A stretch of 58,825 nucleotides of DNA from an uncultured cyanobacterium (GTDB lineage Bacteria; Cyanobacteriota; Cyanobacteriia; Thermostichales; Thermostichaceae), in contig CALFBB010000015.1 of assembly GCA_937944885.1 (NCBI GenBank), forward strand, positions 1-58,825. The letters are read 5' to 3'. The notes below the pieces were generated by a model. That model saw only the letters and a list, made by a program, of their open reading frames with translations, was not told where the DNA came from and searched no databases. Positions within the stretch are counted from its first letter, which is position 1; each line of letters begins with the position of its first letter. Of the stretch, positions 1 to 58,825 are shown one piece after another. Both the position numbers and the translations under genes were made by a program.

Positions 1-884
1 CCGTTGGTCAGGCCCTTGGCACAGCAAATCAAATCCGGTACCACCCCAAAGTAGTTGGCGGCAAAAGGGGATCCCAGGCGCCCGAACCCTGTGATTACCT
101 CATCAAAAATCAACAGAATGCCGTACCGGTTACAAATGGCCCGCAGCTTTTCCAAATAGCCGACCGGAGGGATTAACACACCCGTGGAACCAGCGACCGG
201 CTCCACAATCACCGCTGCTATTGTGCTGGCATCGTGCAGGGCGACTAGGTGTTCCAGTGCTTCTGCCAGATGAGCTCCCCAGCGGGGCAAACCGCGACTG
301 AAGGCATTTTGCTCCAGGTTATGGGTGTGAGGGAGGTGATCCACGCCGGGGATAAGACTGCCGAAATACTTGCGGTTGTTGGCAATACCGCCGACGGAAG
401 TGCCGCCAAAGCCAACCCCGTGGTAACCTCGTTCTCTCCCAACCAACCGCTGCCGGGATCCCTGGCCACGGAGGCGGTGGTAGGCCAGGGCAATCTTGAG
501 AGCGGTATCCACCGCTTCCGAGCCGGAATTGGTAAAAAAGACGTGATCCAAACCCGGCGGGGTCAACCGAATCAGCTGCTCCGCCAAGGCAAAGGCTTTG
601 GGGTGCCCCATCTGGAAGGCCGGGGCATAATCTAGTTGGGCCACCTGCTGTTGGATAGCCTCCACAATCGGGGAGCGACAGTGGCCAGCATTGACGCACC
701 AAAGGCCGGCGGTTCCATCTAGAATCTGCCGGCCATCGTGGCTGGTATAGTACATGCCCTGGGCTGCCACCAACAGGCGGGGATGGGTCTTAAACTGGCG
801 ATTGGCCGTGAAGGGCATCCAGAAGGGTTCTAGGTTCAGTTCAGCTTGCAGTTCTAGAGCCGCTTGATTCCTCGTTTCTGGCAT
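1..884 (-). CDS. omega-amino acid--pyruvate aminotransferase (class III), 3' end outside window
   Basis: PLP-dependent class III aminotransferase; 294 residues are visible and the C-terminal part lies beyond base 1. The N-terminal block (EPFWMPFTANRQFKTHPRL) and the FTNSGSEAVDTALK, GRERGYHGV and IFDEVITGFGR motifs read like beta-alanine/omega-amino acid:pyruvate transaminases. The Schiff-base lysine is probably K290 in CCAKGLTN, just before the edge. The family moves an amino group from a terminal amine (beta-alanine, putrescine, similar) to pyruvate. The ATG at 884 is 31 bases after the nadK stop on the same strand, and an aldehyde dehydrogenase lies upstream of nadK, so amine-to-aldehyde-to-acid catabolism is a reasonable inference. 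Exact substrate unknown. Confidence 0.9.
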   Translation of the reverse strand, partial: MPETRNQAALELQAELNLEPFWMPFTANRQFKTHPRLLVAAQGMYYTSHDGRQILDGTAGLWCVNAGHCRSPIVEAIQQQVAQLDYAPAFQMGHPKAFALAEQLIRLTPPGLDHVFFTNSGSEAVDTALKIALAYHRLRGQGSRQRLVGRERGYHGVGFGGTSVGGIANNRKYFGSLIPGVDHLPHTHNLEQNAFSRGLPRWGAHLAEALEHLVALHDASTIAAVIVEPVAGSTGVLIPPVGYLEKLRAICNRYGILLIFDEVITGFGRLGSPFAANYFGVVPDLICCAKGLTN

Positions 885-915
885 GACAAGTCCCTCTCAC
901 CAAGACGCCCACAGC

Positions 916-1839
916 CTAGGGCAACTCCACCGAGGTGGGCTTGGAGGCATGGGGTAGACCCCAGCCTAGCTTCTCCCGCAGGATGCGGAAAAATTCCGGT
1001 CGCCGCAAACGCATCAGGTCTGTCCAATAGGGAGCACGTACCACCCGAATTTGATCTTCCGGCATAATGTAGCAGCCTGCATTGCCATCTACCACCAAAA
1101 CCAACGGTTGAGGGGTCACAGGGCTAATCCAGACTTCCTCGGAATCCTCAAAAACCAAAGCTCGCGAGGCCAAAGAATGGGGACAAATGGGAATTAACTG
1201 CAACACCGGTACCCCTGGCGTGATCACGGGCCCTCCGGCAGAAAGGGCATAGGCAGTAGAACCCGTTGGCGTAGCCAAAATGATCCCGTCGGCGGCTACA
1301 TCCAAGGGAGAGTGCTGCCCAATGGTGATTTCAAAATGGCACATGCTGGTCAGGGGCTCCCGGTGCAGCACCATCTCATTCAGGCTTAAAACCTCCCAGC
1401 GCAATTGATGGTCTCGATACACCTGGGCCAGCAACATGCTACGCCGATCCAAGGTATAATCCCCGGCAATGGCGGCTGCAGCGGCCTCTTCCAGATGAGA
1501 GAGATAGGTTTCCGTCAAAAAACCCAGGTGACCTGTATTCACAGCCAACAAGGGGATCCCCTTGGGAGCCAACTGCCGGGCTGCTGCCAGGACAGTGCCA
1601 TCTCCCCCCAATACCACCGCAAATTGCATCGAGGAGTCAAACCCGGCTGGGGCCAGGCTATCTAGCCGGGTCAGACAAATAGGGCTATCCGGCTTGGCAT
1701 AGCCGAGGATCCCGCCCCAGTTGGGAGCGGCACAGACCTCCCAGCCTTGCTGCTGAAACCATTGGGATAGGGTCTCGCTACTGCGCTTGGCGGCGGGTTT
1801 GGCATCGTTGTAAAGGATCCCGACTTTAGACTTGGTCAT
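916..1839 (-). CDS. nadK: NAD kinase
   Basis: ATP-NAD kinase making NADP+ in the cytoplasm. The GGDGT motif is at residues 78-82. It is followed by [10 protein letters not shown], the substrate loop [20 protein letters not shown], and the [10 protein letters not shown] and VVDGN motifs of the family. I chose the ATG at 1839 (307 aa, [12 protein letters not shown]) because the family starts close to the KVGIxxN strand; an upstream in-frame start at 1866 adds nine residues without family character. It lies between an NAD(P)-dependent aldehyde dehydrogenase and an aminotransferase on the same strand, probably one transcript. Cyanobacteria usually carry two NAD kinases; which paralogue this is cannot be told here. 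Confidence 0.95.
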
Positions 1840-1961
1840 GGGGCAAGGGTGAGGCAGGAGTGCCAAAACTCTATCAGGTCTGTACGCCTTTCTGCCGGAA
1901 CAACTCTCAATCGGGCCCCCAACTTCAAAGGGGACCTCTAGGGGGAGGGAAGGCAGGAGAG

Positions 1962-3407
1962 CTACTCGCCAGTAGCAATCATCACATGTTTGGTGACCTG
2001 GTAATCGCGCACCGCTTCTGCCGAGAGATCCTTGCCAAACCCCGATTGCTTAAAGCCGCCATGGGGGGTTTCTGAGGCCAGGGGAAGGTGATCGTTAATC
2101 CAGACGGTGCCAAACTCCAAATCGGCAGCCATCTTCATCGCCCGTCCGATGTCTTGAGTCCACACAGAAGCCGCCAACCCGTATGGGACATCGTTAGCCA
2201 GGCGTAGCGCCTCCGCCTCTTCGCGGAACGAGCTGAGCGTGAGAACAGGCCCAAAGACCTCACTCTGAACGATTTCCGCCTTCTGATCGACATTCGTAAT
2301 CACCGTTGGTTCGTAGTAGTACCCCTGTGAAAACCCTGGTGGGATCCGTCCTCCCGTGAGAATTTTTCCTCCGGCAGCTTTGGCCCGCTCCACAAATCCC
2401 ATGACCCGCTCCCGCTGGGCGGCTGAAACAAAAGGTCCCATCTCCACGCCCGCTGCAAAAGGGGATCCCAGGGTCACCTTACGCATCGCCTCGACAATGG
2501 CTTCCTGGGCTTGCGCCAGTTGACTTTCTTGCACATAGACACGGGTGGCAGACGTGCAGTCTTGACCGGTATTCACCGTGGCGGCAAAGGTGGCTTTGGC
2601 CGCAATGGTCTCTATATCCGCATCAGCAAAGACAATGAAAGGAGCTTTGCCACCCAATTCCAAATGGACTCGCTTGAGGCTATCTGCCGCCGTTCGCATC
2701 ACCTTTCTGCCCGTTGCCGTGGATCCTGTCAAGCTAACCAGGCGCACATCCGGGTGCTCCACCAAGGCTTGCCCGGTTTGGTTACCCCCAGAAAGGATGT
2801 TCACCACCCCATCCGGGATCCCGGCAGCAGCAACCAGCTCCCCCAGCATCAGAGTGGTCAGCGGCGTAGCGGGTGCAGGCTTGAGAACCGTAGTACAGCC
2901 TGCTGCTAGAGCAGGACCGATTTTCCAAATGGCCATCATCAAGGGGTAGTTCCAGGGGGTGATTTGGGCACAGACCCCAACCGGTTCTTTGCGAAAAAGG
3001 GAGGTGTAGCCCTTGGCATACTCCCCGGCAGCAAAGCCATGGGTATCGCGGGCAGCTGCCGCAAAGAAACGCAGGTTATCCACTGCAAAGGGTAAATCTC
3101 CTCCCAAGCTGACCAACTTGTAGGGCTTGCCGGTATTTTCCGACTCCCAGCGGGCCAGTTCTTCGGCACGAGCCTCAATGAGATCCGCCAGCTTCCAGAG
3201 GGCAAGGGAACGTTCGCCAGGGGTGAGTTTTGACCAACGTCCATCGTCAAAGGCCTTCTTGGCAGCTTGTACTGCCCGATCCACATCAGCGGGACTAGCA
3301 TCTACTACTTCTGCCAGTTTTTCTCCGGTGGCCGGGTTCTCGATGGACATGACGCCTCCCCCTTGGCTATCAACCCACCGGCCCTCGATCCAGAGTTTGT
3401 AGACCAT
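1962..3407 (-). CDS. NAD(P)-dependent aldehyde dehydrogenase (gamma-aminobutyraldehyde / betaine-aldehyde type)
   Basis: 481-aa aldehyde dehydrogenase that oxidises an aldehyde to its acid. Seen: ITPWNYP (N153, oxyanion-hole Asn), the [12 protein letters not shown] cofactor loop, catalytic Glu250 in LELGGKAPF and nucleophile Cys284 in [11 protein letters not shown]. The DCTSATR context and the short N-terminus ([14 protein letters not shown]) resemble aminobutyraldehyde/betaine aldehyde dehydrogenases. The ATG at 3407 is preferred to the in-frame start at 3476, which only adds 23 residues outside the family. With the class III aminotransferase two genes downstream it would complete a diamine or amino-aldehyde route; that pairing is inferred from position. 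Confidence 0.9.
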
Positions 3408-3764
3408 CCTGATGTCCTCAACAGCTTTGTAGGGGTGAAAGGGTTCCTCCCAATGGTTTTGCTGTTTCTCTCCCACAGGGATCCCCCTTGGCGTTTGCGC
3501 AATGGTTCGCTAGTTCTGAGCTAAAGAATCGTTCTACTGGAGGTTGTTCCCCTCTTGGGCAGCTTAGCAAACATGCTGCTACAGCTGAAGACAACAGCCA
3601 GCTCGACCCTACCCCCAAACCCAACAAAATTGTTGTCGCGATCTTGTCTCCGGCAAAGCTGTATCCTTGCTCTCAGCGGAGGGGGCAGTTCAGCCACAAA
3701 GAACGGTATGATGCCAATGAGAACCAGTTGCAATAAGTACAAGATAAGTACAAGGAGACCCGTC
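3408..3764. other. divergent intergenic region with a tandem 11-mer
   Basis: 357 bases between the divergently transcribed aldehyde dehydrogenase and the DUF3386 gene; promoters for both should be here. No convincing ORF: reading frames across it are proline/serine-rich and lack family motifs. A perfect tandem duplication of ATAAGTACAAG occupies 3733-3754, and its right copy runs into the AAGGAG ribosome-binding site of the next gene. Confidence 0.7.
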
Positions 3765-4418
3765 ATGGTCAATACCCAAGTCTCTGCCCAAGATCTCTTC
3801 CGGGCCGCTTATGAAAACCGCTACACCTGGGATCCCGACTTTCCTGGCTACACGGCAGACGTCACCTACTGGGATGGGGAGCGCACCTTCACGGGGCAAG
3901 TGCGGGTGGGGGCAGACTTGAAAGCCACCGTGACAGGGGTGGAGGATGAAGAGGCCCAAAAAGCCATTCACAACCAACTGTGGGAAATTGCCATTCACCG
4001 GGTACGGCGCAGCTTTGCCGAGACCCATGGCCAGGATACCTTTCGTTATGGAGAAACCTTACCGGATGGGTCGGTGGAGATTTTGATGGGAGGCAAGGCA
4101 GAAGGGGATCGCTACCACGTGCGGGATAACCAGGTTACGATGGTCCACCGGCATATTCATGGGGTAGTGGTTACCATTCACACCTTTAGCAGCCACGATA
4201 CCGGTGCTGGCTATCTTGCCCATCGCTATGACGCGGTGTACCACGACCCCAAAACCGGCGAACAAAAGGGTGGGCGGAGCCAATTTGAGGATCTGTACGA
4301 AAAGGTGGGTGATTACTTTATCCTTTCGGAGCGGCGCATCCAAACCGAGACTGAGACTGGCCCTGTTGAGAAGCGATTTACCTTTTCCAACCTGGCTTTG
4401 CTCACAGCTGCTGCTTAA
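3765..4418 (+). CDS. DUF3386 family protein
   Basis: 217-aa soluble protein of a family I know mainly from cyanobacteria and plastids (DUF3386), function not established. The sequence is rich in beta-strand pattern: DLFRAAYENRYTWDPDFPG near the start, then YRYGETLPDG-type strands, and RFTFSNLALL at the end. No signal peptide or membrane segment. The ATG at 3765 is chosen because AAGGAG lies 8 bases upstream (3752-3757); the frame stays open further upstream, but that part has no family resemblance. The next gene, ychF, starts 95 bases downstream after a GGATCC-built hairpin. Confidence 0.85.
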   Translation: MVNTQVSAQDLFRAAYENRYTWDPDFPGYTADVTYWDGERTFTGQVRVGADLKATVTGVEDEEAQKAIHNQLWEIAIHRVRRSFAETHGQDTFRYGETLPDGSVEILMGGKAEGDRYHVRDNQVTMVHRHIHGVVVTIHTFSSHDTGAGYLAHRYDAVYHDPKTGEQKGGRSQFEDLYEKVGDYFILSERRIQTETETGPVEKRFTFSNLALLTAAA

Positions 4419-4450
4419 CCGGATACACCTTCTCCCCCGCAATGCTAAGG

Positions 4451-4480
4451 TCAGAATCGGGATCCCCCGGGGGATCCTGA
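4451..4480. repeat. perfect palindrome built from two GGATCC motifs
   Basis: Bases 4460-4477 read GGATCCCCCGGGGGATCC, a perfect 18-base palindrome made of two BamHI-type motifs back to back. The flanks TCAG (4451-4454) and CTGA (4477-4480) add potential pairing. It lies between the DUF3386 stop and ychF. It could fold as a hairpin in RNA but no T tract follows, so it is not a classical terminator. Confidence 0.7.
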
Positions 4481-4513
4481 TGTTCTGCCCTTGTTTTGGC
4501 TGCGAAAACTTAG

Positions 4514-5605
4514 ATGCTCAAAGCTGGAATTGTCGGCCTACCCAATGTGGGCAAGTCAACCCTGTTCAACGCCCTCTGTGAAAATGCCAAGGCAGAGGCG
4601 GCCAATTTCCCCTTTTGCACCATTGAGCCGAACGTAGGCCGGGTAGCGGTACCGGATGAGCGCCTCCAGGTGCTAGGGAAAATCAGCGGCTCTGCGGAGA
4701 TTATCCCCAGTCAAATTGAGTTTGTGGATATTGCCGGTTTGGTAGCGGGGGCGAGCAAGGGGGAGGGATTGGGCAATCAGTTCCTCTCCCACATTCGCCA
4801 GGTGGATGCCGTGGTGCATGTGGTGCGCTGTTTTGCCGATGAAAACATTGTCCATGTGGCGGGTTCGGTGGATCCCTTACGGGATATTGGGGTGATTAAC
4901 TTGGAGCTGGCCCTGGCGGATCTGGCCCAGATCGAGCGGCGTATTGAGCGGGTGCGCAAGCAGGCCAAGTCGGACAAAACAGCGCAGCTGGAACTCAATG
5001 CTCTGGAGCAACTGCAAGCGGCTTTGGATGAAGGCAAGCCGGCCCGCTTGGTGCCCCTTAGTGCCGAGGAAGAGTTGCTGGTGAAAGGGCTGGGGTTGCT
5101 CACCCGCAAAAAGGTAATCTACGCCGCCAATGTGGCAGAAACAGACCTAGCCTCCGGTAATGCCTGGGTGGAGCAGGTGCGACAGTTTGCCGAAGTAGAA
5201 GGGGCAGGTGTGGTGGTGGTTTCCGCTCAGGTGGAGGCGGAGTTGCTGGATCTACCCCCAGAAGAACGGCAGGATTATCTCAACTCCCTGGGGGTCAAAG
5301 AAGGGGGCTTAAAGTCTTTGATTCGGGCTACCTATGAGCTGCTGGGCTTGCGCACCTACTTTACTTCCGGCCCTAAGGAAACACGGGCTTGGACGATTCC
5401 GGTTGGAGCAACGGCGCCTCAGGCAGCCGGGGTGATTCACTCGGATTTTGAGCGTGGTTTTATCCGGGCGGAGACGGTGGCTTATCGGGATCTGGTGGCG
5501 GCGGGATCCCTGGCTGCGGCCAAAGAAAAGGGCCTGCTGCGCAGTGAGGGCAAGGAGTATGTGGTGCAGGAAGGAGATGTCATGCACTTCCGCTTCAATG
5601 TCTGA
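4514..5605 (+). CDS. ychF: YchF/OLA1-type P-loop ATPase
   Basis: 363-aa cytoplasmic Obg-related NTPase, translation- and redox-associated in other bacteria. Seen: G1 loop GLPNVGKST at residues 8-16, G3 region DIAGLVAGASKGEGLGNQFL, and an N-x-x-E motif (NVAE) in place of NKxD, which is the mark of YchF and fits ATP rather than GTP preference. The C-terminal TGS domain (from FTSGPKETRAW to GDVMHFRFNV) is complete. Length matches the family. The ATG lies directly after the preceding hairpin without an obvious Shine-Dalgarno. A rho-independent terminator follows at 5720. Confidence 0.97.
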   Translation: MLKAGIVGLPNVGKSTLFNALCENAKAEAANFPFCTIEPNVGRVAVPDERLQVLGKISGSAEIIPSQIEFVDIAGLVAGASKGEGLGNQFLSHIRQVDAVVHVVRCFADENIVHVAGSVDPLRDIGVINLELALADLAQIERRIERVRKQAKSDKTAQLELNALEQLQAALDEGKPARLVPLSAEEELLVKGLGLLTRKKVIYAANVAETDLASGNAWVEQVRQFAEVEGAGVVVVSAQVEAELLDLPPEERQDYLNSLGVKEGGLKSLIRATYELLGLRTYFTSGPKETRAWTIPVGATAPQAAGVIHSDFERGFIRAETVAYRDLVAAGSLAAAKEKGLLRSEGKEYVVQEGDVMHFRFNV

Positions 5606-5719
5606 GTGGTTCTACTGCTTTCCTAGATCAGGGCATTCTTCTCAGAAACTTAAGAATTGTCACGGACAATGAGCATAAAGACTTAAGGTGCTCACGGCAA
5701 GGGATCCCATGCCCTGATT

Positions 5720-5744
5720 CTGCCTCCCTAGGGGGGCAGTTTTT
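5720..5744 (+). terminator. rho-independent terminator after ychF
   Basis: CTGCCTCC (5720-5727), loop CTAG, then GGGGGCAG (5732-5739), directly followed by TTTTT (5740-5744). This gives eight paired positions with one G-U wobble plus a U tract. It separates ychF from the promoter at 5757. Confidence 0.75.
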
Positions 5745-5756
5745 CTGTGTGAGCTG

Positions 5757-5785
5757 TTGACGCTGTAAAGAAACATCACAATAAT
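5757..5785 (+). promoter_or_regulatory. sigma70-type promoter for the 34-aa membrane protein
   Basis: TTGACG (5757-5762), a 17-base spacer and AATAAT (5780-5785): five of six matches to each consensus hexamer with ideal spacing. It lies right after the ychF terminator and 37 bases before the small ORF, so the microprotein has its own transcript start near 5792. Confidence 0.65.
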
Positions 5786-5821
5786 TAGATGTAGATAAAC
5801 AAACTTTTTAGGGATGTATTG

Positions 5822-5926
5822 ATGGACATGCTGCAATTTGGCCCGATGGCCTGGGTTTACATGGCAATCTTTGCTTCGTTGATCTGGTGTATCTGGGGTC
5901 GCTCCGAAGACGACATCATGTTTTGA
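5822..5926 (+). CDS. 34-aa single-helix membrane protein, PetN-like
   Basis: ATG at 5822, stop TGA at 5924-5926. It begins MDMLQFGPMAWVYMAIFASL and ends IWCIWGRSEDDIMF, giving one hydrophobic helix at about residues 8-25 followed by W-G-R and an acidic tail. Cytochrome b6f subunit PetN (about 29 aa) has the same plan: MDxL at the start, an aromatic-rich helix and a final VVWGR. I infer a PetN or PetN-like subunit of the thylakoid b6f complex. The tail EDDIMF is not the usual short NG-ending, so it may instead be a different one-helix photosynthetic or respiratory subunit. A strong promoter and an upstream terminator isolate it as a real transcription unit. Shine-Dalgarno is weak (AGGGA). Confidence 0.6.
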   Translation: MDMLQFGPMAWVYMAIFASLIWCIWGRSEDDIMF

Positions 5927-6094
5927 GCCTGCACGGCGGTACTCCTTAGCTGATGTTCACAGTTGCCTGGGGGCTTTCCTCTCCCTGCCTTATGATCGGT
6001 ATGATCGGTTGAGCCGGAGTTCCAAAGCTCTGGTAAGCTCGTTACGACTGGGCGGGCAGTGGGTAAAAATTGGGTAGGGGAGGGATCCGATCTG

Positions 6095-7693
6095 ATGGAC
6101 AGTGCCCAAATTTGGCAACGCTACTGCGACTGGCTCTACTACCATTCTGGTTTGGAGTTTTTTGTGGATATCAGTCGCATCCGCTTCACCCTGGAGCAAG
6201 TGGGATCCCTGCAGCCTTATTTTGAGCGGGCTTTTGCTGCTATGCAGGCTTTGGAAGCGGGGGCAATTGCCAACCCGGATGAGAACCGGCAGGTGGGTCA
6301 CTACTGGTTGCGGGCGCCTGAACTGGCCCCTAGCCCTGAGATTACCCAAGCGATTCAGGATTGTATTGAGCGTGTTGAGGCCTTTGCCGAAAGAGTTCAC
6401 CACGGTACGATTCCTGCCCGTAGCGGGGGTCGTTTTACAGAGCTGTTGTGCATTGGTATTGGTGGATCGGCGTTGGGGCCACAGTTTGTGACGGATGCTT
6501 TAGCACCTCAGTTTCCTCCCCTGAATATCCATTTCATCGACAATACGGATCCCGATGGCATTGACCGGGTTTTGGCCCGACTGGTGGATAAGCTAGGCCA
6601 GACTCTGGTGCTTATTACCTCCAAATCCGGTAGCACGCCGGAGCCTCGTAATGGGTTGGTGGAGGTGGAGCAAGCCTATCAGAAGGCAGGGATCCCTTTT
6701 GCGGCCCATGCAGTAGCCATTGCCGGCCTAGGCAGCAAGCTGGAAGCCCAGGCGCGACAGGCGGGCTGGCTGGAGGTATTCCCTATTTTTGATTGGGTGG
6801 GGGGGCGCACTTCTGTGCTGTCGGCGGTGGGACTACTGCCAGCGGCGTTGCAAGGGATCGATATCCGTGCCCTTTTGGCAGGGGCAGCTACCATGGATGA
6901 GGCCACCCGTGTGCCGGTGGTGAAACAGAACCCGGCAGCTCTGCTGGCCTTGGCTTGGTACATCGTGGGTCAAGGCCGAGGACGCAAGGACATGGTGGTT
7001 TTACCCTACAAGGATCGCCTGCTGCTGTTCAGCCGCTACCTGCAGCAGCTGGTGATGGAGTCTCTGGGCAAAGCCCATGATCTGCAGGGGAACCGGGTTG
7101 AGCAAGGGATTGCCGTCTATGGCAACAAGGGCAGTACCGACCAGCATGCCTATGTGCAGCAGCTGCGGGATGGGCTCAACAACTTCTTTGTCACTTTTAT
7201 CGAGGTATTGCAGGATCGCCAGCCAGGGATCCCTTCCCCTTTTGTGGAGCCCCAGGTAACCAGTGGAGACTACCTGAGTGGCTTGCTGCAGGGTACCCGC
7301 CAGGCTCTTTACGAGAATGGTCGCGATTCCATTACCGTGACCATTCCACGGGTGGATGCCCGCTCGCTGGGGGCATTGATTGCTCTGTACGAACGGGCAG
7401 TAGGTCTTTACGCTTCTTTGATCAATATCAATGCTTACCATCAACCGGGGGTAGAAGCCGGTAAAAAAGCCGCCGCTGCTGTGTTGGAGTTGCAGCGACA
7501 GATCATCCAAACCATGCGCCACTTCCCCGGCTCCATTACTCTACCGGAACTAGCAGAAAAATTGAGTGCTTCAGAGCGTATTGAGACCTTGTATTTTATT
7601 CTGCGGCACCTACATGCCAACGGGCGGGAAATTCAGTTGATCGGGGATCCCGCTTACCCGCTGCAGTTGAAAATCCAAGCACGCCCCACCTAG
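6095..7693 (+). CDS. pgi: glucose-6-phosphate isomerase
   Basis: 532-aa phosphoglucose isomerase (glucose-6-P to fructose-6-P; glycolysis, oxidative pentose phosphate cycle, glycogen turnover). Seen: [12 protein letters not shown], the sugar-phosphate SIS loop [13 protein letters not shown], the [14 protein letters not shown] region and [18 protein letters not shown], which includes the GPI signature. Start at ATG 6095 ([19 protein letters not shown]) agrees with cyanobacterial homologues; a GTG at 6059 in frame is less likely. It ends convergently against crtB, with a 13-bp tandem repeat overlapping both stop codons. A 9-bp tandem TATGATCGG lies upstream at 5991-6008. Confidence 0.97.
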
Positions 7694-7722
7694 TAGCTGC
7701 ACTCAGTAGCTGCACTCAGTAG
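7692..7722. repeat. tandem 13-mer between convergent stops
   Basis: AGTAGCTGCACTC is repeated perfectly at 7692-7704 and 7705-7717, with a third partial copy to 7722. It overlaps the pgi stop (7691-7693) and the crtB stop (7716-7718 on the other strand). Confidence 0.9.
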
Positions 7723-8654
7723 CCGTAGTAGTTGGAGCGCCACCAAGCCACTGGCAGAGCCAAAGCCTTGCTCAGGGTGGAGACGTAAGCGCGGGTGCGA
7801 AACACCTGGTAGTGGTTACGCTCAATGGCGTTAAGGATTTGCCGATAGAGCATCAAAGAAGCTGCCACCGGCCAACGGGAATCCGGCTGGAGGGTAGGGA
7901 TCCCTTTTTCTGCTTGGGCATAGAGCTGTCGGGCCCGTTGGATTTCATAATCCATCAGAGCAATCCAACGTTCGTCGATCACGTAGTTGAACAGATCCCG
8001 TTCGGAATAGTTGAAGCGGCGTAGATCCTCTAGCGGCAGATAGATCCGCCCGCGGCGAGCGTCTTCTCCCACATCCCGCAAGATGTTGGTCAGCTGCATG
8101 GCAATACCGAGGGCTATAGCTTCCTCGGTACCATCGCGGTTGGGAACAAAGCCCATAATCTCAGCAGACATCAGACCCACCACTCCCGCCACCCGATAGC
8201 AGTAGAGGCGCAAATCTTCCCAGGTGGAGTAGCGCTGAGTATCCAAATCCATGCTCTGGCCCAACAGCATTTCCCGGAACGGTTGAATGGAGAGCCGATA
8301 GGTTCGGATGGCATCGATCAGAGCCAGATCGGTAGGGGCTTGCGGTTCACCTCCCTGAAACAGGGCTTCCAAATGAGCTCCCCAGTGCTCCAGTTTGCTG
8401 CGGGTAACCTCCACCTGGGTGTTACTGGCTTCCAGACCATCCAGTAGCTCGTCGGTTTGCCGTAACCAGGCATAGATGGCCCAAATGGCGTGGCGTTTGC
8501 GCCGCGGCAACAACAGGGATCCGAGATAGAAGGTCTTGGCGTGCTTAGCCGTAATCTGGCGACAGAGGGCGATGGATTGATCAAGCGGACTCATCTGGCT
8601 CATCTCCAGGGGCTGAGGGCCTCGGCAAAATGGGGATCCGGATAGGGACAGCAC
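7716..8654 (-). CDS. crtB: phytoene synthase
   Basis: About 312-aa squalene/phytoene synthase that condenses two geranylgeranyl-PP into 15-cis-phytoene, the first step of carotenoid synthesis. Seen: AKTFYLGSLL near the N-terminus, the first Asp motif DELLD, YCYRVAGVVGLMSAEIMGF, and the second Asp motif in NILRDVGEDARRGRIYLP. The start is uncertain: GTG at 8654 gives an N-terminus (MLSLSGSP) like other cyanobacterial CrtB, while ATG at 8603 would give 295 aa. It follows crtP by 92 bases on the same strand; crtP-crtB is the usual cyanobacterial order. Confidence 0.95.
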   Translation of the reverse strand: MLSLSGSPFCRGPQPLEMSQMSPLDQSIALCRQITAKHAKTFYLGSLLLPRRKRHAIWAIYAWLRQTDELLDGLEASNTQVEVTRSKLEHWGAHLEALFQGGEPQAPTDLALIDAIRTYRLSIQPFREMLLGQSMDLDTQRYSTWEDLRLYCYRVAGVVGLMSAEIMGFVPNRDGTEEAIALGIAMQLTNILRDVGEDARRGRIYLPLEDLRRFNYSERDLFNYVIDERWIALMDYEIQRARQLYAQAEKGIPTLQPDSRWPVAASLMLYRQILNAIERNHYQVFRTRAYVSTLSKALALPVAWWRSNYYGY

Positions 8655-8746
8655 ATCATAAACACTACGGGAAAGGGGACACTGTGGATCGACCTAAACC
8701 GTAAAATTGGCAGAAATCTCAGTGGAGGAGGAGTATTGGTAGCAAT

Positions 8747-10198
<1,452 letters not shown>

Positions 10199-10337
10199 TC
10201 ATTCTATTTGCAAACCGTTACAATTGCTCAGGCGGCTGTGGGTGGGAAGCGGGATCCCCAAAGACACGCAGGGATCCCAGTCTTTTTCCTACTCCTTGTC
10301 GTCCAGATCCTTGGCTTCTGAACTTGAGCAGAGGACA

Positions 10338-10395
10338 GTTGACATCCTCCCCGGCCTGTTAGCTTGCGCCCGCGTAGCGGCACGGCGGGGCTTGC
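10338..10395 (-). mobile_element. right-end / guide-RNA-scaffold remnant of an IS200/IS605 (TnpB) element
   Basis: Read on the minus strand this segment runs from GCAAGCCCCGCCG through the small hairpin CCGC-TAC-GCGG to GGGGAGGATGTCAAC. A closely similar stretch (about 39 of 47 positions by eye) occurs on the plus strand at 58337-58384, next to a tnpB pseudogene. GGGGAGGATGTCA is, from memory, typical of the right end of cyanobacterial IS605 elements, where the tnpB 3' end doubles as the omega-RNA scaffold. No transposase reading frame remains beside it. The DUF2227 gene stop lies 61 bases away. Confidence 0.55.
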
Positions 10396-10455
10396 CGCGC
10401 ACCGGGTCAAAAATCTGCCCTTCAGGCTGCTGAGCAAATCCTGGGATCCGCTGCT

Positions 10456-11007
10456 CTAGCGACGGAAACCGAGTTGGCCAGTCAGAGGCCGACGACGCTG
10501 GCGGCGCCTGTGCCAGCGTTGCCAACGGGAGACCATCCAATCGCTGAGGCTGTGGTTCATGGCTCCTAGTTCCAACCCCACAGCCACCCAAAACAGCAGC
10601 TCCCCATGCACTTGCAACAGTTGCCAAAGATCGCTGCGCCACACCCAGGGTTGCCACAGCCACCAGCCCCAGAGGGATCCCAGCCAAGCCCATAGCAGAC
10701 CACCCCCCCCTATCCACAGGCTCAAGTACAACACCCGCACCAGCGTACCCACGATCGGCCCATGTGACCAAAAGGAGCGATGGCGCATCCACTTACGGTA
10801 GGGCAACCAAATCCAGCGCAAGAACAGCCAGCGCTGGTACTGTCGAGAATAGGTATCCAAATCCCCGGAAAACATCAGGCCGCTGAACAGGTAAGCGGAT
10901 CCCACAGCTAAAGCAACGGTGGTGCTGCTGCCCAGCAACCCTGCTGCCAAGGTAATGCTTGGGGCCGTCCAGAGGATAATACGGTCATGGGTGGATCCCA
11001 GGGGCAT
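10456..11007 (-). CDS. DUF2227 membrane protein (putative metal-binding)
   Basis: 183-aa integral membrane protein. The His/Asp-rich signature of DUF2227 is present: GSTHDRI near residue 6, SGDLDTYSRQYQRW, IWLPYRKWMRHRSFWSHGPI, then several Trp-rich helices and an Arg-rich C-terminus (WQRWHRRRQRRRPL). The conserved H and D residues are why homologues are called metal-binding; no reaction is established. I chose ATG at 11007 (MPLGSTHDRI) over the frame start at 11058, because the DUF begins at the GxTHDRI motif. A 13-bp tandem duplication lies just upstream at 11013-11038. Confidence 0.85.
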   Translation of the reverse strand: MPLGSTHDRIILWTAPSITLAAGLLGSSTTVALAVGSAYLFSGLMFSGDLDTYSRQYQRWLFLRWIWLPYRKWMRHRSFWSHGPIVGTLVRVLYLSLWIGGGGLLWAWLGSLWGWWLWQPWVWRSDLWQLLQVHGELLFWVAVGLELGAMNHSLSDWMVSRWQRWHRRRQRRRPLTGQLGFRR

Positions 11008-11012
11008 AGAAC

Positions 11013-11038
11013 CATAGAGGTGCAACATAGAGGTGCAA
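11013..11038. repeat. tandem 13-mer upstream of DUF2227 gene
   Basis: CATAGAGGTGCAA occurs twice head to tail (11013-11025, 11026-11038) immediately before the chosen ATG of the DUF2227 gene on the minus strand, so it duplicates part of its leader. Confidence 0.9.
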
Positions 11039-11162
11039 CTGGGCCTAAGTCTACCCACTCGACGGGGAGAAAGCTTGCCCTCACCCGGGATCCCCGATGG
11101 GAAAGCCGGAAGTAGCGCTACAGTCGAGTTCTTAGGAGAGTTTTCCGGATCCTTGTCCTGCC

Positions 11163-13034
11163 ATGACTACGCCTCTGATCCAAAATCGCGACCTTCTGGA
11201 AAACCGTCTCAAAGAGCTCCCTGCCGAACCTGGAGTGTATTTAATGCGGGATGCCACGGATCAGATTCTCTATGTCGGCAAGTCAAAAAAATTGCGTTCT
11301 CGTGTGCGATCCTACTTCCGCTTCACCGGCGACTTGTCACCTCGCATTCAGCGCATGGTGATGCAGGTTTGTGAGATTGAATTTATTGTTACCGACAATG
11401 AAAGTGAGGCTCTAGCCTTAGAAGATAATCTCATCAAAACTTACCAGCCCCCCTACAATATTCTCCTCAAGGATGATAAAAAATATCCCTATTTGTGTAT
11501 TACTTGGTCTAATCCTTACCCTCATCTCTACATCACCCGTCACCGTCGCCTTAATCAAAATCAAGACAAGTACTATGGCCCCTATACAGATGTGGGGTTA
11601 CTGCGCTACACCCTTGGCTTAGTCAAACGTATCTTCCCATTGCGTCAACGGCCTAAACCTCTCTACAAAGATCGCACCTGTCTTAACTACGATATCGGTC
11701 GCTGCCCGGGAGTCTGCCAAGGCTTGATCAGCCCAGAGGAGTATCGCAAAACTCTATCCCAAGTGGCCATGATCTTTCAGGGACAAACCGATGAGTTGAT
11801 CAAAGACTTGGAGCAGAAAATGGCCCAGGCAGCAGAACAAGAAAACTACGAAGCTGCCGCCCGCTTCCGAGATCAAATTCGCGGCCTTCAACAGCTGGGG
11901 GAATCCCAGAAAGTTTCTTTGCCCAACTCTAGCGTCAGCCGCGATGCCTTAGCCTTGGCTATGAATGACTCCCGTGCTTGTATTCAACTATTTCAGGTGC
12001 GGGCCGGCAAATTGGTCGGGCGACTGGGGTTTGTTGCCGAAAATCAGGGAGATGATCCAGCTTTGATCTTACAACGGGTGTTGCAGGAACACTATCAACA
12101 TTGTGATCCGGTCGAGATCCCGTCAGAGATTTTGACTCAGTATGAGTTGCCAGAGAGTGACTTTTTGGAGGCTTGGTTGAGCCAGAAAAAAGGGCGTAAA
12201 GTCAGCCTGATTGCGCCACAGCGGCAGAGTAAAGCCGAATTGATTGAGTTGGTAGAACGCAACGCCGAGCTAGAACTAACCCGTACCCAGCGCTTGGCAG
12301 ATCGGGATGCTGCTGCCTTGGAGCGCTTGGCAGAAATCCTGGATTTGCCAGAAGCACCGCGACGGTTGGAGGCCTACGATATTTCCCACATTCAGGGATC
12401 CGATGCCGTGGGCAGTCAGGTGGTCTTTATCGATGGGCTGCCCGCCAAGCAACACTACCGCCGCTACAAAATCCGCCATCCGGAGGTGCGTCCCGGCCAT
12501 TCTGATGATTTTGCCAGCCATGCAGAGGTGGCCCGTCGCCGCTTCAGCAAAATGACCCCCCAGGATCAACCGGATCTGGTGCTGATCGATGGGGGGAAGG
12601 GACAACTCTCGGCAGTCATGGCCGTGCTGACAGAGCTGGGTTTGGATCATCTACCGGTGATCGGGTTAGCCAAGCGGGAGGAGGAGATTTTCTTGCCAGG
12701 GGATCCCAGCCCCATCCGTCTGGATGCCCAGGATCCGGCCCGGTTGTTGTTGCAACGCCTGCGGGATGAGGCCCACCGCTTTGCCATCACCTTTCATCGC
12801 CAGCAGCGGAAGATGCGTCAACAGGCCTCCACCCTAGATGAAATCCCCGGCTTGGGTAAGCATCGGCAAAAGCTGTTGCTGGAGGAGTTTCGCTCCATTG
12901 CCCGCATTCAGATGGCTTCGGTAGAGCAGCTGGCTCAGGTACCCGGCATTGGCCCGAAGATCGCCCGGCAGATTTACCTCTACTTTCACCCCGATGCCCA
13001 AGCCGAATCCCTAGAGACAGTGCAGGTGGGGTAA
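11163..13034 (+). CDS. uvrC: excinuclease ABC subunit C
   Basis: 623-aa UvrC, the dual-incision nuclease of nucleotide excision repair. Domains in order: GIY-YIG nuclease (GVYLMRD at 24-30, [14 protein letters not shown] at 35-48), Cys-containing linker, UVR UvrB-binding motif (about 205-245), the RNase-H-like nuclease core ([21 protein letters not shown] and the [11 protein letters not shown] strand), and the C-terminal helix-hairpin-helix pair ([35 protein letters not shown]). Complete and of normal length. Divergent from the DUF2227 gene. Confidence 0.98.
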
Positions 13035-13603
13035 GTCAATAGCCGGCAACCGGCACAGTCATGGCTGTAAATGGGGGTTAGCCTAAGGATGGAGATCAAA
13101 GTAGACAAAATATCTTCAAAAACCACTACAAAATTCATCATCTGCACAATATCCATTCCGCAAATTGTCTGTACCCATCTCTCTTTCCCCCTCTAGAGTG
13201 AGGAGAGATTGAGTCATTTGGCAAGTGCAGCACATAGGTACTCCGTTTGTAGGAAGTCAGTCTGAAGAGATGAAGGGATCAAGTCACCAAGAGGATCCTG
13301 ACCTTTTTCAAGATCAACACCTGCGGAACTCTCTTTCCTCAGCTGGAAAAGGCGTCCATCCTCCCTCTGCTGTTCTTTGCTTAGCTACAAGTTTGATGTT
13401 ACCGCTATTCTTTCTCTGTCCAATCCCCTCAGGCGGGATTCCAAACCCGTTCACACCTGACTGGGTAACACCCATATATGCCTAAGAGCATCTCTCAGTT
13501 GGGCAATTCAAGGATAAACCTGTAATCTAGAGAACATTGCTCAGGATGAAAATAATACATACTGTTCAAAGGGTGATTCTTTCTCAACACCCCAACGCCG
13601 CCG
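13035..13603. other. intergenic region, no gene recognised
   Basis: 569 bases between uvrC and the PAS-kinase gene. A frame at 13225-13485 (86 codons) is open but has neither a Shine-Dalgarno site nor family features, so I do not call it. The segment is AT-richer than its neighbours and lacks a clear terminator. It presumably holds the promoter of the kinase gene. Confidence 0.6.
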
Positions 13604-16600
13604 ATGAAAACACAGGCAATCCTGATGCAGACTGGGTTCGATGCTCTTCTAGAAAACGCCCCCATCGGGGTTTTCCGTATGGATCTGGAGGGACGATGTT
13701 TATTTGCTAACTCCAAGCTGGCGGAGATCTACGGCTACACTTCGGAGGAGCAACTGCGGCAGCACCTATCCGACTTTGGCCACTTTCTCTATGCCGAGGG
13801 TCTTGGTCGTCGTCAATTTTTCCAGGATCTACTGCAGGACAAAACAGGTAACGGCGGAGCCCCGCAAGAGTTTGCTCTCCGTACCCTCCCAGAGGTATGG
13901 GTGCGCGAACAGGTGTGGGTAGTACGAAATAGTATGGGGGATCCCGTTTATTTCGAAGGATACGTGCAGGATATCACGGCTCAAAAACAAACTGAGCAAG
14001 CCTTGAGTGCCATCCAACAACGCTACCAAAGCTTGATTTTGGCTATTCCTGAAGTCTTGGTTATCTTCAGTAAAGAGGGTGAGTATGTAGAGCTGACCTA
14101 TTCATCGGAAAATGCCGACTTTACCTCGGTTCCGGTGCAAGATTTTCAAGGTCAATTCGTACGGGATTTGCTGACAGCAGAAGTTGCCGATGCTGTGCAA
14201 AGGCTAATGACTTCCTGCCTAGTCAGTGGATCCCGGCAAACGCTGGAGTACCCTGTTACAACCCGCAATGGAGAACTGTGCCACCGAGAAATCTGTGTGG
14301 TTCCTTGCGGATCAGATCATGTTTTGGGTTTAATTCGAGATATTACCCAGCGCAAACAGACGGAGCTGGCGCTCTTGGAAAGTCAACAGCAGCTCTGGGG
14401 CATTGTGGAATCCTGTAACCTAGGTATTTCCTTAGTGCCTCTGGAAGCAGAAGCCAAACCCCATGGCATGAACTCAGCCCTTGGTAAGATTACCGGATAC
14501 TCTGCGGAAGAGTTGAGCAGTTTACCTTTGGAGAACTGTATTCCTGACTCAGCTGATGTCCAGACTCTGAAACAATTTTGGCAAGAATTGGTCAAGGGGC
14601 AGCGTGGCTACTATGATTTAGAGCATCGTTATATCCGCAAAGATGGCCAAATCATCTGGGTCAAGTCTCAGGTGTATGTGGTTAAAGATGATAACCAAAA
14701 CCCTCTATTTGCTGTCTCCTTCATCGATAACATCAGTGATCGCAAGCAAGTGAAAGCTTTCCTGGAGGAAACCAGACATCAACTAGAAGGCATCTTCAAC
14801 CTCTGTGGGCAGGGGATTGCCCTCATGAGTTTTACTCCCAAACCTCAGTGCTTCAGTCTCAACCCGGCCATGATGGAAATCACAGGGTATAGCAAGGAGG
14901 ATTGGCTGAATCTCAGTATTCAAGATCTCATCCCCCACCCTGAAGATCGAGAACGCAGTGAAATGCTCTGGTATGACCTCATTGCCGGGCACATCAACAA
15001 CTGTGAATATGATGGCATTATCCAACGCAAAGATGGCCAGGAGATCTGGACTCACTGGCAACTTTCAGCAGTGCGATCTGAGCAGGGGAATCCTCTATTT
15101 ATCTTGGTTTTTGTAGAGAATGTTTCTGAGCAGAAGAAAACTGAAAAACAGCTACGAGAAAGTCTGGCTGACTTAGCTTATAGCGAAGCTCGGTACCGCA
15201 CTCTTTACGAAGCTATTCCAGATATGATTTTGCAGGTGAATCGAGAGGGACTGATCCTCTCGTACAAGCCTCCTCGAGACTTCACCCCCTGCTACCCTGA
15301 CGATCACTATCTCAACCGATACATTCGGGATCTTCTTCCCGAACATTGGACAACCTATTTTGCCCACCCATTGGAGCAAGCCTTTCAAACAGGGCAGATT
15401 CAGTTGGTAGAGTATCCCTCTCCTACAACTGCCACTGTTGCTGGCGAAGGGCAACGGGAATATCGTGAGGCACGTTTGCTACCCTTTGGGCTGGACGATG
15501 CCATGGTATTGGTGCGGGATATCACCCTACGCAAGCGTTTGGAACAGGTGCAACAAGCCCGTGAAGCCGAGTTGCAGACTCTGGTGCAGCAGCGTACACA
15601 GGAACTAGAGCGCAGTCTGGAGTTTGAATCGATTCTGCGTCGGCTCACCTATCAAATCCGCGAAACTTTAGATGAGCGCACCATTCTACAGACAGTAGTG
15701 CAAGAACTAGGAGCTTTCTTGGGTGTGATCTTTTGTGATATTGGCCTTTACGATAGTCCTAGAACTCACTCCCGGATCAGTTACGAATATACGACGCTGC
15801 CTATCTGTGGAATTGGGGATCGAGTTGATATAGAAGACTTCCCCTTTATCTACGAGCAGTTGTGGCGAGGTTGGTGTTTTCAGATATGTGATTTGGATCG
15901 CTCCAGGAATCCCGCATACTCTCCTCCTTATCTGACAAAGCTAGCCTGCCCGATTATTGATGATCAAGGGATTATTGGGGATCTGTGGTTGGCGCGGGAT
16001 CCCTTTGAGAGTTTTAACGAATGGGAAATCAATTTAGTACAGCAAATGGCAGCTCAGTGTGCTATTGCTATCCGTCAGGCTCGACTCTATGTAAGTAGCC
16101 AAGCTCAGCTAGCTAAGCTGAAAAAACTATATCAAATTAAGGATAAGTTCTTGAATACAGTGCTCCACAAACTAAGAACTTCTCTTGCCAATATCAACCT
16201 TTCAATTCACATGTTAAAGCTCACTGCTCAAGCTGCTGCTTTAGAGCCAAGGCAGAATCATTATATTCAGGTTTTAGAACAGGAGTGTGAATGCGGGATT
16301 TCTCTCATCAATGATTTTCTGGATCTACAGAAACTGGACAATAATACCAGTTCTCATCAAGAGCGACTGTATTTACCCACGTTCCTAAACCCACTCATCC
16401 AGTGGTTTCAGTCACAGATTCAAGACTGTAAGCAAACGCTGCGCCTTCACTGGGATCCCCACCTGCCCTTCTTGCAAACGGATGCGCACCTGCTAGAACG
16501 AGTGGTGCGCGAGCTTTTCACCCATGCCAGCAAATTCACCCCAGTTGGAGGAGAAATTCTTCTAGAAGCTCTGGCTTTGAGTTTCGATGAATTGCAATTG

Positions 16601-16825
16601 AAACTGACCTGCACTGGAGTTGAAGTTCCAATGGAGCAGCAGGAACCTGTCTTGGAGGGCTTTTATCTTATTCCCCAGTCGGATCCCTGGCAACAGGATA
16701 GAACAACCCTAGGGTTAGCCCTAGCCACAGATCTAGCTGACCACTTGGGGGGGAGTTTGCAGGTGGAAAGCACTGCTCATCGAACCACCTATATCCTTCG
16801 CCTACCTGCAGGTGGATCCCGTTGA
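13604..16825 (+). CDS. multi-PAS/GAF sensor histidine-kinase-like protein with degenerate catalytic domain
   Basis: 1073-aa cytoplasmic sensor; no transmembrane segment seen. Order: PAS1 (about 6-120), PAS2 (about 145-255), PAS3 (about 260-385), PAS4 (about 390-515), PAS5 (about 528-645), a coiled linker, a GAF domain (about 660-830, starting SILRRLTYQIRETLDERT), then a kinase core. The H-box is LHKLRTS with His855, where a Pro is usual after R-T. In the ATPase part the N-box reads ELFTHASKFTP, with His974 at the usual Asn, and the D-x-G-x-G box is C-T-G-V-E. The G2-like GLALATDLADHLGG and final strand persist. Signal input looks intact, but ATP/Mg binding is doubtful, so it may be a pseudokinase scaffold. 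The ligand is unknown and no response regulator is adjacent. Confidence 0.85.
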   Translation: MKTQAILMQTGFDALLENAPIGVFRMDLEGRCLFANSKLAEIYGYTSEEQLRQHLSDFGHFLYAEGLGRRQFFQDLLQDKTGNGGAPQEFALRTLPEVWVREQVWVVRNSMGDPVYFEGYVQDITAQKQTEQALSAIQQRYQSLILAIPEVLVIFSKEGEYVELTYSSENADFTSVPVQDFQGQFVRDLLTAEVADAVQRLMTSCLVSGSRQTLEYPVTTRNGELCHREICVVPCGSDHVLGLIRDITQRKQTELALLESQQQLWGIVESCNLGISLVPLEAEAKPHGMNSALGKITGYSAEELSSLPLENCIPDSADVQTLKQFWQELVKGQRGYYDLEHRYIRKDGQIIWVKSQVYVVKDDNQNPLFAVSFIDNISDRKQVKAFLEETRHQLEGIFNLCGQGIALMSFTPKPQCFSLNPAMMEITGYSKEDWLNLSIQDLIPHPEDRERSEMLWYDLIAGHINNCEYDGIIQRKDGQEIWTHWQLSAVRSEQGNPLFILVFVENVSEQKKTEKQLRESLADLAYSEARYRTLYEAIPDMILQVNREGLILSYKPPRDFTPCYPDDHYLNRYIRDLLPEHWTTYFAHPLEQAFQTGQIQLVEYPSPTTATVAGEGQREYREARLLPFGLDDAMVLVRDITLRKRLEQVQQAREAELQTLVQQRTQELERSLEFESILRRLTYQIRETLDERTILQTVVQELGAFLGVIFCDIGLYDSPRTHSRISYEYTTLPICGIGDRVDIEDFPFIYEQLWRGWCFQICDLDRSRNPAYSPPYLTKLACPIIDDQGIIGDLWLARDPFESFNEWEINLVQQMAAQCAIAIRQARLYVSSQAQLAKLKKLYQIKDKFLNTVLHKLRTSLANINLSIHMLKLTAQAAALEPRQNHYIQVLEQECECGISLINDFLDLQKLDNNTSSHQERLYLPTFLNPLIQWFQSQIQDCKQTLRLHWDPHLPFLQTDAHLLERVVRELFTHASKFTPVGGEILLEALALSFDELQLKLTCTGVEVPMEQQEPVLEGFYLIPQSDPWQQDRTTLGLALATDLADHLGGSLQVESTAHRTTYILRLPAGGSR

Positions 16826-16934
16826 TGATCCGGCTGGGGTCACTGATGGTGAAATCTAAGATCCGCTTATTATATTACTATTTATTATTAAGTGCCCACC
16901 CTCTGGGTAGGAACGTGGGCGTGAGGGGGGCAGG

Positions 16935-18605
16935 GTGAAGGTAGCACTGTTGCAACTGAACTACACCGTTGGGGATTTGAGCGGGAATGCCGAGTGTATC
17001 CGGCAGGCAGTAGAGAAGGTAGCAGCAGCAGGGGCAGAGTTGGCCGTCACTTCTGAGTTGGCGCTGCTGGGGTATCCCCCACGCGATTTGTTGCTTTACC
17101 CTGCTTTCATTCGCAAAGCTGAGCAAGTTTTGGAGCAGTTGGCCCAACAATTGGCCGACAGCATTCCAGTGGTAGTGGGATCCGTACTGCGCAACCCGAC
17201 TTTTGCAGGCCGCCCCCTCTTCAATGCGGCGGCTTGGCTAGAACAGGGGCAGGTTCGCCATTGGTTTCAAAAATCCCTGCTGCCCACCTACGATGTATTT
17301 GATGAGGATCGCTATTTTGAGCCGGGATCCCAATCCCAACCGATTCACTACCGTGGATACCGATTCGGTTTCACCATTTGCGAGGATGTGTGGAACGACC
17401 GCGACTTTTGGCAACACCGCCGCTATCACCGGGATCCGGTGGAACAGATGGCCCAAGCGGGTGCTGATCTGTTGATGAATCTTTCTGCTTCCCCGTTTAG
17501 TTTGGGCAAACAAAGGCTGCGGGTAGAAATGCTGGGATCCTTGGCGCGTAAGCACCGTTTGCCGATCCTTTACGTGAACCAAGTGGGAGGAAATGACGAT
17601 TTGATTTTTGATGGGGCCAGTTGTGCCTTGGATAGCACCGGTCGGGTGGTGGCCCAGGCGGCAGCCTTTCAGCCGGATCATCTCCTCCTGGATTTACGTG
17701 AACTCACCTCCTCTCAGGGATCCCCACCCGTAGCCAGCGGATCCCGTTGGCCCACAGAGCCAGAGGCTGAACTCTACCAAGCCCTGGTGCTGGGTACCCG
17801 CGATTACGTGAGCAAATGTGGCTTTCGGGAGGTGCTGCTGGGTTTATCCGGTGGGATCGACTCCGCTGTCACTGCTGTCATTGCCACCGATGCCCTAGGG
17901 CCAGAACGCGTGCTGGGGGTACTGATGCCTTCCCCCTATTCCAGCGCCGGCAGCCTAGAAGATGCCTATCAACTGGCCCAAAACTTGGGGATCTCCACCC
18001 TGAAGTTGCCCATTCAACCGGTGATGGAGAGTTACCACCACCTATTGGCCCAGCCCTTTGCCGGTTTACCGGCAGACATTACCGAAGAAAACCTGCAATC
18101 CCGCATCCGCGGCACAACCCTAATGGCTTTGTCCAATAAGTTTAAGCGGCTCCTGCTGACCACCGGCAACAAATCAGAGCTGGCAGTAGGTTACTGCACC
18201 ATCTACGGCGATATGTCCGGTGGGTTGGCGGTGATTTCTGATGTACCCAAAACCTGGGTCTATCGGCTGGCCCGCTGGATTAACCGGCAGCAGCAGCGGA
18301 TCCCGCCCTCCACTCTCAGCAAACCCCCTTCCGCAGAGTTGAAACCAGGGCAACAGGATAGCGACAGCCTCCCCCCCTACGACATTTTGGACGAGATCCT
18401 GCACAAACACATCGAACAGCACCAATCGGGCTCAGAGTTGGTGGCGCAAGGGTATGATCCCGAAACCGTACAGCAGGTTTTGAGGTTGGTAGAAACTGCC
18501 GAGTTCAAACGGCACCAGGCTGCCCCTGGCCTACGAGTGACGGATCGGGCCTTTGGTACCGGCTGGCGTATGCCGATTGCCAAGCGCAGTGAGGGAATTT
18601 GTTGA
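16935..18605 (+). CDS. nadE: glutamine-dependent NAD+ synthetase
   Basis: 556-aa two-domain enzyme making NAD+ from deamido-NAD+ with glutamine as the nitrogen donor. The N-terminal nitrilase-type glutaminase (residues 1 to about 260) shows TSELALLGYPPRDLL, the Lys-containing WFQKSLLPTYDVFDE and the Cys-containing FTICEDVWNDRDFW. The C-terminal synthetase shows the PP-loop GLSGGIDSAV, LMPSPYSS, QSRIRGTTLMALSN and TTGNKSELAVGYCTIYGD. GTG start at 16935 after GAGGGGGG. With nadK at 0.9 kb, two NAD(P)-making genes occur in the window, though not linked in one operon. Confidence 0.97.
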   Translation: MKVALLQLNYTVGDLSGNAECIRQAVEKVAAAGAELAVTSELALLGYPPRDLLLYPAFIRKAEQVLEQLAQQLADSIPVVVGSVLRNPTFAGRPLFNAAAWLEQGQVRHWFQKSLLPTYDVFDEDRYFEPGSQSQPIHYRGYRFGFTICEDVWNDRDFWQHRRYHRDPVEQMAQAGADLLMNLSASPFSLGKQRLRVEMLGSLARKHRLPILYVNQVGGNDDLIFDGASCALDSTGRVVAQAAAFQPDHLLLDLRELTSSQGSPPVASGSRWPTEPEAELYQALVLGTRDYVSKCGFREVLLGLSGGIDSAVTAVIATDALGPERVLGVLMPSPYSSAGSLEDAYQLAQNLGISTLKLPIQPVMESYHHLLAQPFAGLPADITEENLQSRIRGTTLMALSNKFKRLLLTTGNKSELAVGYCTIYGDMSGGLAVISDVPKTWVYRLARWINRQQQRIPPSTLSKPPSAELKPGQQDSDSLPPYDILDEILHKHIEQHQSGSELVAQGYDPETVQQVLRLVETAEFKRHQAAPGLRVTDRAFGTGWRMPIAKRSEGIC

Positions 18606-19002
18606 CATACTCCCACAGCTACAAGGCACAAGTTCTAGGTACTCTCGGAGAAAGCACACTGTTGATTAACCGCCGGCGGCACACATGGTACAGAGTATCG
18701 TGGTACAGAGTATCCAGAGAGTTGTAGCTCCTTTCCTCGCCGGCCACAACACTAGAGTTTGGGCAGTGTTTCTCGCCTTCTGCTGGTTGCTGTCAAAATC
18801 TTTTCAGCCCTGAGTTTCTCCATTACACTGACAACTGACCCAACTGACAACTGACCCAGCGCTCAGAAGGATGGGCGATTTCCCCGCTGCCTAAAAAGTT
18901 TGAGTCCACTGGCTCAGCTGTCGGAGCTTGGGTTCAGGCTTGTGTCAGTGGCAGCTTTTACCCAAGGCGGCGCAGAGAGAGCCCTTTCTCAGAATACTAT
19001 CT
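18606..19002. other. intergenic region with two separate tandem duplications
   Basis: 397 bases with no gene I can support. TGGTACAGAGTATC is repeated at 18686-18699 and 18701-18714 (15-base period). ACTGACAACTGACCCA is repeated perfectly at 18827-18842 and 18843-18858. The sequences of the two pairs are unrelated to each other. The promoter of the next gene should be here. Confidence 0.8.
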
Positions 19003-20466
19003 ATGGTTGACGCAGTTCCAGTCCAGCGCTACGACCTGTTTGTGCAGGCTTCACGACTTCTACAATGTTATCGGCAACTCACTCCTGAACTGCGTCCGGT
19101 AGGATTGGAGGTGGCTTTGGCCATCCAGTACCATCGTGCCCAATCCGGTTCACGTTGCCTCTTGCCTTGGGTAGGATCCCCCCATGGTTTACCCCTGCAA
19201 CAGGTGGCCCAAAGGATTTGCGATCCTTTTTATACGAAGAGCCATCCTTTGCTGCCCACATTGCCAGGAACAGGCGAGCCTTTGGTATGGCCCTTGTTTA
19301 ATCAATCGGAAAACGGCTTGGTGCGGCCCCTTGCTCCAAGTACAGCCGGCGGTAAACTGGCGGAGCGCCGCTGGCTCAAAGGCTGCAACAGCCAGGAGGG
19401 CATTGGCTGTCATGCCCTGGCGGCTCACCTTTGGCAAGATGAGCGATTTTTAGCCGAAGATCGAGATCTCTGTCCGTTCCGTCTTTACGATGGGCGTTAC
19501 CCCCTCAGTGTGGATCAAGGGCGGCAAACCTGTGGCTTCGACGATCACCCCTGTGGTTGGCAGCCAGGGCACCCGAAAATGTTGCAGGTGGTGGGTAAGG
19601 GCAAACAGGCAGAGATCCTGCTCCCGCAGTGGACAGATGCCATGTGGGCAATGCTGCTGCCGGCCCATCGCCCGCTGCCGGTGTATCCGCTGTTGGTGAT
19701 GCTTTACTTTGGTCAAGAAACCCTGCAAAAGGGGCGTAGCAGCGTGTCGCTGGAGCAATTTCGCCAGGATTTTCAGTTTAGTCCGGCCCAATTTCGTCTG
19801 TTGTTCGATGCTTGCCCTGAGCATCCCCTCAACCGCCACCTGCTTACCCGAGCAGCACAACCGGAAATGCACTGGGAATCCGCCCATCTATCACAGATGC
19901 CACCGCTTCTCCATCAACCGGCAGGGGGCAAAGTGGTTTTGGATCCGGATGAACCGCCCCAGTTTCGCAGCAGTGGGATTCCCCACAGCTCGGCGGTGGA
20001 CCCGATGATGGCAGAACGTCGCCGTCGCCGTCAGTTGGAGCGCAGTGAACGCCACAACCAGATTCTGCATCATTTCCGCCGCTGGTTTCGGCTGGCTGGT
20101 TTGGAGGTGCGGGAAGACCAGCACACCTTTGATTTTTTGGCTGTGGCGGAGGGGCATTTGCTGCTGGCAGAGGTAAAATTGTTGTACCACAAAGATGCTG
20201 CTGAAAGCCTACAAGAGGTGGTGGGACAGCTGCTCTACTATGAGCGTTTTGCCCTTACTCCCTGGATAGAACAGGGCTTTTCCGTCCAAAAAGCGGCTGT
20301 TTTCGATGCCCCTCCCCCCGATGCTTACATCAGCTTTCTTGCGAGTTTGGGCATTGCCACCTACTGGATCAACGAGCAGCAGATGATTGATGGGCCAGAG
20401 GAGTCTCTACGCCTGTTGCGACAAATGGAGGTGCGGGTACGGCCGGATCCCGAACTGGGAGATTAG
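19003..20466 (+). CDS. uncharacterised protein with C-terminal PD-(D/E)XK nuclease-like domain
   Basis: 487-aa protein. I do not recognise the N-terminal 300 residues; no signal peptide or membrane helix. The C-terminal part begins with an Arg-rich helix (AERRRRRQLERSERHNQ) and leads into QHTFDFLAVAEGHLLLAEVKLLYHKDAAESL and GQLLYYERF. The spacing Asp377...Glu390-x-Lys392 followed by a Gln/helix is the pattern of PD-(D/E)XK nucleases in the style of NO-VEIN/DUF3883 C-termini. I infer a stand-alone nuclease or a nuclease-fold DNA-binding protein. ATG at 19003 (MVDAVPVQRYDL) is more likely than 18928. It stands alone between nadE and an opposing FAD oxidase gene; no methylase or helicase neighbour. 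Confidence 0.7.
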   Translation: MVDAVPVQRYDLFVQASRLLQCYRQLTPELRPVGLEVALAIQYHRAQSGSRCLLPWVGSPHGLPLQQVAQRICDPFYTKSHPLLPTLPGTGEPLVWPLFNQSENGLVRPLAPSTAGGKLAERRWLKGCNSQEGIGCHALAAHLWQDERFLAEDRDLCPFRLYDGRYPLSVDQGRQTCGFDDHPCGWQPGHPKMLQVVGKGKQAEILLPQWTDAMWAMLLPAHRPLPVYPLLVMLYFGQETLQKGRSSVSLEQFRQDFQFSPAQFRLLFDACPEHPLNRHLLTRAAQPEMHWESAHLSQMPPLLHQPAGGKVVLDPDEPPQFRSSGIPHSSAVDPMMAERRRRRQLERSERHNQILHHFRRWFRLAGLEVREDQHTFDFLAVAEGHLLLAEVKLLYHKDAAESLQEVVGQLLYYERFALTPWIEQGFSVQKAAVFDAPPPDAYISFLASLGIATYWINEQQMIDGPEESLRLLRQMEVRVRPDPELGD

Positions 20467-20621
20467 AGCCACATCCCTGCCCTTCTTCTTTTTCCGCTTG
20501 TTGTGGGGAACAGGGCAACTCCTCAAGACGAGATCTTTGCTTTTGGGGAAATCGTTATCCAGTCCAGCCTTTGAAGGCGGCAATCGTAGTGCCTTCATAA
20601 GAAGGGTACTGACCGGTAAGG

Positions 20622-22028
20622 CTAGGCAAGGGCGGGAGAAGGCCGCCCACTTTCTATCCAGGTGCGCATTTTGCCGGGGTTAAGCAAGCCATAGGGATCC
20701 ACCTCTTCTTTGAAGCGAATCTGCTGTGGATCCATCACTTTTCGCCCGCCATCTTCGATGATGAACGTGTGTGGATTGGCAATGAATACACCCTTGTCCT
20801 CGTGGTAGCGCATAATCTCGTTCAGACGCTCTTCCGTGGTGAAGCGCACAATTTGTAAGCCCACGGGCCTAGCCTGCCCATGGACACGAATAAACTCCAG
20901 GTGCATCAGCACTTCATCACCGAAGTGCTCGTACATGTGCTGCACCATTTTCAGCTCCCGATCCGCAGGAAAAACCGACTGCAAGTAGGTAAGGCCAGGG
21001 TCAACACTGCGGCAATGCAGAGTGGTGTGGTTCCAGCTGAATTCCCCCAACATGATCCCTTTGCTGGCTTCTTGAGCAGTTTTCTGGTACACCACCTGCC
21101 CGCCATGCTCTCGGATCAGATCCATCAGGGGTTCCACGCTACATTCAGCAATCATCAACAGAGCCACTGCCGCTCCCTCTGGAAGGGATCCCCGCAATGG
21201 TGCAAAGTAACTGGGGATAGGCCAAGCATGCAGGCTGATCATCTTTTTGAGGATCCCGTCCGCATCTGCCAAGGCTTGACCAAAGTGGGCACAGGGCATA
21301 AAGCCCACTTCTGAAGGAAAGGCCACAATCAACTCTGCCCAGGGATAGGCAGGCCCAAGGGGGATCTCAACTTCCGTGATGATGCCGTTCAATCCCCAGG
21401 CATGGCTAACCTTGAAAACTTCATCCCCTCGCAGCTCAATGATACGCGGTTCTTCTTCCAGGGTAACGACCCGCAGCCCCAACACATTGCCCCGATCCCG
21501 CAGTTGACCATAGGTAATAGAGCCAATGCCGCCGCTTCCCCCGGCAATAAATCCGCCAATCGTAGCGGTGCGATAGGTGGAAGGAGCCATGCGGATCTCC
21601 CAACCACCAGCACCACTACTACCGACGAGCATTTCGCGGATCTGCTTGTCGATGGACATCAGCTTGGCTCCCGCCTGAACCCGAGCCACTCCCGGTTTGG
21701 CCCAGAGCACCTGATTTAGCTTGCTCATGTCTAGAATTACACCGCCTGCCAAGGGAATACACTGGCCGTAGTTGCCTGTACCGGCTCCACGAATAGTTAC
21801 CGGGATCCGCTGTTGGGCACAGGCTGCCGCTACCCGTATCACCTCGGCTTCGTTGGCCGGGCGCACCGCCAGATCCCCGCGTTTGTTGCTCAGTTGTTGG
21901 CTGAGCACAGGGCTGTAATGATAAAAATCCAGCGACAACTTGGTGACCTGCGCTGGATCGGTGATGATTTCAATATCTGTGAGGGCGGAGCACAAAGCCT
22001 GCAGTTGATTGGGGGCAGCAACACTCAT
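20622..22028 (-). CDS. FAD-linked oxidase (GlcD/lactate-dehydrogenase-like)
   Basis: 468-aa flavoprotein of the FAD_binding_4 (PCMH fold) superfamily. Seen: AVRPANEAEVIRVAAACAQQ, VTIRGAGTGNYGQCIPLAGG (FAD pyrophosphate loop) and GGFIAGGSGGIGSITYG (second FAD contact). The C-terminal end HTFIIEDGG...LLNPGKM carries the usual D-P-x-x-L-L-N-P-G-K motif. It oxidises an unknown 2-hydroxy acid or alcohol; glycolate or D-lactate are the usual substrates of relatives. No iron-sulfur partner (GlcF) is adjacent. The pst operon lies upstream on the same strand, 119 bases away, but a functional tie is not evident. Confidence 0.85.
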   Translation of the reverse strand: MSVAAPNQLQALCSALTDIEIITDPAQVTKLSLDFYHYSPVLSQQLSNKRGDLAVRPANEAEVIRVAAACAQQRIPVTIRGAGTGNYGQCIPLAGGVILDMSKLNQVLWAKPGVARVQAGAKLMSIDKQIREMLVGSSGAGGWEIRMAPSTYRTATIGGFIAGGSGGIGSITYGQLRDRGNVLGLRVVTLEEEPRIIELRGDEVFKVSHAWGLNGIITEVEIPLGPAYPWAELIVAFPSEVGFMPCAHFGQALADADGILKKMISLHAWPIPSYFAPLRGSLPEGAAVALLMIAECSVEPLMDLIREHGGQVVYQKTAQEASKGIMLGEFSWNHTTLHCRSVDPGLTYLQSVFPADRELKMVQHMYEHFGDEVLMHLEFIRVHGQARPVGLQIVRFTTEERLNEIMRYHEDKGVFIANPHTFIIEDGGRKVMDPQQIRFKEEVDPYGLLNPGKMRTWIESGRPSPALA

Positions 22029-22147
22029 GGGGATCCCTGTTCAAACGCAATATTTCCTAGTTTGGATCATCTGCGTCAATGAACCAAGAAAGGGTTCCCT
22101 AGAAACACTCTCAGTATCCCCTCTAAGGCTCGCTGCCACCACACCGG

Positions 22148-22972
22148 TTAGCCGAAGCGACCCTCCACATAGTCTCTGGTGGCTTCCTTGGAGGGGTTGT
22201 TGAAGATGACCTCGGTTTTATCAAACTCCACCAACTCACCCACACGGTTGGATCCCACCAATTCCACACTGAAAAAGGCAGTCATATCGGAAACACGACT
22301 GGCCTGTTGCATGTTGTGGGTGACGATGATAATCGTGTAGTCCTGCTCCAACTCCTTCATTAGCTCCTCAATGCGGCGGGTGGAGATTGGATCCAGAGCC
22401 GAGCAAGGCTCATCCATCAGAATCACATCCGGCTGAACCGCCAAAGCCCGGGCAATACAGAGGCGCTGCTGCTGACCGCCAGACAGGGATTGACCGCTTT
22501 CTTTCAACTTATCTTTGACTTCATCCCAGAGAGCAGCCCGCTTGAGTGAGGTCTCCACTACCTCATCCAGATCCACCTTCATACCCAAGACCCGCGGGCC
22601 ATAGGCAACGTTGTCGTAGATGCTTTTGGGAAAGGGGTTGGGCTTCTGGAATACCATCCCAATATGCCGGCGCACCGAGACAGGATCTACATCCGCCGCA
22701 TAGAGGTCTTTGCCATGGTAGGTAAGCTTACCCTCCACGCGGGCGCCTGGAATCAGATCATTGGTGCGGTTAAAACAGCGTAGAACAGTACTTTTGCCAC
22801 AGCCGGAAGGACCGATAAAGGCGGTAATTTGGCGAGCTGGAACTTTCAAGCTGACATTTTTGACTGCCGGATTAGAACCGTAGTAGACACTCAGATTCTC
22901 AATCTGGAAAACGTAGGAGGTAGGTTTGGGAGACTGGGTTTGCATAGCACCACTCACAGAGTTTGGGTTCAT
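22148..22972 (-). CDS. pstB: phosphate ABC transporter ATP-binding protein
   Basis: 274-aa ATPase of the high-affinity Pst phosphate importer. Walker [11 protein letters not shown]-loop [16 protein letters not shown], signature [16 protein letters not shown], Walker [16 protein letters not shown] and the H-loop VTHNMQQA are all present. It has the PstB features [26 protein letters not shown] at 22972 preferred: AGAGGA lies just upstream, and the in-frame start at 22993 adds only seven residues. Last gene of pstSCAB; 84 bases downstream of pstA. Confidence 0.97.
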
Positions 22973-23056
22973 CGTTCCTCTCGATCCTTTCAAAGCATTG
23001 CAAACTGGAACATCTTAAAACTCTTCCAGTAGAGAGAACTCAGGCGCTGAATGCCA

Positions 23057-23944
23057 TCACTTCTTGGTTTTGTGAACCACAAAGCGGGAGATAGTGCTAG
23101 CTACTAGCACCATGGCCAGCAACACCAAAGCCCCGGCCCAAGCCAACTGCTGCTGGGGCCTAAAGGGGATGATGGCAAAGAAATAAGTCATCACCGGCAG
23201 AGTAGCCACCGGCCCGAACAGGTCAGTGGACCAGAAATTGTTGTTGAAGGAGGTAAACAGCAGTGGGGCTGCTTCACCCGCCGCCCGCGCCAGAGCCACA
23301 ATCAACCCTGTCACAATCGCTGGAGCTGCTGTCGGTAGAACAATCCGCATCGTGGTTTGAAAGCGGGTGGAGCCAAGGCCCACCGAAGCCAAGCGCATGT
23401 CAGGAGACACCAGCAGCAAGGCCTCCTCAGTAGAACGAATCACAATCGGCAGCATCAACACCCCTGTCGCTATGCCTCCAGAGAAGGCTGAAAAGCCGGA
23501 TCCCCGTACCACCACCGCATAAGCAAACAGACCACAAAGAATAGCAGGTACCCCGGTGAGCACGTTACAGGAGAACTTCACCAAGTAAGCCAAACGGGTG
23601 CCGCGGCCAAACTCAGACAGATAAACTGCTGCCAAGATCCCAAAGGGAAAGCTTATGACTGCTGCCGTTGATAGCACCATCAAGCTGCCTACAATCGCAT
23701 GACCGAAGCCACCATCCTCTAAACCCGGAGCAGGGTAGCGGATCTGGGTCAAGTTGTACCAGTTGAGCTTGTTGACTCCCTCTTTGGCTACATCCCACAG
23801 CACCCAGGACAAAGAAGCAAGCAGCACCACCACACAGAGGATGCTAAGGAAAGTGAGGAATCGGCTGGAATAATTGCGAATGGGAGCAATAGAGCTAATG
23901 TCTATTTTCTCTTCCTCGCCAATGAACCGTGCTGAATCTGACAT
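23057..23944 (-). CDS. pstA: phosphate ABC transporter permease PstA
   Basis: 295-aa membrane permease with six predicted helices, the first at about residues 28-50 after a hydrophilic N-terminus. The inner-membrane loop motif of binding-protein-dependent permeases is seen in ASVGLGSTRFQTTMRIVLPTAAPAIVTG. GGAGGATCAATC precedes the ATG at 23944. It lies 31 bases after pstC in the same operon. Confidence 0.96.
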   Translation of the reverse strand: MSDSARFIGEEEKIDISSIAPIRNYSSRFLTFLSILCVVVLLASLSWVLWDVAKEGVNKLNWYNLTQIRYPAPGLEDGGFGHAIVGSLMVLSTAAVISFPFGILAAVYLSEFGRGTRLAYLVKFSCNVLTGVPAILCGLFAYAVVVRGSGFSAFSGGIATGVLMLPIVIRSTEEALLLVSPDMRLASVGLGSTRFQTTMRIVLPTAAPAIVTGLIVALARAAGEAAPLLFTSFNNNFWSTDLFGPVATLPVMTYFFAIIPFRPQQQLAWAGALVLLAMVLVASTISRFVVHKTKK

Positions 23945-23975
23945 GATTGATCCTCCATTTTCTCAACTTCCAAGG

Positions 23976-24947
23976 CTACTGCTCCAGATTTTGGAATCTG
24001 CGAATCACGATCTCTGCCAGAACATTGACCACCAGGGTCAAAATCATCAGCACTACCCCGGCATACATGAGAGCCGATACCTGTAGGCGCCCTGCCTCAC
24101 CAAATTGAGAGGCAATTAGACCGGTGATGGTGGATCCCGGCTGCATCAGCGAGATGTTGATACGGTTGGCGTTCCCGGAAATCATAGCCGCCACCATCGT
24201 CTCCCCAAGAGCACGACCCATGGCCAACATAATGGAGCTGACAATCCCCGACAAGCCAGCCGGAATCATTACCGTTAAGATGGTCTCCCAACGGGTTGCT
24301 CCTAGGGCCAGTGCCCCATCGCGCAGGTTGCGGGGCAAGGATTCAAAGGTACTGCGGGTAATAGAAGCAATGATCGGACAGATCATGATGGAGAGTACCA
24401 GACTCACGATCAATAGGCTAGGACCACGTGGGGCAGGCCCCCCGAAAAGGGGGAACCACTTCATACTTTCGTTGATGGCTCGGAAAATAGGGCGCACCGC
24501 CGGGATCAACACAAAGATACCCCACAGCCCCAACACCACACTGGGAATGGCCACAATCAGCTCAATCGCAAAGCCAATCGGGACGGTAATCCACTTAGGG
24601 GCAAAGTCTTCTGTCAGGAAAATCGCCGTGCCGATGCCCAGAGGGACAGCGAAGACCAAGGCTACCAGAGAGGTCATGAGGGTGCCATAAATCTGGGGCA
24701 GCACCCCAAAGATATTCTCGACGGGGTTCCAGCGGCTAGTCACCAAAAACTCTAAGCCAAACTGCTGAATGGCAGGCAGAGCCGCCTCGGTGGTCTGCAA
24801 GATTACCAAAATGAGAAGGATGCCCGCAAAAATCGACAAGACTAACGTCAGGCGGACAAAACCCACGTCCAAGATGCGAGAAGAATCCATCTTCTTCTCT
24901 ATGTTGATATCTTGCGAGGATTCAAAATCTCTAGCCGCCGAAGTCAT
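23976..24947 (-). CDS. pstC: phosphate ABC transporter permease PstC
   Basis: 323-aa permease partner of PstA. First transmembrane helix at about residues 30-55, EAA-type loop at ALALGATRWETILTVMIPAGLSGIVSS, and SLVALVFAVPLGIGTAIFLTE typical of PstC. ATG at 24947 follows GGGGAGGTTCT. A 296-base gap separates it from pstS, longer than the other pst spacings, so an extra RNA-level control point or partial termination is possible. Confidence 0.96.
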   Translation of the reverse strand: MTSAARDFESSQDINIEKKMDSSRILDVGFVRLTLVLSIFAGILLILVILQTTEAALPAIQQFGLEFLVTSRWNPVENIFGVLPQIYGTLMTSLVALVFAVPLGIGTAIFLTEDFAPKWITVPIGFAIELIVAIPSVVLGLWGIFVLIPAVRPIFRAINESMKWFPLFGGPAPRGPSLLIVSLVLSIMICPIIASITRSTFESLPRNLRDGALALGATRWETILTVMIPAGLSGIVSSIMLAMGRALGETMVAAMISGNANRINISLMQPGSTITGLIASQFGEAGRLQVSALMYAGVVLMILTLVVNVLAEIVIRRFQNLEQ

Positions 24948-25243
24948 AGAACCTCCCCTGTAGCAATTTTTGGCTTTTTCCCGTTACAACACTGCTCTAA
25001 TCTAAATACCCCATTCTGGCTATGGGTGTCTGTGTTCCAGCCAACACTTAAACCGATCGCGAGTACCATCCTAGATAAAAAATTGGCCATCGAAGCCATT
25101 AAAACAATAGAGCAAAACGTTGAGTCCTGAAAATCATTACTCCAAATCTAACTCTGCCAGAAATAAACCAGCAGCCGACAGAAGAGACAAAGCACTCTGC
25201 CGACCACTGGCTCAAGATTGGCGAATTTCAAGCTGCAATTGGC
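24948..25243 (-). other. pstS-pstC spacer
   Basis: 296 bases with no open frame worth calling. No T-tailed hairpin was found; short inverted segments near the pstS stop (around CTCTGCCGACCACTGG) could weakly pair. A spacer after the binding-protein gene is common in ABC operons, where it allows more binding protein than permease. Confidence 0.5.
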
Positions 25244-26323
25244 TCATCGCACCGCGTTGGGGTTGACGGTAATGGCATCCAATTCTGCAAAAATACGCTT
25301 GATAACAGAATCAGGCATGGGAATGTAGTCGAGCTCACGGGTGATGGCTTGACCCTCTGGGCCCTGAGTCCACTTGAAGACATCCACAAGAGCGTTGAGT
25401 AGGGCTTCGTTGCGGTACTCACGGTAGACCATCACCCAAAATAGACCCACAATCGGGTAATGATCAGGGCCTTCGGGATCAGGCACTAGCAGGGCAAAGT
25501 CCTCCGGCACAGGGGCATCCAAGGCCGCAGAGGCAGCTTCTGTCGAGAAGGAAACGATTTTACCTGCCTTGTTTTCAAGGCGGGCAGTATCCATCTTTTC
25601 CAGCTTGGCGAAGGACTGGTTCACATAGCCGATGGCGCCTGGCTCCTGCTTGATGGTAGCAGCCACACCCTCGTTGCCTTGAGCCCCAATCCCCACGGGC
25701 CATTCCACAGAGGTACCTACGCCAGAAGGCCAGTTGGGACAAGCGGCATTGATGTGGTTGGTGAACACGAAGGTGGTACCCGATCCATCAGAACGGTGTA
25801 CCCAAGTGATAGGCAGATCCGGCAGGCGATCCACCAAGGTGGGGTTCTGGGCTTTGATGCGGATGTCGTTCCACTTGTCAATTTCACCAGTAACGATGCC
25901 GCAGTAGGTTTCCCGCTTCAGGATGAGCTCCTCATCCCCAATTCCAGGCAGGTTGTAGGCAAACTCAATGGCACCACCCGCCAAGGGCAACTGCAGTGGC
26001 TTGTAGCCAAACTTGGCCACGAAGTTTTCGAAGCGAGAACGGTTGTTTTTCTCGTTCATCGGGCCTTCGGAAGCCCCAAAGTCGACGGTGCCATTGATGT
26101 ACTGCTCCAAGCCAGCACCGCTACCAACGGACTGGTAACTTACTTGCACATTGGGGTTAACGGTGCGGTTGTAGGCGTCGAACCAGCGCTGTAGCAACGG
26201 AGCCGCGAAGGTCGCACCAGCACCGGAAATTTGAATGGTTTGGGCACGGGCAGGGGCTGTCCCCAGGGATCCCACGGCCAGAGCGGCCAGGGAAAGAACA
26301 GAAATGGGAAGCAGAGATCGCAT
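25244..26323 (-). CDS. pstS: phosphate-binding periplasmic protein
   Basis: 359-aa secreted phosphate-binding protein. Sec-type signal peptide MRSLLPISVLSLAALAVGSL with a likely cut after ARA (about residue 27), then IQISGAGATFAAPLLQRWFDAYN. Phosphate-contact motifs include SGAGATF, SVGSGAGLEQYINGTVDFGASEGPM and HRSDGSGTTFVFT. Its ATG at 26323 lies 46 bases downstream of a three-copy Pho box, so phosphate starvation control by a PhoB/SphR-type regulator is expected. Confidence 0.97.
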   Translation of the reverse strand: MRSLLPISVLSLAALAVGSLGTAPARAQTIQISGAGATFAAPLLQRWFDAYNRTVNPNVQVSYQSVGSGAGLEQYINGTVDFGASEGPMNEKNNRSRFENFVAKFGYKPLQLPLAGGAIEFAYNLPGIGDEELILKRETYCGIVTGEIDKWNDIRIKAQNPTLVDRLPDLPITWVHRSDGSGTTFVFTNHINAACPNWPSGVGTSVEWPVGIGAQGNEGVAATIKQEPGAIGYVNQSFAKLEKMDTARLENKAGKIVSFSTEAASAALDAPVPEDFALLVPDPEGPDHYPIVGLFWVMVYREYRNEALLNALVDVFKWTQGPEGQAITRELDYIPMPDSVIKRIFAELDAITVNPNAVR

Positions 26324-26833
26324 AGGTGATATCTGTTGCAGATCAACACCTGTAACCGTAAAGCCTCAAGGTTAAGGCAAAAATATACTGAGGTTAAATT
26401 TAGGTTAAATAAAGAGAAAAAGGCTCTTTTTTTTTAATGTGTTAATCCTTCAGGAAAATCTACCTGTCACCCATCAATTTGAGTTTATTTAGGATTGCAA
26501 TATAAAAAGGATCCCGGAGTAACTGAGATCCAAGAAACCTTTATTGGACAAAGGCTTTAGGGTATTAGTCAACAATCGATCTGAGGCAGACTTTCACTGA
26601 AAGACAAGGATTATCCGGGAACGAAATAATCTCGTGATCAATCTGAGTAAGTCAGAATTTGAGGTGAAGAGATCACCTCCCATCCCGACAAGCTTAAGAG
26701 TTATTCGTAATACCTCAGGGGAAATTCTAGCGGAGAAGCCCTAAGGGTTTTAACGGAGGGGGTTGGCTACAGGTTGCTAGACGCAAAATCTGGCCACCGG
26801 TTCCCGTAGCCGAGTGCAGCTCTGACCTTGGCC
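26324..26833 (-). other. pyrB-pstS intergenic region (pstS leader and promoter)
   Basis: 510 bases upstream of pstS and downstream of pyrB. The pstS-proximal part holds the Pho box (separate entry) and a poly-T/A stretch near 26428-26440. The remaining roughly 370 bases contain no ORF with a plausible start. No clear pyrB terminator was seen. Confidence 0.6.
26369..26409 (-). promoter_or_regulatory. Pho box upstream of pstS
   Basis: Read on the minus strand: TTTAACCT (26409-26402), TTTAACCT (26398-26391), a degenerate third unit (26387-26380) and CTTAACCT (26376-26369). The spacing is exactly 11 bases per unit. This matches the cyanobacterial PhoB/SphR operator, an 8-base direct repeat with 3-base gaps. 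It lies 46 bases before the pstS start codon, where an activator replacing the -35 element would sit. Confidence 0.88.
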
Positions 26834-27814
26834 TCAGGTGGGGATCCGCCCGCCGCCCATCAGGTAAAGTAAGGCCATACGCACGGCTACCCCATGGGTG
26901 ACCTGCTGCTCGATCAGGTTTAAGCCTGGATCTTCCATCACGTCGGAGCTAAGCTCGACACCGCGATTCACTGGGCCGGGGTGCAACAGTTTGACCTGGG
27001 GATGACAAAGCTGTAGGCGCTGGTGGGTAATGCCAAAGAGGTGATGGTATTCTCGCAGGCTGGGTAAGAGGTACTCGCCCATGCGCTCCTGCTGCAGGCG
27101 GAGGGTGATGACAAAACGGGATCCCTCTAGGGCCGGCTGGAGTTGCCAATGGATGGGAAGGGTGTAGCCGGGGATCAGCTGAGCGAAATCTTTGGGCAGG
27201 AGGGTGGGGGGGCCGGCTAGGTGAACGTCTGCTCCTGCTGCTAGCAGAGCATAGATATCGGAGCGGGCCACCCGCGAATGCAAAATATCCCCAACAATGG
27301 CAATCTTCACCCCTTGTAGGTTCTCTAAGCGGGGGCGCTCGGGATCCAAGTGGGCGCACAGGGTGAACAGATCCAGCAGCCCTTGGGTGGGATGCTCGTG
27401 CAGGCCATCGCCGGCATTCAATACGCCGGTGGGGGAGCCACGACGGGAAATTTCGGCGGCCAACTGCTGTGGTACCCCCGCCTGAGCATGGCGGATAATC
27501 AACAGATCGGATCCCATGGCCAGAAAGGTACGGGCCGTATCCAGGATGGTTTCCCCTTTGCTCAGCGAAGAAATACCGGGGGCAAAATTGAGCACATCTG
27601 CCGAAAGCCGCTTGGCCGCCAACTCAAAACTGTTGCGAGTACGGGTGGAAGCCTCAAAAAACAAAGTTGCCACCACCTTCCCTTGTAGGGTAGGCACCTT
27701 GGGGAGGGGGCGGGTCAAGACTTCCCGGAAGCTGGCAGCCGTTTGCAGGACAATCTGGTATTCCTCAGGGGTAAAGTCAGCTAGGCCGAGGACGTGTTGT
27801 CGTTGCCACACCAT
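26834..27814 (-). CDS. pyrB: aspartate carbamoyltransferase catalytic subunit
   Basis: 326-aa ATCase: carbamoyl phosphate plus aspartate to carbamoyl-aspartate, the committed step of pyrimidine synthesis. Seen: the carbamoyl-phosphate site [19 protein letters not shown], the DTART loop, [27 protein letters not shown] and the C-terminal [16 protein letters not shown]. Length fits class-independent bacterial catalytic chains. It begins 12 bases after the purB stop, so purine and pyrimidine steps are probably cotranscribed. No PyrI regulatory subunit follows. Confidence 0.97.
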
Positions 27815-27826
27815 GAAGGGGATCCC

Positions 27827-29122
27827 CTACAGGCTAACGCGGGAGAAAATTTCATCCAAATGGGCAAGATGACGGCTGGCGTCGAAGCAGGCCGCTAGCT
27901 CTGCTTCACTCAGATGGGCCATCACCCGGGCATCCGTCTGTAAGCTGGCTCGAAAGTTCCCTTGGGGTTGGTTCCAGGCGCGGTGGGCGTGCTCCTGGAC
28001 CAGACGGTAGGCCTCCTCTCGGCTCAGACCTTTTTCCACCAAAGCCAACAGCACCTGTTGGCTAAAAATGACTCCACCGTAGATGTTCAGGTTACGCTCC
28101 ATGTTGCCGGCGTGAACCTCTAGGTTCTGTACCAGATCGGTCATTTGTACCAACAGGTAGTGACAAAGGATGGAGGCGTCCGGCAAAATTACCCGCTCCA
28201 CAGAGCTGTGGGAGATATCCCGTTCGTGCCAAAGGGGGATATTCTCTAGAGCGGGGAGGCTGTATCCCCGCAATAGGCGGGCAATCCCTGTCAGTTGTTC
28301 AGATTTGATCGGGTTGCGCTTGTGGGGCATAGCGGAGGATCCCTTTTGGCCGGGGGCGAAATATTCTTCCACTTCCAGCACATCCGTCCGTTGCAGGTTG
28401 CGAATTTCGGTGGCAAATCTTTCCAGGGAGGATCCGATTAAAGCCAGGGTTTGCACATATTCAGCATGGCGATCCCGCGAGATCACCTGGGTGGAGACGG
28501 GATCCGGTTTAAGGCCCAGGCGAGCACAGGCCAACTGCTCCACCTGGGGCGACAGATGGGCATAGGTTCCCACTGCCCCGGAGATTTTGCCTACGGCAAC
28601 CAGCCGGCGGAGTCGCTCCAGCCGCTCTTGGTGCCGCAAGCACTCCGACAGCCAACCGGCCAGCTTCAATCCAAAGGTGATCGGCTCGGCATGGATGCCA
28701 TGCGTACGCCCGATCATTAGGGTGTGTTTGTGCTTCTGGGCCTGGGTGCGAATGGCAGCCATTAAATCGGCTAGGCGTGCCTGCAAAACGGCTACAGAAG
28801 CCACCAACTGTAGAGACAGGGCTGTATCCAGGATATCGGAACTGGTAAGGCCAAGGTGGATGTAGCGCCCTGCCTCTCCAACGTGTTCGTTGACGTTGGT
28901 CAGAAAGGCAATAACATCGTGCTTGACTTCTGCTTCCAACTGCAGCACTCGCTGCGGATCAAAGGCTGCCTTCTGCTTAATCTCTTCTAGGGCTTCTTTC
29001 GGGATCCGGCCCAGTTCTGCCTGCGCTTCACAAACAGCAATCTCCACTTCCAGCCAGGTTTGCAACTTTTGTGAATGGGTCCAGATTTGGCCCATCTCTG
29101 GCAGAGTGTAACGCTCAATCAA
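27827..29122 (-). CDS. purB: adenylosuccinate lyase
   Basis: 431-aa fumarase/aspartase-superfamily lyase acting twice in purine synthesis (SAICAR to AICAR; adenylosuccinate to AMP). Seen: GLTSSDILDTALSLQL, GRTHGIHAEPITFGLKL and the superfamily signature GSSAMPHKRNPI. TTG start codon at 29122 giving MIERYTLPEM, the conserved family N-terminus; no better ATG exists. Confidence 0.97.
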   Translation of the reverse strand: MIERYTLPEMGQIWTHSQKLQTWLEVEIAVCEAQAELGRIPKEALEEIKQKAAFDPQRVLQLEAEVKHDVIAFLTNVNEHVGEAGRYIHLGLTSSDILDTALSLQLVASVAVLQARLADLMAAIRTQAQKHKHTLMIGRTHGIHAEPITFGLKLAGWLSECLRHQERLERLRRLVAVGKISGAVGTYAHLSPQVEQLACARLGLKPDPVSTQVISRDRHAEYVQTLALIGSSLERFATEIRNLQRTDVLEVEEYFAPGQKGSSAMPHKRNPIKSEQLTGIARLLRGYSLPALENIPLWHERDISHSSVERVILPDASILCHYLLVQMTDLVQNLEVHAGNMERNLNIYGGVIFSQQVLLALVEKGLSREEAYRLVQEHAHRAWNQPQGNFRASLQTDARVMAHLSEAELAACFDASRHLAHLDEIFSRVSL

Positions 29123-29482
29123 GGTAGCGGTTCCGTTGGAGTTAATGGACTAAAGTATCTTAGCGCCTTGGGATTCTCTTCGGCTGGATCTGCTCTAGGT
29201 TGGATAGCAGAGATAGGGTGATACTCTATTCCTTGTATTCTTTGCCAGATGTGTACCCGGGGCTTGTGGGGCTGTTCCCATCTGCTTGGAGCTTCAACTT
29301 TGCCTCCGGGTTCCCACTGGCTCTGCTATCAACTATCAATATGTCCTCCAAGTTCATGATCGGCGTTTGGGAGCATACGGTTCTTGAGTTGAAAAGGGAT
29401 CGGGATCTCTGGTTAGGGGAAGTCTTTTCAAAAACGGGCAACAGCTGATGCCCAGTTTGGTTTTGGAGCTAGAGGAGGAACC
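29123..29482. other. divergent intergenic region purB / TPR gene
   Basis: 360 bases. A frame at 29200-29448 is open for 82 codons but begins without a Shine-Dalgarno site and shows no recognisable feature; not called. Promoters of purB (minus) and of the TPR gene (plus) are expected. GAGGAGGAACC immediately before 29483 is a strong ribosome-binding site. Confidence 0.6.
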
Positions 29483-29986
29483 ATGAACCGTAGGTTTGGG
29501 GTTGTGGGTTTGGGATTGTTAGGTTGTTTGGCAGGGATCCTCTGGTCTTTCCCCTCTCTTGCCCTACCGGCAACAAGCTCCACCACGCCCAACTTAGGAG
29601 CTAGCGCAGCGGCGGAGCTGAATTGGCAGGGATCCCTGAAATTGCTGCGCGGAGATAGCCTGGGTGCTTTGCAGGATCTGGATCGAGCTTTGCAGTTGGA
29701 TCCGGGCTATGCCCCTGCTTATGTGAACCGCAGCTATGTGTACAACCAGTTGCGCCTAGCGGAAGAGGCGCTTGCCGATGCGGAGCAGGCTATTCGCTTG
29801 GATGCAGGGATCCCGGAGGCCTACTTTAGCCGGGGGGTTGCTCGCTTGCAGCTAGGGGATCGGGAGGCAGCAATGGCGGATTTTCGCCAAGCAATGGCTT
29901 TATTCGGCAAAGGTGACAACTTTGCCGATGAGACCATCCTGCAGCAGCTGTTGCGCCAACTGGGGGTAGATGGAATTGAGCCTTGA
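29483..29986 (+). CDS. exported small TPR-repeat protein
   Basis: 167 aa. Signal peptide MNRRFGVVGLGLLGCLAGIL followed by a cut near SLALPA (about residue 29). It then carries three tetratricopeptide repeats (from about residue 45 to 145: NWQGSLKLLRGDSLGALQDL, PAYVNRSYVYNQLRLAEEAL, PEAYFSRGVARLQLGDREAA). A periplasmic or thylakoid-lumen protein-protein adaptor is likely; partner unknown. It converges with lipB. Confidence 0.85.
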   Translation: MNRRFGVVGLGLLGCLAGILWSFPSLALPATSSTTPNLGASAAAELNWQGSLKLLRGDSLGALQDLDRALQLDPGYAPAYVNRSYVYNQLRLAEEALADAEQAIRLDAGIPEAYFSRGVARLQLGDREAAMADFRQAMALFGKGDNFADETILQQLLRQLGVDGIEP

Positions 29987-30038
29987 TCCATCCCCGACAG
30001 CAGGGCCAAGTTTGCCTTGCTCTTGGCAGAGGGTAGAT

Positions 30039-30770
30039 TTAGTCTTCCCCCAACCACTCGGCTAGAGACACCCGCTGGGGTTGTAACCCGAAGACAGCAC
30101 AGAAAGACTGCAGCAGCACCGGTGCAACGGCGGCCATGGTGATATGGGGGCAAAACTGGGCCAGGGATCCCACTGGGCGATCAGGGATCCCGCAGGGGAT
30201 AATCTGTTCAAAGGCAGCCAAATCTGGGCAAACATTCAAGGCAAAGCCGTGGTAGGTGACCCAGTGGGAGACCTTAATACCCAGGGCAGCCACCTTACGG
30301 CCCTCTACCCAAACCCCTGTTAAGCCAGGGATCCGCTCCCCTATCAGGCCAAAGTGAGCCAGGCATTCAATGACCACTTGCTCCAACTGCCGTAGGTACC
30401 AATGCAAATCCGGTTGATGACGCTTGAGGTATAGCAGCGGGTAGCCCACCCATTGGCCAGGGCCGTGAAAGGTAACTTCTCCACCTCGTTCTACCCGCAG
30501 GACCTCCACTCCCGATTTGTAGGTTGTCTCTTGCGGGGAGGCAAAAGGACTAGATCCTGCTACCGCGAACGGTTGCCTTAGGCTTTTGAGAAACTGGGGG
30601 TTAGCAGCCGCACCCAGGGTGTAGACCGGAGGATGGGTCAGTAGCAGCAGCCCATCCGGGTACTGGGGATCCCTGACCATACGAGCCAACCTGGTCTGCT
30701 GCCAAGCCCAAGCCGTTCGGTAGGGTACTTCTCCGGGTTGGTGAACGTGGAGCGGTGGTCGCAATAACAC
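30039..30770 (-). CDS. lipB: lipoyl(octanoyl) transferase
   Basis: 243-aa LipB, which moves octanoyl from acyl carrier protein to the lipoyl domains of 2-oxoacid dehydrogenases and glycine cleavage H protein. Seen: LTHPPVYTLGAAANP, RGGEVTFHGPGQWVGYPLLYLK, GVWVEGRKVAALGIKVSHW (catalytic Lys) and IIPCGIPDRPVGSL (catalytic Cys). A C-terminal extension of about 35 residues follows the core. GTG start at 30770, 17 bases after the stop of the TPR-oxygenase gene. Confidence 0.95.
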   Translation of the reverse strand: MLLRPPLHVHQPGEVPYRTAWAWQQTRLARMVRDPQYPDGLLLLTHPPVYTLGAAANPQFLKSLRQPFAVAGSSPFASPQETTYKSGVEVLRVERGGEVTFHGPGQWVGYPLLYLKRHQPDLHWYLRQLEQVVIECLAHFGLIGERIPGLTGVWVEGRKVAALGIKVSHWVTYHGFALNVCPDLAAFEQIIPCGIPDRPVGSLAQFCPHITMAAVAPVLLQSFCAVFGLQPQRVSLAEWLGED

Positions 30771-30787
30771 AGCCGGATCCTAAAAGA

Positions 30788-32431
30788 CTAGGCCCCCACA
30801 AAGGGGAGGGTACCGTGCCACAGGTGGGAAGGAAACAACACCAACAGACCCGGCTGCGGCCGTACCCGGTGAACTAAGGGTGAATCGGTAGAGGGCTTAA
30901 AGGGAAAACAATCCGGATAGATCCCAAACTGCAGCCATCCGCCAGCATCTGCCTCATCCTCAACCCCATCGGGGATCTGCACGTAGTAGACGCCGCTAAG
31001 CCTGGCGGAAGGATGTACATGCGGGACTTGGTGCCCCTGGGATCCCATGACCACTGCCCAGAGATCCCACACTTGAAACGGCCCGCGACACTCCTCTAAC
31101 CAGGGATGACCTAAAGGCAACTGAGATAGGAGCCGCTGCAGATAGAGGGGCACAGTAGCAGCAATGCGGGATCCCAGCTGGTGAAGGGGATGATTGGCAT
31201 CGGTAGGATCCAGGTCTGCCAACAAATGGCCGCTGTGGTAGCCACCGCGGGTAGCGTTGCCGCGGCGCTCCCAACTGAGGCTGGGGTGAGCCAAGATCCA
31301 CTCCGCCAGGCGTTGATTGAGAATAGCTGTTGCCTCAGGATCGGTGCCGGGAAAGGCTTGCACAAAGGTTTGCGCATCCGCCCAAGTCCTGGCTCTCTCC
31401 CAATCGTCTTGAGCTGCCCAAGCTATACTCTGCAAAGCTAGAGCAAAAGGGTGAGCCGGTTCTAGTTGCAAAGCCTTCTCACAGGCAGCTTCTGCTGCCA
31501 GGGGATCCCCTTTCCTCAGCAACACATGGGCCAAGTTGAGGTGGCACCTCAACGAATAGGGATCCGCCAGCACCGCCCGTTGGCAGCATTGCAACCCCTG
31601 CTCCAGCTTGCCCATTCGCGCAAAGACATCCCCCAAATTGCTGAGAGCTTCCGCATATCCAGCACGGGCTAGGATAGCCTGCTGATAGCACTGTGCTGCT
31701 TGTTGCAGGTGTCCTTGCTCTTCGTAGAGAGTTCCTAGGTTGTTGTGGGCTTCGGCAAGATTGGGGTTCAGCTGCAGCGCCCGGCGATAATTCTGCTCGG
31801 CGGCCTGCCTATCTCCGGTAGCTTTTAGAGCATTACCTAGGTTGTTATAGGCTTCAGCATAGTCCGGTTGCAGGCGAATTGCCTCTTGGTAGGCTTGGAT
31901 GGCCTCCAAGAGGGATCCCATCTCTTTGAGGAGAATCCCCAGGTCATTGTGAGCCGGGGCAGATTGAGGCTGTAGCCGTACCACCTCTCGATACCGCTGG
32001 ACGGCCTCTCGGTAAAGTCGAACAGCACGCAACAACTGGGCAAAGTTCACCCGTGCTTCCAAGTGATTCGGATCCAGAACCAGCGCCTGCCGATAATGAG
32101 GGACTGCCTCTGCTAGGGATCCCTGGCTGTGGAGCAAGAAAGCCAAGTTGTAATGGGCATCTGCCGCTTCTGGCTGTAAATCCACCACCTTCTGCAGGTA
32201 ATGCAGCGCCTGTTGTGGCTGGCCTTGCCGATGGGCAATCATCCCCAAAACTTGCAGGGATCCCGTGTGGTGGGGGTCTAGAGCCAGAATCTCCTCGGCC
32301 AACTGAGCCGCTTGCGGCAGGTTCCCCTGCTGCCCATGGGCAAGACAGGTGGCAAAGCCAGAATCCACATCCAGATGAGAACCGGCTTTAGGAGGAAGTG
32401 GAGCTATAAGAAGCAGCTTAAAATCAACCAA
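30788..32431 (-). CDS. TPR-repeat protein with C-terminal 2OG-Fe(II) oxygenase-like domain
   Basis: About 547 aa. Residues 25 to about 330 are nine or so consecutive tetratricopeptide repeats (AHYNLAFLLHSQGSLAEAVP, AYNNLGNALKATGDRQAAEQ, AHNNLGTLYEEQGHLQQAAQ and so on). The C-terminal domain shows PHVHPSARLSGVYYVQIP, GGWLQFG and PGLLVLFPSHLWHGTLPF, the pattern of the 2OG-FeII_Oxy_5 family with presumed iron-ligand histidines. It probably hydroxylates a peptide or protein held by the TPR array; the substrate is unknown. It stops soon after HGTLPF, shorter than relatives by roughly ten residues. TTG start at 32431 is tentative. lipB follows by 17 bases. Confidence 0.85.
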   Translation of the reverse strand: MVDFKLLLIAPLPPKAGSHLDVDSGFATCLAHGQQGNLPQAAQLAEEILALDPHHTGSLQVLGMIAHRQGQPQQALHYLQKVVDLQPEAADAHYNLAFLLHSQGSLAEAVPHYRQALVLDPNHLEARVNFAQLLRAVRLYREAVQRYREVVRLQPQSAPAHNDLGILLKEMGSLLEAIQAYQEAIRLQPDYAEAYNNLGNALKATGDRQAAEQNYRRALQLNPNLAEAHNNLGTLYEEQGHLQQAAQCYQQAILARAGYAEALSNLGDVFARMGKLEQGLQCCQRAVLADPYSLRCHLNLAHVLLRKGDPLAAEAACEKALQLEPAHPFALALQSIAWAAQDDWERARTWADAQTFVQAFPGTDPEATAILNQRLAEWILAHPSLSWERRGNATRGGYHSGHLLADLDPTDANHPLHQLGSRIAATVPLYLQRLLSQLPLGHPWLEECRGPFQVWDLWAVVMGSQGHQVPHVHPSARLSGVYYVQIPDGVEDEADAGGWLQFGIYPDCFPFKPSTDSPLVHRVRPQPGLLVLFPSHLWHGTLPFVGA

Positions 32432-32561
32432 GGCTTGTCAGATCCTGACTTTACCAGTTTGTACAGGCCAGATTCAGATTTTTAGGCCGCCCAGAACAGT
32501 TCCTCCCTCGGGATGGTGACATCCTCCAGCTACAGGGCAGAACCGATAGCCTCCGCAAAAC

Positions 32562-32894
32562 CTAAGCCACAGGTAGGTTCACCTGCGCCCGCAACCGTTC
32601 TAACAAAGCCGGTGGCTGCAACAGCCCTTCAATGCGGTCAATCGGTTGCCCATCCTTAAACAAAATCAAGGTCGGTAACGCCTGGATCCCCCAGCGAGCA
32701 GCAATGTTTGGGTACTTTTCGGTATCCACCTTAACAAAAGAAACAGCATCCCCTACCTGCGGTTTCACCTGCTCCAGCACCTCGGCCATCAACCGACAAG
32801 GGCCGCACCAAGAAGCATAGAAATCCACCAGAATTGGGGTGCGGGATCCCCGAACCATATCATCAAAACTTTTGAATTGTTGCTTGTGAGCCAT
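32562..32894 (-). CDS. thioredoxin
   Basis: 110-aa thioredoxin with a single Trx fold. Active site WCGPC in DFYASWCGPCRLM, cis-proline in LPTLILFKDG, no signal peptide, so cytoplasmic. Reduces target disulfides with electrons from ferredoxin- or NADPH-thioredoxin reductase. The R-L-M after WCGPC and short N-terminus suggest a y/q-like minor thioredoxin rather than the major m-type; that subtype call is weak. ATG follows AGCGGAGGATTCT. Confidence 0.95.
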   Translation of the reverse strand: MAHKQQFKSFDDMVRGSRTPILVDFYASWCGPCRLMAEVLEQVKPQVGDAVSFVKVDTEKYPNIAARWGIQALPTLILFKDGQPIDRIEGLLQPPALLERLRAQVNLPVA

Positions 32895-33118
32895 AGAATC
32901 CTCCGCTGGAGCTCAAGGGAAAAAGTTTGAGTGTGACCTATTTACAGGTTAACTATTTAACTTCGAGGTTTAACAGTTGGGAATCCCCCTACTGCCGGTT
33001 TCGGTTTCCCGGTAGGATGTCTAGGGTTTACAGAGGTGTAGCTGTAGTCTAGGCGGTCGCCTTCAGAAATGGGGCGGACTTTACTGGGGTTTAAGGATTT
33101 TGGAGGAGTGGGATCCCG

Positions 33119-34390
33119 ATGGCAGCAGGCAGCAGCATGGTGAATCGTGGCGTGTGGGGGTTAATCCTGGCCGGGTTGGGCTTAAGCCTGTGGGGAGCGG
33201 GGCGTTGGGTTTGGGATCCCACACAAGCGCCGGCTGGTCTTATCCAGGTGGCCATTGGGATTCTGTTAAGCCTAGGTACCTTGCTTTGTTGGTTAACTAC
33301 TCGCCCTGCCGATCAACTGTGGGTAGAGCCGAAAGGTTGGACCCTGCGGCGAGAAACACCACAGCGGTGGCGCCTTCAGGCCGAGTTTGTGGCCCGCAAC
33401 CTCAACCCGCTTTTGGAGGTAACCCTAGCCCAGGTGAATCCCCGGCTACACTTACTCAGCAGCGGCTCTTTGGAAGGTATCCACTCCGTGATCCGGCTGC
33501 GTTCCCGCCATGAGGATTTACCGCCTCGCAACGACAACTACTGGCAAGCTTACATCCTCAGCCCTAAAGGTCAGACGGGATTGGAGCTGGAAATTGAGCT
33601 GAGGGGGGAAGGGCTAGCAGACCTACACTCTGCCTGGGTGGAGCTGGACTACATCCAGTATGGTCGCCAGGAGCGCACTCTAAAAACCAGCCATCTCATC
33701 CTGCCACTGCAGGAGGTGGAACCTCTGCTGGAGCTGAACTGGCAACAGCAGGAGCACCTGAGCTGGGCGCCTATTCCCACTCCTTTGCTCACCCCTGGTG
33801 ATGAGTGGCCGGCGATTATTGACCGTTATGTTCGCCCCCATGCTCAACCGGGAGATATTGTGGCCATTTCTGAGACAGCGGCTGCCGTTGTGCAGGGGAA
33901 CTTTCGCCATCCTTTACAGGTGAAGCCCGGCCTCCTGGCCCGCACCTTGTGCTACTTTTTTCCCTCCAAAACCAGCCTCTCTAGCCGCTATGGGTTGCAA
34001 ACCTTGATCGATTGCTCTGGCGCCTGGCGGGTGCTAGCAGCCTTTATCGTCGGATCCCTGGCCAAGGTATTGGGCATTCCAGGAGTGTTTTATGTTCTAG
34101 CAGGAGAACAAGCGGCCCTCATCGATGATGTGACCGGTACCTTGCCGCCCTATGACCAATTTATTGTCCTCGGGCCTGAGGCACCGGCCCAACTGGTGCA
34201 ACAGCTGCAAGCCCAAACCGGCTACGACGTGGCTATTGTCGATGCCAACGATCTGGGAGAAGTGAAGATCCTGGCAGCCACCGCCGGCGTCAAGGGATCC
34301 CTCGTAGAACAAGCACTCCGGAAGAATCCAGCCGGTAACTCTGCCGAACAGACCCCTATTGTGCTGATTCGGCCCAGCGCGGGGCAGTAG
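33119..34390 (+). CDS. membrane-anchored CofE-like (F420-0:gamma-glutamyl ligase) protein
   Basis: 423 aa. Two N-terminal hydrophobic helices (about 11-30 and 38-60), then a 150-residue beta-rich region I do not recognise. From about residue 220 there is a CofE-like domain: PTPLLTPGDEWPAIIDRYVRP, PGDIVAISETAAAVVQG and VDANDLGEVKILAATAG. True CofE adds glutamates to coenzyme F420-0. Cyanobacterial proteins of this architecture carry that annotation, but their substrate is unproven and no other F420 gene is near. Ribosome-binding site GGAGGAG lies 10 bases before the ATG. It runs convergently into the sulP gene, overlapping its 3' end by 35 bases. Confidence 0.75.
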   Translation: MAAGSSMVNRGVWGLILAGLGLSLWGAGRWVWDPTQAPAGLIQVAIGILLSLGTLLCWLTTRPADQLWVEPKGWTLRRETPQRWRLQAEFVARNLNPLLEVTLAQVNPRLHLLSSGSLEGIHSVIRLRSRHEDLPPRNDNYWQAYILSPKGQTGLELEIELRGEGLADLHSAWVELDYIQYGRQERTLKTSHLILPLQEVEPLLELNWQQQEHLSWAPIPTPLLTPGDEWPAIIDRYVRPHAQPGDIVAISETAAAVVQGNFRHPLQVKPGLLARTLCYFFPSKTSLSSRYGLQTLIDCSGAWRVLAAFIVGSLAKVLGIPGVFYVLAGEQAALIDDVTGTLPPYDQFIVLGPEAPAQLVQQLQAQTGYDVAIVDANDLGEVKILAATAGVKGSLVEQALRKNPAGNSAEQTPIVLIRPSAGQ

Positions 34391-36161
34391 GGCTGAGATA
34401 CCGCGATTGGATCACCTGCATCGCCTGGTGAGTGGATAAAAACAGGTGATCGGCACCCAGCTTCTCCACAAAGCCAATGGCCTGGAGACGATCCATCACC
34501 GGCCCCTTCACCTCAGCCAAGTGAAATTGCACCCCTGCCTGCTGTAGCTTCTCCATCAGCTGCAACAAGGATTCCAAAGCACTGCCATCGATAAAATTGA
34601 CCGCGCTACAGATAAGCAGCAGATGCTCCACCTGGGGTCGTTCTGCCACCTCCCTAAGCAAATACTCCTCCAGATAGGCAGCATTGGCAAAAAACAAGCT
34701 CTCATCCACCCGTACCGCCAGAATCCGTGGATCCGTGAGCACCTCATGTCGCAACACATTGCGGTAGTGCTCCGTCCCCGGCACCTGCCCGACAATGGCA
34801 ATGTGAGGCCGGCTGCTGCGCCAGAGGAACAACAGAATCGAGACAACCACCCCGATGCCGATCCCCGGCTCCACTCCTACCCCGAGCACGCTGATAAAGG
34901 TAGCCATCCATACCCCAGCCTCTCCGCGGTCGTAGTGCCAGCTGTGGAGCAAGGGGCGAAAGTCTACCAAGCCCAGTACCGCCACCAGGATAATTGCTGC
35001 TAGGGTCGTCTGGGGCAAAAAGAAAAACAGCGGCATCAGGAAGATCACCGTCAGGGCCAGGAGCGCAGCCGTGATCAAGGAGGCTAAGCCTGTATTAGCA
35101 CCTGCCTGGAAATTGACCACCGAGCGGCTGATCCCTCCGGTAACCGGGTACCCACCGGTAAAGGCAGCCGCCAGGTTAGCCGCCCCCAACCCCAGCAAAT
35201 CCTGGTTGGGATCCACCTTTTGCCGCCGTTTGCTGGCCAAGGATTGCCCCACCGCATAGCTTTCGGTAAAACCCACCAAGCTAATGGCCAAAGCTGTTGG
35301 CAACAGGGCTCCCCATTGTGCAGCAGTCAACTCCGGCCGAGTTAGTGGAGGCAACCCCGCAGGAATGGCACCCACCACAGCTACCCCAAATTGCTGCGAC
35401 AACCCTAGGCCCCACACCAGCAGGGTAGTGAGGAGGACTACCCCCAGAGGAGCTGCCTTACTGAGGGGCAAGACCCAGCCAGCCGGGATCCCCCATTGGT
35501 GCAGCTGAGCCGGTAAGCGACGATTGCCATAGAGCAGGAGGCCAATGGCCAACAGCCCCAAGCTGAGCGTCACCCCATTCAAGCTCTCCAGGCTGTGCCA
35601 CAGCTCCTGCAGCAACTTCAGAAATGACTCTGTATTGGGGATGCGCACCCCCAGCAAATGCTTGAGTTGGCTAAAAGCAATGATCAATGCCGCAGCGCTG
35701 GTAAAAGCAGAAATCACGGCGTGGCTGAGGAAATTGACCAGGAAACCCAGCCGCACTATCCCCATAGCCGCTTGAAGGAGGCCAACTTCCAGAGCCACCC
35801 CTAAAGCCAACTGCCCGTACTCCGGGCTACCCACTTCTGCTAAGGGTTCCAATCCCGCCGCCACCAGCAGCGACACCATGGCTACCGGCCCCACCGCCAA
35901 AGCTCGACTGGATCCCAGCAAGCCATAGACAGCCGGAGGCAAAATGCCGGTGTACAACCCCGTTTGAGGGGGTAAACCCGCTAACAGCGCATAGGCCATG
36001 CTTTGGGGCACCAGCATAATCGCCACAATGATGCCAGCAATCACATCCCCCGGCAGATCAGACCGCCGGTAGTGCAGCAGCCACTCGGTAAAAGGTAAGT
36101 AGCGCCGCAGGATACCGGATATCACTCTACGGGAAGCCTGTACTTTGGGGATCCCTGTCAT
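34356..36161 (-). CDS. SulP/SLC26 family anion transporter
   Basis: 601-aa inner-membrane anion transporter with a C-terminal cytoplasmic STAS domain. Seen: the SulP signature region DVIAGIIVAIMLVPQSMAYA, AGLPPQTGLYTGILPP and SSRALAVGPVAMVSLL, 10-12 further hydrophobic segments, and STAS from about residue 450 (ILAVRVDESLFFANAAYLEE, LLLICSAVNFIDGSALESLL). Substrate could be sulfate or bicarbonate. Position behind a rhodanese and a persulfide dioxygenase favours a sulfur oxyanion, by inference. The ATG at 36161 overlaps the rhodanese stop (ATGA), so translation is coupled. Confidence 0.9.
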   Translation of the reverse strand: MTGIPKVQASRRVISGILRRYLPFTEWLLHYRRSDLPGDVIAGIIVAIMLVPQSMAYALLAGLPPQTGLYTGILPPAVYGLLGSSRALAVGPVAMVSLLVAAGLEPLAEVGSPEYGQLALGVALEVGLLQAAMGIVRLGFLVNFLSHAVISAFTSAAALIIAFSQLKHLLGVRIPNTESFLKLLQELWHSLESLNGVTLSLGLLAIGLLLYGNRRLPAQLHQWGIPAGWVLPLSKAAPLGVVLLTTLLVWGLGLSQQFGVAVVGAIPAGLPPLTRPELTAAQWGALLPTALAISLVGFTESYAVGQSLASKRRQKVDPNQDLLGLGAANLAAAFTGGYPVTGGISRSVVNFQAGANTGLASLITAALLALTVIFLMPLFFFLPQTTLAAIILVAVLGLVDFRPLLHSWHYDRGEAGVWMATFISVLGVGVEPGIGIGVVVSILLFLWRSSRPHIAIVGQVPGTEHYRNVLRHEVLTDPRILAVRVDESLFFANAAYLEEYLLREVAERPQVEHLLLICSAVNFIDGSALESLLQLMEKLQQAGVQFHLAEVKGPVMDRLQAIGFVEKLGADHLFLSTHQAMQVIQSRYLSPTAPRWAESAQ

Positions 36162-36736
36162 AGAGACTGACCTCGATTCCAAGGCATACGCGCCAGCAGC
36201 AGGGCCATACCACAGGTATTGGTGATCCCAGCAAAGACCAACCCTGCCCCAACAAAGCCACTCAAAAACAACCAGCCTGGATGCACAAAAGTCCCCAGCA
36301 AGGTACCCAACAGAACCAGGGATCCGGCTGCAATTTGCACCTGCCGCATCAAGGAGATGGGTGCATTTTGGCTACGCGTTACGGGTAACTGCGCCGCTTT
36401 CCAGGCTTCGATCCCCCCTTTGAGGTTGATCACCTCTGGCCAACCCTTGTCCAAAAGCTGACAACTGGCGCGAATAGAGCGGCTACCCATGCGACACTGC
36501 AGCACCATCGGCTGTTCCGGTGTGGAGACAGGCACTTGAGTTGGGTCAAAGGTAGATAGCGGCATGTTAATCGCCCCCGGGATCCGCTCTTCGGCATACT
36601 CTGAAGGCTCCCGCACATCAATCAGTTTGACTCGCCCTTGGTCCAACCATGCTTTTAAGGTCAAGGCATCGATTTCCTTGAGACGGGGATCCTGTTGAGA
36701 TTGAGAAGGAACTCGAGGGATGGGTACAGTTGTCAT
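36158..36736 (-). CDS. rhodanese-domain membrane protein (YgaP-like)
   Basis: 192 aa. Residues 20-125 form a rhodanese domain (KLIDVREPSEYAEERIPGAI) with the active-site loop QCRMGSRS; its Cys carries the persulfide. Residues 130-190 are two hydrophobic helices ending GITNTCGMALLLARMPWN, the DUF2892/YgaP membrane part. Such proteins move sulfane sulfur at the inner membrane. It is followed by sulP with a 4-base stop/start overlap, and the persulfide dioxygenase gene lies upstream on the same strand. Confidence 0.93.
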   Translation of the reverse strand: MTTVPIPRVPSQSQQDPRLKEIDALTLKAWLDQGRVKLIDVREPSEYAEERIPGAINMPLSTFDPTQVPVSTPEQPMVLQCRMGSRSIRASCQLLDKGWPEVINLKGGIEAWKAAQLPVTRSQNAPISLMRQVQIAAGSLVLLGTLLGTFVHPGWLFLSGFVGAGLVFAGITNTCGMALLLARMPWNRGQSL

Positions 36737-37105
36737 GATGTTCTCCTTTCTAGATTTTGCGCTTGGGTTGTTGTCCTTTTACCAGCACTAGGATCGGTCA
36801 GCATTGAGGTCTTGAGAGGGTGAACCTCACCATCCATGAACAGGGAAAGAAAGTTTTGACTTGTCTGTTGTCTTTGAGCCGAGGCACTCTACCACAGCAA
36901 TCCATTTTTTGGGCTTAACCTTCACACCGCCGATCAACATCAGTCAGGTCAAGCCTTGAGCAATAGATCCTGACGAATTAAGCCGCAAATTAAGCCAGAT
37001 TGCGGATTGATGGGGATCTGGTTTTGGTCAAGACCGAAAGCCAGATCCTCAGGTTACCTGACTTCTTCCAGACTTTTTCCAGACTTTTTCCTAGATCAAC
37101 CTAGG
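36737..37105 (-). other. intergenic region between persulfide dioxygenase and rhodanese genes
   Basis: 369 bases without a supported gene. CCAGACTTTTT is repeated in tandem at 37068-37078 and 37079-37089, just after the stop of the dioxygenase gene on the minus strand. TTCTAGATTTTGC-type AT-rich sequence and AGGAG sit upstream of the rhodanese ATG. The length suggests a separate promoter for rhodanese-sulP in addition to read-through. Confidence 0.6.
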
Positions 37106-37822
37106 CTAAACAGTGGTTGGAACTTTGCCACACTGTTCGTTGGCCGGGACTGCTTCTTGGAGCTTTTTCGGATTCGGTAGGTTCAAGCTATTCATCAGGG
37201 CAATAAAGCTGTCGCGAGAACGCAGGGATCCCGTTGCCGGGTCAGTAAAGCGAGGGTTCCAGCGTTTTTCTTCCCCAATGGTTGAAACTGTGTGCCCCTT
37301 GTAATCATGCCCTGGGTAAACCCAAGTTTCATCCGGTAGGCTGAATAAATGTTGCGTGACATGGTCATACATTAAGCCGGGATCCCCACTTTGAAAATCG
37401 GTTCGCCCACAACCGCGAATGAACAATGAATCCCCCGTCAAAACCCGATCCCCATTCACTCGATAGGTCATGTGGCTGTCCGTGTGCCCCAGGGTAGCAA
37501 TTGCCTCAATGGGGATGGATCCCACCTGTAGAGTTTCTCCATGGGCAATAAAACGGTCGGCACATTGGGCTTTTGCCTGTACCGGCACAACTCCCTGACA
37601 ACCGGTTCGCTCCCGTAATTCACCTGTCCCTGTCACATGATCCGCATGCACATGGGTTTCCAAGCAGTATTTCAGGGTCAGCCCCAGTTCCCGAATCAAG
37701 GTTAAGTCCCGCTCCACCTGTTCCAGCACCGGATCCACCAGCGCTGCTTCTCGTGTAACCGGATCCGCAATTAAATAGGTGTAAGTGCTTGTTTCTTGGT
37801 CAAACAGTTGCCGAAAGAGCAT
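37106..37822 (-). CDS. ETHE1-type persulfide dioxygenase (metallo-beta-lactamase fold)
   Basis: 238-aa mononuclear-iron hydrolase-fold enzyme oxidising glutathione persulfide to sulfite. Metal motif THVHADHVTG, second-shell HTDSHMTYRV, GDSLFIRGCGRTDFQSGD and VYPGHDYKG match the ETHE1/Blh group, which has H-x-H-x-D-H and the GRTDFQ.GD signature. Ribosome-binding site GGAGGACCTT precedes the ATG. It is divergent from an ArsR-family gene, the layout known for BigR/SqrR-controlled sulfide detoxification genes. Confidence 0.93.
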   Translation of the reverse strand: MLFRQLFDQETSTYTYLIADPVTREAALVDPVLEQVERDLTLIRELGLTLKYCLETHVHADHVTGTGELRERTGCQGVVPVQAKAQCADRFIAHGETLQVGSIPIEAIATLGHTDSHMTYRVNGDRVLTGDSLFIRGCGRTDFQSGDPGLMYDHVTQHLFSLPDETWVYPGHDYKGHTVSTIGEEKRWNPRFTDPATGSLRSRDSFIALMNSLNLPNPKKLQEAVPANEQCGKVPTTV

Positions 37823-37865
37823 AAGGTCCTCCTGAATACCGATCGAGACTACAGTCCCTGATTAC

Positions 37866-37895
37866 TTTTAACTATATAACTAATTGGTGTTAAAA
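37866..37895. promoter_or_regulatory. candidate operator between divergent arsR-type and dioxygenase genes
   Basis: Inverted repeat TTTTAAC (37866-37872) and GTTAAAA (37889-37895) with perfect 7-base arms around an AT-rich centre (TATATAACTAATTGG). It sits between the two divergent start codons (37822 and 37935), overlapping where both promoters must lie. AT-rich imperfect palindromes are typical for ArsR-fold repressors. Confidence 0.55.
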
Positions 37896-37934
37896 TCAAG
37901 CCAGTTGAGGTTAGCGGAGGGGGTGGTTGTCGTT

Positions 37935-38300
37935 ATGAGTGCAGAAGTGATGACTCCGGTTATGACTCCAGAAGTCCTAAACGGTGTAGCAGAGTACTTC
38001 AAGGTGCTCTCGGAGCCGAGTCGGCTGCAGATCCTGTGCGAGCTGCGTTCTGGCCCCAAGAATGTAACGGAGATTCTGGAAGCTACTGGTCTTGGCCAGG
38101 CCAATGTTTCTAAGCATTTGAAGATTTTGGCGCAAGCGGGTATTGTGAGCCGCCACCCGAAGGGGGTGAGCGTCTACTATCAAATTGCGAATCCCACCTG
38201 TTTTCAGCTGTGTGAGGCGGTGTGCAATCTGTTAGTTGAGCGGCTGCAGCAACAAGCCCGTCAGCTGGAGCCACTAGCGGCTGGTAAAGGTTGGTTTTGA
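37935..38300 (+). CDS. ArsR/SmtB-family repressor, probable sulfide/persulfide sensor
   Basis: 121-aa winged-helix dimer protein. Helix-turn-helix NVTEILEATGLGQANVSKHLKILAQAG, wing RHPKGVSVYYQIANP. Cysteines at 35 (RLQILCEL), 89, 93 and 97. In BigR/SqrR repressors a pair of cysteines about 65 residues apart forms a polysulfide bridge; C35 with C97 has nearly that spacing. The usual ArsR metal motif ELCVCDL is absent. ATG at 37935 follows GCGGAGGGGG; the frame start at 37884 would run through the operator. Divergent from the persulfide dioxygenase gene, which it probably represses together with rhodanese and sulP. Confidence 0.9.
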   Translation: MSAEVMTPVMTPEVLNGVAEYFKVLSEPSRLQILCELRSGPKNVTEILEATGLGQANVSKHLKILAQAGIVSRHPKGVSVYYQIANPTCFQLCEAVCNLLVERLQQQARQLEPLAAGKGWF

Positions 38301-39001
38301 GGGTAGCCGCCGCGCATCCTAACAAATGAACGCGAAGGGTCATTGGCTAATTAGCAGCAGACGGGATACAAGTGTTCCAGTCAAGTACGGCACTATTGCC
38401 CACCAGACCAGAACTCTGGGCGTCTGGGTAGATCTAAGACCTCCTTGGCAAGGTACAACTGACAAGGTACAACTCAACCTACAAGTCCTGGCATCACCCG
38501 ATTATAAACCTAGGGAACAGGCCAAAAGTTGGCATGAACACTTTCAACCCAGAACCCACAGGCAGAAATGACCTGGGGTGCTGCAAAGGCAAAAGTTGCT
38601 GGCAGTAGGCGAGAGCGCTGCCTCCCTCTCTGGCAACAGGATTGGGAAGCTACGACTTAATTGCGAAGCAATAAGTCGCTAGTTGCGTTCACAGCAAGCT
38701 GGTAGGGGTTCTCCAGTCTCATCCATTGCGATGGGTAGCGGTGGTTGGGGTCTAGCCTTTACTGAACAGCCCTGCAAAATAGATCCCATTCTACTCCGAG
38801 AGCAGAGCACTGCTGTGAGCCATCTTTCGGGGTAGTTAAGTCCACGCCGGTACGGAGGGTGGAGGTCAAGTCAAAAGAGGGCTGAGGCACAGCAAAGGTA
38901 CTTCAGCACTTAAGGTATGGGACTATCTGCTCCTAGGGGTAGGTCTTTCCTTAACCGAGGAGGGTTCACTCCTGCACAAACCCCTACACCGTACCATTTA
39001 G
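38301..39001. other. 701-base noncoding region with hairpins and a tandem repeat
   Basis: It lies between the convergent arsR-type and binding-protein genes. CAAGGTACAACT is duplicated at 38449-38460 and 38463-38474. A strong hairpin is formed by CGACTTAATTGC (38653-38664), loop GAA and GCAATAAGTCG (38668-38678), with one bulged A. The 81-codon frame at 38326-38571 shows no family features. The 38580-38990 part is G-rich with several further short stems and could be a structured RNA, but I could not match it to 6S RNA, tmRNA, RNase P RNA or SRP RNA. Confidence 0.6.
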
Positions 39002-40012
39002 CTAAGACAAGGGTAAAAAATCAAGAGAGTAGGCCTGCTCAACGTCCAGCCTTGGCTCTACGATTTGCAACGCCACTACGTCTTCAAAGTAGCGCTGCCA
39101 GCGTTCCGGGGTCATGGCTCCAATCCCTAGGGTGGCGGCATCTCCTGAAGTCAAGAGGCTGTAGTCTTTCAGAGCTTGGTGACTGTAGGCCAGAAGGGCC
39201 TCGCTCATGTCGGGGTTATCCTGTTGGATGAGGCGGTTGCCAGGGCGGGGATCCTCCAGGTAGCTTTGCCAACCCTCAATGGAAGCGGCAACAAACTTTT
39301 GCACCTGTTCCGGTTGCTGCTCAATGAAGCGACGGGTGGTCTCTAGAGTGGTGGCATAGGGAGAGTAGCCGTAGTCAGCAAGCAAGAACACCACCGGATC
39401 AAAGCCTCCCTCTTGGCGGACCCGGAAAGGCTCGGCGGTTACATAGCCCTGCTGAGCAGAGGACTTATCCAGCAGAAACGGCGCCAGGCTGGAAATATAG
39501 GGGCGCTTTTGGGCATCAGAAAACCCGAACTTAGCCCGCAAAAAGGGCCAATAGGTTAAGTTTGCCCCGGCGGAGACCCAAATGGGTTTTCCCCGCAAAT
39601 CTTGCAAGTGGCTGTAACCCATGCCGGGGTGAGCCAACAAACATTGGGGATCCTTTTGAAAGAAGGCGGCTACAGTAACCAAGGGGATCCCAGCCTGCAA
39701 CGCTGCCAGGGCATCTGCGCTGGATCCTAGGACAAAATCGGTTGCTCCACCTGCCAACAGTTGCACCACGTTTACGCCTGTACCTCCCATGCGGATCTCC
39801 ACCTCCAGCCCATAACGGGCGTAGATGCCGGTGGCTAAGGCTTGGTAAAAGCCACCGTGCTCCGCTTGTGCATACCAGTTGGTGGTTAGGCGGAGGGTTG
39901 TACGGGTAGGGTGGGCGGGCGGGGATCCCCAACCGAAGGCCAGTAGGGCAGCTCCATTGAGGAGAAAATCTCGGCGGGACCAAGGTTTCCCGGTTACGGC
40001 AGATGTACCCAC
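39002..40012 (-). CDS. THI5/NMT1-type ABC transporter substrate-binding protein
   Basis: 336 aa. Twin-arginine-like N-terminus SRRDFLLNGAALLAFGWG, then TLRLTTNWYAQAEHGGFYQALATGIYARYGLEVE, the opening of the NMT1/ThiY/SsuA binding-protein fold. GTGVNVVQLLAGGATDFVLGSSADAL and GMGYSHLQDLRGKPIWVS are ligand-lobe motifs. Ligand could be a pyrimidine or other thiamine precursor, or an alkylsulfonate; the N-W-Y...H-G-G-F-Y motif favours the ThiY group. No permease or ATPase gene is nearby, so it is an orphan here. GTG start at 40012. Confidence 0.85.
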   Translation of the reverse strand: MGTSAVTGKPWSRRDFLLNGAALLAFGWGSPPAHPTRTTLRLTTNWYAQAEHGGFYQALATGIYARYGLEVEIRMGGTGVNVVQLLAGGATDFVLGSSADALAALQAGIPLVTVAAFFQKDPQCLLAHPGMGYSHLQDLRGKPIWVSAGANLTYWPFLRAKFGFSDAQKRPYISSLAPFLLDKSSAQQGYVTAEPFRVRQEGGFDPVVFLLADYGYSPYATTLETTRRFIEQQPEQVQKFVAASIEGWQSYLEDPRPGNRLIQQDNPDMSEALLAYSHQALKDYSLLTSGDAATLGIGAMTPERWQRYFEDVVALQIVEPRLDVEQAYSLDFLPLS

Positions 40013-40150
40013 AGGCGTTCACAGGTGAGAGGAGTTTCTTTTAGCTTAGTTTTCTTGCCGTTGGGTCGGGAAGTCTTGACCTGTTTTTGCCGGGATCCGG
40101 CTGCGGATCCGAATTTAAGGCAGGATTAAAACAATCAGAGGAAGGCAGCG

Positions 40151-41662
40151 ATGGGCAAGGTGTATTTGCTGGGGGCGGGCTTAGGCGGGCGAGAGGGTCT
40201 GACGCTGCGGGCCTTGCAGATTCTGCATCAGGCGGAGGCCATTTGGGTCGATGAGCTGGTGGATGAGCGGTTGCTGGCGGAGTTGCCGAGTCAAGCCCAG
40301 GTGTGGCGACGCTGTGAGCGGAGTTCTGGGGAAGAAGGGATCCACTGGTTAATCCAACGCTGCCAGGAGGGTAAACAGGTGGTGCATCTGAAATCGGGGG
40401 ATCCTTTTATTTTTGGTCGCAGCCGCGAAGAGGTGGAAGCCCTGAGTGCTGCCGGCTGCCCCTTTGAGATCCTGCCCGGCCTGTCTGCGGCACTGGCCGG
40501 CCCCTTTTGGGCTGGGATCCCGCTTACGGATAAGCACCTGAGCCGCACGTTTGCCGTTCTCACAGCCCATGAGCTGGAAACTCTCCCTTGGTCGGCCCTG
40601 GCCCAACTGGATACCCTGGTGATTTTGATGGGATCCCGTCGGCAGGCAGCAATTGCCACCCATTTGATCCAGGCGGGGATCCCGGCTAACCGACCGGTGG
40701 CCCTAATCTGGGCCGCAGGGGAAGCAGCCCAGAAGGTATGGGTAGGGGAAGTGGAGGATCTCCTTCCAGGCAGGGAAAACAACCTTCCCGAGCCGCCCCC
40801 TCGGCCGGGGCTTTGGGTGGTGGGAGAGGTAGTCAAGCTGCGGCCCCAGTTTTTGCCAGGGATCCCTCCTCTGCCGCAGCCGGCTCCCTTAGCCGGTCAA
40901 ACCGTTTTGGTTACCCGTTCCGAGGAGCAATCCCCAAGCTTTTGCCAACTGCTGCAAACCCAAGGGGCAAGGGTCTTGGAGATGCCCACCCTGGTGATTC
41001 AACCCCCTAGCAGCTGGGATCCCCTAGATACAGCCATTGCCGGCCTGCAGAAGTTCGACTGGCTGTTGTTGACTTCTGCTAATGCCGTCACCTATTTTTT
41101 CAAGCGGCTCCATCACCACGGACAAGATAGCCGAGCCCTCCATCGGCTCAAGGTGGCGGTGGTGGGATCCAAAACAGCAGCAGTCCTGGCCGAATACGGC
41201 ATTCACCCGGATCTGGTTCCTCCCCGATTTGTTGCCGATGCCCTCCTAGAGATCTGGCCGGAGCCGGTGGCCGGGCAGCGGGTGCTCTTCCCACGGGTAG
41301 AATCCGGCGGTCGGGATATCTTGGTGCAAGGGCTCCAGCAACAGGGGGCCCAGGTGCTGGAGGTACCGGCCTACCAATCGGCTTGTCCGCCGCTTCCCGA
41401 TCCCCAGGTGGTAGAGACCCTGAAAAGGCGGCAGGTGAATATCCTCACCTTTGCCAGCTCCAAGACGGTGCAGCACTTTGCCCGGTTGCTGCGGCAGGCA
41501 GGGTTGGGAGCCGAGAGCTGGGATCCCCCTGTGCAGATTGCTGCCATTGGCCCCAAAACCGCAGAAACCTGTCGGGCCGAGCTAGGACGGGTGGATATTC
41601 AAGCCAAGGAGTACACCCTAGAGGGGTTGGTAGAAGCCATAGTGGCTGCCCTCCAGAAGTGA
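40151..41662 (+). CDS. cobA-hemD: fused uroporphyrinogen-III C-methyltransferase / uroporphyrinogen-III synthase
   Basis: 503-aa bifunctional tetrapyrrole enzyme. N-terminal SUMT domain (about 1-240): [39 protein letters not shown] and [21 protein letters not shown]-terminal HemD domain (about 250-500): [51 protein letters not shown] and [16 protein letters not shown]. It closes the linear tetrapyrrole and makes precorrin-2 for siroheme and B12; the HemD part also feeds heme and chlorophyll. AGAGGAAGGCAGCG precedes the ATG. menB follows 37 bases downstream. Confidence 0.96.
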
Positions 41663-41699
41663 CCCCAGCCCGCAACCATTGGATAATACGGATCCCAGC

Positions 41700-42563
41700 A
41701 TGTCCGCAGTAGCACCCTCGCAAGGATCGAAGACCATGTGGCAGACCGCCAAATCCTACGAAGATATTCTTTACGAAAAAAGTGAGGAGGGCATTGCCAA
41801 AATCACCATCAACCGCCCCCACAAACGCAACGCCTTCCGGCCCAAAACCATTCAGGAGTTGATTGACGCTTTCTCCAATGTACGGGAGGATCCCCGTATT
41901 GGGGTGGTGCTGTTTACCGGGGCCGGCCCCCACAGCGACGGCCAATACGCCTTCTGTGCCGGTGGGGATCAGAGCGTACGCGGAGAAGCCGGTTACTTGG
42001 ATGAAGCCGGGATCCCACGCCTGAACGTGCTGGATTTGCAGCGTTTGATCCGCTCTCTACCGAAGGTGGTGATTGCCTTGGTAGCCGGTTATGCCATCGG
42101 TGGGGGGCATGTCTTGCACTTGGTCTGTGACCTCACCCTGGCTGCCGACAACGCCATTTTTGGTCAGACCGGCCCCAAGGTGGGGAGCTTTGATGGGGGC
42201 TTTGGAGCCAGCTACCTGGCCCGGGTGGTAGGACAAAAAAAAGCCAGGGAGATCTGGTTTCTCTGTCGCCAGTACACCGCAGCACAAGCCCTGGAGATGG
42301 GGCTGGTGAATGCAGTTGTCCCCGTTGAAGAATTAGAAGCAGAAGGGATCCGCTGGGCGCGGGAAATCCTGCAAAAAAGCCCCTTGGCCATCCGCTGTCT
42401 CAAGGCGGCCTTCAATGCCGATTGCGACGGCCAGGCAGGGCTACAAGAACTGGCAGGCAATGCCACCCTATTGTTTTACATGACCGAAGAAGCTGCCGAA
42501 GGCAAACGTGCTTTTCTGGAAAAGCGTCCCCCCAACTTCCGCCAGTTTCCTTGGCTACCCTAA
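41700..42563 (+). CDS. menB: 1,4-dihydroxy-2-naphthoyl-CoA synthase
   Basis: Crotonase-fold enzyme closing the naphthoquinone ring, needed in cyanobacteria for phylloquinone of photosystem I. Seen: [35 protein letters not shown] (oxyanion loop with the MenB-specific GGDQ), [20 protein letters not shown] and the C-terminal [22 protein letters not shown] at 41700 gives 287 aa; ATG at 41736 ([15 protein letters not shown]) gives 275 aa and matches homologues about as well. Probably cotranscribed with cobA-hemD. Confidence 0.97.
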
Positions 42564-42717
42564 ACCCCCTTGCAGGGAGCCAAGCTCGTCTGCAGCCGTT
42601 GACTTGGATAAACTCTCTCTGCTAAACCCTCTCTGCTCAACTCTACAGCTATCCCTGGGTATTAGGTGTTAAAATTCAACGGGATTCAATAACAGCAAAA
42701 AACAGACAAAATTGACA

Positions 42718-42739
42718 AACAGGCTAGGAACAGGCTAGG
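42718..42739. repeat. tandem 11-mer duplicating the Shine-Dalgarno region of the nuclease-ParA gene
   Basis: AACAGGCTAGG occurs at 42718-42728 and 42729-42739. The second copy supplies the AGGA in front of the ATG at 42742. The duplication therefore created, or displaced, the ribosome-binding site of the island's first gene. Confidence 0.85.
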
Positions 42740-42741
42740 AT

Positions 42742-44223
42742 ATGCCGGAACCCGAAGACCTACATAGTCATAGCGGGGCGCCTTTGGGACAAACAGCTGT
42801 TGTCCGCCTTTTAGACAAGGTATCCGGCCACATCTGCGAGAAAACCCTTGTCAGAGAGTTGATTCCCCCCCTTTTGAGTCTGTGGGGATACAAAGCCGGT
42901 GATTGGCAGCAGGAGGTTCCTTTAGGTTCCAGTTGCCGTGCTGACTTCCTTGTTTCCATCCAGAGAGCCGGCAAGCCCCGTCTTAACTATCTGCTCATAG
43001 AGGCCAAAGCCCCTAAAGAAAACCTAGACAAACATATCTGTCAGGTTCACCTTTATCTCCGGCAAGCCAGATCTATATTTGGCTTATTGACGAATGGTTT
43101 CGAATTTCAGATATATTACAATAACGCTCTAGAAATTCTTTGTTTAGGAAAACTCAATAGAGATACATTTATTGCAAAGTTTCCTACTCTGAGTAAGATT
43201 CTGGGGCGTAAGGGCTGTTTAGTTATTACCGAGGAACTTGAAAAATTAAATCTTTCCTTCCACAACCGCTTATATGGATATCTTCAGAAGGTATTTCCGA
43301 ATTCTCAACAACCCTCTAACTCCCGCAAGGAAAGGCCCATCAGTAAACCCAACAGTAGCTCAGGAAAGTCTGGAACTATGATTATTACAGTTTTCAACAA
43401 CAAGGGTGGAGTCGGCAAGACCACAATGACCATCAACCTAGCTGCCGCTCTTAGTGGCATGGGGAAGAAAGTTCTCTTAATTGACATTGATGCTCAGGCA
43501 AACCTAACTACAGGCTTGGGTATCGACCCCCTTCAAGATGTAGAACTAAAATCCAAAAAAGATATTACCCATCTTCTAGCAGAGCCGATTGTTAAGGTAG
43601 AGGAGGTTATCATTTCCAAGCAATGGGGAAATGTAAAACTAGATATTATTCCCTCTCATATTCGTTTGAGCGATATGGAGCCTCTGCTCATTAGCACAGT
43701 GGATTCTGACCAGATTCTGGCAAAGAAGCTTAAAAAAATTACCCAAAACTATGACTATATTTTTATAGACACTCCTCCTTCTTTTGGCAAGGTTAACAGT
43801 ATATCTTTGATGGCCTCCGATAGGGTACTGGTTCCCATTCACTTAGCTCCTTATCCGATTCGGGCACTTGAGTATGTGGTGAAACGGGTGAAGGTGATTG
43901 ATGATGCTCGGGAATGCCCCCTTTCTATTCTTGGTATAGCCGTTAGTATGTACGATAAAGCAGCAACCAAGCAGAGTAAGGAGATGATATCTGAGGTCTA
44001 TGCAGTCTTGTCTAGAGTTACTACAGATAAGCTTATTCAAATCTTCCCAGAAAATACATGGATACCCAGAAGAGTTATTGTCTCTAACTGTCCTGCTAAG
44101 GGTTATCCCCTCTCTTGGGCAGAACATGATGAGGAGCTATTGACCCAAGAGAAAGAAGCAGCCCTGGATGCCTTTCATTGCTACACTGAGCTTGCTACGC
44201 ACTTGCTTCATTTAACTGAGTAG
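42742..44223 (+). CDS. HsdR-N-type PD-(D/E)XK nuclease domain fused to ParA ATPase
   Basis: 493 aa, two complete modules. Residues 20-185 follow the type I restriction HsdR N-terminal pattern: Glu33 (ICEKTLVRELIPPLLSLWGY), Asp68 (CRADFLVS), Glu87-Ala-Lys89 (LLIEAKAPKENL), Gln101 (CQVHLYLRQA), then GLLTNGFEFQIYY. All presumed nuclease residues are present. A Ser/Pro linker (about 188-211) leads to Met213, where a free-standing ParA would begin: MIITVFNNKGGVGKTT. The deviant Walker A has signature Lys221 and Lys226; LLIDIDAQANLTTGLG and Walker B FIDTPPS (Asp343) follow. DNA cleavage or binding steered by a ParA switch is the inference. The next gene is ParB-like, 49 bases away. Region is AT-rich and nearly free of GGATCC, suggesting transfer. 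Confidence 0.88.
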   Translation: MPEPEDLHSHSGAPLGQTAVVRLLDKVSGHICEKTLVRELIPPLLSLWGYKAGDWQQEVPLGSSCRADFLVSIQRAGKPRLNYLLIEAKAPKENLDKHICQVHLYLRQARSIFGLLTNGFEFQIYYNNALEILCLGKLNRDTFIAKFPTLSKILGRKGCLVITEELEKLNLSFHNRLYGYLQKVFPNSQQPSNSRKERPISKPNSSSGKSGTMIITVFNNKGGVGKTTMTINLAAALSGMGKKVLLIDIDAQANLTTGLGIDPLQDVELKSKKDITHLLAEPIVKVEEVIISKQWGNVKLDIIPSHIRLSDMEPLLISTVDSDQILAKKLKKITQNYDYIFIDTPPSFGKVNSISLMASDRVLVPIHLAPYPIRALEYVVKRVKVIDDARECPLSILGIAVSMYDKAATKQSKEMISEVYAVLSRVTTDKLIQIFPENTWIPRRVIVSNCPAKGYPLSWAEHDEELLTQEKEAALDAFHCYTELATHLLHLTE

Positions 44224-44272
44224 GAATTGGAGAGTGGCTTAGACTGTCTTTATGCCTTTCTAGGATTAGAAA

Positions 44273-45028
44273 ATGGACTTTTCCCAAGATATCCGACAAC
44301 AGATTATTGAGCAATATCTCAGGATAAAGCCACTCAACCACGGTCAGGTTCACATTTCTCAAATTGCTATTCCCGATACCCTGAAAGCATGCCTAGGTCA
44401 AGATAAGGTTGAGGCTGCAACTCAAAGCATAAGAAAATTTGGTAGCAATCTGTACCCAATCATCGTTAGGAGAACAAATGGCTATGGAGAAGATAAAGAG
44501 TATGAAGTAATCTTTGGAGAAGAGTGGTGTGAAGCAGCTAAACAATTGGAACTAGAGAGAATTTGGGTGTGGGTCTTTGATCTCTCTGATGATGAGGTGG
44601 CTTACCTGCGTCAGTTCCTAGAAGAAGGATCCCTGAGATCCAACCTAGATGAGAGTCAAGGCAGAGTTGGACACAATAGAGAGTCTCAAGAAACAGGTCA
44701 GCTTGGGCAGTTTGATCAGATTCTTTCAATTCTTTCTCAGATTCTTTCAATTCTTTCGGCCCAGAACCAAATTCTTGTTGAAATTAAGCAATCCCTGGAT
44801 GAGTTACTCGATCGGTTGCCCAAGCCTCCTCAACTTAAGAATATCAATGGAGTGACAGAAGAAGAACTTAAGAATTCACAAAATCCAATAGTAAAAAAAC
44901 ATGCAAGTGAAATCTACCAATTTATTAGCGCTCGAGGGAGCATTAAGAGTATAGATGAATTAAAACAGATTCGTGGAATTGGTCCAAAAACAATTGAATA
45001 CTTGAAAAACAAGTATAAGTGTGAGTAG
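44273..45028 (+). CDS. ParB-N domain protein with coiled coil and C-terminal helix-hairpin-helix
   Basis: 251 aa. Residues 25-115 are a ParB/Srx-type domain (VHISQIAIPD, SIRKFGSNLYPIIVRRT, YEVIFGEEWCEAAKQLELERIWVWVF). The ParB box G-E-R-R-x-R-A reads G-E-E-W-C-E-A here (82-88), so the CTP-contacting arginines are lost. Residues 147-182 form a coiled coil with the heptad unit QILSILS duplicated by a 21-bp tandem repeat (44717-44757). The end (225-248, IDELKQIRGIGPKTIEYLKN) is a DNA-binding helix-hairpin-helix. There is no typical ParB central HTH. AGGA precedes the ATG. Very likely the partner of the nuclease-ParA protein. Confidence 0.85.
   Translation: MDFSQDIRQQIIEQYLRIKPLNHGQVHISQIAIPDTLKACLGQDKVEAATQSIRKFGSNLYPIIVRRTNGYGEDKEYEVIFGEEWCEAAKQLELERIWVWVFDLSDDEVAYLRQFLEEGSLRSNLDESQGRVGHNRESQETGQLGQFDQILSILSQILSILSAQNQILVEIKQSLDELLDRLPKPPQLKNINGVTEEELKNSQNPIVKKHASEIYQFISARGSIKSIDELKQIRGIGPKTIEYLKNKYKCE
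44717..44757 (+). repeat. 21-bp in-frame tandem duplication inside the ParB-like gene
   Basis: A unit starting CAGATTCTTTCAATTC is repeated head to tail (44717-44737, 44738-44757 plus one changed base). Each copy encodes seven residues, giving QILSILSQILSILS. Because the unit is one heptad, the duplication lengthens the coiled coil by exactly two helical turns without breaking its register. Confidence 0.9.
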
Positions 45029-45202
45029 AGAGCAGTTTTACAGGGTTCTTTGTGGATTCTTTTGTATAAAACAATCTTTTCATAAACTCCTTGAATTTAA
45101 GGATATCTGACTCTCAACCAGTATGTTTATTCAGGTCTGTTGGAGAGGGCCTGCTGCTGTGTATTTGAGATCGATTCCTTTCTTGTGCTCAGCTAGGCTC
45201 CA

Positions 45203-45907
45203 TTAGCCACCCAGAAATAGCTCTAGGACTTCAGGGTTAGCCAAGAGATTGGGGCCAGTATCTTCAAAGCGGTTTTCACCCGTTGACAGCACATAGCCCC
45301 AGTCAGCCATGCTCAGGGCTTGCTTGGCGTTTTGTTCTACCATCAGGATGCTAATACCGAGGTGATTGATCTCCCGCAGCAGATTAAAGGTTTGCTCAAC
45401 AAAGAGGGGGGACAGACCGGCTGTCGGCTCATCCAACAACAACAATTGTGGCTCCACCATCAAGGCCCGTCCCATTGCTACCATTTGCCGCTGCCCACCG
45501 GAAAGGGATCCCGCTGCTTGGTGCCGTTTCTCTTTCAGGGGAGGAAACAGCTCATAAACCCGCTCCAATTGGTCAGCAAAGTTATCTTGCCGAATAAAAG
45601 CGCCCATCTCCAGGTTTTCTTGCACCGAGAGAGAAGGAAAAACATTGTTTGTCTGCGGTACAAAACAAATCCCCCGCCGCACCAGTTGCTCTGCTGGCAA
45701 CCGGGTAATGTCGGATCCCTGAAACAGGACCTTACCGGCTCGGATGGTGGCCAACCCAAACAGAGATTTCAACACAGTTGATTTACCGGCTCCATTGGGG
45801 CCGATAATCACCACAATTTGTCCTTGCTTGACTTTGAGGTGGATCCCTTTGAGGATGTCCACACCACGGTAGCCGCTGTAGAGATTCTGCAGTTCCAGCA
45901 AGGTCAT
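45203..45907 (-). CDS. livF: branched-chain/neutral amino-acid ABC transporter ATPase (LivF type)
   Basis: 234-aa ATPase of a HAAT-family importer. Walker A GPNGAGKST, ICFVPQTNNVFPSLSVQENL (LivF-type Q-loop region), signature LSGGQRQMVAMGRALM, Walker B LLLLDEPTAGLSPLF and H-loop LMVEQNAKQAL. ATG at 45907 (MTLLELQNLYSGY) overlaps the livG stop as ATGA, so translation is coupled; the longer frame to 46081 lies inside livG. The permease genes livH/livM are not in the window. Confidence 0.94.
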   Translation of the reverse strand: MTLLELQNLYSGYRGVDILKGIHLKVKQGQIVVIIGPNGAGKSTVLKSLFGLATIRAGKVLFQGSDITRLPAEQLVRRGICFVPQTNNVFPSLSVQENLEMGAFIRQDNFADQLERVYELFPPLKEKRHQAAGSLSGGQRQMVAMGRALMVEPQLLLLDEPTAGLSPLFVEQTFNLLREINHLGISILMVEQNAKQALSMADWGYVLSTGENRFEDTGPNLLANPEVLELFLGG

Positions 45908-46728
45908 GAAGGGGATCCCTCCGGGGATAGGGCAGAGGAAGAAGATTGGGGTTGACCGGAGGGATCGGCAAGGGTTACGGATCCCAGATAAGCCTCGCGC
46001 ACCTGCGGGTTCTGTTTGATTTCCTGGATGGATCCCTGTGTCAGCACCTGGCCTGCTGCCATCACCACCACGTGGTCGCATAGACGCGTCACCAAATCTA
46101 AATCGTGCTCAATGATGCAGAAGGTGCAACCACGCTCCCGGTTGAGGTACTCAATAAAACTCATCAAATCTCCAAGTAGGGTACGATTGACACCAGCCCC
46201 CGGCTCATCCAGCAAAATCACCCGTGCATCTGTCATCAGGGTTCGCCCCAGTTCCAGTAGTTTTTTTTGCCCACCCGAAAGGGTAACTGCCAGTTGATCT
46301 CGCAAGTGGATCAGGTTTAGTCGCTCTAAGACTTCTTCAGCACGGGCCCGTAGCTCGGCTTCCTGCCGCCTCACCCGCTGCCAACCAAACCAGGTGGTGA
46401 TCAGGTTTTCCCCCACCTGTGCCGGCGGTACCACCATCAGATTTTCCAAGACAGTCATGCGGCCAAACTCACGCGGGATCTGAAAGGTGCGCACCAAGCC
46501 GCGATGAAACAGACAATGGGGAGGCAATCCGGTGATATCTGCACCATCCAGCCAGACGCGTCCAGAACTGGGACGAATAAACCCGGCAATGATGTTGAAA
46601 AGGGTGGTTTTTCCGGCACCATTAGGGCCGATCAAGCCTGTCACCTGACCGGTCTCGATTCGGAAAGAACAGTGATCCACTGCGTTAATGCCGCCAAACC
46701 GTTTGCAGATATCGTCGATAACGATCAC
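45904..46728 (-). CDS. livG: branched-chain/neutral amino-acid ABC transporter ATPase (LivG type)
   Basis: 274-aa partner ATPase. Walker A GPNGAGKTT, LVRTFQIPREFGRMTVLENLMV, signature LSGGQKKLLELGRTLM, Walker B VILLDEPGAGVNRTLL, IEHDLDLV, and the LivG-specific tail GSIQEIKQNPQVREAYLG. The last 20 residues are Ser/Pro-rich and not conserved. It is divergent from the binding-protein gene; a GTAN8TAC site lies between them. Confidence 0.94.
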   Translation of the reverse strand: MIVIDDICKRFGGINAVDHCSFRIETGQVTGLIGPNGAGKTTLFNIIAGFIRPSSGRVWLDGADITGLPPHCLFHRGLVRTFQIPREFGRMTVLENLMVVPPAQVGENLITTWFGWQRVRRQEAELRARAEEVLERLNLIHLRDQLAVTLSGGQKKLLELGRTLMTDARVILLDEPGAGVNRTLLGDLMSFIEYLNRERGCTFCIIEHDLDLVTRLCDHVVVMAAGQVLTQGSIQEIKQNPQVREAYLGSVTLADPSGQPQSSSSALSPEGSPS

Positions 46729-46827
46729 ACCACTGACCTAGAGGAGATACCTTGCTTAAGAATCATCGTGTTAGGTTCGCCTATTATCCTCCTCAGATCT
46801 TTGTAGGAGCAACTGCTTTCGGATTTT

Positions 46828-46841
46828 GTAGCTAGCTTTAC
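46828..46841. promoter_or_regulatory. NtcA-type binding site
   Basis: GTAGCTAGCTTTAC is a perfect GTA-N8-TAC palindrome, the nitrogen-control (NtcA) consensus. It lies in the 287-base gap between livG (minus) and the amino-acid binding-protein gene (plus). Nitrogen control of an amino-acid importer makes sense. A TAN3T -10 at the standard 22-base distance was not evident on either side, so the site may be class I, repressive or fortuitous. Confidence 0.5.
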
Positions 46842-47015
46842 GAAGTTGTTAGGATACGGTAATCCCTTTGTTAAGGGAGTTGGGAACGCTTTGAGATAAG
46901 CGTACGTCTAACTGGTACATTCTTGCTACACAAGGTGCGGCGCACCATCAACTCTCGACTTCTAACTCTTGACTTTTCAAGACTCTATACTCTTGCCCCA
47001 CAGGAGGTTTTGGTT

Positions 47016-48257
47016 ATGTCCCGTATGAGCAAGCTGACCCGGCGTGCCTTCGCGGCTGCCGCTGTATTGACTGCTGCTGCTTTGACCACCACCCTGTTTC
47101 CCGGTGCTGCTCAGCAAGCTGTTAGAATTGGGGCTCTGATGCCTCTGACCGGCGACCTGCAAGTTTTTGGGGAAAATTGCCTCAACGGTGTGAAACTGGC
47201 TATCGAACAAATCAATGCTGCCGGTGGGATCCTGGGTGCTCCTGCAGAAGTGGTGGTTGCCGATGATCAAACCGCTGCTCAACCGGCCATTGACGGGGCT
47301 CAGCGCCTGGTTACGGTTGAGAAGGTTGCCGGGATTATCGGTGCCCTTGGAAGTGGCAATACCATCCCGGTAGCTACCACTGTTTCGGCCCCCAATCGGA
47401 TCCCGCAGATCTCCCCTGCTTCTACTGCTCCCACCATTACTACCCTTGACGACGACGACTTCCTGTTTCGCACTGTCCCGTCCGATGCCTATCAAGGGGT
47501 AGCCCTGGCCCAGATCACCCGTGAGGAGAACTTAGAAAGATTGGCCATTATCTACATCAACAACGATTACGGTCAAGGGCTGTCTGACAGCTTTACAAAA
47601 GCTTTTGAAGCCCGTGGCGGCACCATTACCGGTGCTGTGCCCTACGAACCTGGTCAAGCTTCCTATCGGGGTGAGCTATCCCAGTTGACCAATGGGGATC
47701 CCGAAGCCTTGGTGTTGATCGGTTACCCAGAAAATGGTGTAGTCATCCTGCGGCAGGCTTTGGAAGAAGGCTTGTTTGACCGGTTTGTCTTCACGGATGG
47801 GATGCGTTCCCCGGATGTGGCCGCTCAGGTGGGGGCCGATCTACTCGAGGGATCCATTGGTGTGTCTCCGCAAGCCCTCACGGATAGCAAAACCTACCAA
47901 TTCTTTGCTGAATCCTACAAAGCGGCTTATGGAGAACTACCTCCTACTCCTTACATCGACACTGCCTACGATGCGGCCTTTGTCCTGGCTCTGGCCATTC
48001 AAAAAGCGGGTAGCACCGATGGAACAGCTATCCGCGATGCACTGCGGGAGGTGGCTAACCCTCCCGGCACCGAGATTCTGCCTGGGGAATGGGAAAAAGC
48101 AGTGGAGCTGATTAGCAAAGGGGAGGACATCTTCTACACCGGTGCTTCTGGCTCGATTAACTTCGACGAAAATGGAGATGTGGCCGGTACCTTTGCCCAC
48201 TGGACTTTTCAAGGGGGCGATGTGGTGGATCTGAAGGTGTTTGAGCCGGAGAGCTAG
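47016..48257 (+). CDS. amino-acid ABC transporter periplasmic binding protein (LivJ/NatB type)
   Basis: 413 aa. N-terminus MSRMSKLTRRAFAAAAVLTA is a signal peptide with an R-R pair; likely cut near GAAQQA (about residue 32). The type I binding fold follows: VRIGALMPLTGDLQVFGENC, GVKLAIEQINAAGGILGAPAE, IIGALGSGNTIPVATTVSAP, PQISPASTAPTI, NDYGQGLSDSFTKAFEARGG and PYIDTAYDAAFVLALAI. Start at ATG 47016 because AGGAGG lies at 47003-47008. Partner of the divergent livG-livF ATPases; likely neutral or branched-chain amino-acid uptake. Confidence 0.93.
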   Translation: MSRMSKLTRRAFAAAAVLTAAALTTTLFPGAAQQAVRIGALMPLTGDLQVFGENCLNGVKLAIEQINAAGGILGAPAEVVVADDQTAAQPAIDGAQRLVTVEKVAGIIGALGSGNTIPVATTVSAPNRIPQISPASTAPTITTLDDDDFLFRTVPSDAYQGVALAQITREENLERLAIIYINNDYGQGLSDSFTKAFEARGGTITGAVPYEPGQASYRGELSQLTNGDPEALVLIGYPENGVVILRQALEEGLFDRFVFTDGMRSPDVAAQVGADLLEGSIGVSPQALTDSKTYQFFAESYKAAYGELPPTPYIDTAYDAAFVLALAIQKAGSTDGTAIRDALREVANPPGTEILPGEWEKAVELISKGEDIFYTGASGSINFDENGDVAGTFAHWTFQGGDVVDLKVFEPES

Positions 48258-48537
48258 GCTCCTGGGTCAGGATTTTCCAGGTTGGGGGGCTTTGGGGATT
48301 CAAGCTAGAGTGCATCTAAGCTCTACCCAAAGCTCTTTTCTCCCCTCAGGAATTGCTGCCAACTGAGAAAACCTCTGGAGTCTCGGGAGAATCAGGGTTC
48401 CTGGGGGGAGGTTTCTTCACTGGCTTTTTCTTGAACAAACAACCGCTAAGCAATACTTGGGAGAAAGCACAGCTTGTTGAAGAGGGGATCCCGGCTATGC
48501 TTGAGTCTCCCTTTGGATTCCCCAAAGTGAACCCATA

Positions 48538-49632
48538 GTGAATTGGTATCGAGATCTGCTGTACCCTTTTCTTTTCTCTGGTCTCAAGGCTGATCCGGAG
48601 ACTCTCAAGGTTCAGCTGTTGTACGCTTTGCACCGGATAGGTACCACCCAAGCTGCCGCCATCCTGAGCGGGTTGGAGCGGCTTTTTTGTTACCGGGATC
48701 CCCGCCTGGAAGTGCAGTTGTGGGGGTTGACCTTCCCCAATCCTATCGGGCTAGCAGCTGGCTTTGATAAGGATGGCTTGGGGCTGGCGGTTTGGCCGAG
48801 CTTGGGGTTTGGCTTTGTGGAGGTGGGCACCGTCACAGCTCAGGCCCAGCCAGGTAACCCCAAACCGCGCCTCTTTCAACTGCCGCAAGATCGAGCAGGG
48901 CTGAATCGCATGGGCTTTAACAACCAAGGGGCTGCTGCCCTAGCCGAACGGCTGCGTCAGTTGCCGCAGCGACGGATCCCCATCGGGATCAACCTGGGTA
49001 AATCCAAGCTCACCCCTTTAGAAGAAGCAGCCAGCGACTACCTGGCCAGCTTTCGCCTGCTCAAAGAGCTAGGGGACTATTTTGTGGTCAATGTCAGCTC
49101 CCCCAATACCCCAGGGCTGCGCTCCCTGCAGGAAAGTGAACGGTTAGAGCCTATCCTGGTGGCTTTGCAGCAGGAGAACCAGGGGCAGAAACCCCTTTTG
49201 GTGAAAATTGCTCCCGATCTGGATTGGCCCCAAATCGATGGGATCCTGGAATTGGCTCAAACCTATCGCCTGGCCGGCATTATAGCCACCAACACCACCC
49301 TACGGCGGGATAACCTGAAGACTCGCTTCCTACCGGGTAGTAGGATCCCAATTACTGAAGAAGCCGGTGGGATCAGTGGTGCCCCGCTGCGGGCCCGTTC
49401 TACCGAGGTGATCCGCTACATTCACCAAGCTAGCCAAGGGAAATTGCCCATCATCGGGGTAGGAGGCATTTTCACCGTGGCAGATGCCCTAGAAAAGCTG
49501 GAGGCCGGGGCTAGCTTGTTGCAGGTGTACACGGGCTGGGTTTATGAAGGGCCGGGTATGCTGCCCCGCCTGCTGCGGGCATTGGCCACTCATCCCAGAG
49601 CTGCTGCAAACTCTACGTTACAGTTCCCCTAG
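48538..49632 (+). CDS. pyrD: dihydroorotate dehydrogenase (quinone), class 2
   Basis: 364-aa FMN enzyme oxidising dihydroorotate to orotate with membrane quinone. N-terminal amphipathic extension ([20 protein letters not shown]) is the class 2 membrane-docking segment. Then [18 protein letters not shown], the [20 protein letters not shown] loop, [31 protein letters not shown] with the class 2 catalytic Ser, LVKIAPDL and the FMN phosphate site [24 protein letters not shown] start at 48538. btpA follows closely on the same strand. Confidence 0.97.
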
Positions 49633-49695
49633 AGAATGCCGACATCGGTAAGATCCAGTCGTAAGATCGTGAGGAATTCCTGTGAGAGCTTACCG

Positions 49696-50577
49696 GTGAA
49701 CCTGCTGCAACATCTTTTCAAGACCCCCCATCCGGTTATCGGGGTGGTTCATCTGTTGCCGCTGCCCACATCTCCCCGCTGGGGAGGCGATTTGGAACGG
49801 GTTATTGCTCAGGCGGAGCAGGCAGCAACAGCCCTGGCGGCAGGAGGTGTGGACGGGCTCATTGTCGAAAACTTTTACGATGCCCCTTTTGCCAAAGACC
49901 GGGTGGATGCGGCTGTGGTCAGTGCCATGACCGTCGTGGTACAGCGGTTGAAAACCTTGGTCTCCCTACCTTTGGGCATCAACGTCTTGCGCAACGATGG
50001 CTACAGTGCCTTGGCGATTGCGGCTTGTGTCGGGGCCCAGTTTATTCGGGTCAATGTGCTCTCAGGAGTGATGGCTACAGATCAAGGGATCATCGAGGGA
50101 GATGCTCACCGTTTGATGCGCTACCGCCGTGAGCTCGGGGCTGATGTCAAAGTCTTTGCCGATGTGTTGGTCAAACATGCCCAGCCCCTCAGCCCTGTGG
50201 GTCTTTCCGCTGCCATTAGCGACACGGTGGAGCGGGGCTTGGCCGATGCCATTATTCTCTCCGGTTGGGCGACAGGTAACCCGCCCCTTTTTGAAGAGCT
50301 AGAGCTGGCCCGTACTGCTGCCCCCCATGTGCCCTTGTTCATCGGCTCAGGGGCTACCGCAGAAAATATTGGCAGTTTGATCCGGCGGGCAGATGGGGTG
50401 ATTGTGGCCAGTTCCCTGAAGCGAACTTCCCGCTCTACAGGGGTTCCAACTGGCTACGGGGATCCCTTTCCCCTGATCGACCCGATTCGGGTGCGGGAGT
50501 TTGTGGAAGCTTTGCACCTTGGAGTACGGGAGAGAGTTGCCAACCACTCCTACGCAGCTACCCCTGGTTCTGGGTGA
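49696..50577 (+). CDS. btpA: BtpA family protein (photosystem I biogenesis)
   Basis: 293-aa TIM-barrel protein of the BtpA/SgcQ family. In Synechocystis BtpA is a peripheral thylakoid protein needed to stabilise photosystem I reaction-centre proteins. Seen: VIGVVHLLPLPTSPRWGGDL, GVDGLIVENFYDAPF, LGINVLRNDGYSALAIA, GAQFIRVNVLSGVMATDQGI and FIGSGATAENI. GTG at 49696 (MNLLQHLFKTPHP) gives the usual family N-terminus; the frame begins at ATG 49636, which would add 20 residues. It follows pyrD within 64 bases and precedes a GGDEF gene by 15. Confidence 0.93.
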   Translation: MNLLQHLFKTPHPVIGVVHLLPLPTSPRWGGDLERVIAQAEQAATALAAGGVDGLIVENFYDAPFAKDRVDAAVVSAMTVVVQRLKTLVSLPLGINVLRNDGYSALAIAACVGAQFIRVNVLSGVMATDQGIIEGDAHRLMRYRRELGADVKVFADVLVKHAQPLSPVGLSAAISDTVERGLADAIILSGWATGNPPLFEELELARTAAPHVPLFIGSGATAENIGSLIRRADGVIVASSLKRTSRSTGVPTGYGDPFPLIDPIRVREFVEALHLGVRERVANHSYAATPGSG

Positions 50578-50592
50578 GGCTTTTCTGGCAGC

Positions 50593-51711
50593 ATGCAACT
50601 TGACGACCTCCAACCCCAACTGACCGGCCAAACCCCTGAGGAGAGTGATCCTCTGCAGGAGGCGTCTTCCTGGTTTGTTCTCGATCAAACCCCACGCATT
50701 TTGGTGGTGGATGATGATCCTGTGAGTCGTAGACACATCAGCGAGGTGTTGCAACAAGCGGACTACCAGGTGAACACCTCGGATCATGGCCGCTCCGCTT
50801 TAGAATATCTGCAAAGCTTGGAAGAAGGGCAACTGCCCAATCTGATCATCTGCGATTGGGTGATGCCAGAGCTATCAGGGGTAGAGCTGTGTCGTCGCCT
50901 CAAGAGGTCCGCCCAGGGCCAATTGATTTACTTCATTTTGCTTACGGCCCGCTCCGGGATTGAGGATCGCGTCCAAGGGTTGGATGCGGGGGCAGATGAG
51001 TTTCTTGTCAAACCGGTTGACCCCGATGAACTGCGGGCACGCGTACGGGCAGGACTGCGCCTCCAACGACTCACCCAAGCCTTGGCCCAAGCCAATCGAC
51101 AACTGCAGGCTCGCAACGAGCTGTTGGAGTCTCTGTCTTTAACGGATCCCTTAACGGGGGTGTTGAATCGACGCGCCCTGGATCAGGCTTTGCCCCATTT
51201 GCTCAAGCAGGTGGGACCTCGTTTCGGGGAAGCTCGCTACCGCTACCTTTGCCTATTGATGATGGATGTGGATCACTTCAAACAGGTGAACGATACCTAC
51301 GGCCATTACATTGGCGACTGCGTGTTACAGGCCATCACCGGGCGACTGCAAAATCAATTGCGCCCCTCCAGCCTGCTCTACCGCTACGGAGGGGAAGAAT
51401 TTGTTTGTATTACACCAGGGCTCAACCCCTCTCGCAGCTATCGTTACGCCGAATCGTTGCGGCGGGTGATTGCCAATCATCCCATTGCTATTTCCCCCAA
51501 GCGCAGCTTACCCATTACCATTAGCATTGGTGGGGTTGTAATCAGTGAAGACCATCCTTTAGAACCCCAAGCTGCTCTGCAACGGGCCGACCAAGCCCTC
51601 TATCAAGCCAAACAGGCAGGGCGGAACCGAGTTATCTTTAGCTCATCCTTAGACACAACTCCTCAAGGGAACTTGGGTCAGAACAGTAACCTCACTCAAC
51701 TAGGCAAGTAA
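50593..51711 (+). CDS. response regulator with GGDEF diguanylate cyclase domain
   Basis: 372 aa. Receiver domain at about residues 35-155: ILVVDDDP, phospho-acceptor Asp in LIICDWVMPELSG, LLTARS and the conserved Lys in FLVKPVDPDE. A coiled linker follows, then GGDEF (about 185-355) with SLTDPLTGVLNRRALDQ, MMDVDHFKQVNDTYGH and the active-site YRYGGEEF. The R-x-x-D inhibitory site is not kept (RPSS at that place), so product feedback through this site is unlikely. It makes c-di-GMP on phosphorylation. 15 bases behind btpA and likely cotranscribed. Confidence 0.93.
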   Translation: MQLDDLQPQLTGQTPEESDPLQEASSWFVLDQTPRILVVDDDPVSRRHISEVLQQADYQVNTSDHGRSALEYLQSLEEGQLPNLIICDWVMPELSGVELCRRLKRSAQGQLIYFILLTARSGIEDRVQGLDAGADEFLVKPVDPDELRARVRAGLRLQRLTQALAQANRQLQARNELLESLSLTDPLTGVLNRRALDQALPHLLKQVGPRFGEARYRYLCLLMMDVDHFKQVNDTYGHYIGDCVLQAITGRLQNQLRPSSLLYRYGGEEFVCITPGLNPSRSYRYAESLRRVIANHPIAISPKRSLPITISIGGVVISEDHPLEPQAALQRADQALYQAKQAGRNRVIFSSSLDTTPQGNLGQNSNLTQLGK

Positions 51712-51901
51712 CTTAAATAATCTGAAGGTAGTGCTAGAGGGGGAATGAGAGCCAAGCTTATCCGCTCCTTTTCTTCTCTCGATTCGCGGTGTTACAGCCA
51801 GCAAAACCTCCGTGGACAGCTGCGAAGTTATCCCCACTGACGTGAAGATGGGCTTACGGAGCATACGGCTGCACCAGCATGGCTTAGGAATCCGATGGGA
51901 G

Positions 51902-52648
51902 CTATCTGCCAAACCGCCGCTGCCGAGACTGGTAGCTGAGCAAGGCTTGGTGAAAGGCAGCCCGGTCAAAATCCGGCCACAGGATGGGGGTAAAGTACTG
52001 CTCAGTGTAGGCCATCTGCCAGAGTAAAAAGTTGCTGATGCGCATCTCGCCACTGGTGCGAATCAACAGGTCGGGATCCGATAGGCCGGTGGTGTAGAGA
52101 AACTGAGAAAACAAGGCCTCATCGATTTGATCCGGTTGCAAAAGTCCCTGCTGCACTAGGGTGGCAATAGAACGACAGGCTTGCAGGATTTCCTGTCGAC
52201 CGCCGTAGTTGAGGGCTACCGTCAAACAAATGCCCTGATTGTGGCGGGTGCTCTCCACCGCGTGCAGAATGGTGTCTTGCAATGACGTAGGTAATGCCGA
52301 CAGTTGACCGGCAAATTGAATGCGTACCCCCTGTTGCACCATTTCCGGCAGTTCCTGCCAGAGTACCTGCTCAAACAGGGCCATGAGAAAATCGACTTCC
52401 TCGTGGGCCCTCCCCCAGTTTTCGGTGGAAAAAGCGTAAGCGGTTAAAGCAGGGATCCCCCAATCATCACAGCAGCGCAGCAGCTCCTTCAGGGCCGAGA
52501 CCCCCTGTTGGTGTCCAAAGCTGCGGGGCAATCCTCGTTTTTGCGCCCAACGACCGTTACCATCCATCACTACCGCCACATGCCGGGGCAACAATTCCCG
52601 ATCGAGATCGGCAGGCAGCTGCGAAAGATGAGCAGATGAAAGGGTCAT
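51902..52648 (-). CDS. uppS: isoprenyl (undecaprenyl) diphosphate synthase
   Basis: 248-aa cis-prenyltransferase making the polyprenyl carrier lipid for peptidoglycan and polysaccharides. Seen: [27 protein letters not shown] (catalytic Asp and FPP site), [30 protein letters not shown] and the C-terminal [27 protein letters not shown]. The start lies 5 bases after the cdaA stop, so the two are cotranscribed. Confidence 0.97.
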
Positions 52649-52653
52649 GCGGC

Positions 52654-53568
52654 TTATTCTTTGGGAAGAGTTTTTTCAGATTTGCAAGGTAATAGATCCT
52701 GTCGGGATCCCCACCAGCGGCGCAGTCTATCCTGAAGCCAGGACTGCAACCCAAATCTTTTTGGGGGTACTTCCCGCTTGGTGCTACGGCTGGCGCGTAA
52801 CCGTTCAACCAGCAGCTCTTTGAGCTTGGCACTGTTCAGGAGTCGTTTTAGACACCCTCCTTCCGCCAGAGAGATGGATCCCGTCTCCTCTGAGACTACG
52901 ATACACAAGCAATTGGTTTGTTCAGTGATCCCCATTGCTGCCCGGTGCCGTGTTCCCAACTGCCGGGAGGCCCCCTGCTTTGAAACCGGTAAGATTACCC
53001 CTGCCGACCGGATGCGATCCCGATGGATGATCACGGCTCCATCATGGAGCAAGGTTGAGGTTTGAAAAATGGTCTGTAGGAGCTCCCGCGACACCCGCGC
53101 CTGCAGGAGCACCCCTTTGTCGGTAAACACCCGGGAATCAATGGGTTGATCCGGCTCAATCACAATCAACGCACCTGTTCGATTTTGAGAGAGTTCTCGC
53201 ACCGCCTGTACCAACTCCTCCAGTAATTTCTCGTCAGGATCATCCTCATGTTGTCCTGGGTTGTCTGGCCCTTCAATGTAGATGAACTTGGCCAACTGTT
53301 CCAGGAGCCGGCGAAACTCCGGTTGAAACAGCACCCCCATTGCTACCGCTGTGCCCACCAACAACCGATCCAAAATCAGGTTGACCAGCGGTAGAGGAGT
53401 CGTAACCAGGAATAATACCAACAATAGGATAAACCCCCTTACCAGCACCCCGGCGCGACTTTCACGGGTGTAGTAAAGAGCCAGCGCCAACAACAAGACT
53501 GCCAAGGCCCAGTCTAGAAGGCTGAGAAGGTTAAATTGCTGTAGCCAAGCCCATATGGCCGCCAGCAT
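52654..53568 (-). CDS. cdaA: membrane diadenylate cyclase CdaA
   Basis: 304-aa c-di-AMP synthase. Three N-terminal helices (about 10-35, 38-58, 62-82) precede the DAC domain: [14 protein letters not shown] holds the D-G-A motif, [10 protein letters not shown] the R-H-R motif, and [15 protein letters not shown] follows. c-di-AMP controls osmolyte/K+ balance and, in cyanobacteria, night survival. Order lysA-cdaA-uppS is common in cyanobacteria and links the cyclase to cell-wall precursor genes. A basic tail of about 35 residues closes the protein. Confidence 0.96.
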
Positions 53569-53718
53569 GGCGAAAAACCCCGTTCACGCTCCTCTCGTTG
53601 CGGCCTGCCCTGTCCCAGAACCTTCAGACCTGCAGCCCCCTGACCAGCCTACCATTCACCCCCACCGGCTTACCTTTGCTCTGGGCGACAAACGCTCAAT
53701 TGCGACCCCTCTTCCCCT

Positions 53719-55128
53719 TCAGCACAGCAACCGCTCCGGCAGAAGGTCTTGACGGATTAAATCTGCATACGTTTCTCGTTGCAGAATTAGCTGGGCCTGT
53801 CCTTCTGCAACCAACACAGCTGCCGGTCGAGGAAAGCGGTTGTAGTTGGAGGCCATGCTGCAGTTGTAGGCACCTGTAGCCAGAACCACCAAAATCTCCC
53901 CCGCCACCGGATCGGGTAAGCGGATATCCTTAAGCAACAGATCCCCCGATTCGCAGTGCTTGCCTGCAACTGTGACAACTTGGGTAGGCTCAGCTTGCGG
54001 TCGGTTGGCCAAAAGCGCTGTGTAGCGGGCTTGATAGGTAATCGGGCGAGGGTTGTCAGACATACCACCGTCAATGGTGATGTAGAGGCGTCCTTCAGGC
54101 AGGTCCTCACTGGCAGGGATCCTTTTTTGGCCTCCCAAGGTGTAGGCGGTAACAGCTGCCGGCCCGATCAGAGAACGGCCTGGTTCACAGAGCAGCTTGG
54201 GTAAAGGGATCCCGGCTCCTGCAAACTCCTGTTCGACAGCGGTAGCCACCGTTTCTACCCACGCTGGAATCGACGGGGGATCATCCGACTCCACATAGCG
54301 GATCCCGAGGCCCCCACCCACATTCAGTTCTTGCAAAGGCAACCCTTCGTCTAGCCCTTGCTGCCAGATTTGGGCCAGTACTCCCACCAAATCCCGATGA
54401 CCTTGCAGATCAAAAATCTGGGATCCGATGTGGGCATGCAACCCAACACACTGCAACTGAGGGTGCCGGCCGAGGAACTCGAATACCTCTGGCAATTGAA
54501 ACCGGCCAATACCGAACTTGCTGTCGGTTTGTCCGGTGCGGATGTACTCGTGGGTGTGCACATCGATGCCAGGGTTGACTCTTAGGAGCAGTCGGGCCGA
54601 TTGGGCTGAGGTGGCTAGGACTGCCAGTTGCTCCAGCTCAAACAAGCTGTCGGCTACCAGGGTGCAACCCACCTCAAGTGCCATTTTCAGCTCATCCACT
54701 GATTTGGCATTGCCATGCAAGTAAAGATGCTCTCCCTTGGCTCCCGCTTGCAGAGCCGTGTACAACTCTCCGCCCGAGGCCACATCCAATCCCAAGCCTT
54801 CCTGCAAAGCCAAGGCACAGATGGCCAAACAGTTCCAGGCTTTTGTAGCATATAGAACCTGGGAGCGGCCCCGGTAGCACTGGGCTAGAGTATCCCGGTA
54901 AAGCTGGCAAGCCCGCCGCAGCGTCCATTCGTCCAGAATATACAAGGGTGAGCCGAACCGTTGCACCAATTCCACCACGTCACAGCCTCCGATTTCTAGG
55001 TGTCCCTGGCTGTTGGTACGGCTGGTTAAGGGATGTAAAGACTGATTGGGAGAAACAACCGAGGCTGCTTGGATGGAGCTACCGAGAGTAGAAACCATAG
55101 GGGAGTAATGAAGACTGTCTTTCACCAT
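53719..55128 (-). CDS. lysA: diaminopimelate decarboxylase
   Basis: 469-aa PLP fold-type III decarboxylase (meso-DAP to lysine). Seen: FGSPLYILDEWTLR, the PLP lysine in YATKAWNCLAI, GNAKSVDELKMAL, HAHIGSQI, NVGGGLGIRY, the LLCEPGRSLIGPA substrate site and CESGDLLL near the C-terminus with the partner-chain Cys. ATG at 55128 is chosen because AGAGAAA lies in front; ATG 55098 and the frame start 55164 are alternatives. A folded leader sits at 55147-55201. Confidence 0.95.
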   Translation of the reverse strand: MVKDSLHYSPMVSTLGSSIQAASVVSPNQSLHPLTSRTNSQGHLEIGGCDVVELVQRFGSPLYILDEWTLRRACQLYRDTLAQCYRGRSQVLYATKAWNCLAICALALQEGLGLDVASGGELYTALQAGAKGEHLYLHGNAKSVDELKMALEVGCTLVADSLFELEQLAVLATSAQSARLLLRVNPGIDVHTHEYIRTGQTDSKFGIGRFQLPEVFEFLGRHPQLQCVGLHAHIGSQIFDLQGHRDLVGVLAQIWQQGLDEGLPLQELNVGGGLGIRYVESDDPPSIPAWVETVATAVEQEFAGAGIPLPKLLCEPGRSLIGPAAVTAYTLGGQKRIPASEDLPEGRLYITIDGGMSDNPRPITYQARYTALLANRPQAEPTQVVTVAGKHCESGDLLLKDIRLPDPVAGEILVVLATGAYNCSMASNYNRFPRPAAVLVAEGQAQLILQRETYADLIRQDLLPERLLC

Positions 55129-55146
55129 ATCAAGTTTCTCTGGCCT

Positions 55147-55201
55147 GAGAGCTAGCCCTCGCAAAGAGAACCAGATGAGGTTCAGCCCTCTAGCGACTCT
55201 C
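55147..55201 (-). promoter_or_regulatory. structured leader RNA upstream of lysA
   Basis: On the minus strand an outer helix GAGAG/CTCTC continues into GCTAG/CTAGC, and an inner hairpin GAACC-TCATCT-GGTTC lies inside, with AGGGCT and TCTTTGCGAGGG as internal strands. The element ends 19 bases before the lysA ATG. It is compact enough for a cis-regulatory RNA. It does not fit the L-box lysine riboswitch or any class I can name. Confidence 0.45.
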
Positions 55202-55246
55202 GATCAACACCAACACTTTCTGCTAAGATGGGAAGCCTGAATGAAT

Positions 55247-55332
55247 GGGTCGATGCCCGAGGGGTTAAAGGGGGCGGACTGTAAATCCGCTGGCTTACGC
55301 CTACGTTGGTTCAAATCCAACTCGGCCCACCA
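55247..55332 (+). tRNA. tRNA-Tyr (GUA)
   Basis: Acceptor GGGTCGA pairs with TCGGCCC (one G-U); anticodon arm GCGGACTGTAAATCCGC gives anticodon GTA; a long variable arm (TGGCTTACGCCTA) as expected for bacterial tRNA-Tyr; T-arm GTTGGTTCAAATCCAAC. CCA (55330-55332) is encoded. Confidence 0.96.
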
Positions 55333-55341
55333 TCCACAATT

Positions 55342-55413
55342 GCCCACGTGGCTCAGTGGTAGAGCACCCCCTTGGTAAGGGGGAGGTCACGAGTTCAATC
55401 CTCGTCGTGGGCT
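55342..55413 (+). tRNA. tRNA-Thr (GGU)
   Basis: 72 nt. Acceptor GCCCACG / CGTGGGC, D-arm GCTCAGTGGTAGAGC, anticodon arm CCCCCTTGGTAAGGGGG with anticodon GGT, T-arm TCACGAGTTCAATCCTCGT. CCA is not encoded (TTTT follows). Nine bases separate it from tRNA-Tyr; probably one transcript. Confidence 0.96.
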
Positions 55414-55451
55414 TTTCCAACCTTCCCATGGATCATCACCGGGGTGAGTTC

Positions 55452-56171
55452 TTATTGCAACAGGGCTGCTCCCCAAGCAAACAGACCATCCACCAGCAAC
55501 GTATTCAAAACAGCTCCGGCAAAAGCCCAATGGTGCAACCGCCGGGATCCCTGAATCCTCCAGAGGCCAACCCCCAGCAGCAGGAGGCCCAAGCCTATTC
55601 CCCAGCTCAGTCCCGCCGGAGTGGCCATTTTCTCCAAAGCAGCCATGAAGGGAATTACCGCTTGATCCAAACGATCAAACTGCATCGCCTGCCGCCACTC
55701 CGGTAGCAACCCAACGGAATGAATATAGAGATCGGTAATCGCTGTACCCAAGAGAGAACCAAGATAAAACCAAGTGCCGATGCGGGCAAACCGTTGCCGC
55801 ATTCCCCAGGCTACAAGCGGGATCCCTAGAGACTCTACTGGCATATGCCATAGGGGCTCAAACCGCAACCAACCCCAGTAGAGGGATCCGGCCAGCCAAG
55901 TCAAGGTAAAACCGTAGAGCAAGTCCCCCCAGATGCGGGTGCGGGGTTGGGAGTAGAGATGCAAACTTAGGCCTAGCCAACCCAAAGACAACACCAAACT
56001 CACCCAAGGAGCATAGCGCACCAGGGGCGCTTGCAAGAAAACCGGCAGGCACACCAGGAGGGCCGCCATCAGCCCCATGGTATGGGCGGACTTGAAGCGT
56101 TTTTCCCAGTTCAGGGGACGAGAGGCCAGTCCACTCAGACTTTGGGGCGATAAGAAAGGTGTAGAAGACAA
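55452..56171 (-). CDS. DUF3120 integral membrane protein
   Basis: 239 aa with about six hydrophobic helices (roughly 32-50, 55-72, 82-100, 108-125, 135-150, 185-205, plus one at the C-terminus). LAGSLYWGWLRFEPLWHMPVESLG and GTWFYLGSLLGTAITDLYIH are the conserved core of a family restricted, as far as I know, to cyanobacteria. Function not known. TTG start at 56171 is the frame start and uncertain. It converges on tRNA-Thr. Confidence 0.85.
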   Translation of the reverse strand: MSSTPFLSPQSLSGLASRPLNWEKRFKSAHTMGLMAALLVCLPVFLQAPLVRYAPWVSLVLSLGWLGLSLHLYSQPRTRIWGDLLYGFTLTWLAGSLYWGWLRFEPLWHMPVESLGIPLVAWGMRQRFARIGTWFYLGSLLGTAITDLYIHSVGLLPEWRQAMQFDRLDQAVIPFMAALEKMATPAGLSWGIGLGLLLLGVGLWRIQGSRRLHHWAFAGAVLNTLLVDGLFAWGAALLQ

Positions 56172-56406
56172 AATGCAATATTAAAAACCTTTACATCAGT
56201 TAACATAACATTTTCCTTGCCCACACCTGAGCTGAAGTTTTCCTTAAGCTATCTGCGGCATTTTCCTCTTAAGGGAGGGTTGAAGGAAGGATTCACAGGG
56301 GGATGTCTGCTCAGCCAAGGGATGGCTGGGCTCTGAATTGGCAGGTCGCCGCCTGAAATGGCAGGGTGAAAAGGGGAAGAGGTTCATCGAAATAGGAGGA
56401 AGCCAC

Positions 56407-57423
56407 ATGGAATTGCTGCTGGCAGGCGACATTGGGGGCACCAAGACCAGACTCAGCCTTGCCGATGCCAAAACTCCAGAGCAGAGCCTGTGGCGCTGCC
56501 AGTATCCCAGCCAGCACTATTCCAGCTTGACCCCGATTGTGCAGCAATTTCTGGCCCAAGCTGAACAGGAGTTGGGTCGGGATCCCCAACCGGTGGCCGC
56601 CTGTTTTGCTGTTGCTGGGCCGGTGGTGGAGCAGAGTGCCAAGATTACCAACTTGCCCTGGACTCTGCAGGCCAAACAGTTGGCAGCAGAACTGGGGATC
56701 CCTCGTGTGGCCTTGATTAACGACTTCAGTGCCGTGGGGTATGGCATTCTTATTCTGGAAGAGCAGGATTTGGACACTCTGCAAACCGGGAAACGGTGGC
56801 CCCGGGCACCCATCGGTGTAATTGGGGCAGGTACTGGCTTGGGACAGGCCTACCTCACCTGGGGGGAAGGCCGTTACCAAGTGCATCCCAGTGAAGGGGG
56901 ACATGTGGATTTTTCCCCGCGAACCCCCTTGGAATGGGAGCTACTCACCTACCTGCAAAAGCGGCACGGGCGTATCTCCACCGAGCGGGTGGTTTCAGGA
57001 CAAGGGATTGTTGCCATCTATCAGTTTTTGCGCGATAGCCAATCGGGACAGGGAGAGGAACAGCTACTGGCCCAGATTCAAGCTTGGGAACAGGGTGCTG
57101 AACATATCGATCCGGCAGCTCAAATTGCCAATGCAGCCATGGAAGCACGGGATCCCTTGGCGGTGGAATGTTTGCGCTTGTTTCTCAGCCTCTACGGGGC
57201 TACAGTTGGCAATTTTGCCCTGCAATTGCTGCCCCGTGGCGGGCTGTTCATTGCCGGTGGAATTGCACCCAAGCTTTTGCGCCTGTTGCACCAGGGCGAG
57301 TTTCTCTCCTCTTTCCTGGATAAGGGGCGGATGCGTCCTTTGCTGGAAGAACTTTCGCTGCAAGTGGTGGTGAATGCGCAGGTAGGACTCATGGGAGCCA
57401 CTGCCTATGCTGCTACTCTTTAG
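56407..57423 (+). CDS. glk: glucokinase
   Basis: 338-aa ROK-independent bacterial glucokinase (Glk, PF02685 type) phosphorylating glucose with ATP. Seen: phosphate loop AGDIGGTKTRLSLAD at the start, CFAVAGPVVEQSAKITNLPW, the catalytic LINDFSAVGYGI (Asp), GAGTGLGQAYL, SEGGHVDFSPRTPLEWELL and FIAGGIAPKLL. ATG at 56407 is supported by ATAGGAGG eight bases upstream; the open frame back to 56338 is not needed. Confidence 0.96.
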   Translation: MELLLAGDIGGTKTRLSLADAKTPEQSLWRCQYPSQHYSSLTPIVQQFLAQAEQELGRDPQPVAACFAVAGPVVEQSAKITNLPWTLQAKQLAAELGIPRVALINDFSAVGYGILILEEQDLDTLQTGKRWPRAPIGVIGAGTGLGQAYLTWGEGRYQVHPSEGGHVDFSPRTPLEWELLTYLQKRHGRISTERVVSGQGIVAIYQFLRDSQSGQGEEQLLAQIQAWEQGAEHIDPAAQIANAAMEARDPLAVECLRLFLSLYGATVGNFALQLLPRGGLFIAGGIAPKLLRLLHQGEFLSSFLDKGRMRPLLEELSLQVVVNAQVGLMGATAYAATL

Positions 57424-57821
57424 CCAATTGCCGGGAAACTCCCTGCTGTCGCCCCACAGGAGTATGTCATGACCCTAGGAGTTACCTTCAGAGAGGTTAG
57501 GTTACGAACTGGGGATCCCCCGTTTCGTTCCGCTCTTCGGAGGTCCAATCCTACAGACAGCTTTTTTCAGGGGTATCGACTCCAGCTTGTGTAGAGGAAT
57601 CCGATGCTGAGCTAGGGGCTTGTACAGCCTCATGTTTTACCTGAAGTAGGAAGCAGGCTGCTTCCAGTCTTTGGGTAGCCTTACCTATGCCCTGTTAGCA
57701 ATCCTGAGGCAATCCTTAAAAATTGTTCTATTGGGCTGTAAGCTCACATCTGAACAGAATCTAAATTGGGGTTGGGTTCGCACCTAAATCAGAACTGTTC
57801 TCCGTCTGAGGATCTTTTTCC
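57424..57821. other. intergenic region, no gene recognised
   Basis: 398 bases between glk and the CHRD pseudogene. No frame longer than a few dozen codons has a start with a ribosome-binding site. Contains one GGGGATCCCC. Nothing else recognised. Confidence 0.6.
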
Positions 57822-58325
57822 ATGTTGTTCAGTGGCTTCGATGTTCAAGCCCGCAAGGTCTTCAAGCTTTTTTGTGGCTTCTGCCTGGTGGCTTTGCTCT
57901 TTCTTAGTGGTTGAGTAGTTGTGGCAGCAGTAGTGATTCCGGGTACTACTCTTCTGCCTCCGACGCCTGGGGATGTGGTGTCTACCGCTGCCTTGACCCT
58001 TTCTCCCGATGTTGAGGTGCTTCCAGTCAGAGTGCCCAGTTCTGCCAGTGGCGGTGCGGTTGTCACCCTCAACCAAACCAGCCGTACCCTAAGTGTTCAG
58101 GGCAGTTTCACCAACCTAACTACTCCCCTTCTTCCTATCGCCGACTTTGGCCCCGGACACATCCACATTGCCCAACCCGAGGCAGGATAATCCTTTGTGC
58201 AGGCTACAGGGCCAGTGATTTTTGTCTTGAATATGCTACCGGATCCGAGGAATCAGTCGGGGAGGTTCCAAAACCAGCCTCACCTCCGAGCAGATATCCA
58301 GTTTCCTGGTGGGTGCCTATTACCC
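57822..58325 (+). pseudogene. CHRD-domain exported protein, decayed
   Basis: ATG at 57822 opens a signal-peptide-like stretch (KLFCGFCLVALLFLSG) that meets an in-frame TGA at 57912. The same frame continues with AAVVIPGTTLLPPTPGD, then GGAVVTLNQTSRTLSVQGSF, TNLTTPLLPIADFGPGHIHI, the CHRD pattern of beta strands and G-x-H-I-H. An in-frame TAA (58188-58190) follows, then ATGPVIFVLN in the same frame. After a frameshift near 58235, GGSKTSLTSEQISSFLVGAYY appears in another frame. The conserved end (YVNVHT...GGEIRGQ in relatives) is missing where the IS605-like segment begins. Two stops, one shift and a truncation make it nonfunctional. Confidence 0.75.
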
Positions 58326-58336
58326 CTCCGCGCCAT

Positions 58337-58384
58337 AAAGCCCCGCCGTACCGCTGCGCGGAAGCAAGCCAATAGGGCAGGGAG
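58337..58384 (+). mobile_element. IS200/IS605-type right-end segment (second copy)
   Basis: AAAGCCCCGCCGTACCGCTG at the left, a CCGC-TGC-GCGG hairpin and GGGCAGGGAG at the right. It aligns with the minus-strand segment at 10395-10338 (about 39 of 47 positions identical by eye), but its GGGAG-ATAAGG end has drifted from GGGGAGGATGTC. It begins within a dozen bases of where the CHRD reading frame breaks off, suggesting insertion there. Confidence 0.5.
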
Positions 58385-58428
58385 ATAAGGCGCATCTTTC
58401 ATCGTGAGGCAAGATTACTCTGATTTGC

Positions 58429-58825
58429 ATGGCAACACTCACCAAGACGCTCAAGCTGCCGTTCCTTCGGCTCAACCGGTCGAAGACGGAGATGTTTGAG
58501 TTTGAGCGGCTGCAGAAACTGAATACCGAGGCTGCCCATTCGATCCTCGCCATGCGGAAAACACAGTGGCGCACCTTGACGACCAAGGTGTTCGCCAATA
58601 TCGAGTCGGTTCGGCCTGGATCAACCAGACCATTCGTAACGCCAATGCCCGCACAAAAATCAAGCGCTTCTCGTGCTTGCCCTCGGAGACCAACACCCAG
58701 AACTGGTCTTTGCACCGTGTGGGCGATACCTTCAGTAGCGGCTCTGGGTTGCTACGTGGGATCAATCGGGCCAAAGCAGGCAGTCTGAAGCTGGTGCGAT
58801 CCCGCAAAGGGATTGGGTACGCCTG
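58429..58825 (+). pseudogene. tnpB: IS605-family TnpB (OrfB), frameshifted, runs off the window
   Basis: ATG at 58429: MATLTKTLKLPFLRLNRSK, then MFEFERLQKLNTEAAHSILA and WRTLTTKVFANIE, the opening of a cyanobacterial TnpB nuclease. Around 58611-58614 the homology jumps frame, as if one base were lost, and continues with NQTIRNANARTKIKRFSCLP, TNTQNWSLHRVGDTF, SGLLRGINRAKAGSLKL and VRSRKGIGYA to the edge. The RuvC catalytic part would lie outside the window. It is not active unless the shift is bypassed. Confidence 0.85.

Follow-up and report, generated by a model that had tools for sequence, protein, structure and literature searches.

What would a cyanobacterium do with a ParA ATPase that carries a putative nuclease domain, and with a ParB-like partner encoded directly behind it? 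This question is raised by two adjacent ORFs, here called gene 1 and gene 2, in a 58,825-nt stretch of cyanobacterial DNA (the window) from a 2.82-Mb genome in 62 contigs, whose relatives, like all named hits, are cyanobacterial. An earlier note, made from the sequence alone, had described the pair as an AT-rich block, poor in GGATCC and wedged between housekeeping genes, and had read it as a mobile defence or interference system. Both ORFs were recovered at the positions reported there, on the + strand and with 49 bp between them (Table 1). The names of the flanking genes, hydratase excepted, are readings of their sequences; the upstream CobA-HemD-type and hydratase genes are kept across the genus whether the pair is present or not. 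The composition of the block was as described, with a GC content of 42.2% in the pair versus 54.7% in the remainder of the window and a single GGATCC versus the 6.5 expected from the 168 copies in the window. At about one per 350 bp over the 58.8 kb of positions 1-58825, this over-represented hexamer recalls the HIP1-type palindromes of cyanobacteria. No tRNA was found within 35-52 kb, no Rfam RNA matched at the pair and no iterons were found in 42500-45300.

Table 1. Features of the two-gene locus and its flanks, with window positions and predicted identities
Feature	Position	Strand	Residues or length	Basis or remark
Upstream flank: CobA-HemD-type gene, then enoyl-CoA hydratase/MenB-type gene	40151..42563	+
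Gene 1: predicted PD-(D/E)XK (HsdR-N type) nuclease domain fused to ParA ATPase	42742..44223	+	493 aa
Putative nuclease domain	42784..43293	+	15-184	core pLDDT about 90 (AlphaFold)
Presumed catalytic set E33, D68, E87-x-K89, Q101-x3-Y105	42838..43056	+		conservation
Flexible linker	43294..43377	+	185-212	pLDDT <50 at residues 188-209
ParA domain	43378..44220	+	from Met213	Soj match, conserved residues
Gene 2: ParB-N fold, coiled coil, helix-hairpin-helix (HhH)	44273..45028	+	251 aa
ParB-N fold, GxxR box = GEEW	44336..44608	+	22-112	profile and structure matches
Coiled coil	44696..44812	+	142-180	gene 2
C-terminal HhH module (type A)	44840..45013	+		HHH_3; comE-type HhH E 2.2e-9
Downstream flank: LivF- and LivG-type ABC transporter genes		-

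Assignment of the N-terminal domain of gene 1 to the PD-(D/E)XK superfamily draws on profile matches with weak scores, on conserved motifs and on the predicted secondary structure. The HSDR_N_2 profile matched the window protein with an E of 1e-4, under Pfam's cut-off, and matched 19 of 20 homologous N-domains, with a best E of 1.4e-9. The core is predicted to run in the order alpha33-47, beta55-60, beta66-72, beta82-88, alpha95-109, beta113-117. D68, E87 and K89 align to D60, E76 and K78 of BpuSI, which we take to be its catalytic residues, in a profile match with an E of just 0.019. Across 89 gene-1 proteins, that of the window and 88 distinct others collected by a profile search of the phylum and two further searches, E33, D68, E87, K89 and Y105 are identical, and no homologue lacks the nuclease residues. 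Q101 is present in 40/40 proteins of one of two deep subfamilies of the pair (subfamily 1) and is mostly R/K in the other (subfamily 2). With its invariant residues, the order of its secondary structure and its HSDR_N_2 matches, the domain has the features of the superfamily and is a putative nuclease.

The remainder of gene 1 is a complete ParA, matched by the AAA_31/ParA profile over residues 214-389 (E 9.8e-50) and containing a deviant Walker A motif (KGGVGKTT, 221-228), the Walker A' aspartates D248 and D250 and the Walker B residue D343. K221 is invariant in 89/89 proteins, and K226 and the Walker A' aspartates are kept wherever the copy spans them. The gene-1 model superposed on free Soj with a Z of 34 and an rmsd of 1.8 Å over 253 residues; McdA was also among its structural matches. 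Because this alignment begins with Soj residue 1 paired to model residue 211, the fusion junction corresponds to the start point of a free ParA. Overall, the alignments indicate that the nuclease and ATPase active sites of gene 1 are both under strict conservation.

Gene 2 was matched by the ParB_N (E 5.1e-8) and HHH_3 (E 4.1e-6) profiles, and the top PDB matches of its model were ParB and Noc, with PadC and sulfiredoxin too. The GxxR box, which is the phosphate-binding box of ParB (PMC12704722), is replaced by GEEW in the window, by GADW-type sequences in subfamily 1 and by GHFE-type sequences in subfamily 2; because the box is lost, nucleotide binding by gene 2 is doubtful. No HTH family matched gene 2, and the ParA-binding motif LG-R/K-GL is absent from both the window protein and the family consensus. 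A perfect 21-bp tandem duplication (44716-44757) lies inside the coiled coil, and the C-terminal module is the portion of gene 2 that is swapped in relatives. Long gene-2 paralogues of 362-371 aa with a SAP/Rho_N tail (L157:7035-8123, L184:6887-8002, L169:9978-11066) are solitary or located after the pair. Profile and structure matches agree with the architecture that the earlier note had drawn for both genes, and its statements that the nuclease and ATPase residues are intact, that gene 1 is joined at the point where a free ParA would start and that the CTP-box arginines are lost in gene 2 all stood.

The two genes travel together. Of 386 genomes taken from across the phylum, ~63 gave strong matches to the N-domain (profile, E <1e-35), nearly all within ORFs of 450-530 aa; the majority of sampled genomes are without the pair. 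In 81 of the 84 loci that could be assessed, gene 2 lies immediately 3' of gene 1 and on its strand, with a median gap of 0 bp; of the 24 genomes that gave a strong match to gene 2, 23 also carry gene 1. The three exceptions to adjacency are a gene-2 fragment truncated by the end of its contig (L049), a genome in which both genes are kept with gene 2 sitting 1 Mb away (L037 and L184) and a frame-broken gene 1 (L182). Judged from gene order, gene 2 is a near-obligate operon partner of gene 1, and the invariant active sites in 89 proteins with the adjacency in 81/84 loci make the pair more than chance. Two of the three findings by which the earlier note would have been refuted, homologues without the nuclease residues and a pair not conserved together, were looked for and not seen. 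The pair is patchy in the window's genus, where it is present in 2/6 genomes behind the same upstream genes; between these two copies gene 1 is 60% identical, versus about 92% for the hydratase. We looked in the genus for a clean empty site, but none was readable: the upstream gene is kept, and each genome has another neighbour downstream. Broken copies exist, which suggests that the pair is dispensable. In L165, L153, L176, L182 and L036, gene 1 lies in two overlapping frames or ends after the nuclease domain, by decay or assembly error. A scan of 84,980 species with one short peptide pattern returned 27 relatives, 27/27 of them cyanobacterial; subfamily 2 was surveyed inside the phylum. L182 (genome G067; same phylum, another class) holds a subfamily-2-like gene 1 outside the main class, by transfer or contamination.

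Trees built for the nuclease, ParA and ParB-N parts of 78 intact pairs all separate subfamily 1 from subfamily 2 with 0 mismatches and a support of 1.0, indicating that the three parts are inherited as one unit. The gene-2 tails fall into three types, A (HhH), B (SAP/Rho_N) and C (a third type), and all three occur in both subfamilies: type A in 8 pairs of subfamily 1 and 28 of subfamily 2, type B in 17 and 3, and type C in 12 and 8. Tail-type changes on the trees number 16-18 versus about 35 when shuffled; with fewer changes than shuffled and no match to the subfamilies, a tail would be passed on for some time and then swapped. Exchange of the tail is seen directly in L154 and L155, where the nuclease (95%), ParA (99%) and ParB-N (96%) parts are nearly identical versus 27% for the tail, and where 96% DNA homology across gene 1 and the ParB-N part breaks off inside gene 2. 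Overall, these comparisons indicate that the tail is swapped apart from the rest, by analogy with the target-recognition parts of restriction enzymes.

Whole units are exchanged as well. L140 (subfamily 1) and L145 (subfamily 2) carry the pair at one site, next to IleRS and a divergent orphan ParA gene. Identity between the two is 96% in the orphan ParA and 89% in IleRS versus 33% in gene 1 and 36% in gene 2, and the DNA homology ends about 116 bp ahead of gene 1 and returns beyond gene 2. Similarly, the unit is replaced between L138 and L163 at a cysteine-synthase/desaturase site. The GC content of the pair is below that of its flanks in 76/76 loci, by a mean of 6.8 points. Flanking repeats were considered as exchange borders and rejected: they were found in only 4/76 loci, mainly as dispersed palindromes of one lineage, and no common flanking repeat was present in the other 72/76. 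In that lineage, dispersed palindromic repeats of the GAGTCCTTTAGGACTC type flank the pair on both sides (L138, L163, L058). Separately, nuclease and ParA identities diverge strongly within the same genome pair for L158/L159, L070/L071 (nuclease 90% versus ParA 67% identical) and L053/L070, a sign of recombination within gene 1. Many loci also have, next to the pair, an orphan ParA of about 294 aa that is often divergent and close to IleRS (L140:7926-8810, L141:5813-6709 and others).

The pair is chromosomal, at fixed sites, and swapped in place. A search of 72,556 plasmids with the N-domain returned only two weak Borreliella matches; no phage record covered 80% of gene 1, phage matches to the full gene being via the ParA part only; two scans of viral contigs found no relative; and subfamily-2 gene 1, in the search for such carriage, gave no match at 1e-30. 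No integrase, tRNA or plasmid gene adjoins the pair. The carriage on a plasmid or integrated element that a plasmid partition locus would have was not seen in these searches, which makes unlikely the alternative named in the earlier note, that the pair serves an integrated plasmid as its ordinary partition system. Of that note's mobile defence system, the conserved pair is supported, the mobility as worded there is not. Nor was a defence-island setting found: 110 neighbour representatives are mostly housekeeping genes with few PADLOC matches, and PADLOC gave no model and no convincing match for gene 1 or gene 2. The one exception is an SspH-like block, comprising a 3'-5' exonuclease/PD-(D/E)XK/FtsK protein (SspH-like, E 4e-70), a KAP-type ATPase and a 280-aa protein, at L052:11558-16212 and in similar form in L057, L066, L067, L070, L074, L077, L141, L145, L153, L155, L157 and L161. 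This block looks like a separate defence operon. Its KAP ATPase occurs in 45/386 genomes, 7 of which also hold a strong pair; pair and block lie within about 13 kb of each other in 6 of these 7, several of which share synteny by ancestry, with many cases from one family.

Among the known systems compared, none combines these features. Like ParABS, the locus has a complete ParA (deviant Walker A, A' and B), parA first and an adjacent ParB-N partner; unlike ParABS, a nuclease is fused to ParA, gene 2 is devoid of HTH, LG-R/K-GL motif and GxxR box and ends in an HhH, SAP or third-type tail, and the pair is off plasmids and swapped in place. PadC of Myxococcus and other HTH-less proteins with the ParB-CTPase fold likewise use a ParB-CTPase-type fold as a ParA partner (PMC12704722), but PadC binds CTP and retains the ParA-binding motif. 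A 2025 survey of that fold named only ParB-DUF3850 fusions as consistently beside parA, and the nuclease-ParA/ParB-N pair is absent from it (PMC12704722). Type I HsdR has a similar N-terminal PD-(D/E)XK domain (HSDR_N_2 type, QxxxY), but the pair is without SF2 helicase, HsdM and HsdS and its ATPase is ParA; no helicase family was found in gene 1 and no methylase in either gene. McdAB and other ParA positioning systems pair a ParA with a dedicated coiled-coil partner, but McdAB has no nuclease, its partner has no ParB-N fold and it is not swapped in this way. SspFGH/BREX-like HerA/FtsK systems are linked to the pair in several genomes by the neighbouring SspH-like protein, but the SspH-like block is an operon of its own, present in many genomes without the pair. 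ParA ATPases are known to carry DNA, organelles and protein clusters as cargo, and we know of no system with a nuclease-bearing ParA. The open-access full texts searched gave no description of the pair; its component families are known, and only their architecture would be new.

We put a defence or conflict role first: a conflict system, unlike housekeeping partition, would be expected to be replaced in place, to exchange its tail, to be dispensable and to have low GC. Our main reading, at about even confidence, is of a two-gene DNA-targeting module that sits on the chromosome, is exchanged horizontally and is most likely immune (anti-phage or anti-plasmid). The hotspot shared with the SspH-like block supports a conflict module; the mostly housekeeping neighbours and the scarcity of PADLOC defence genes nearby speak against defence. 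From the sequences, a defence role is plausible, and fast evolution by exchange also fits selfish or surface-linked loci.

We considered whether the pair might instead position DNA or maintain the chromosome in polyploid cyanobacteria; ParA would then move or space DNA, gene 2 would be a cargo adaptor and the nuclease domain would trim, resolve or bind DNA. The complete, Soj-like ParA domain, the similarity of gene 2 to ParB, Noc and PadC and the stable chromosomal sites, often beside the orphan ParA, are all consistent with this. However, the pair is missing in 4/6 genus genomes and most sampled genomes and has broken copies, it is replaced in place by a 33% identical version with its neighbours nearly unchanged, and it is GC-poor everywhere, with a gene 2 that has no HTH, ParA-binding motif or GxxR box. 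We consider this explanation unlikely and rank it second. Replacement, low GC and patchiness would also be at home in a selfish, addictive DNA-cutting module with the logic of restriction-modification or toxin-antitoxin, in which gene 2 would restrain the nuclease and loss or replacement would harm the cell, and the strictly paired two-gene operon would suit it. Such a module, ranked third, is distinctly unlikely: neither a methylase nor a typical antitoxin is present, an ATPase of 490 aa would be an unusual toxin, gene 2 bears DNA-binding modules and not the form of a protease-sensitive antitoxin, and the pair is absent from plasmids and phages. Processing or sorting of incoming DNA in natural transformation, ranked fourth, is suggested by the window's HhH tail, which is closest to the ComEA type, but is very improbable given that about half of the pairs have a SAP/Rho_N or third-type tail and that competence genes were not seen among the neighbours.

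We return to the immune reading. In its specific form, which we offer tentatively and at somewhat less than even confidence, the pair is an unnamed cyanobacterial immune system consisting of a nuclease-bearing ParA and an exchangeable recognition subunit derived from ParB and devoid of its nucleotide box; partition machinery would in this way have become a switch for cutting DNA. Under the main reading, the ParA part would bind ATP, dimerise and load onto DNA without sequence specificity. Gene 2, best read as a recruiter or specificity subunit, would dimerise by its coiled coil and anchor on target DNA via its HhH, SAP or third-type tail, and its ParB-N fold would contact ParA at a target lacking from, or hidden on, host DNA. 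This contact would pair two PD-(D/E)XK domains, leading to cutting of the DNA, and ATP turnover would then serve to reset the enzyme and to hold it off host DNA. Since HhH, SAP and Rho_N modules usually show little sequence specificity in their binding to DNA, a tail swap need not alter the target.

The two subfamilies, the strict conservation of residues and the natural tail swaps make this idea directly testable. Should the pair cut foreign DNA, the ParA/ParB switch would have gained a new use, and cyanobacteria a defence system that current catalogues overlook because it lies among housekeeping genes, outside defence islands.
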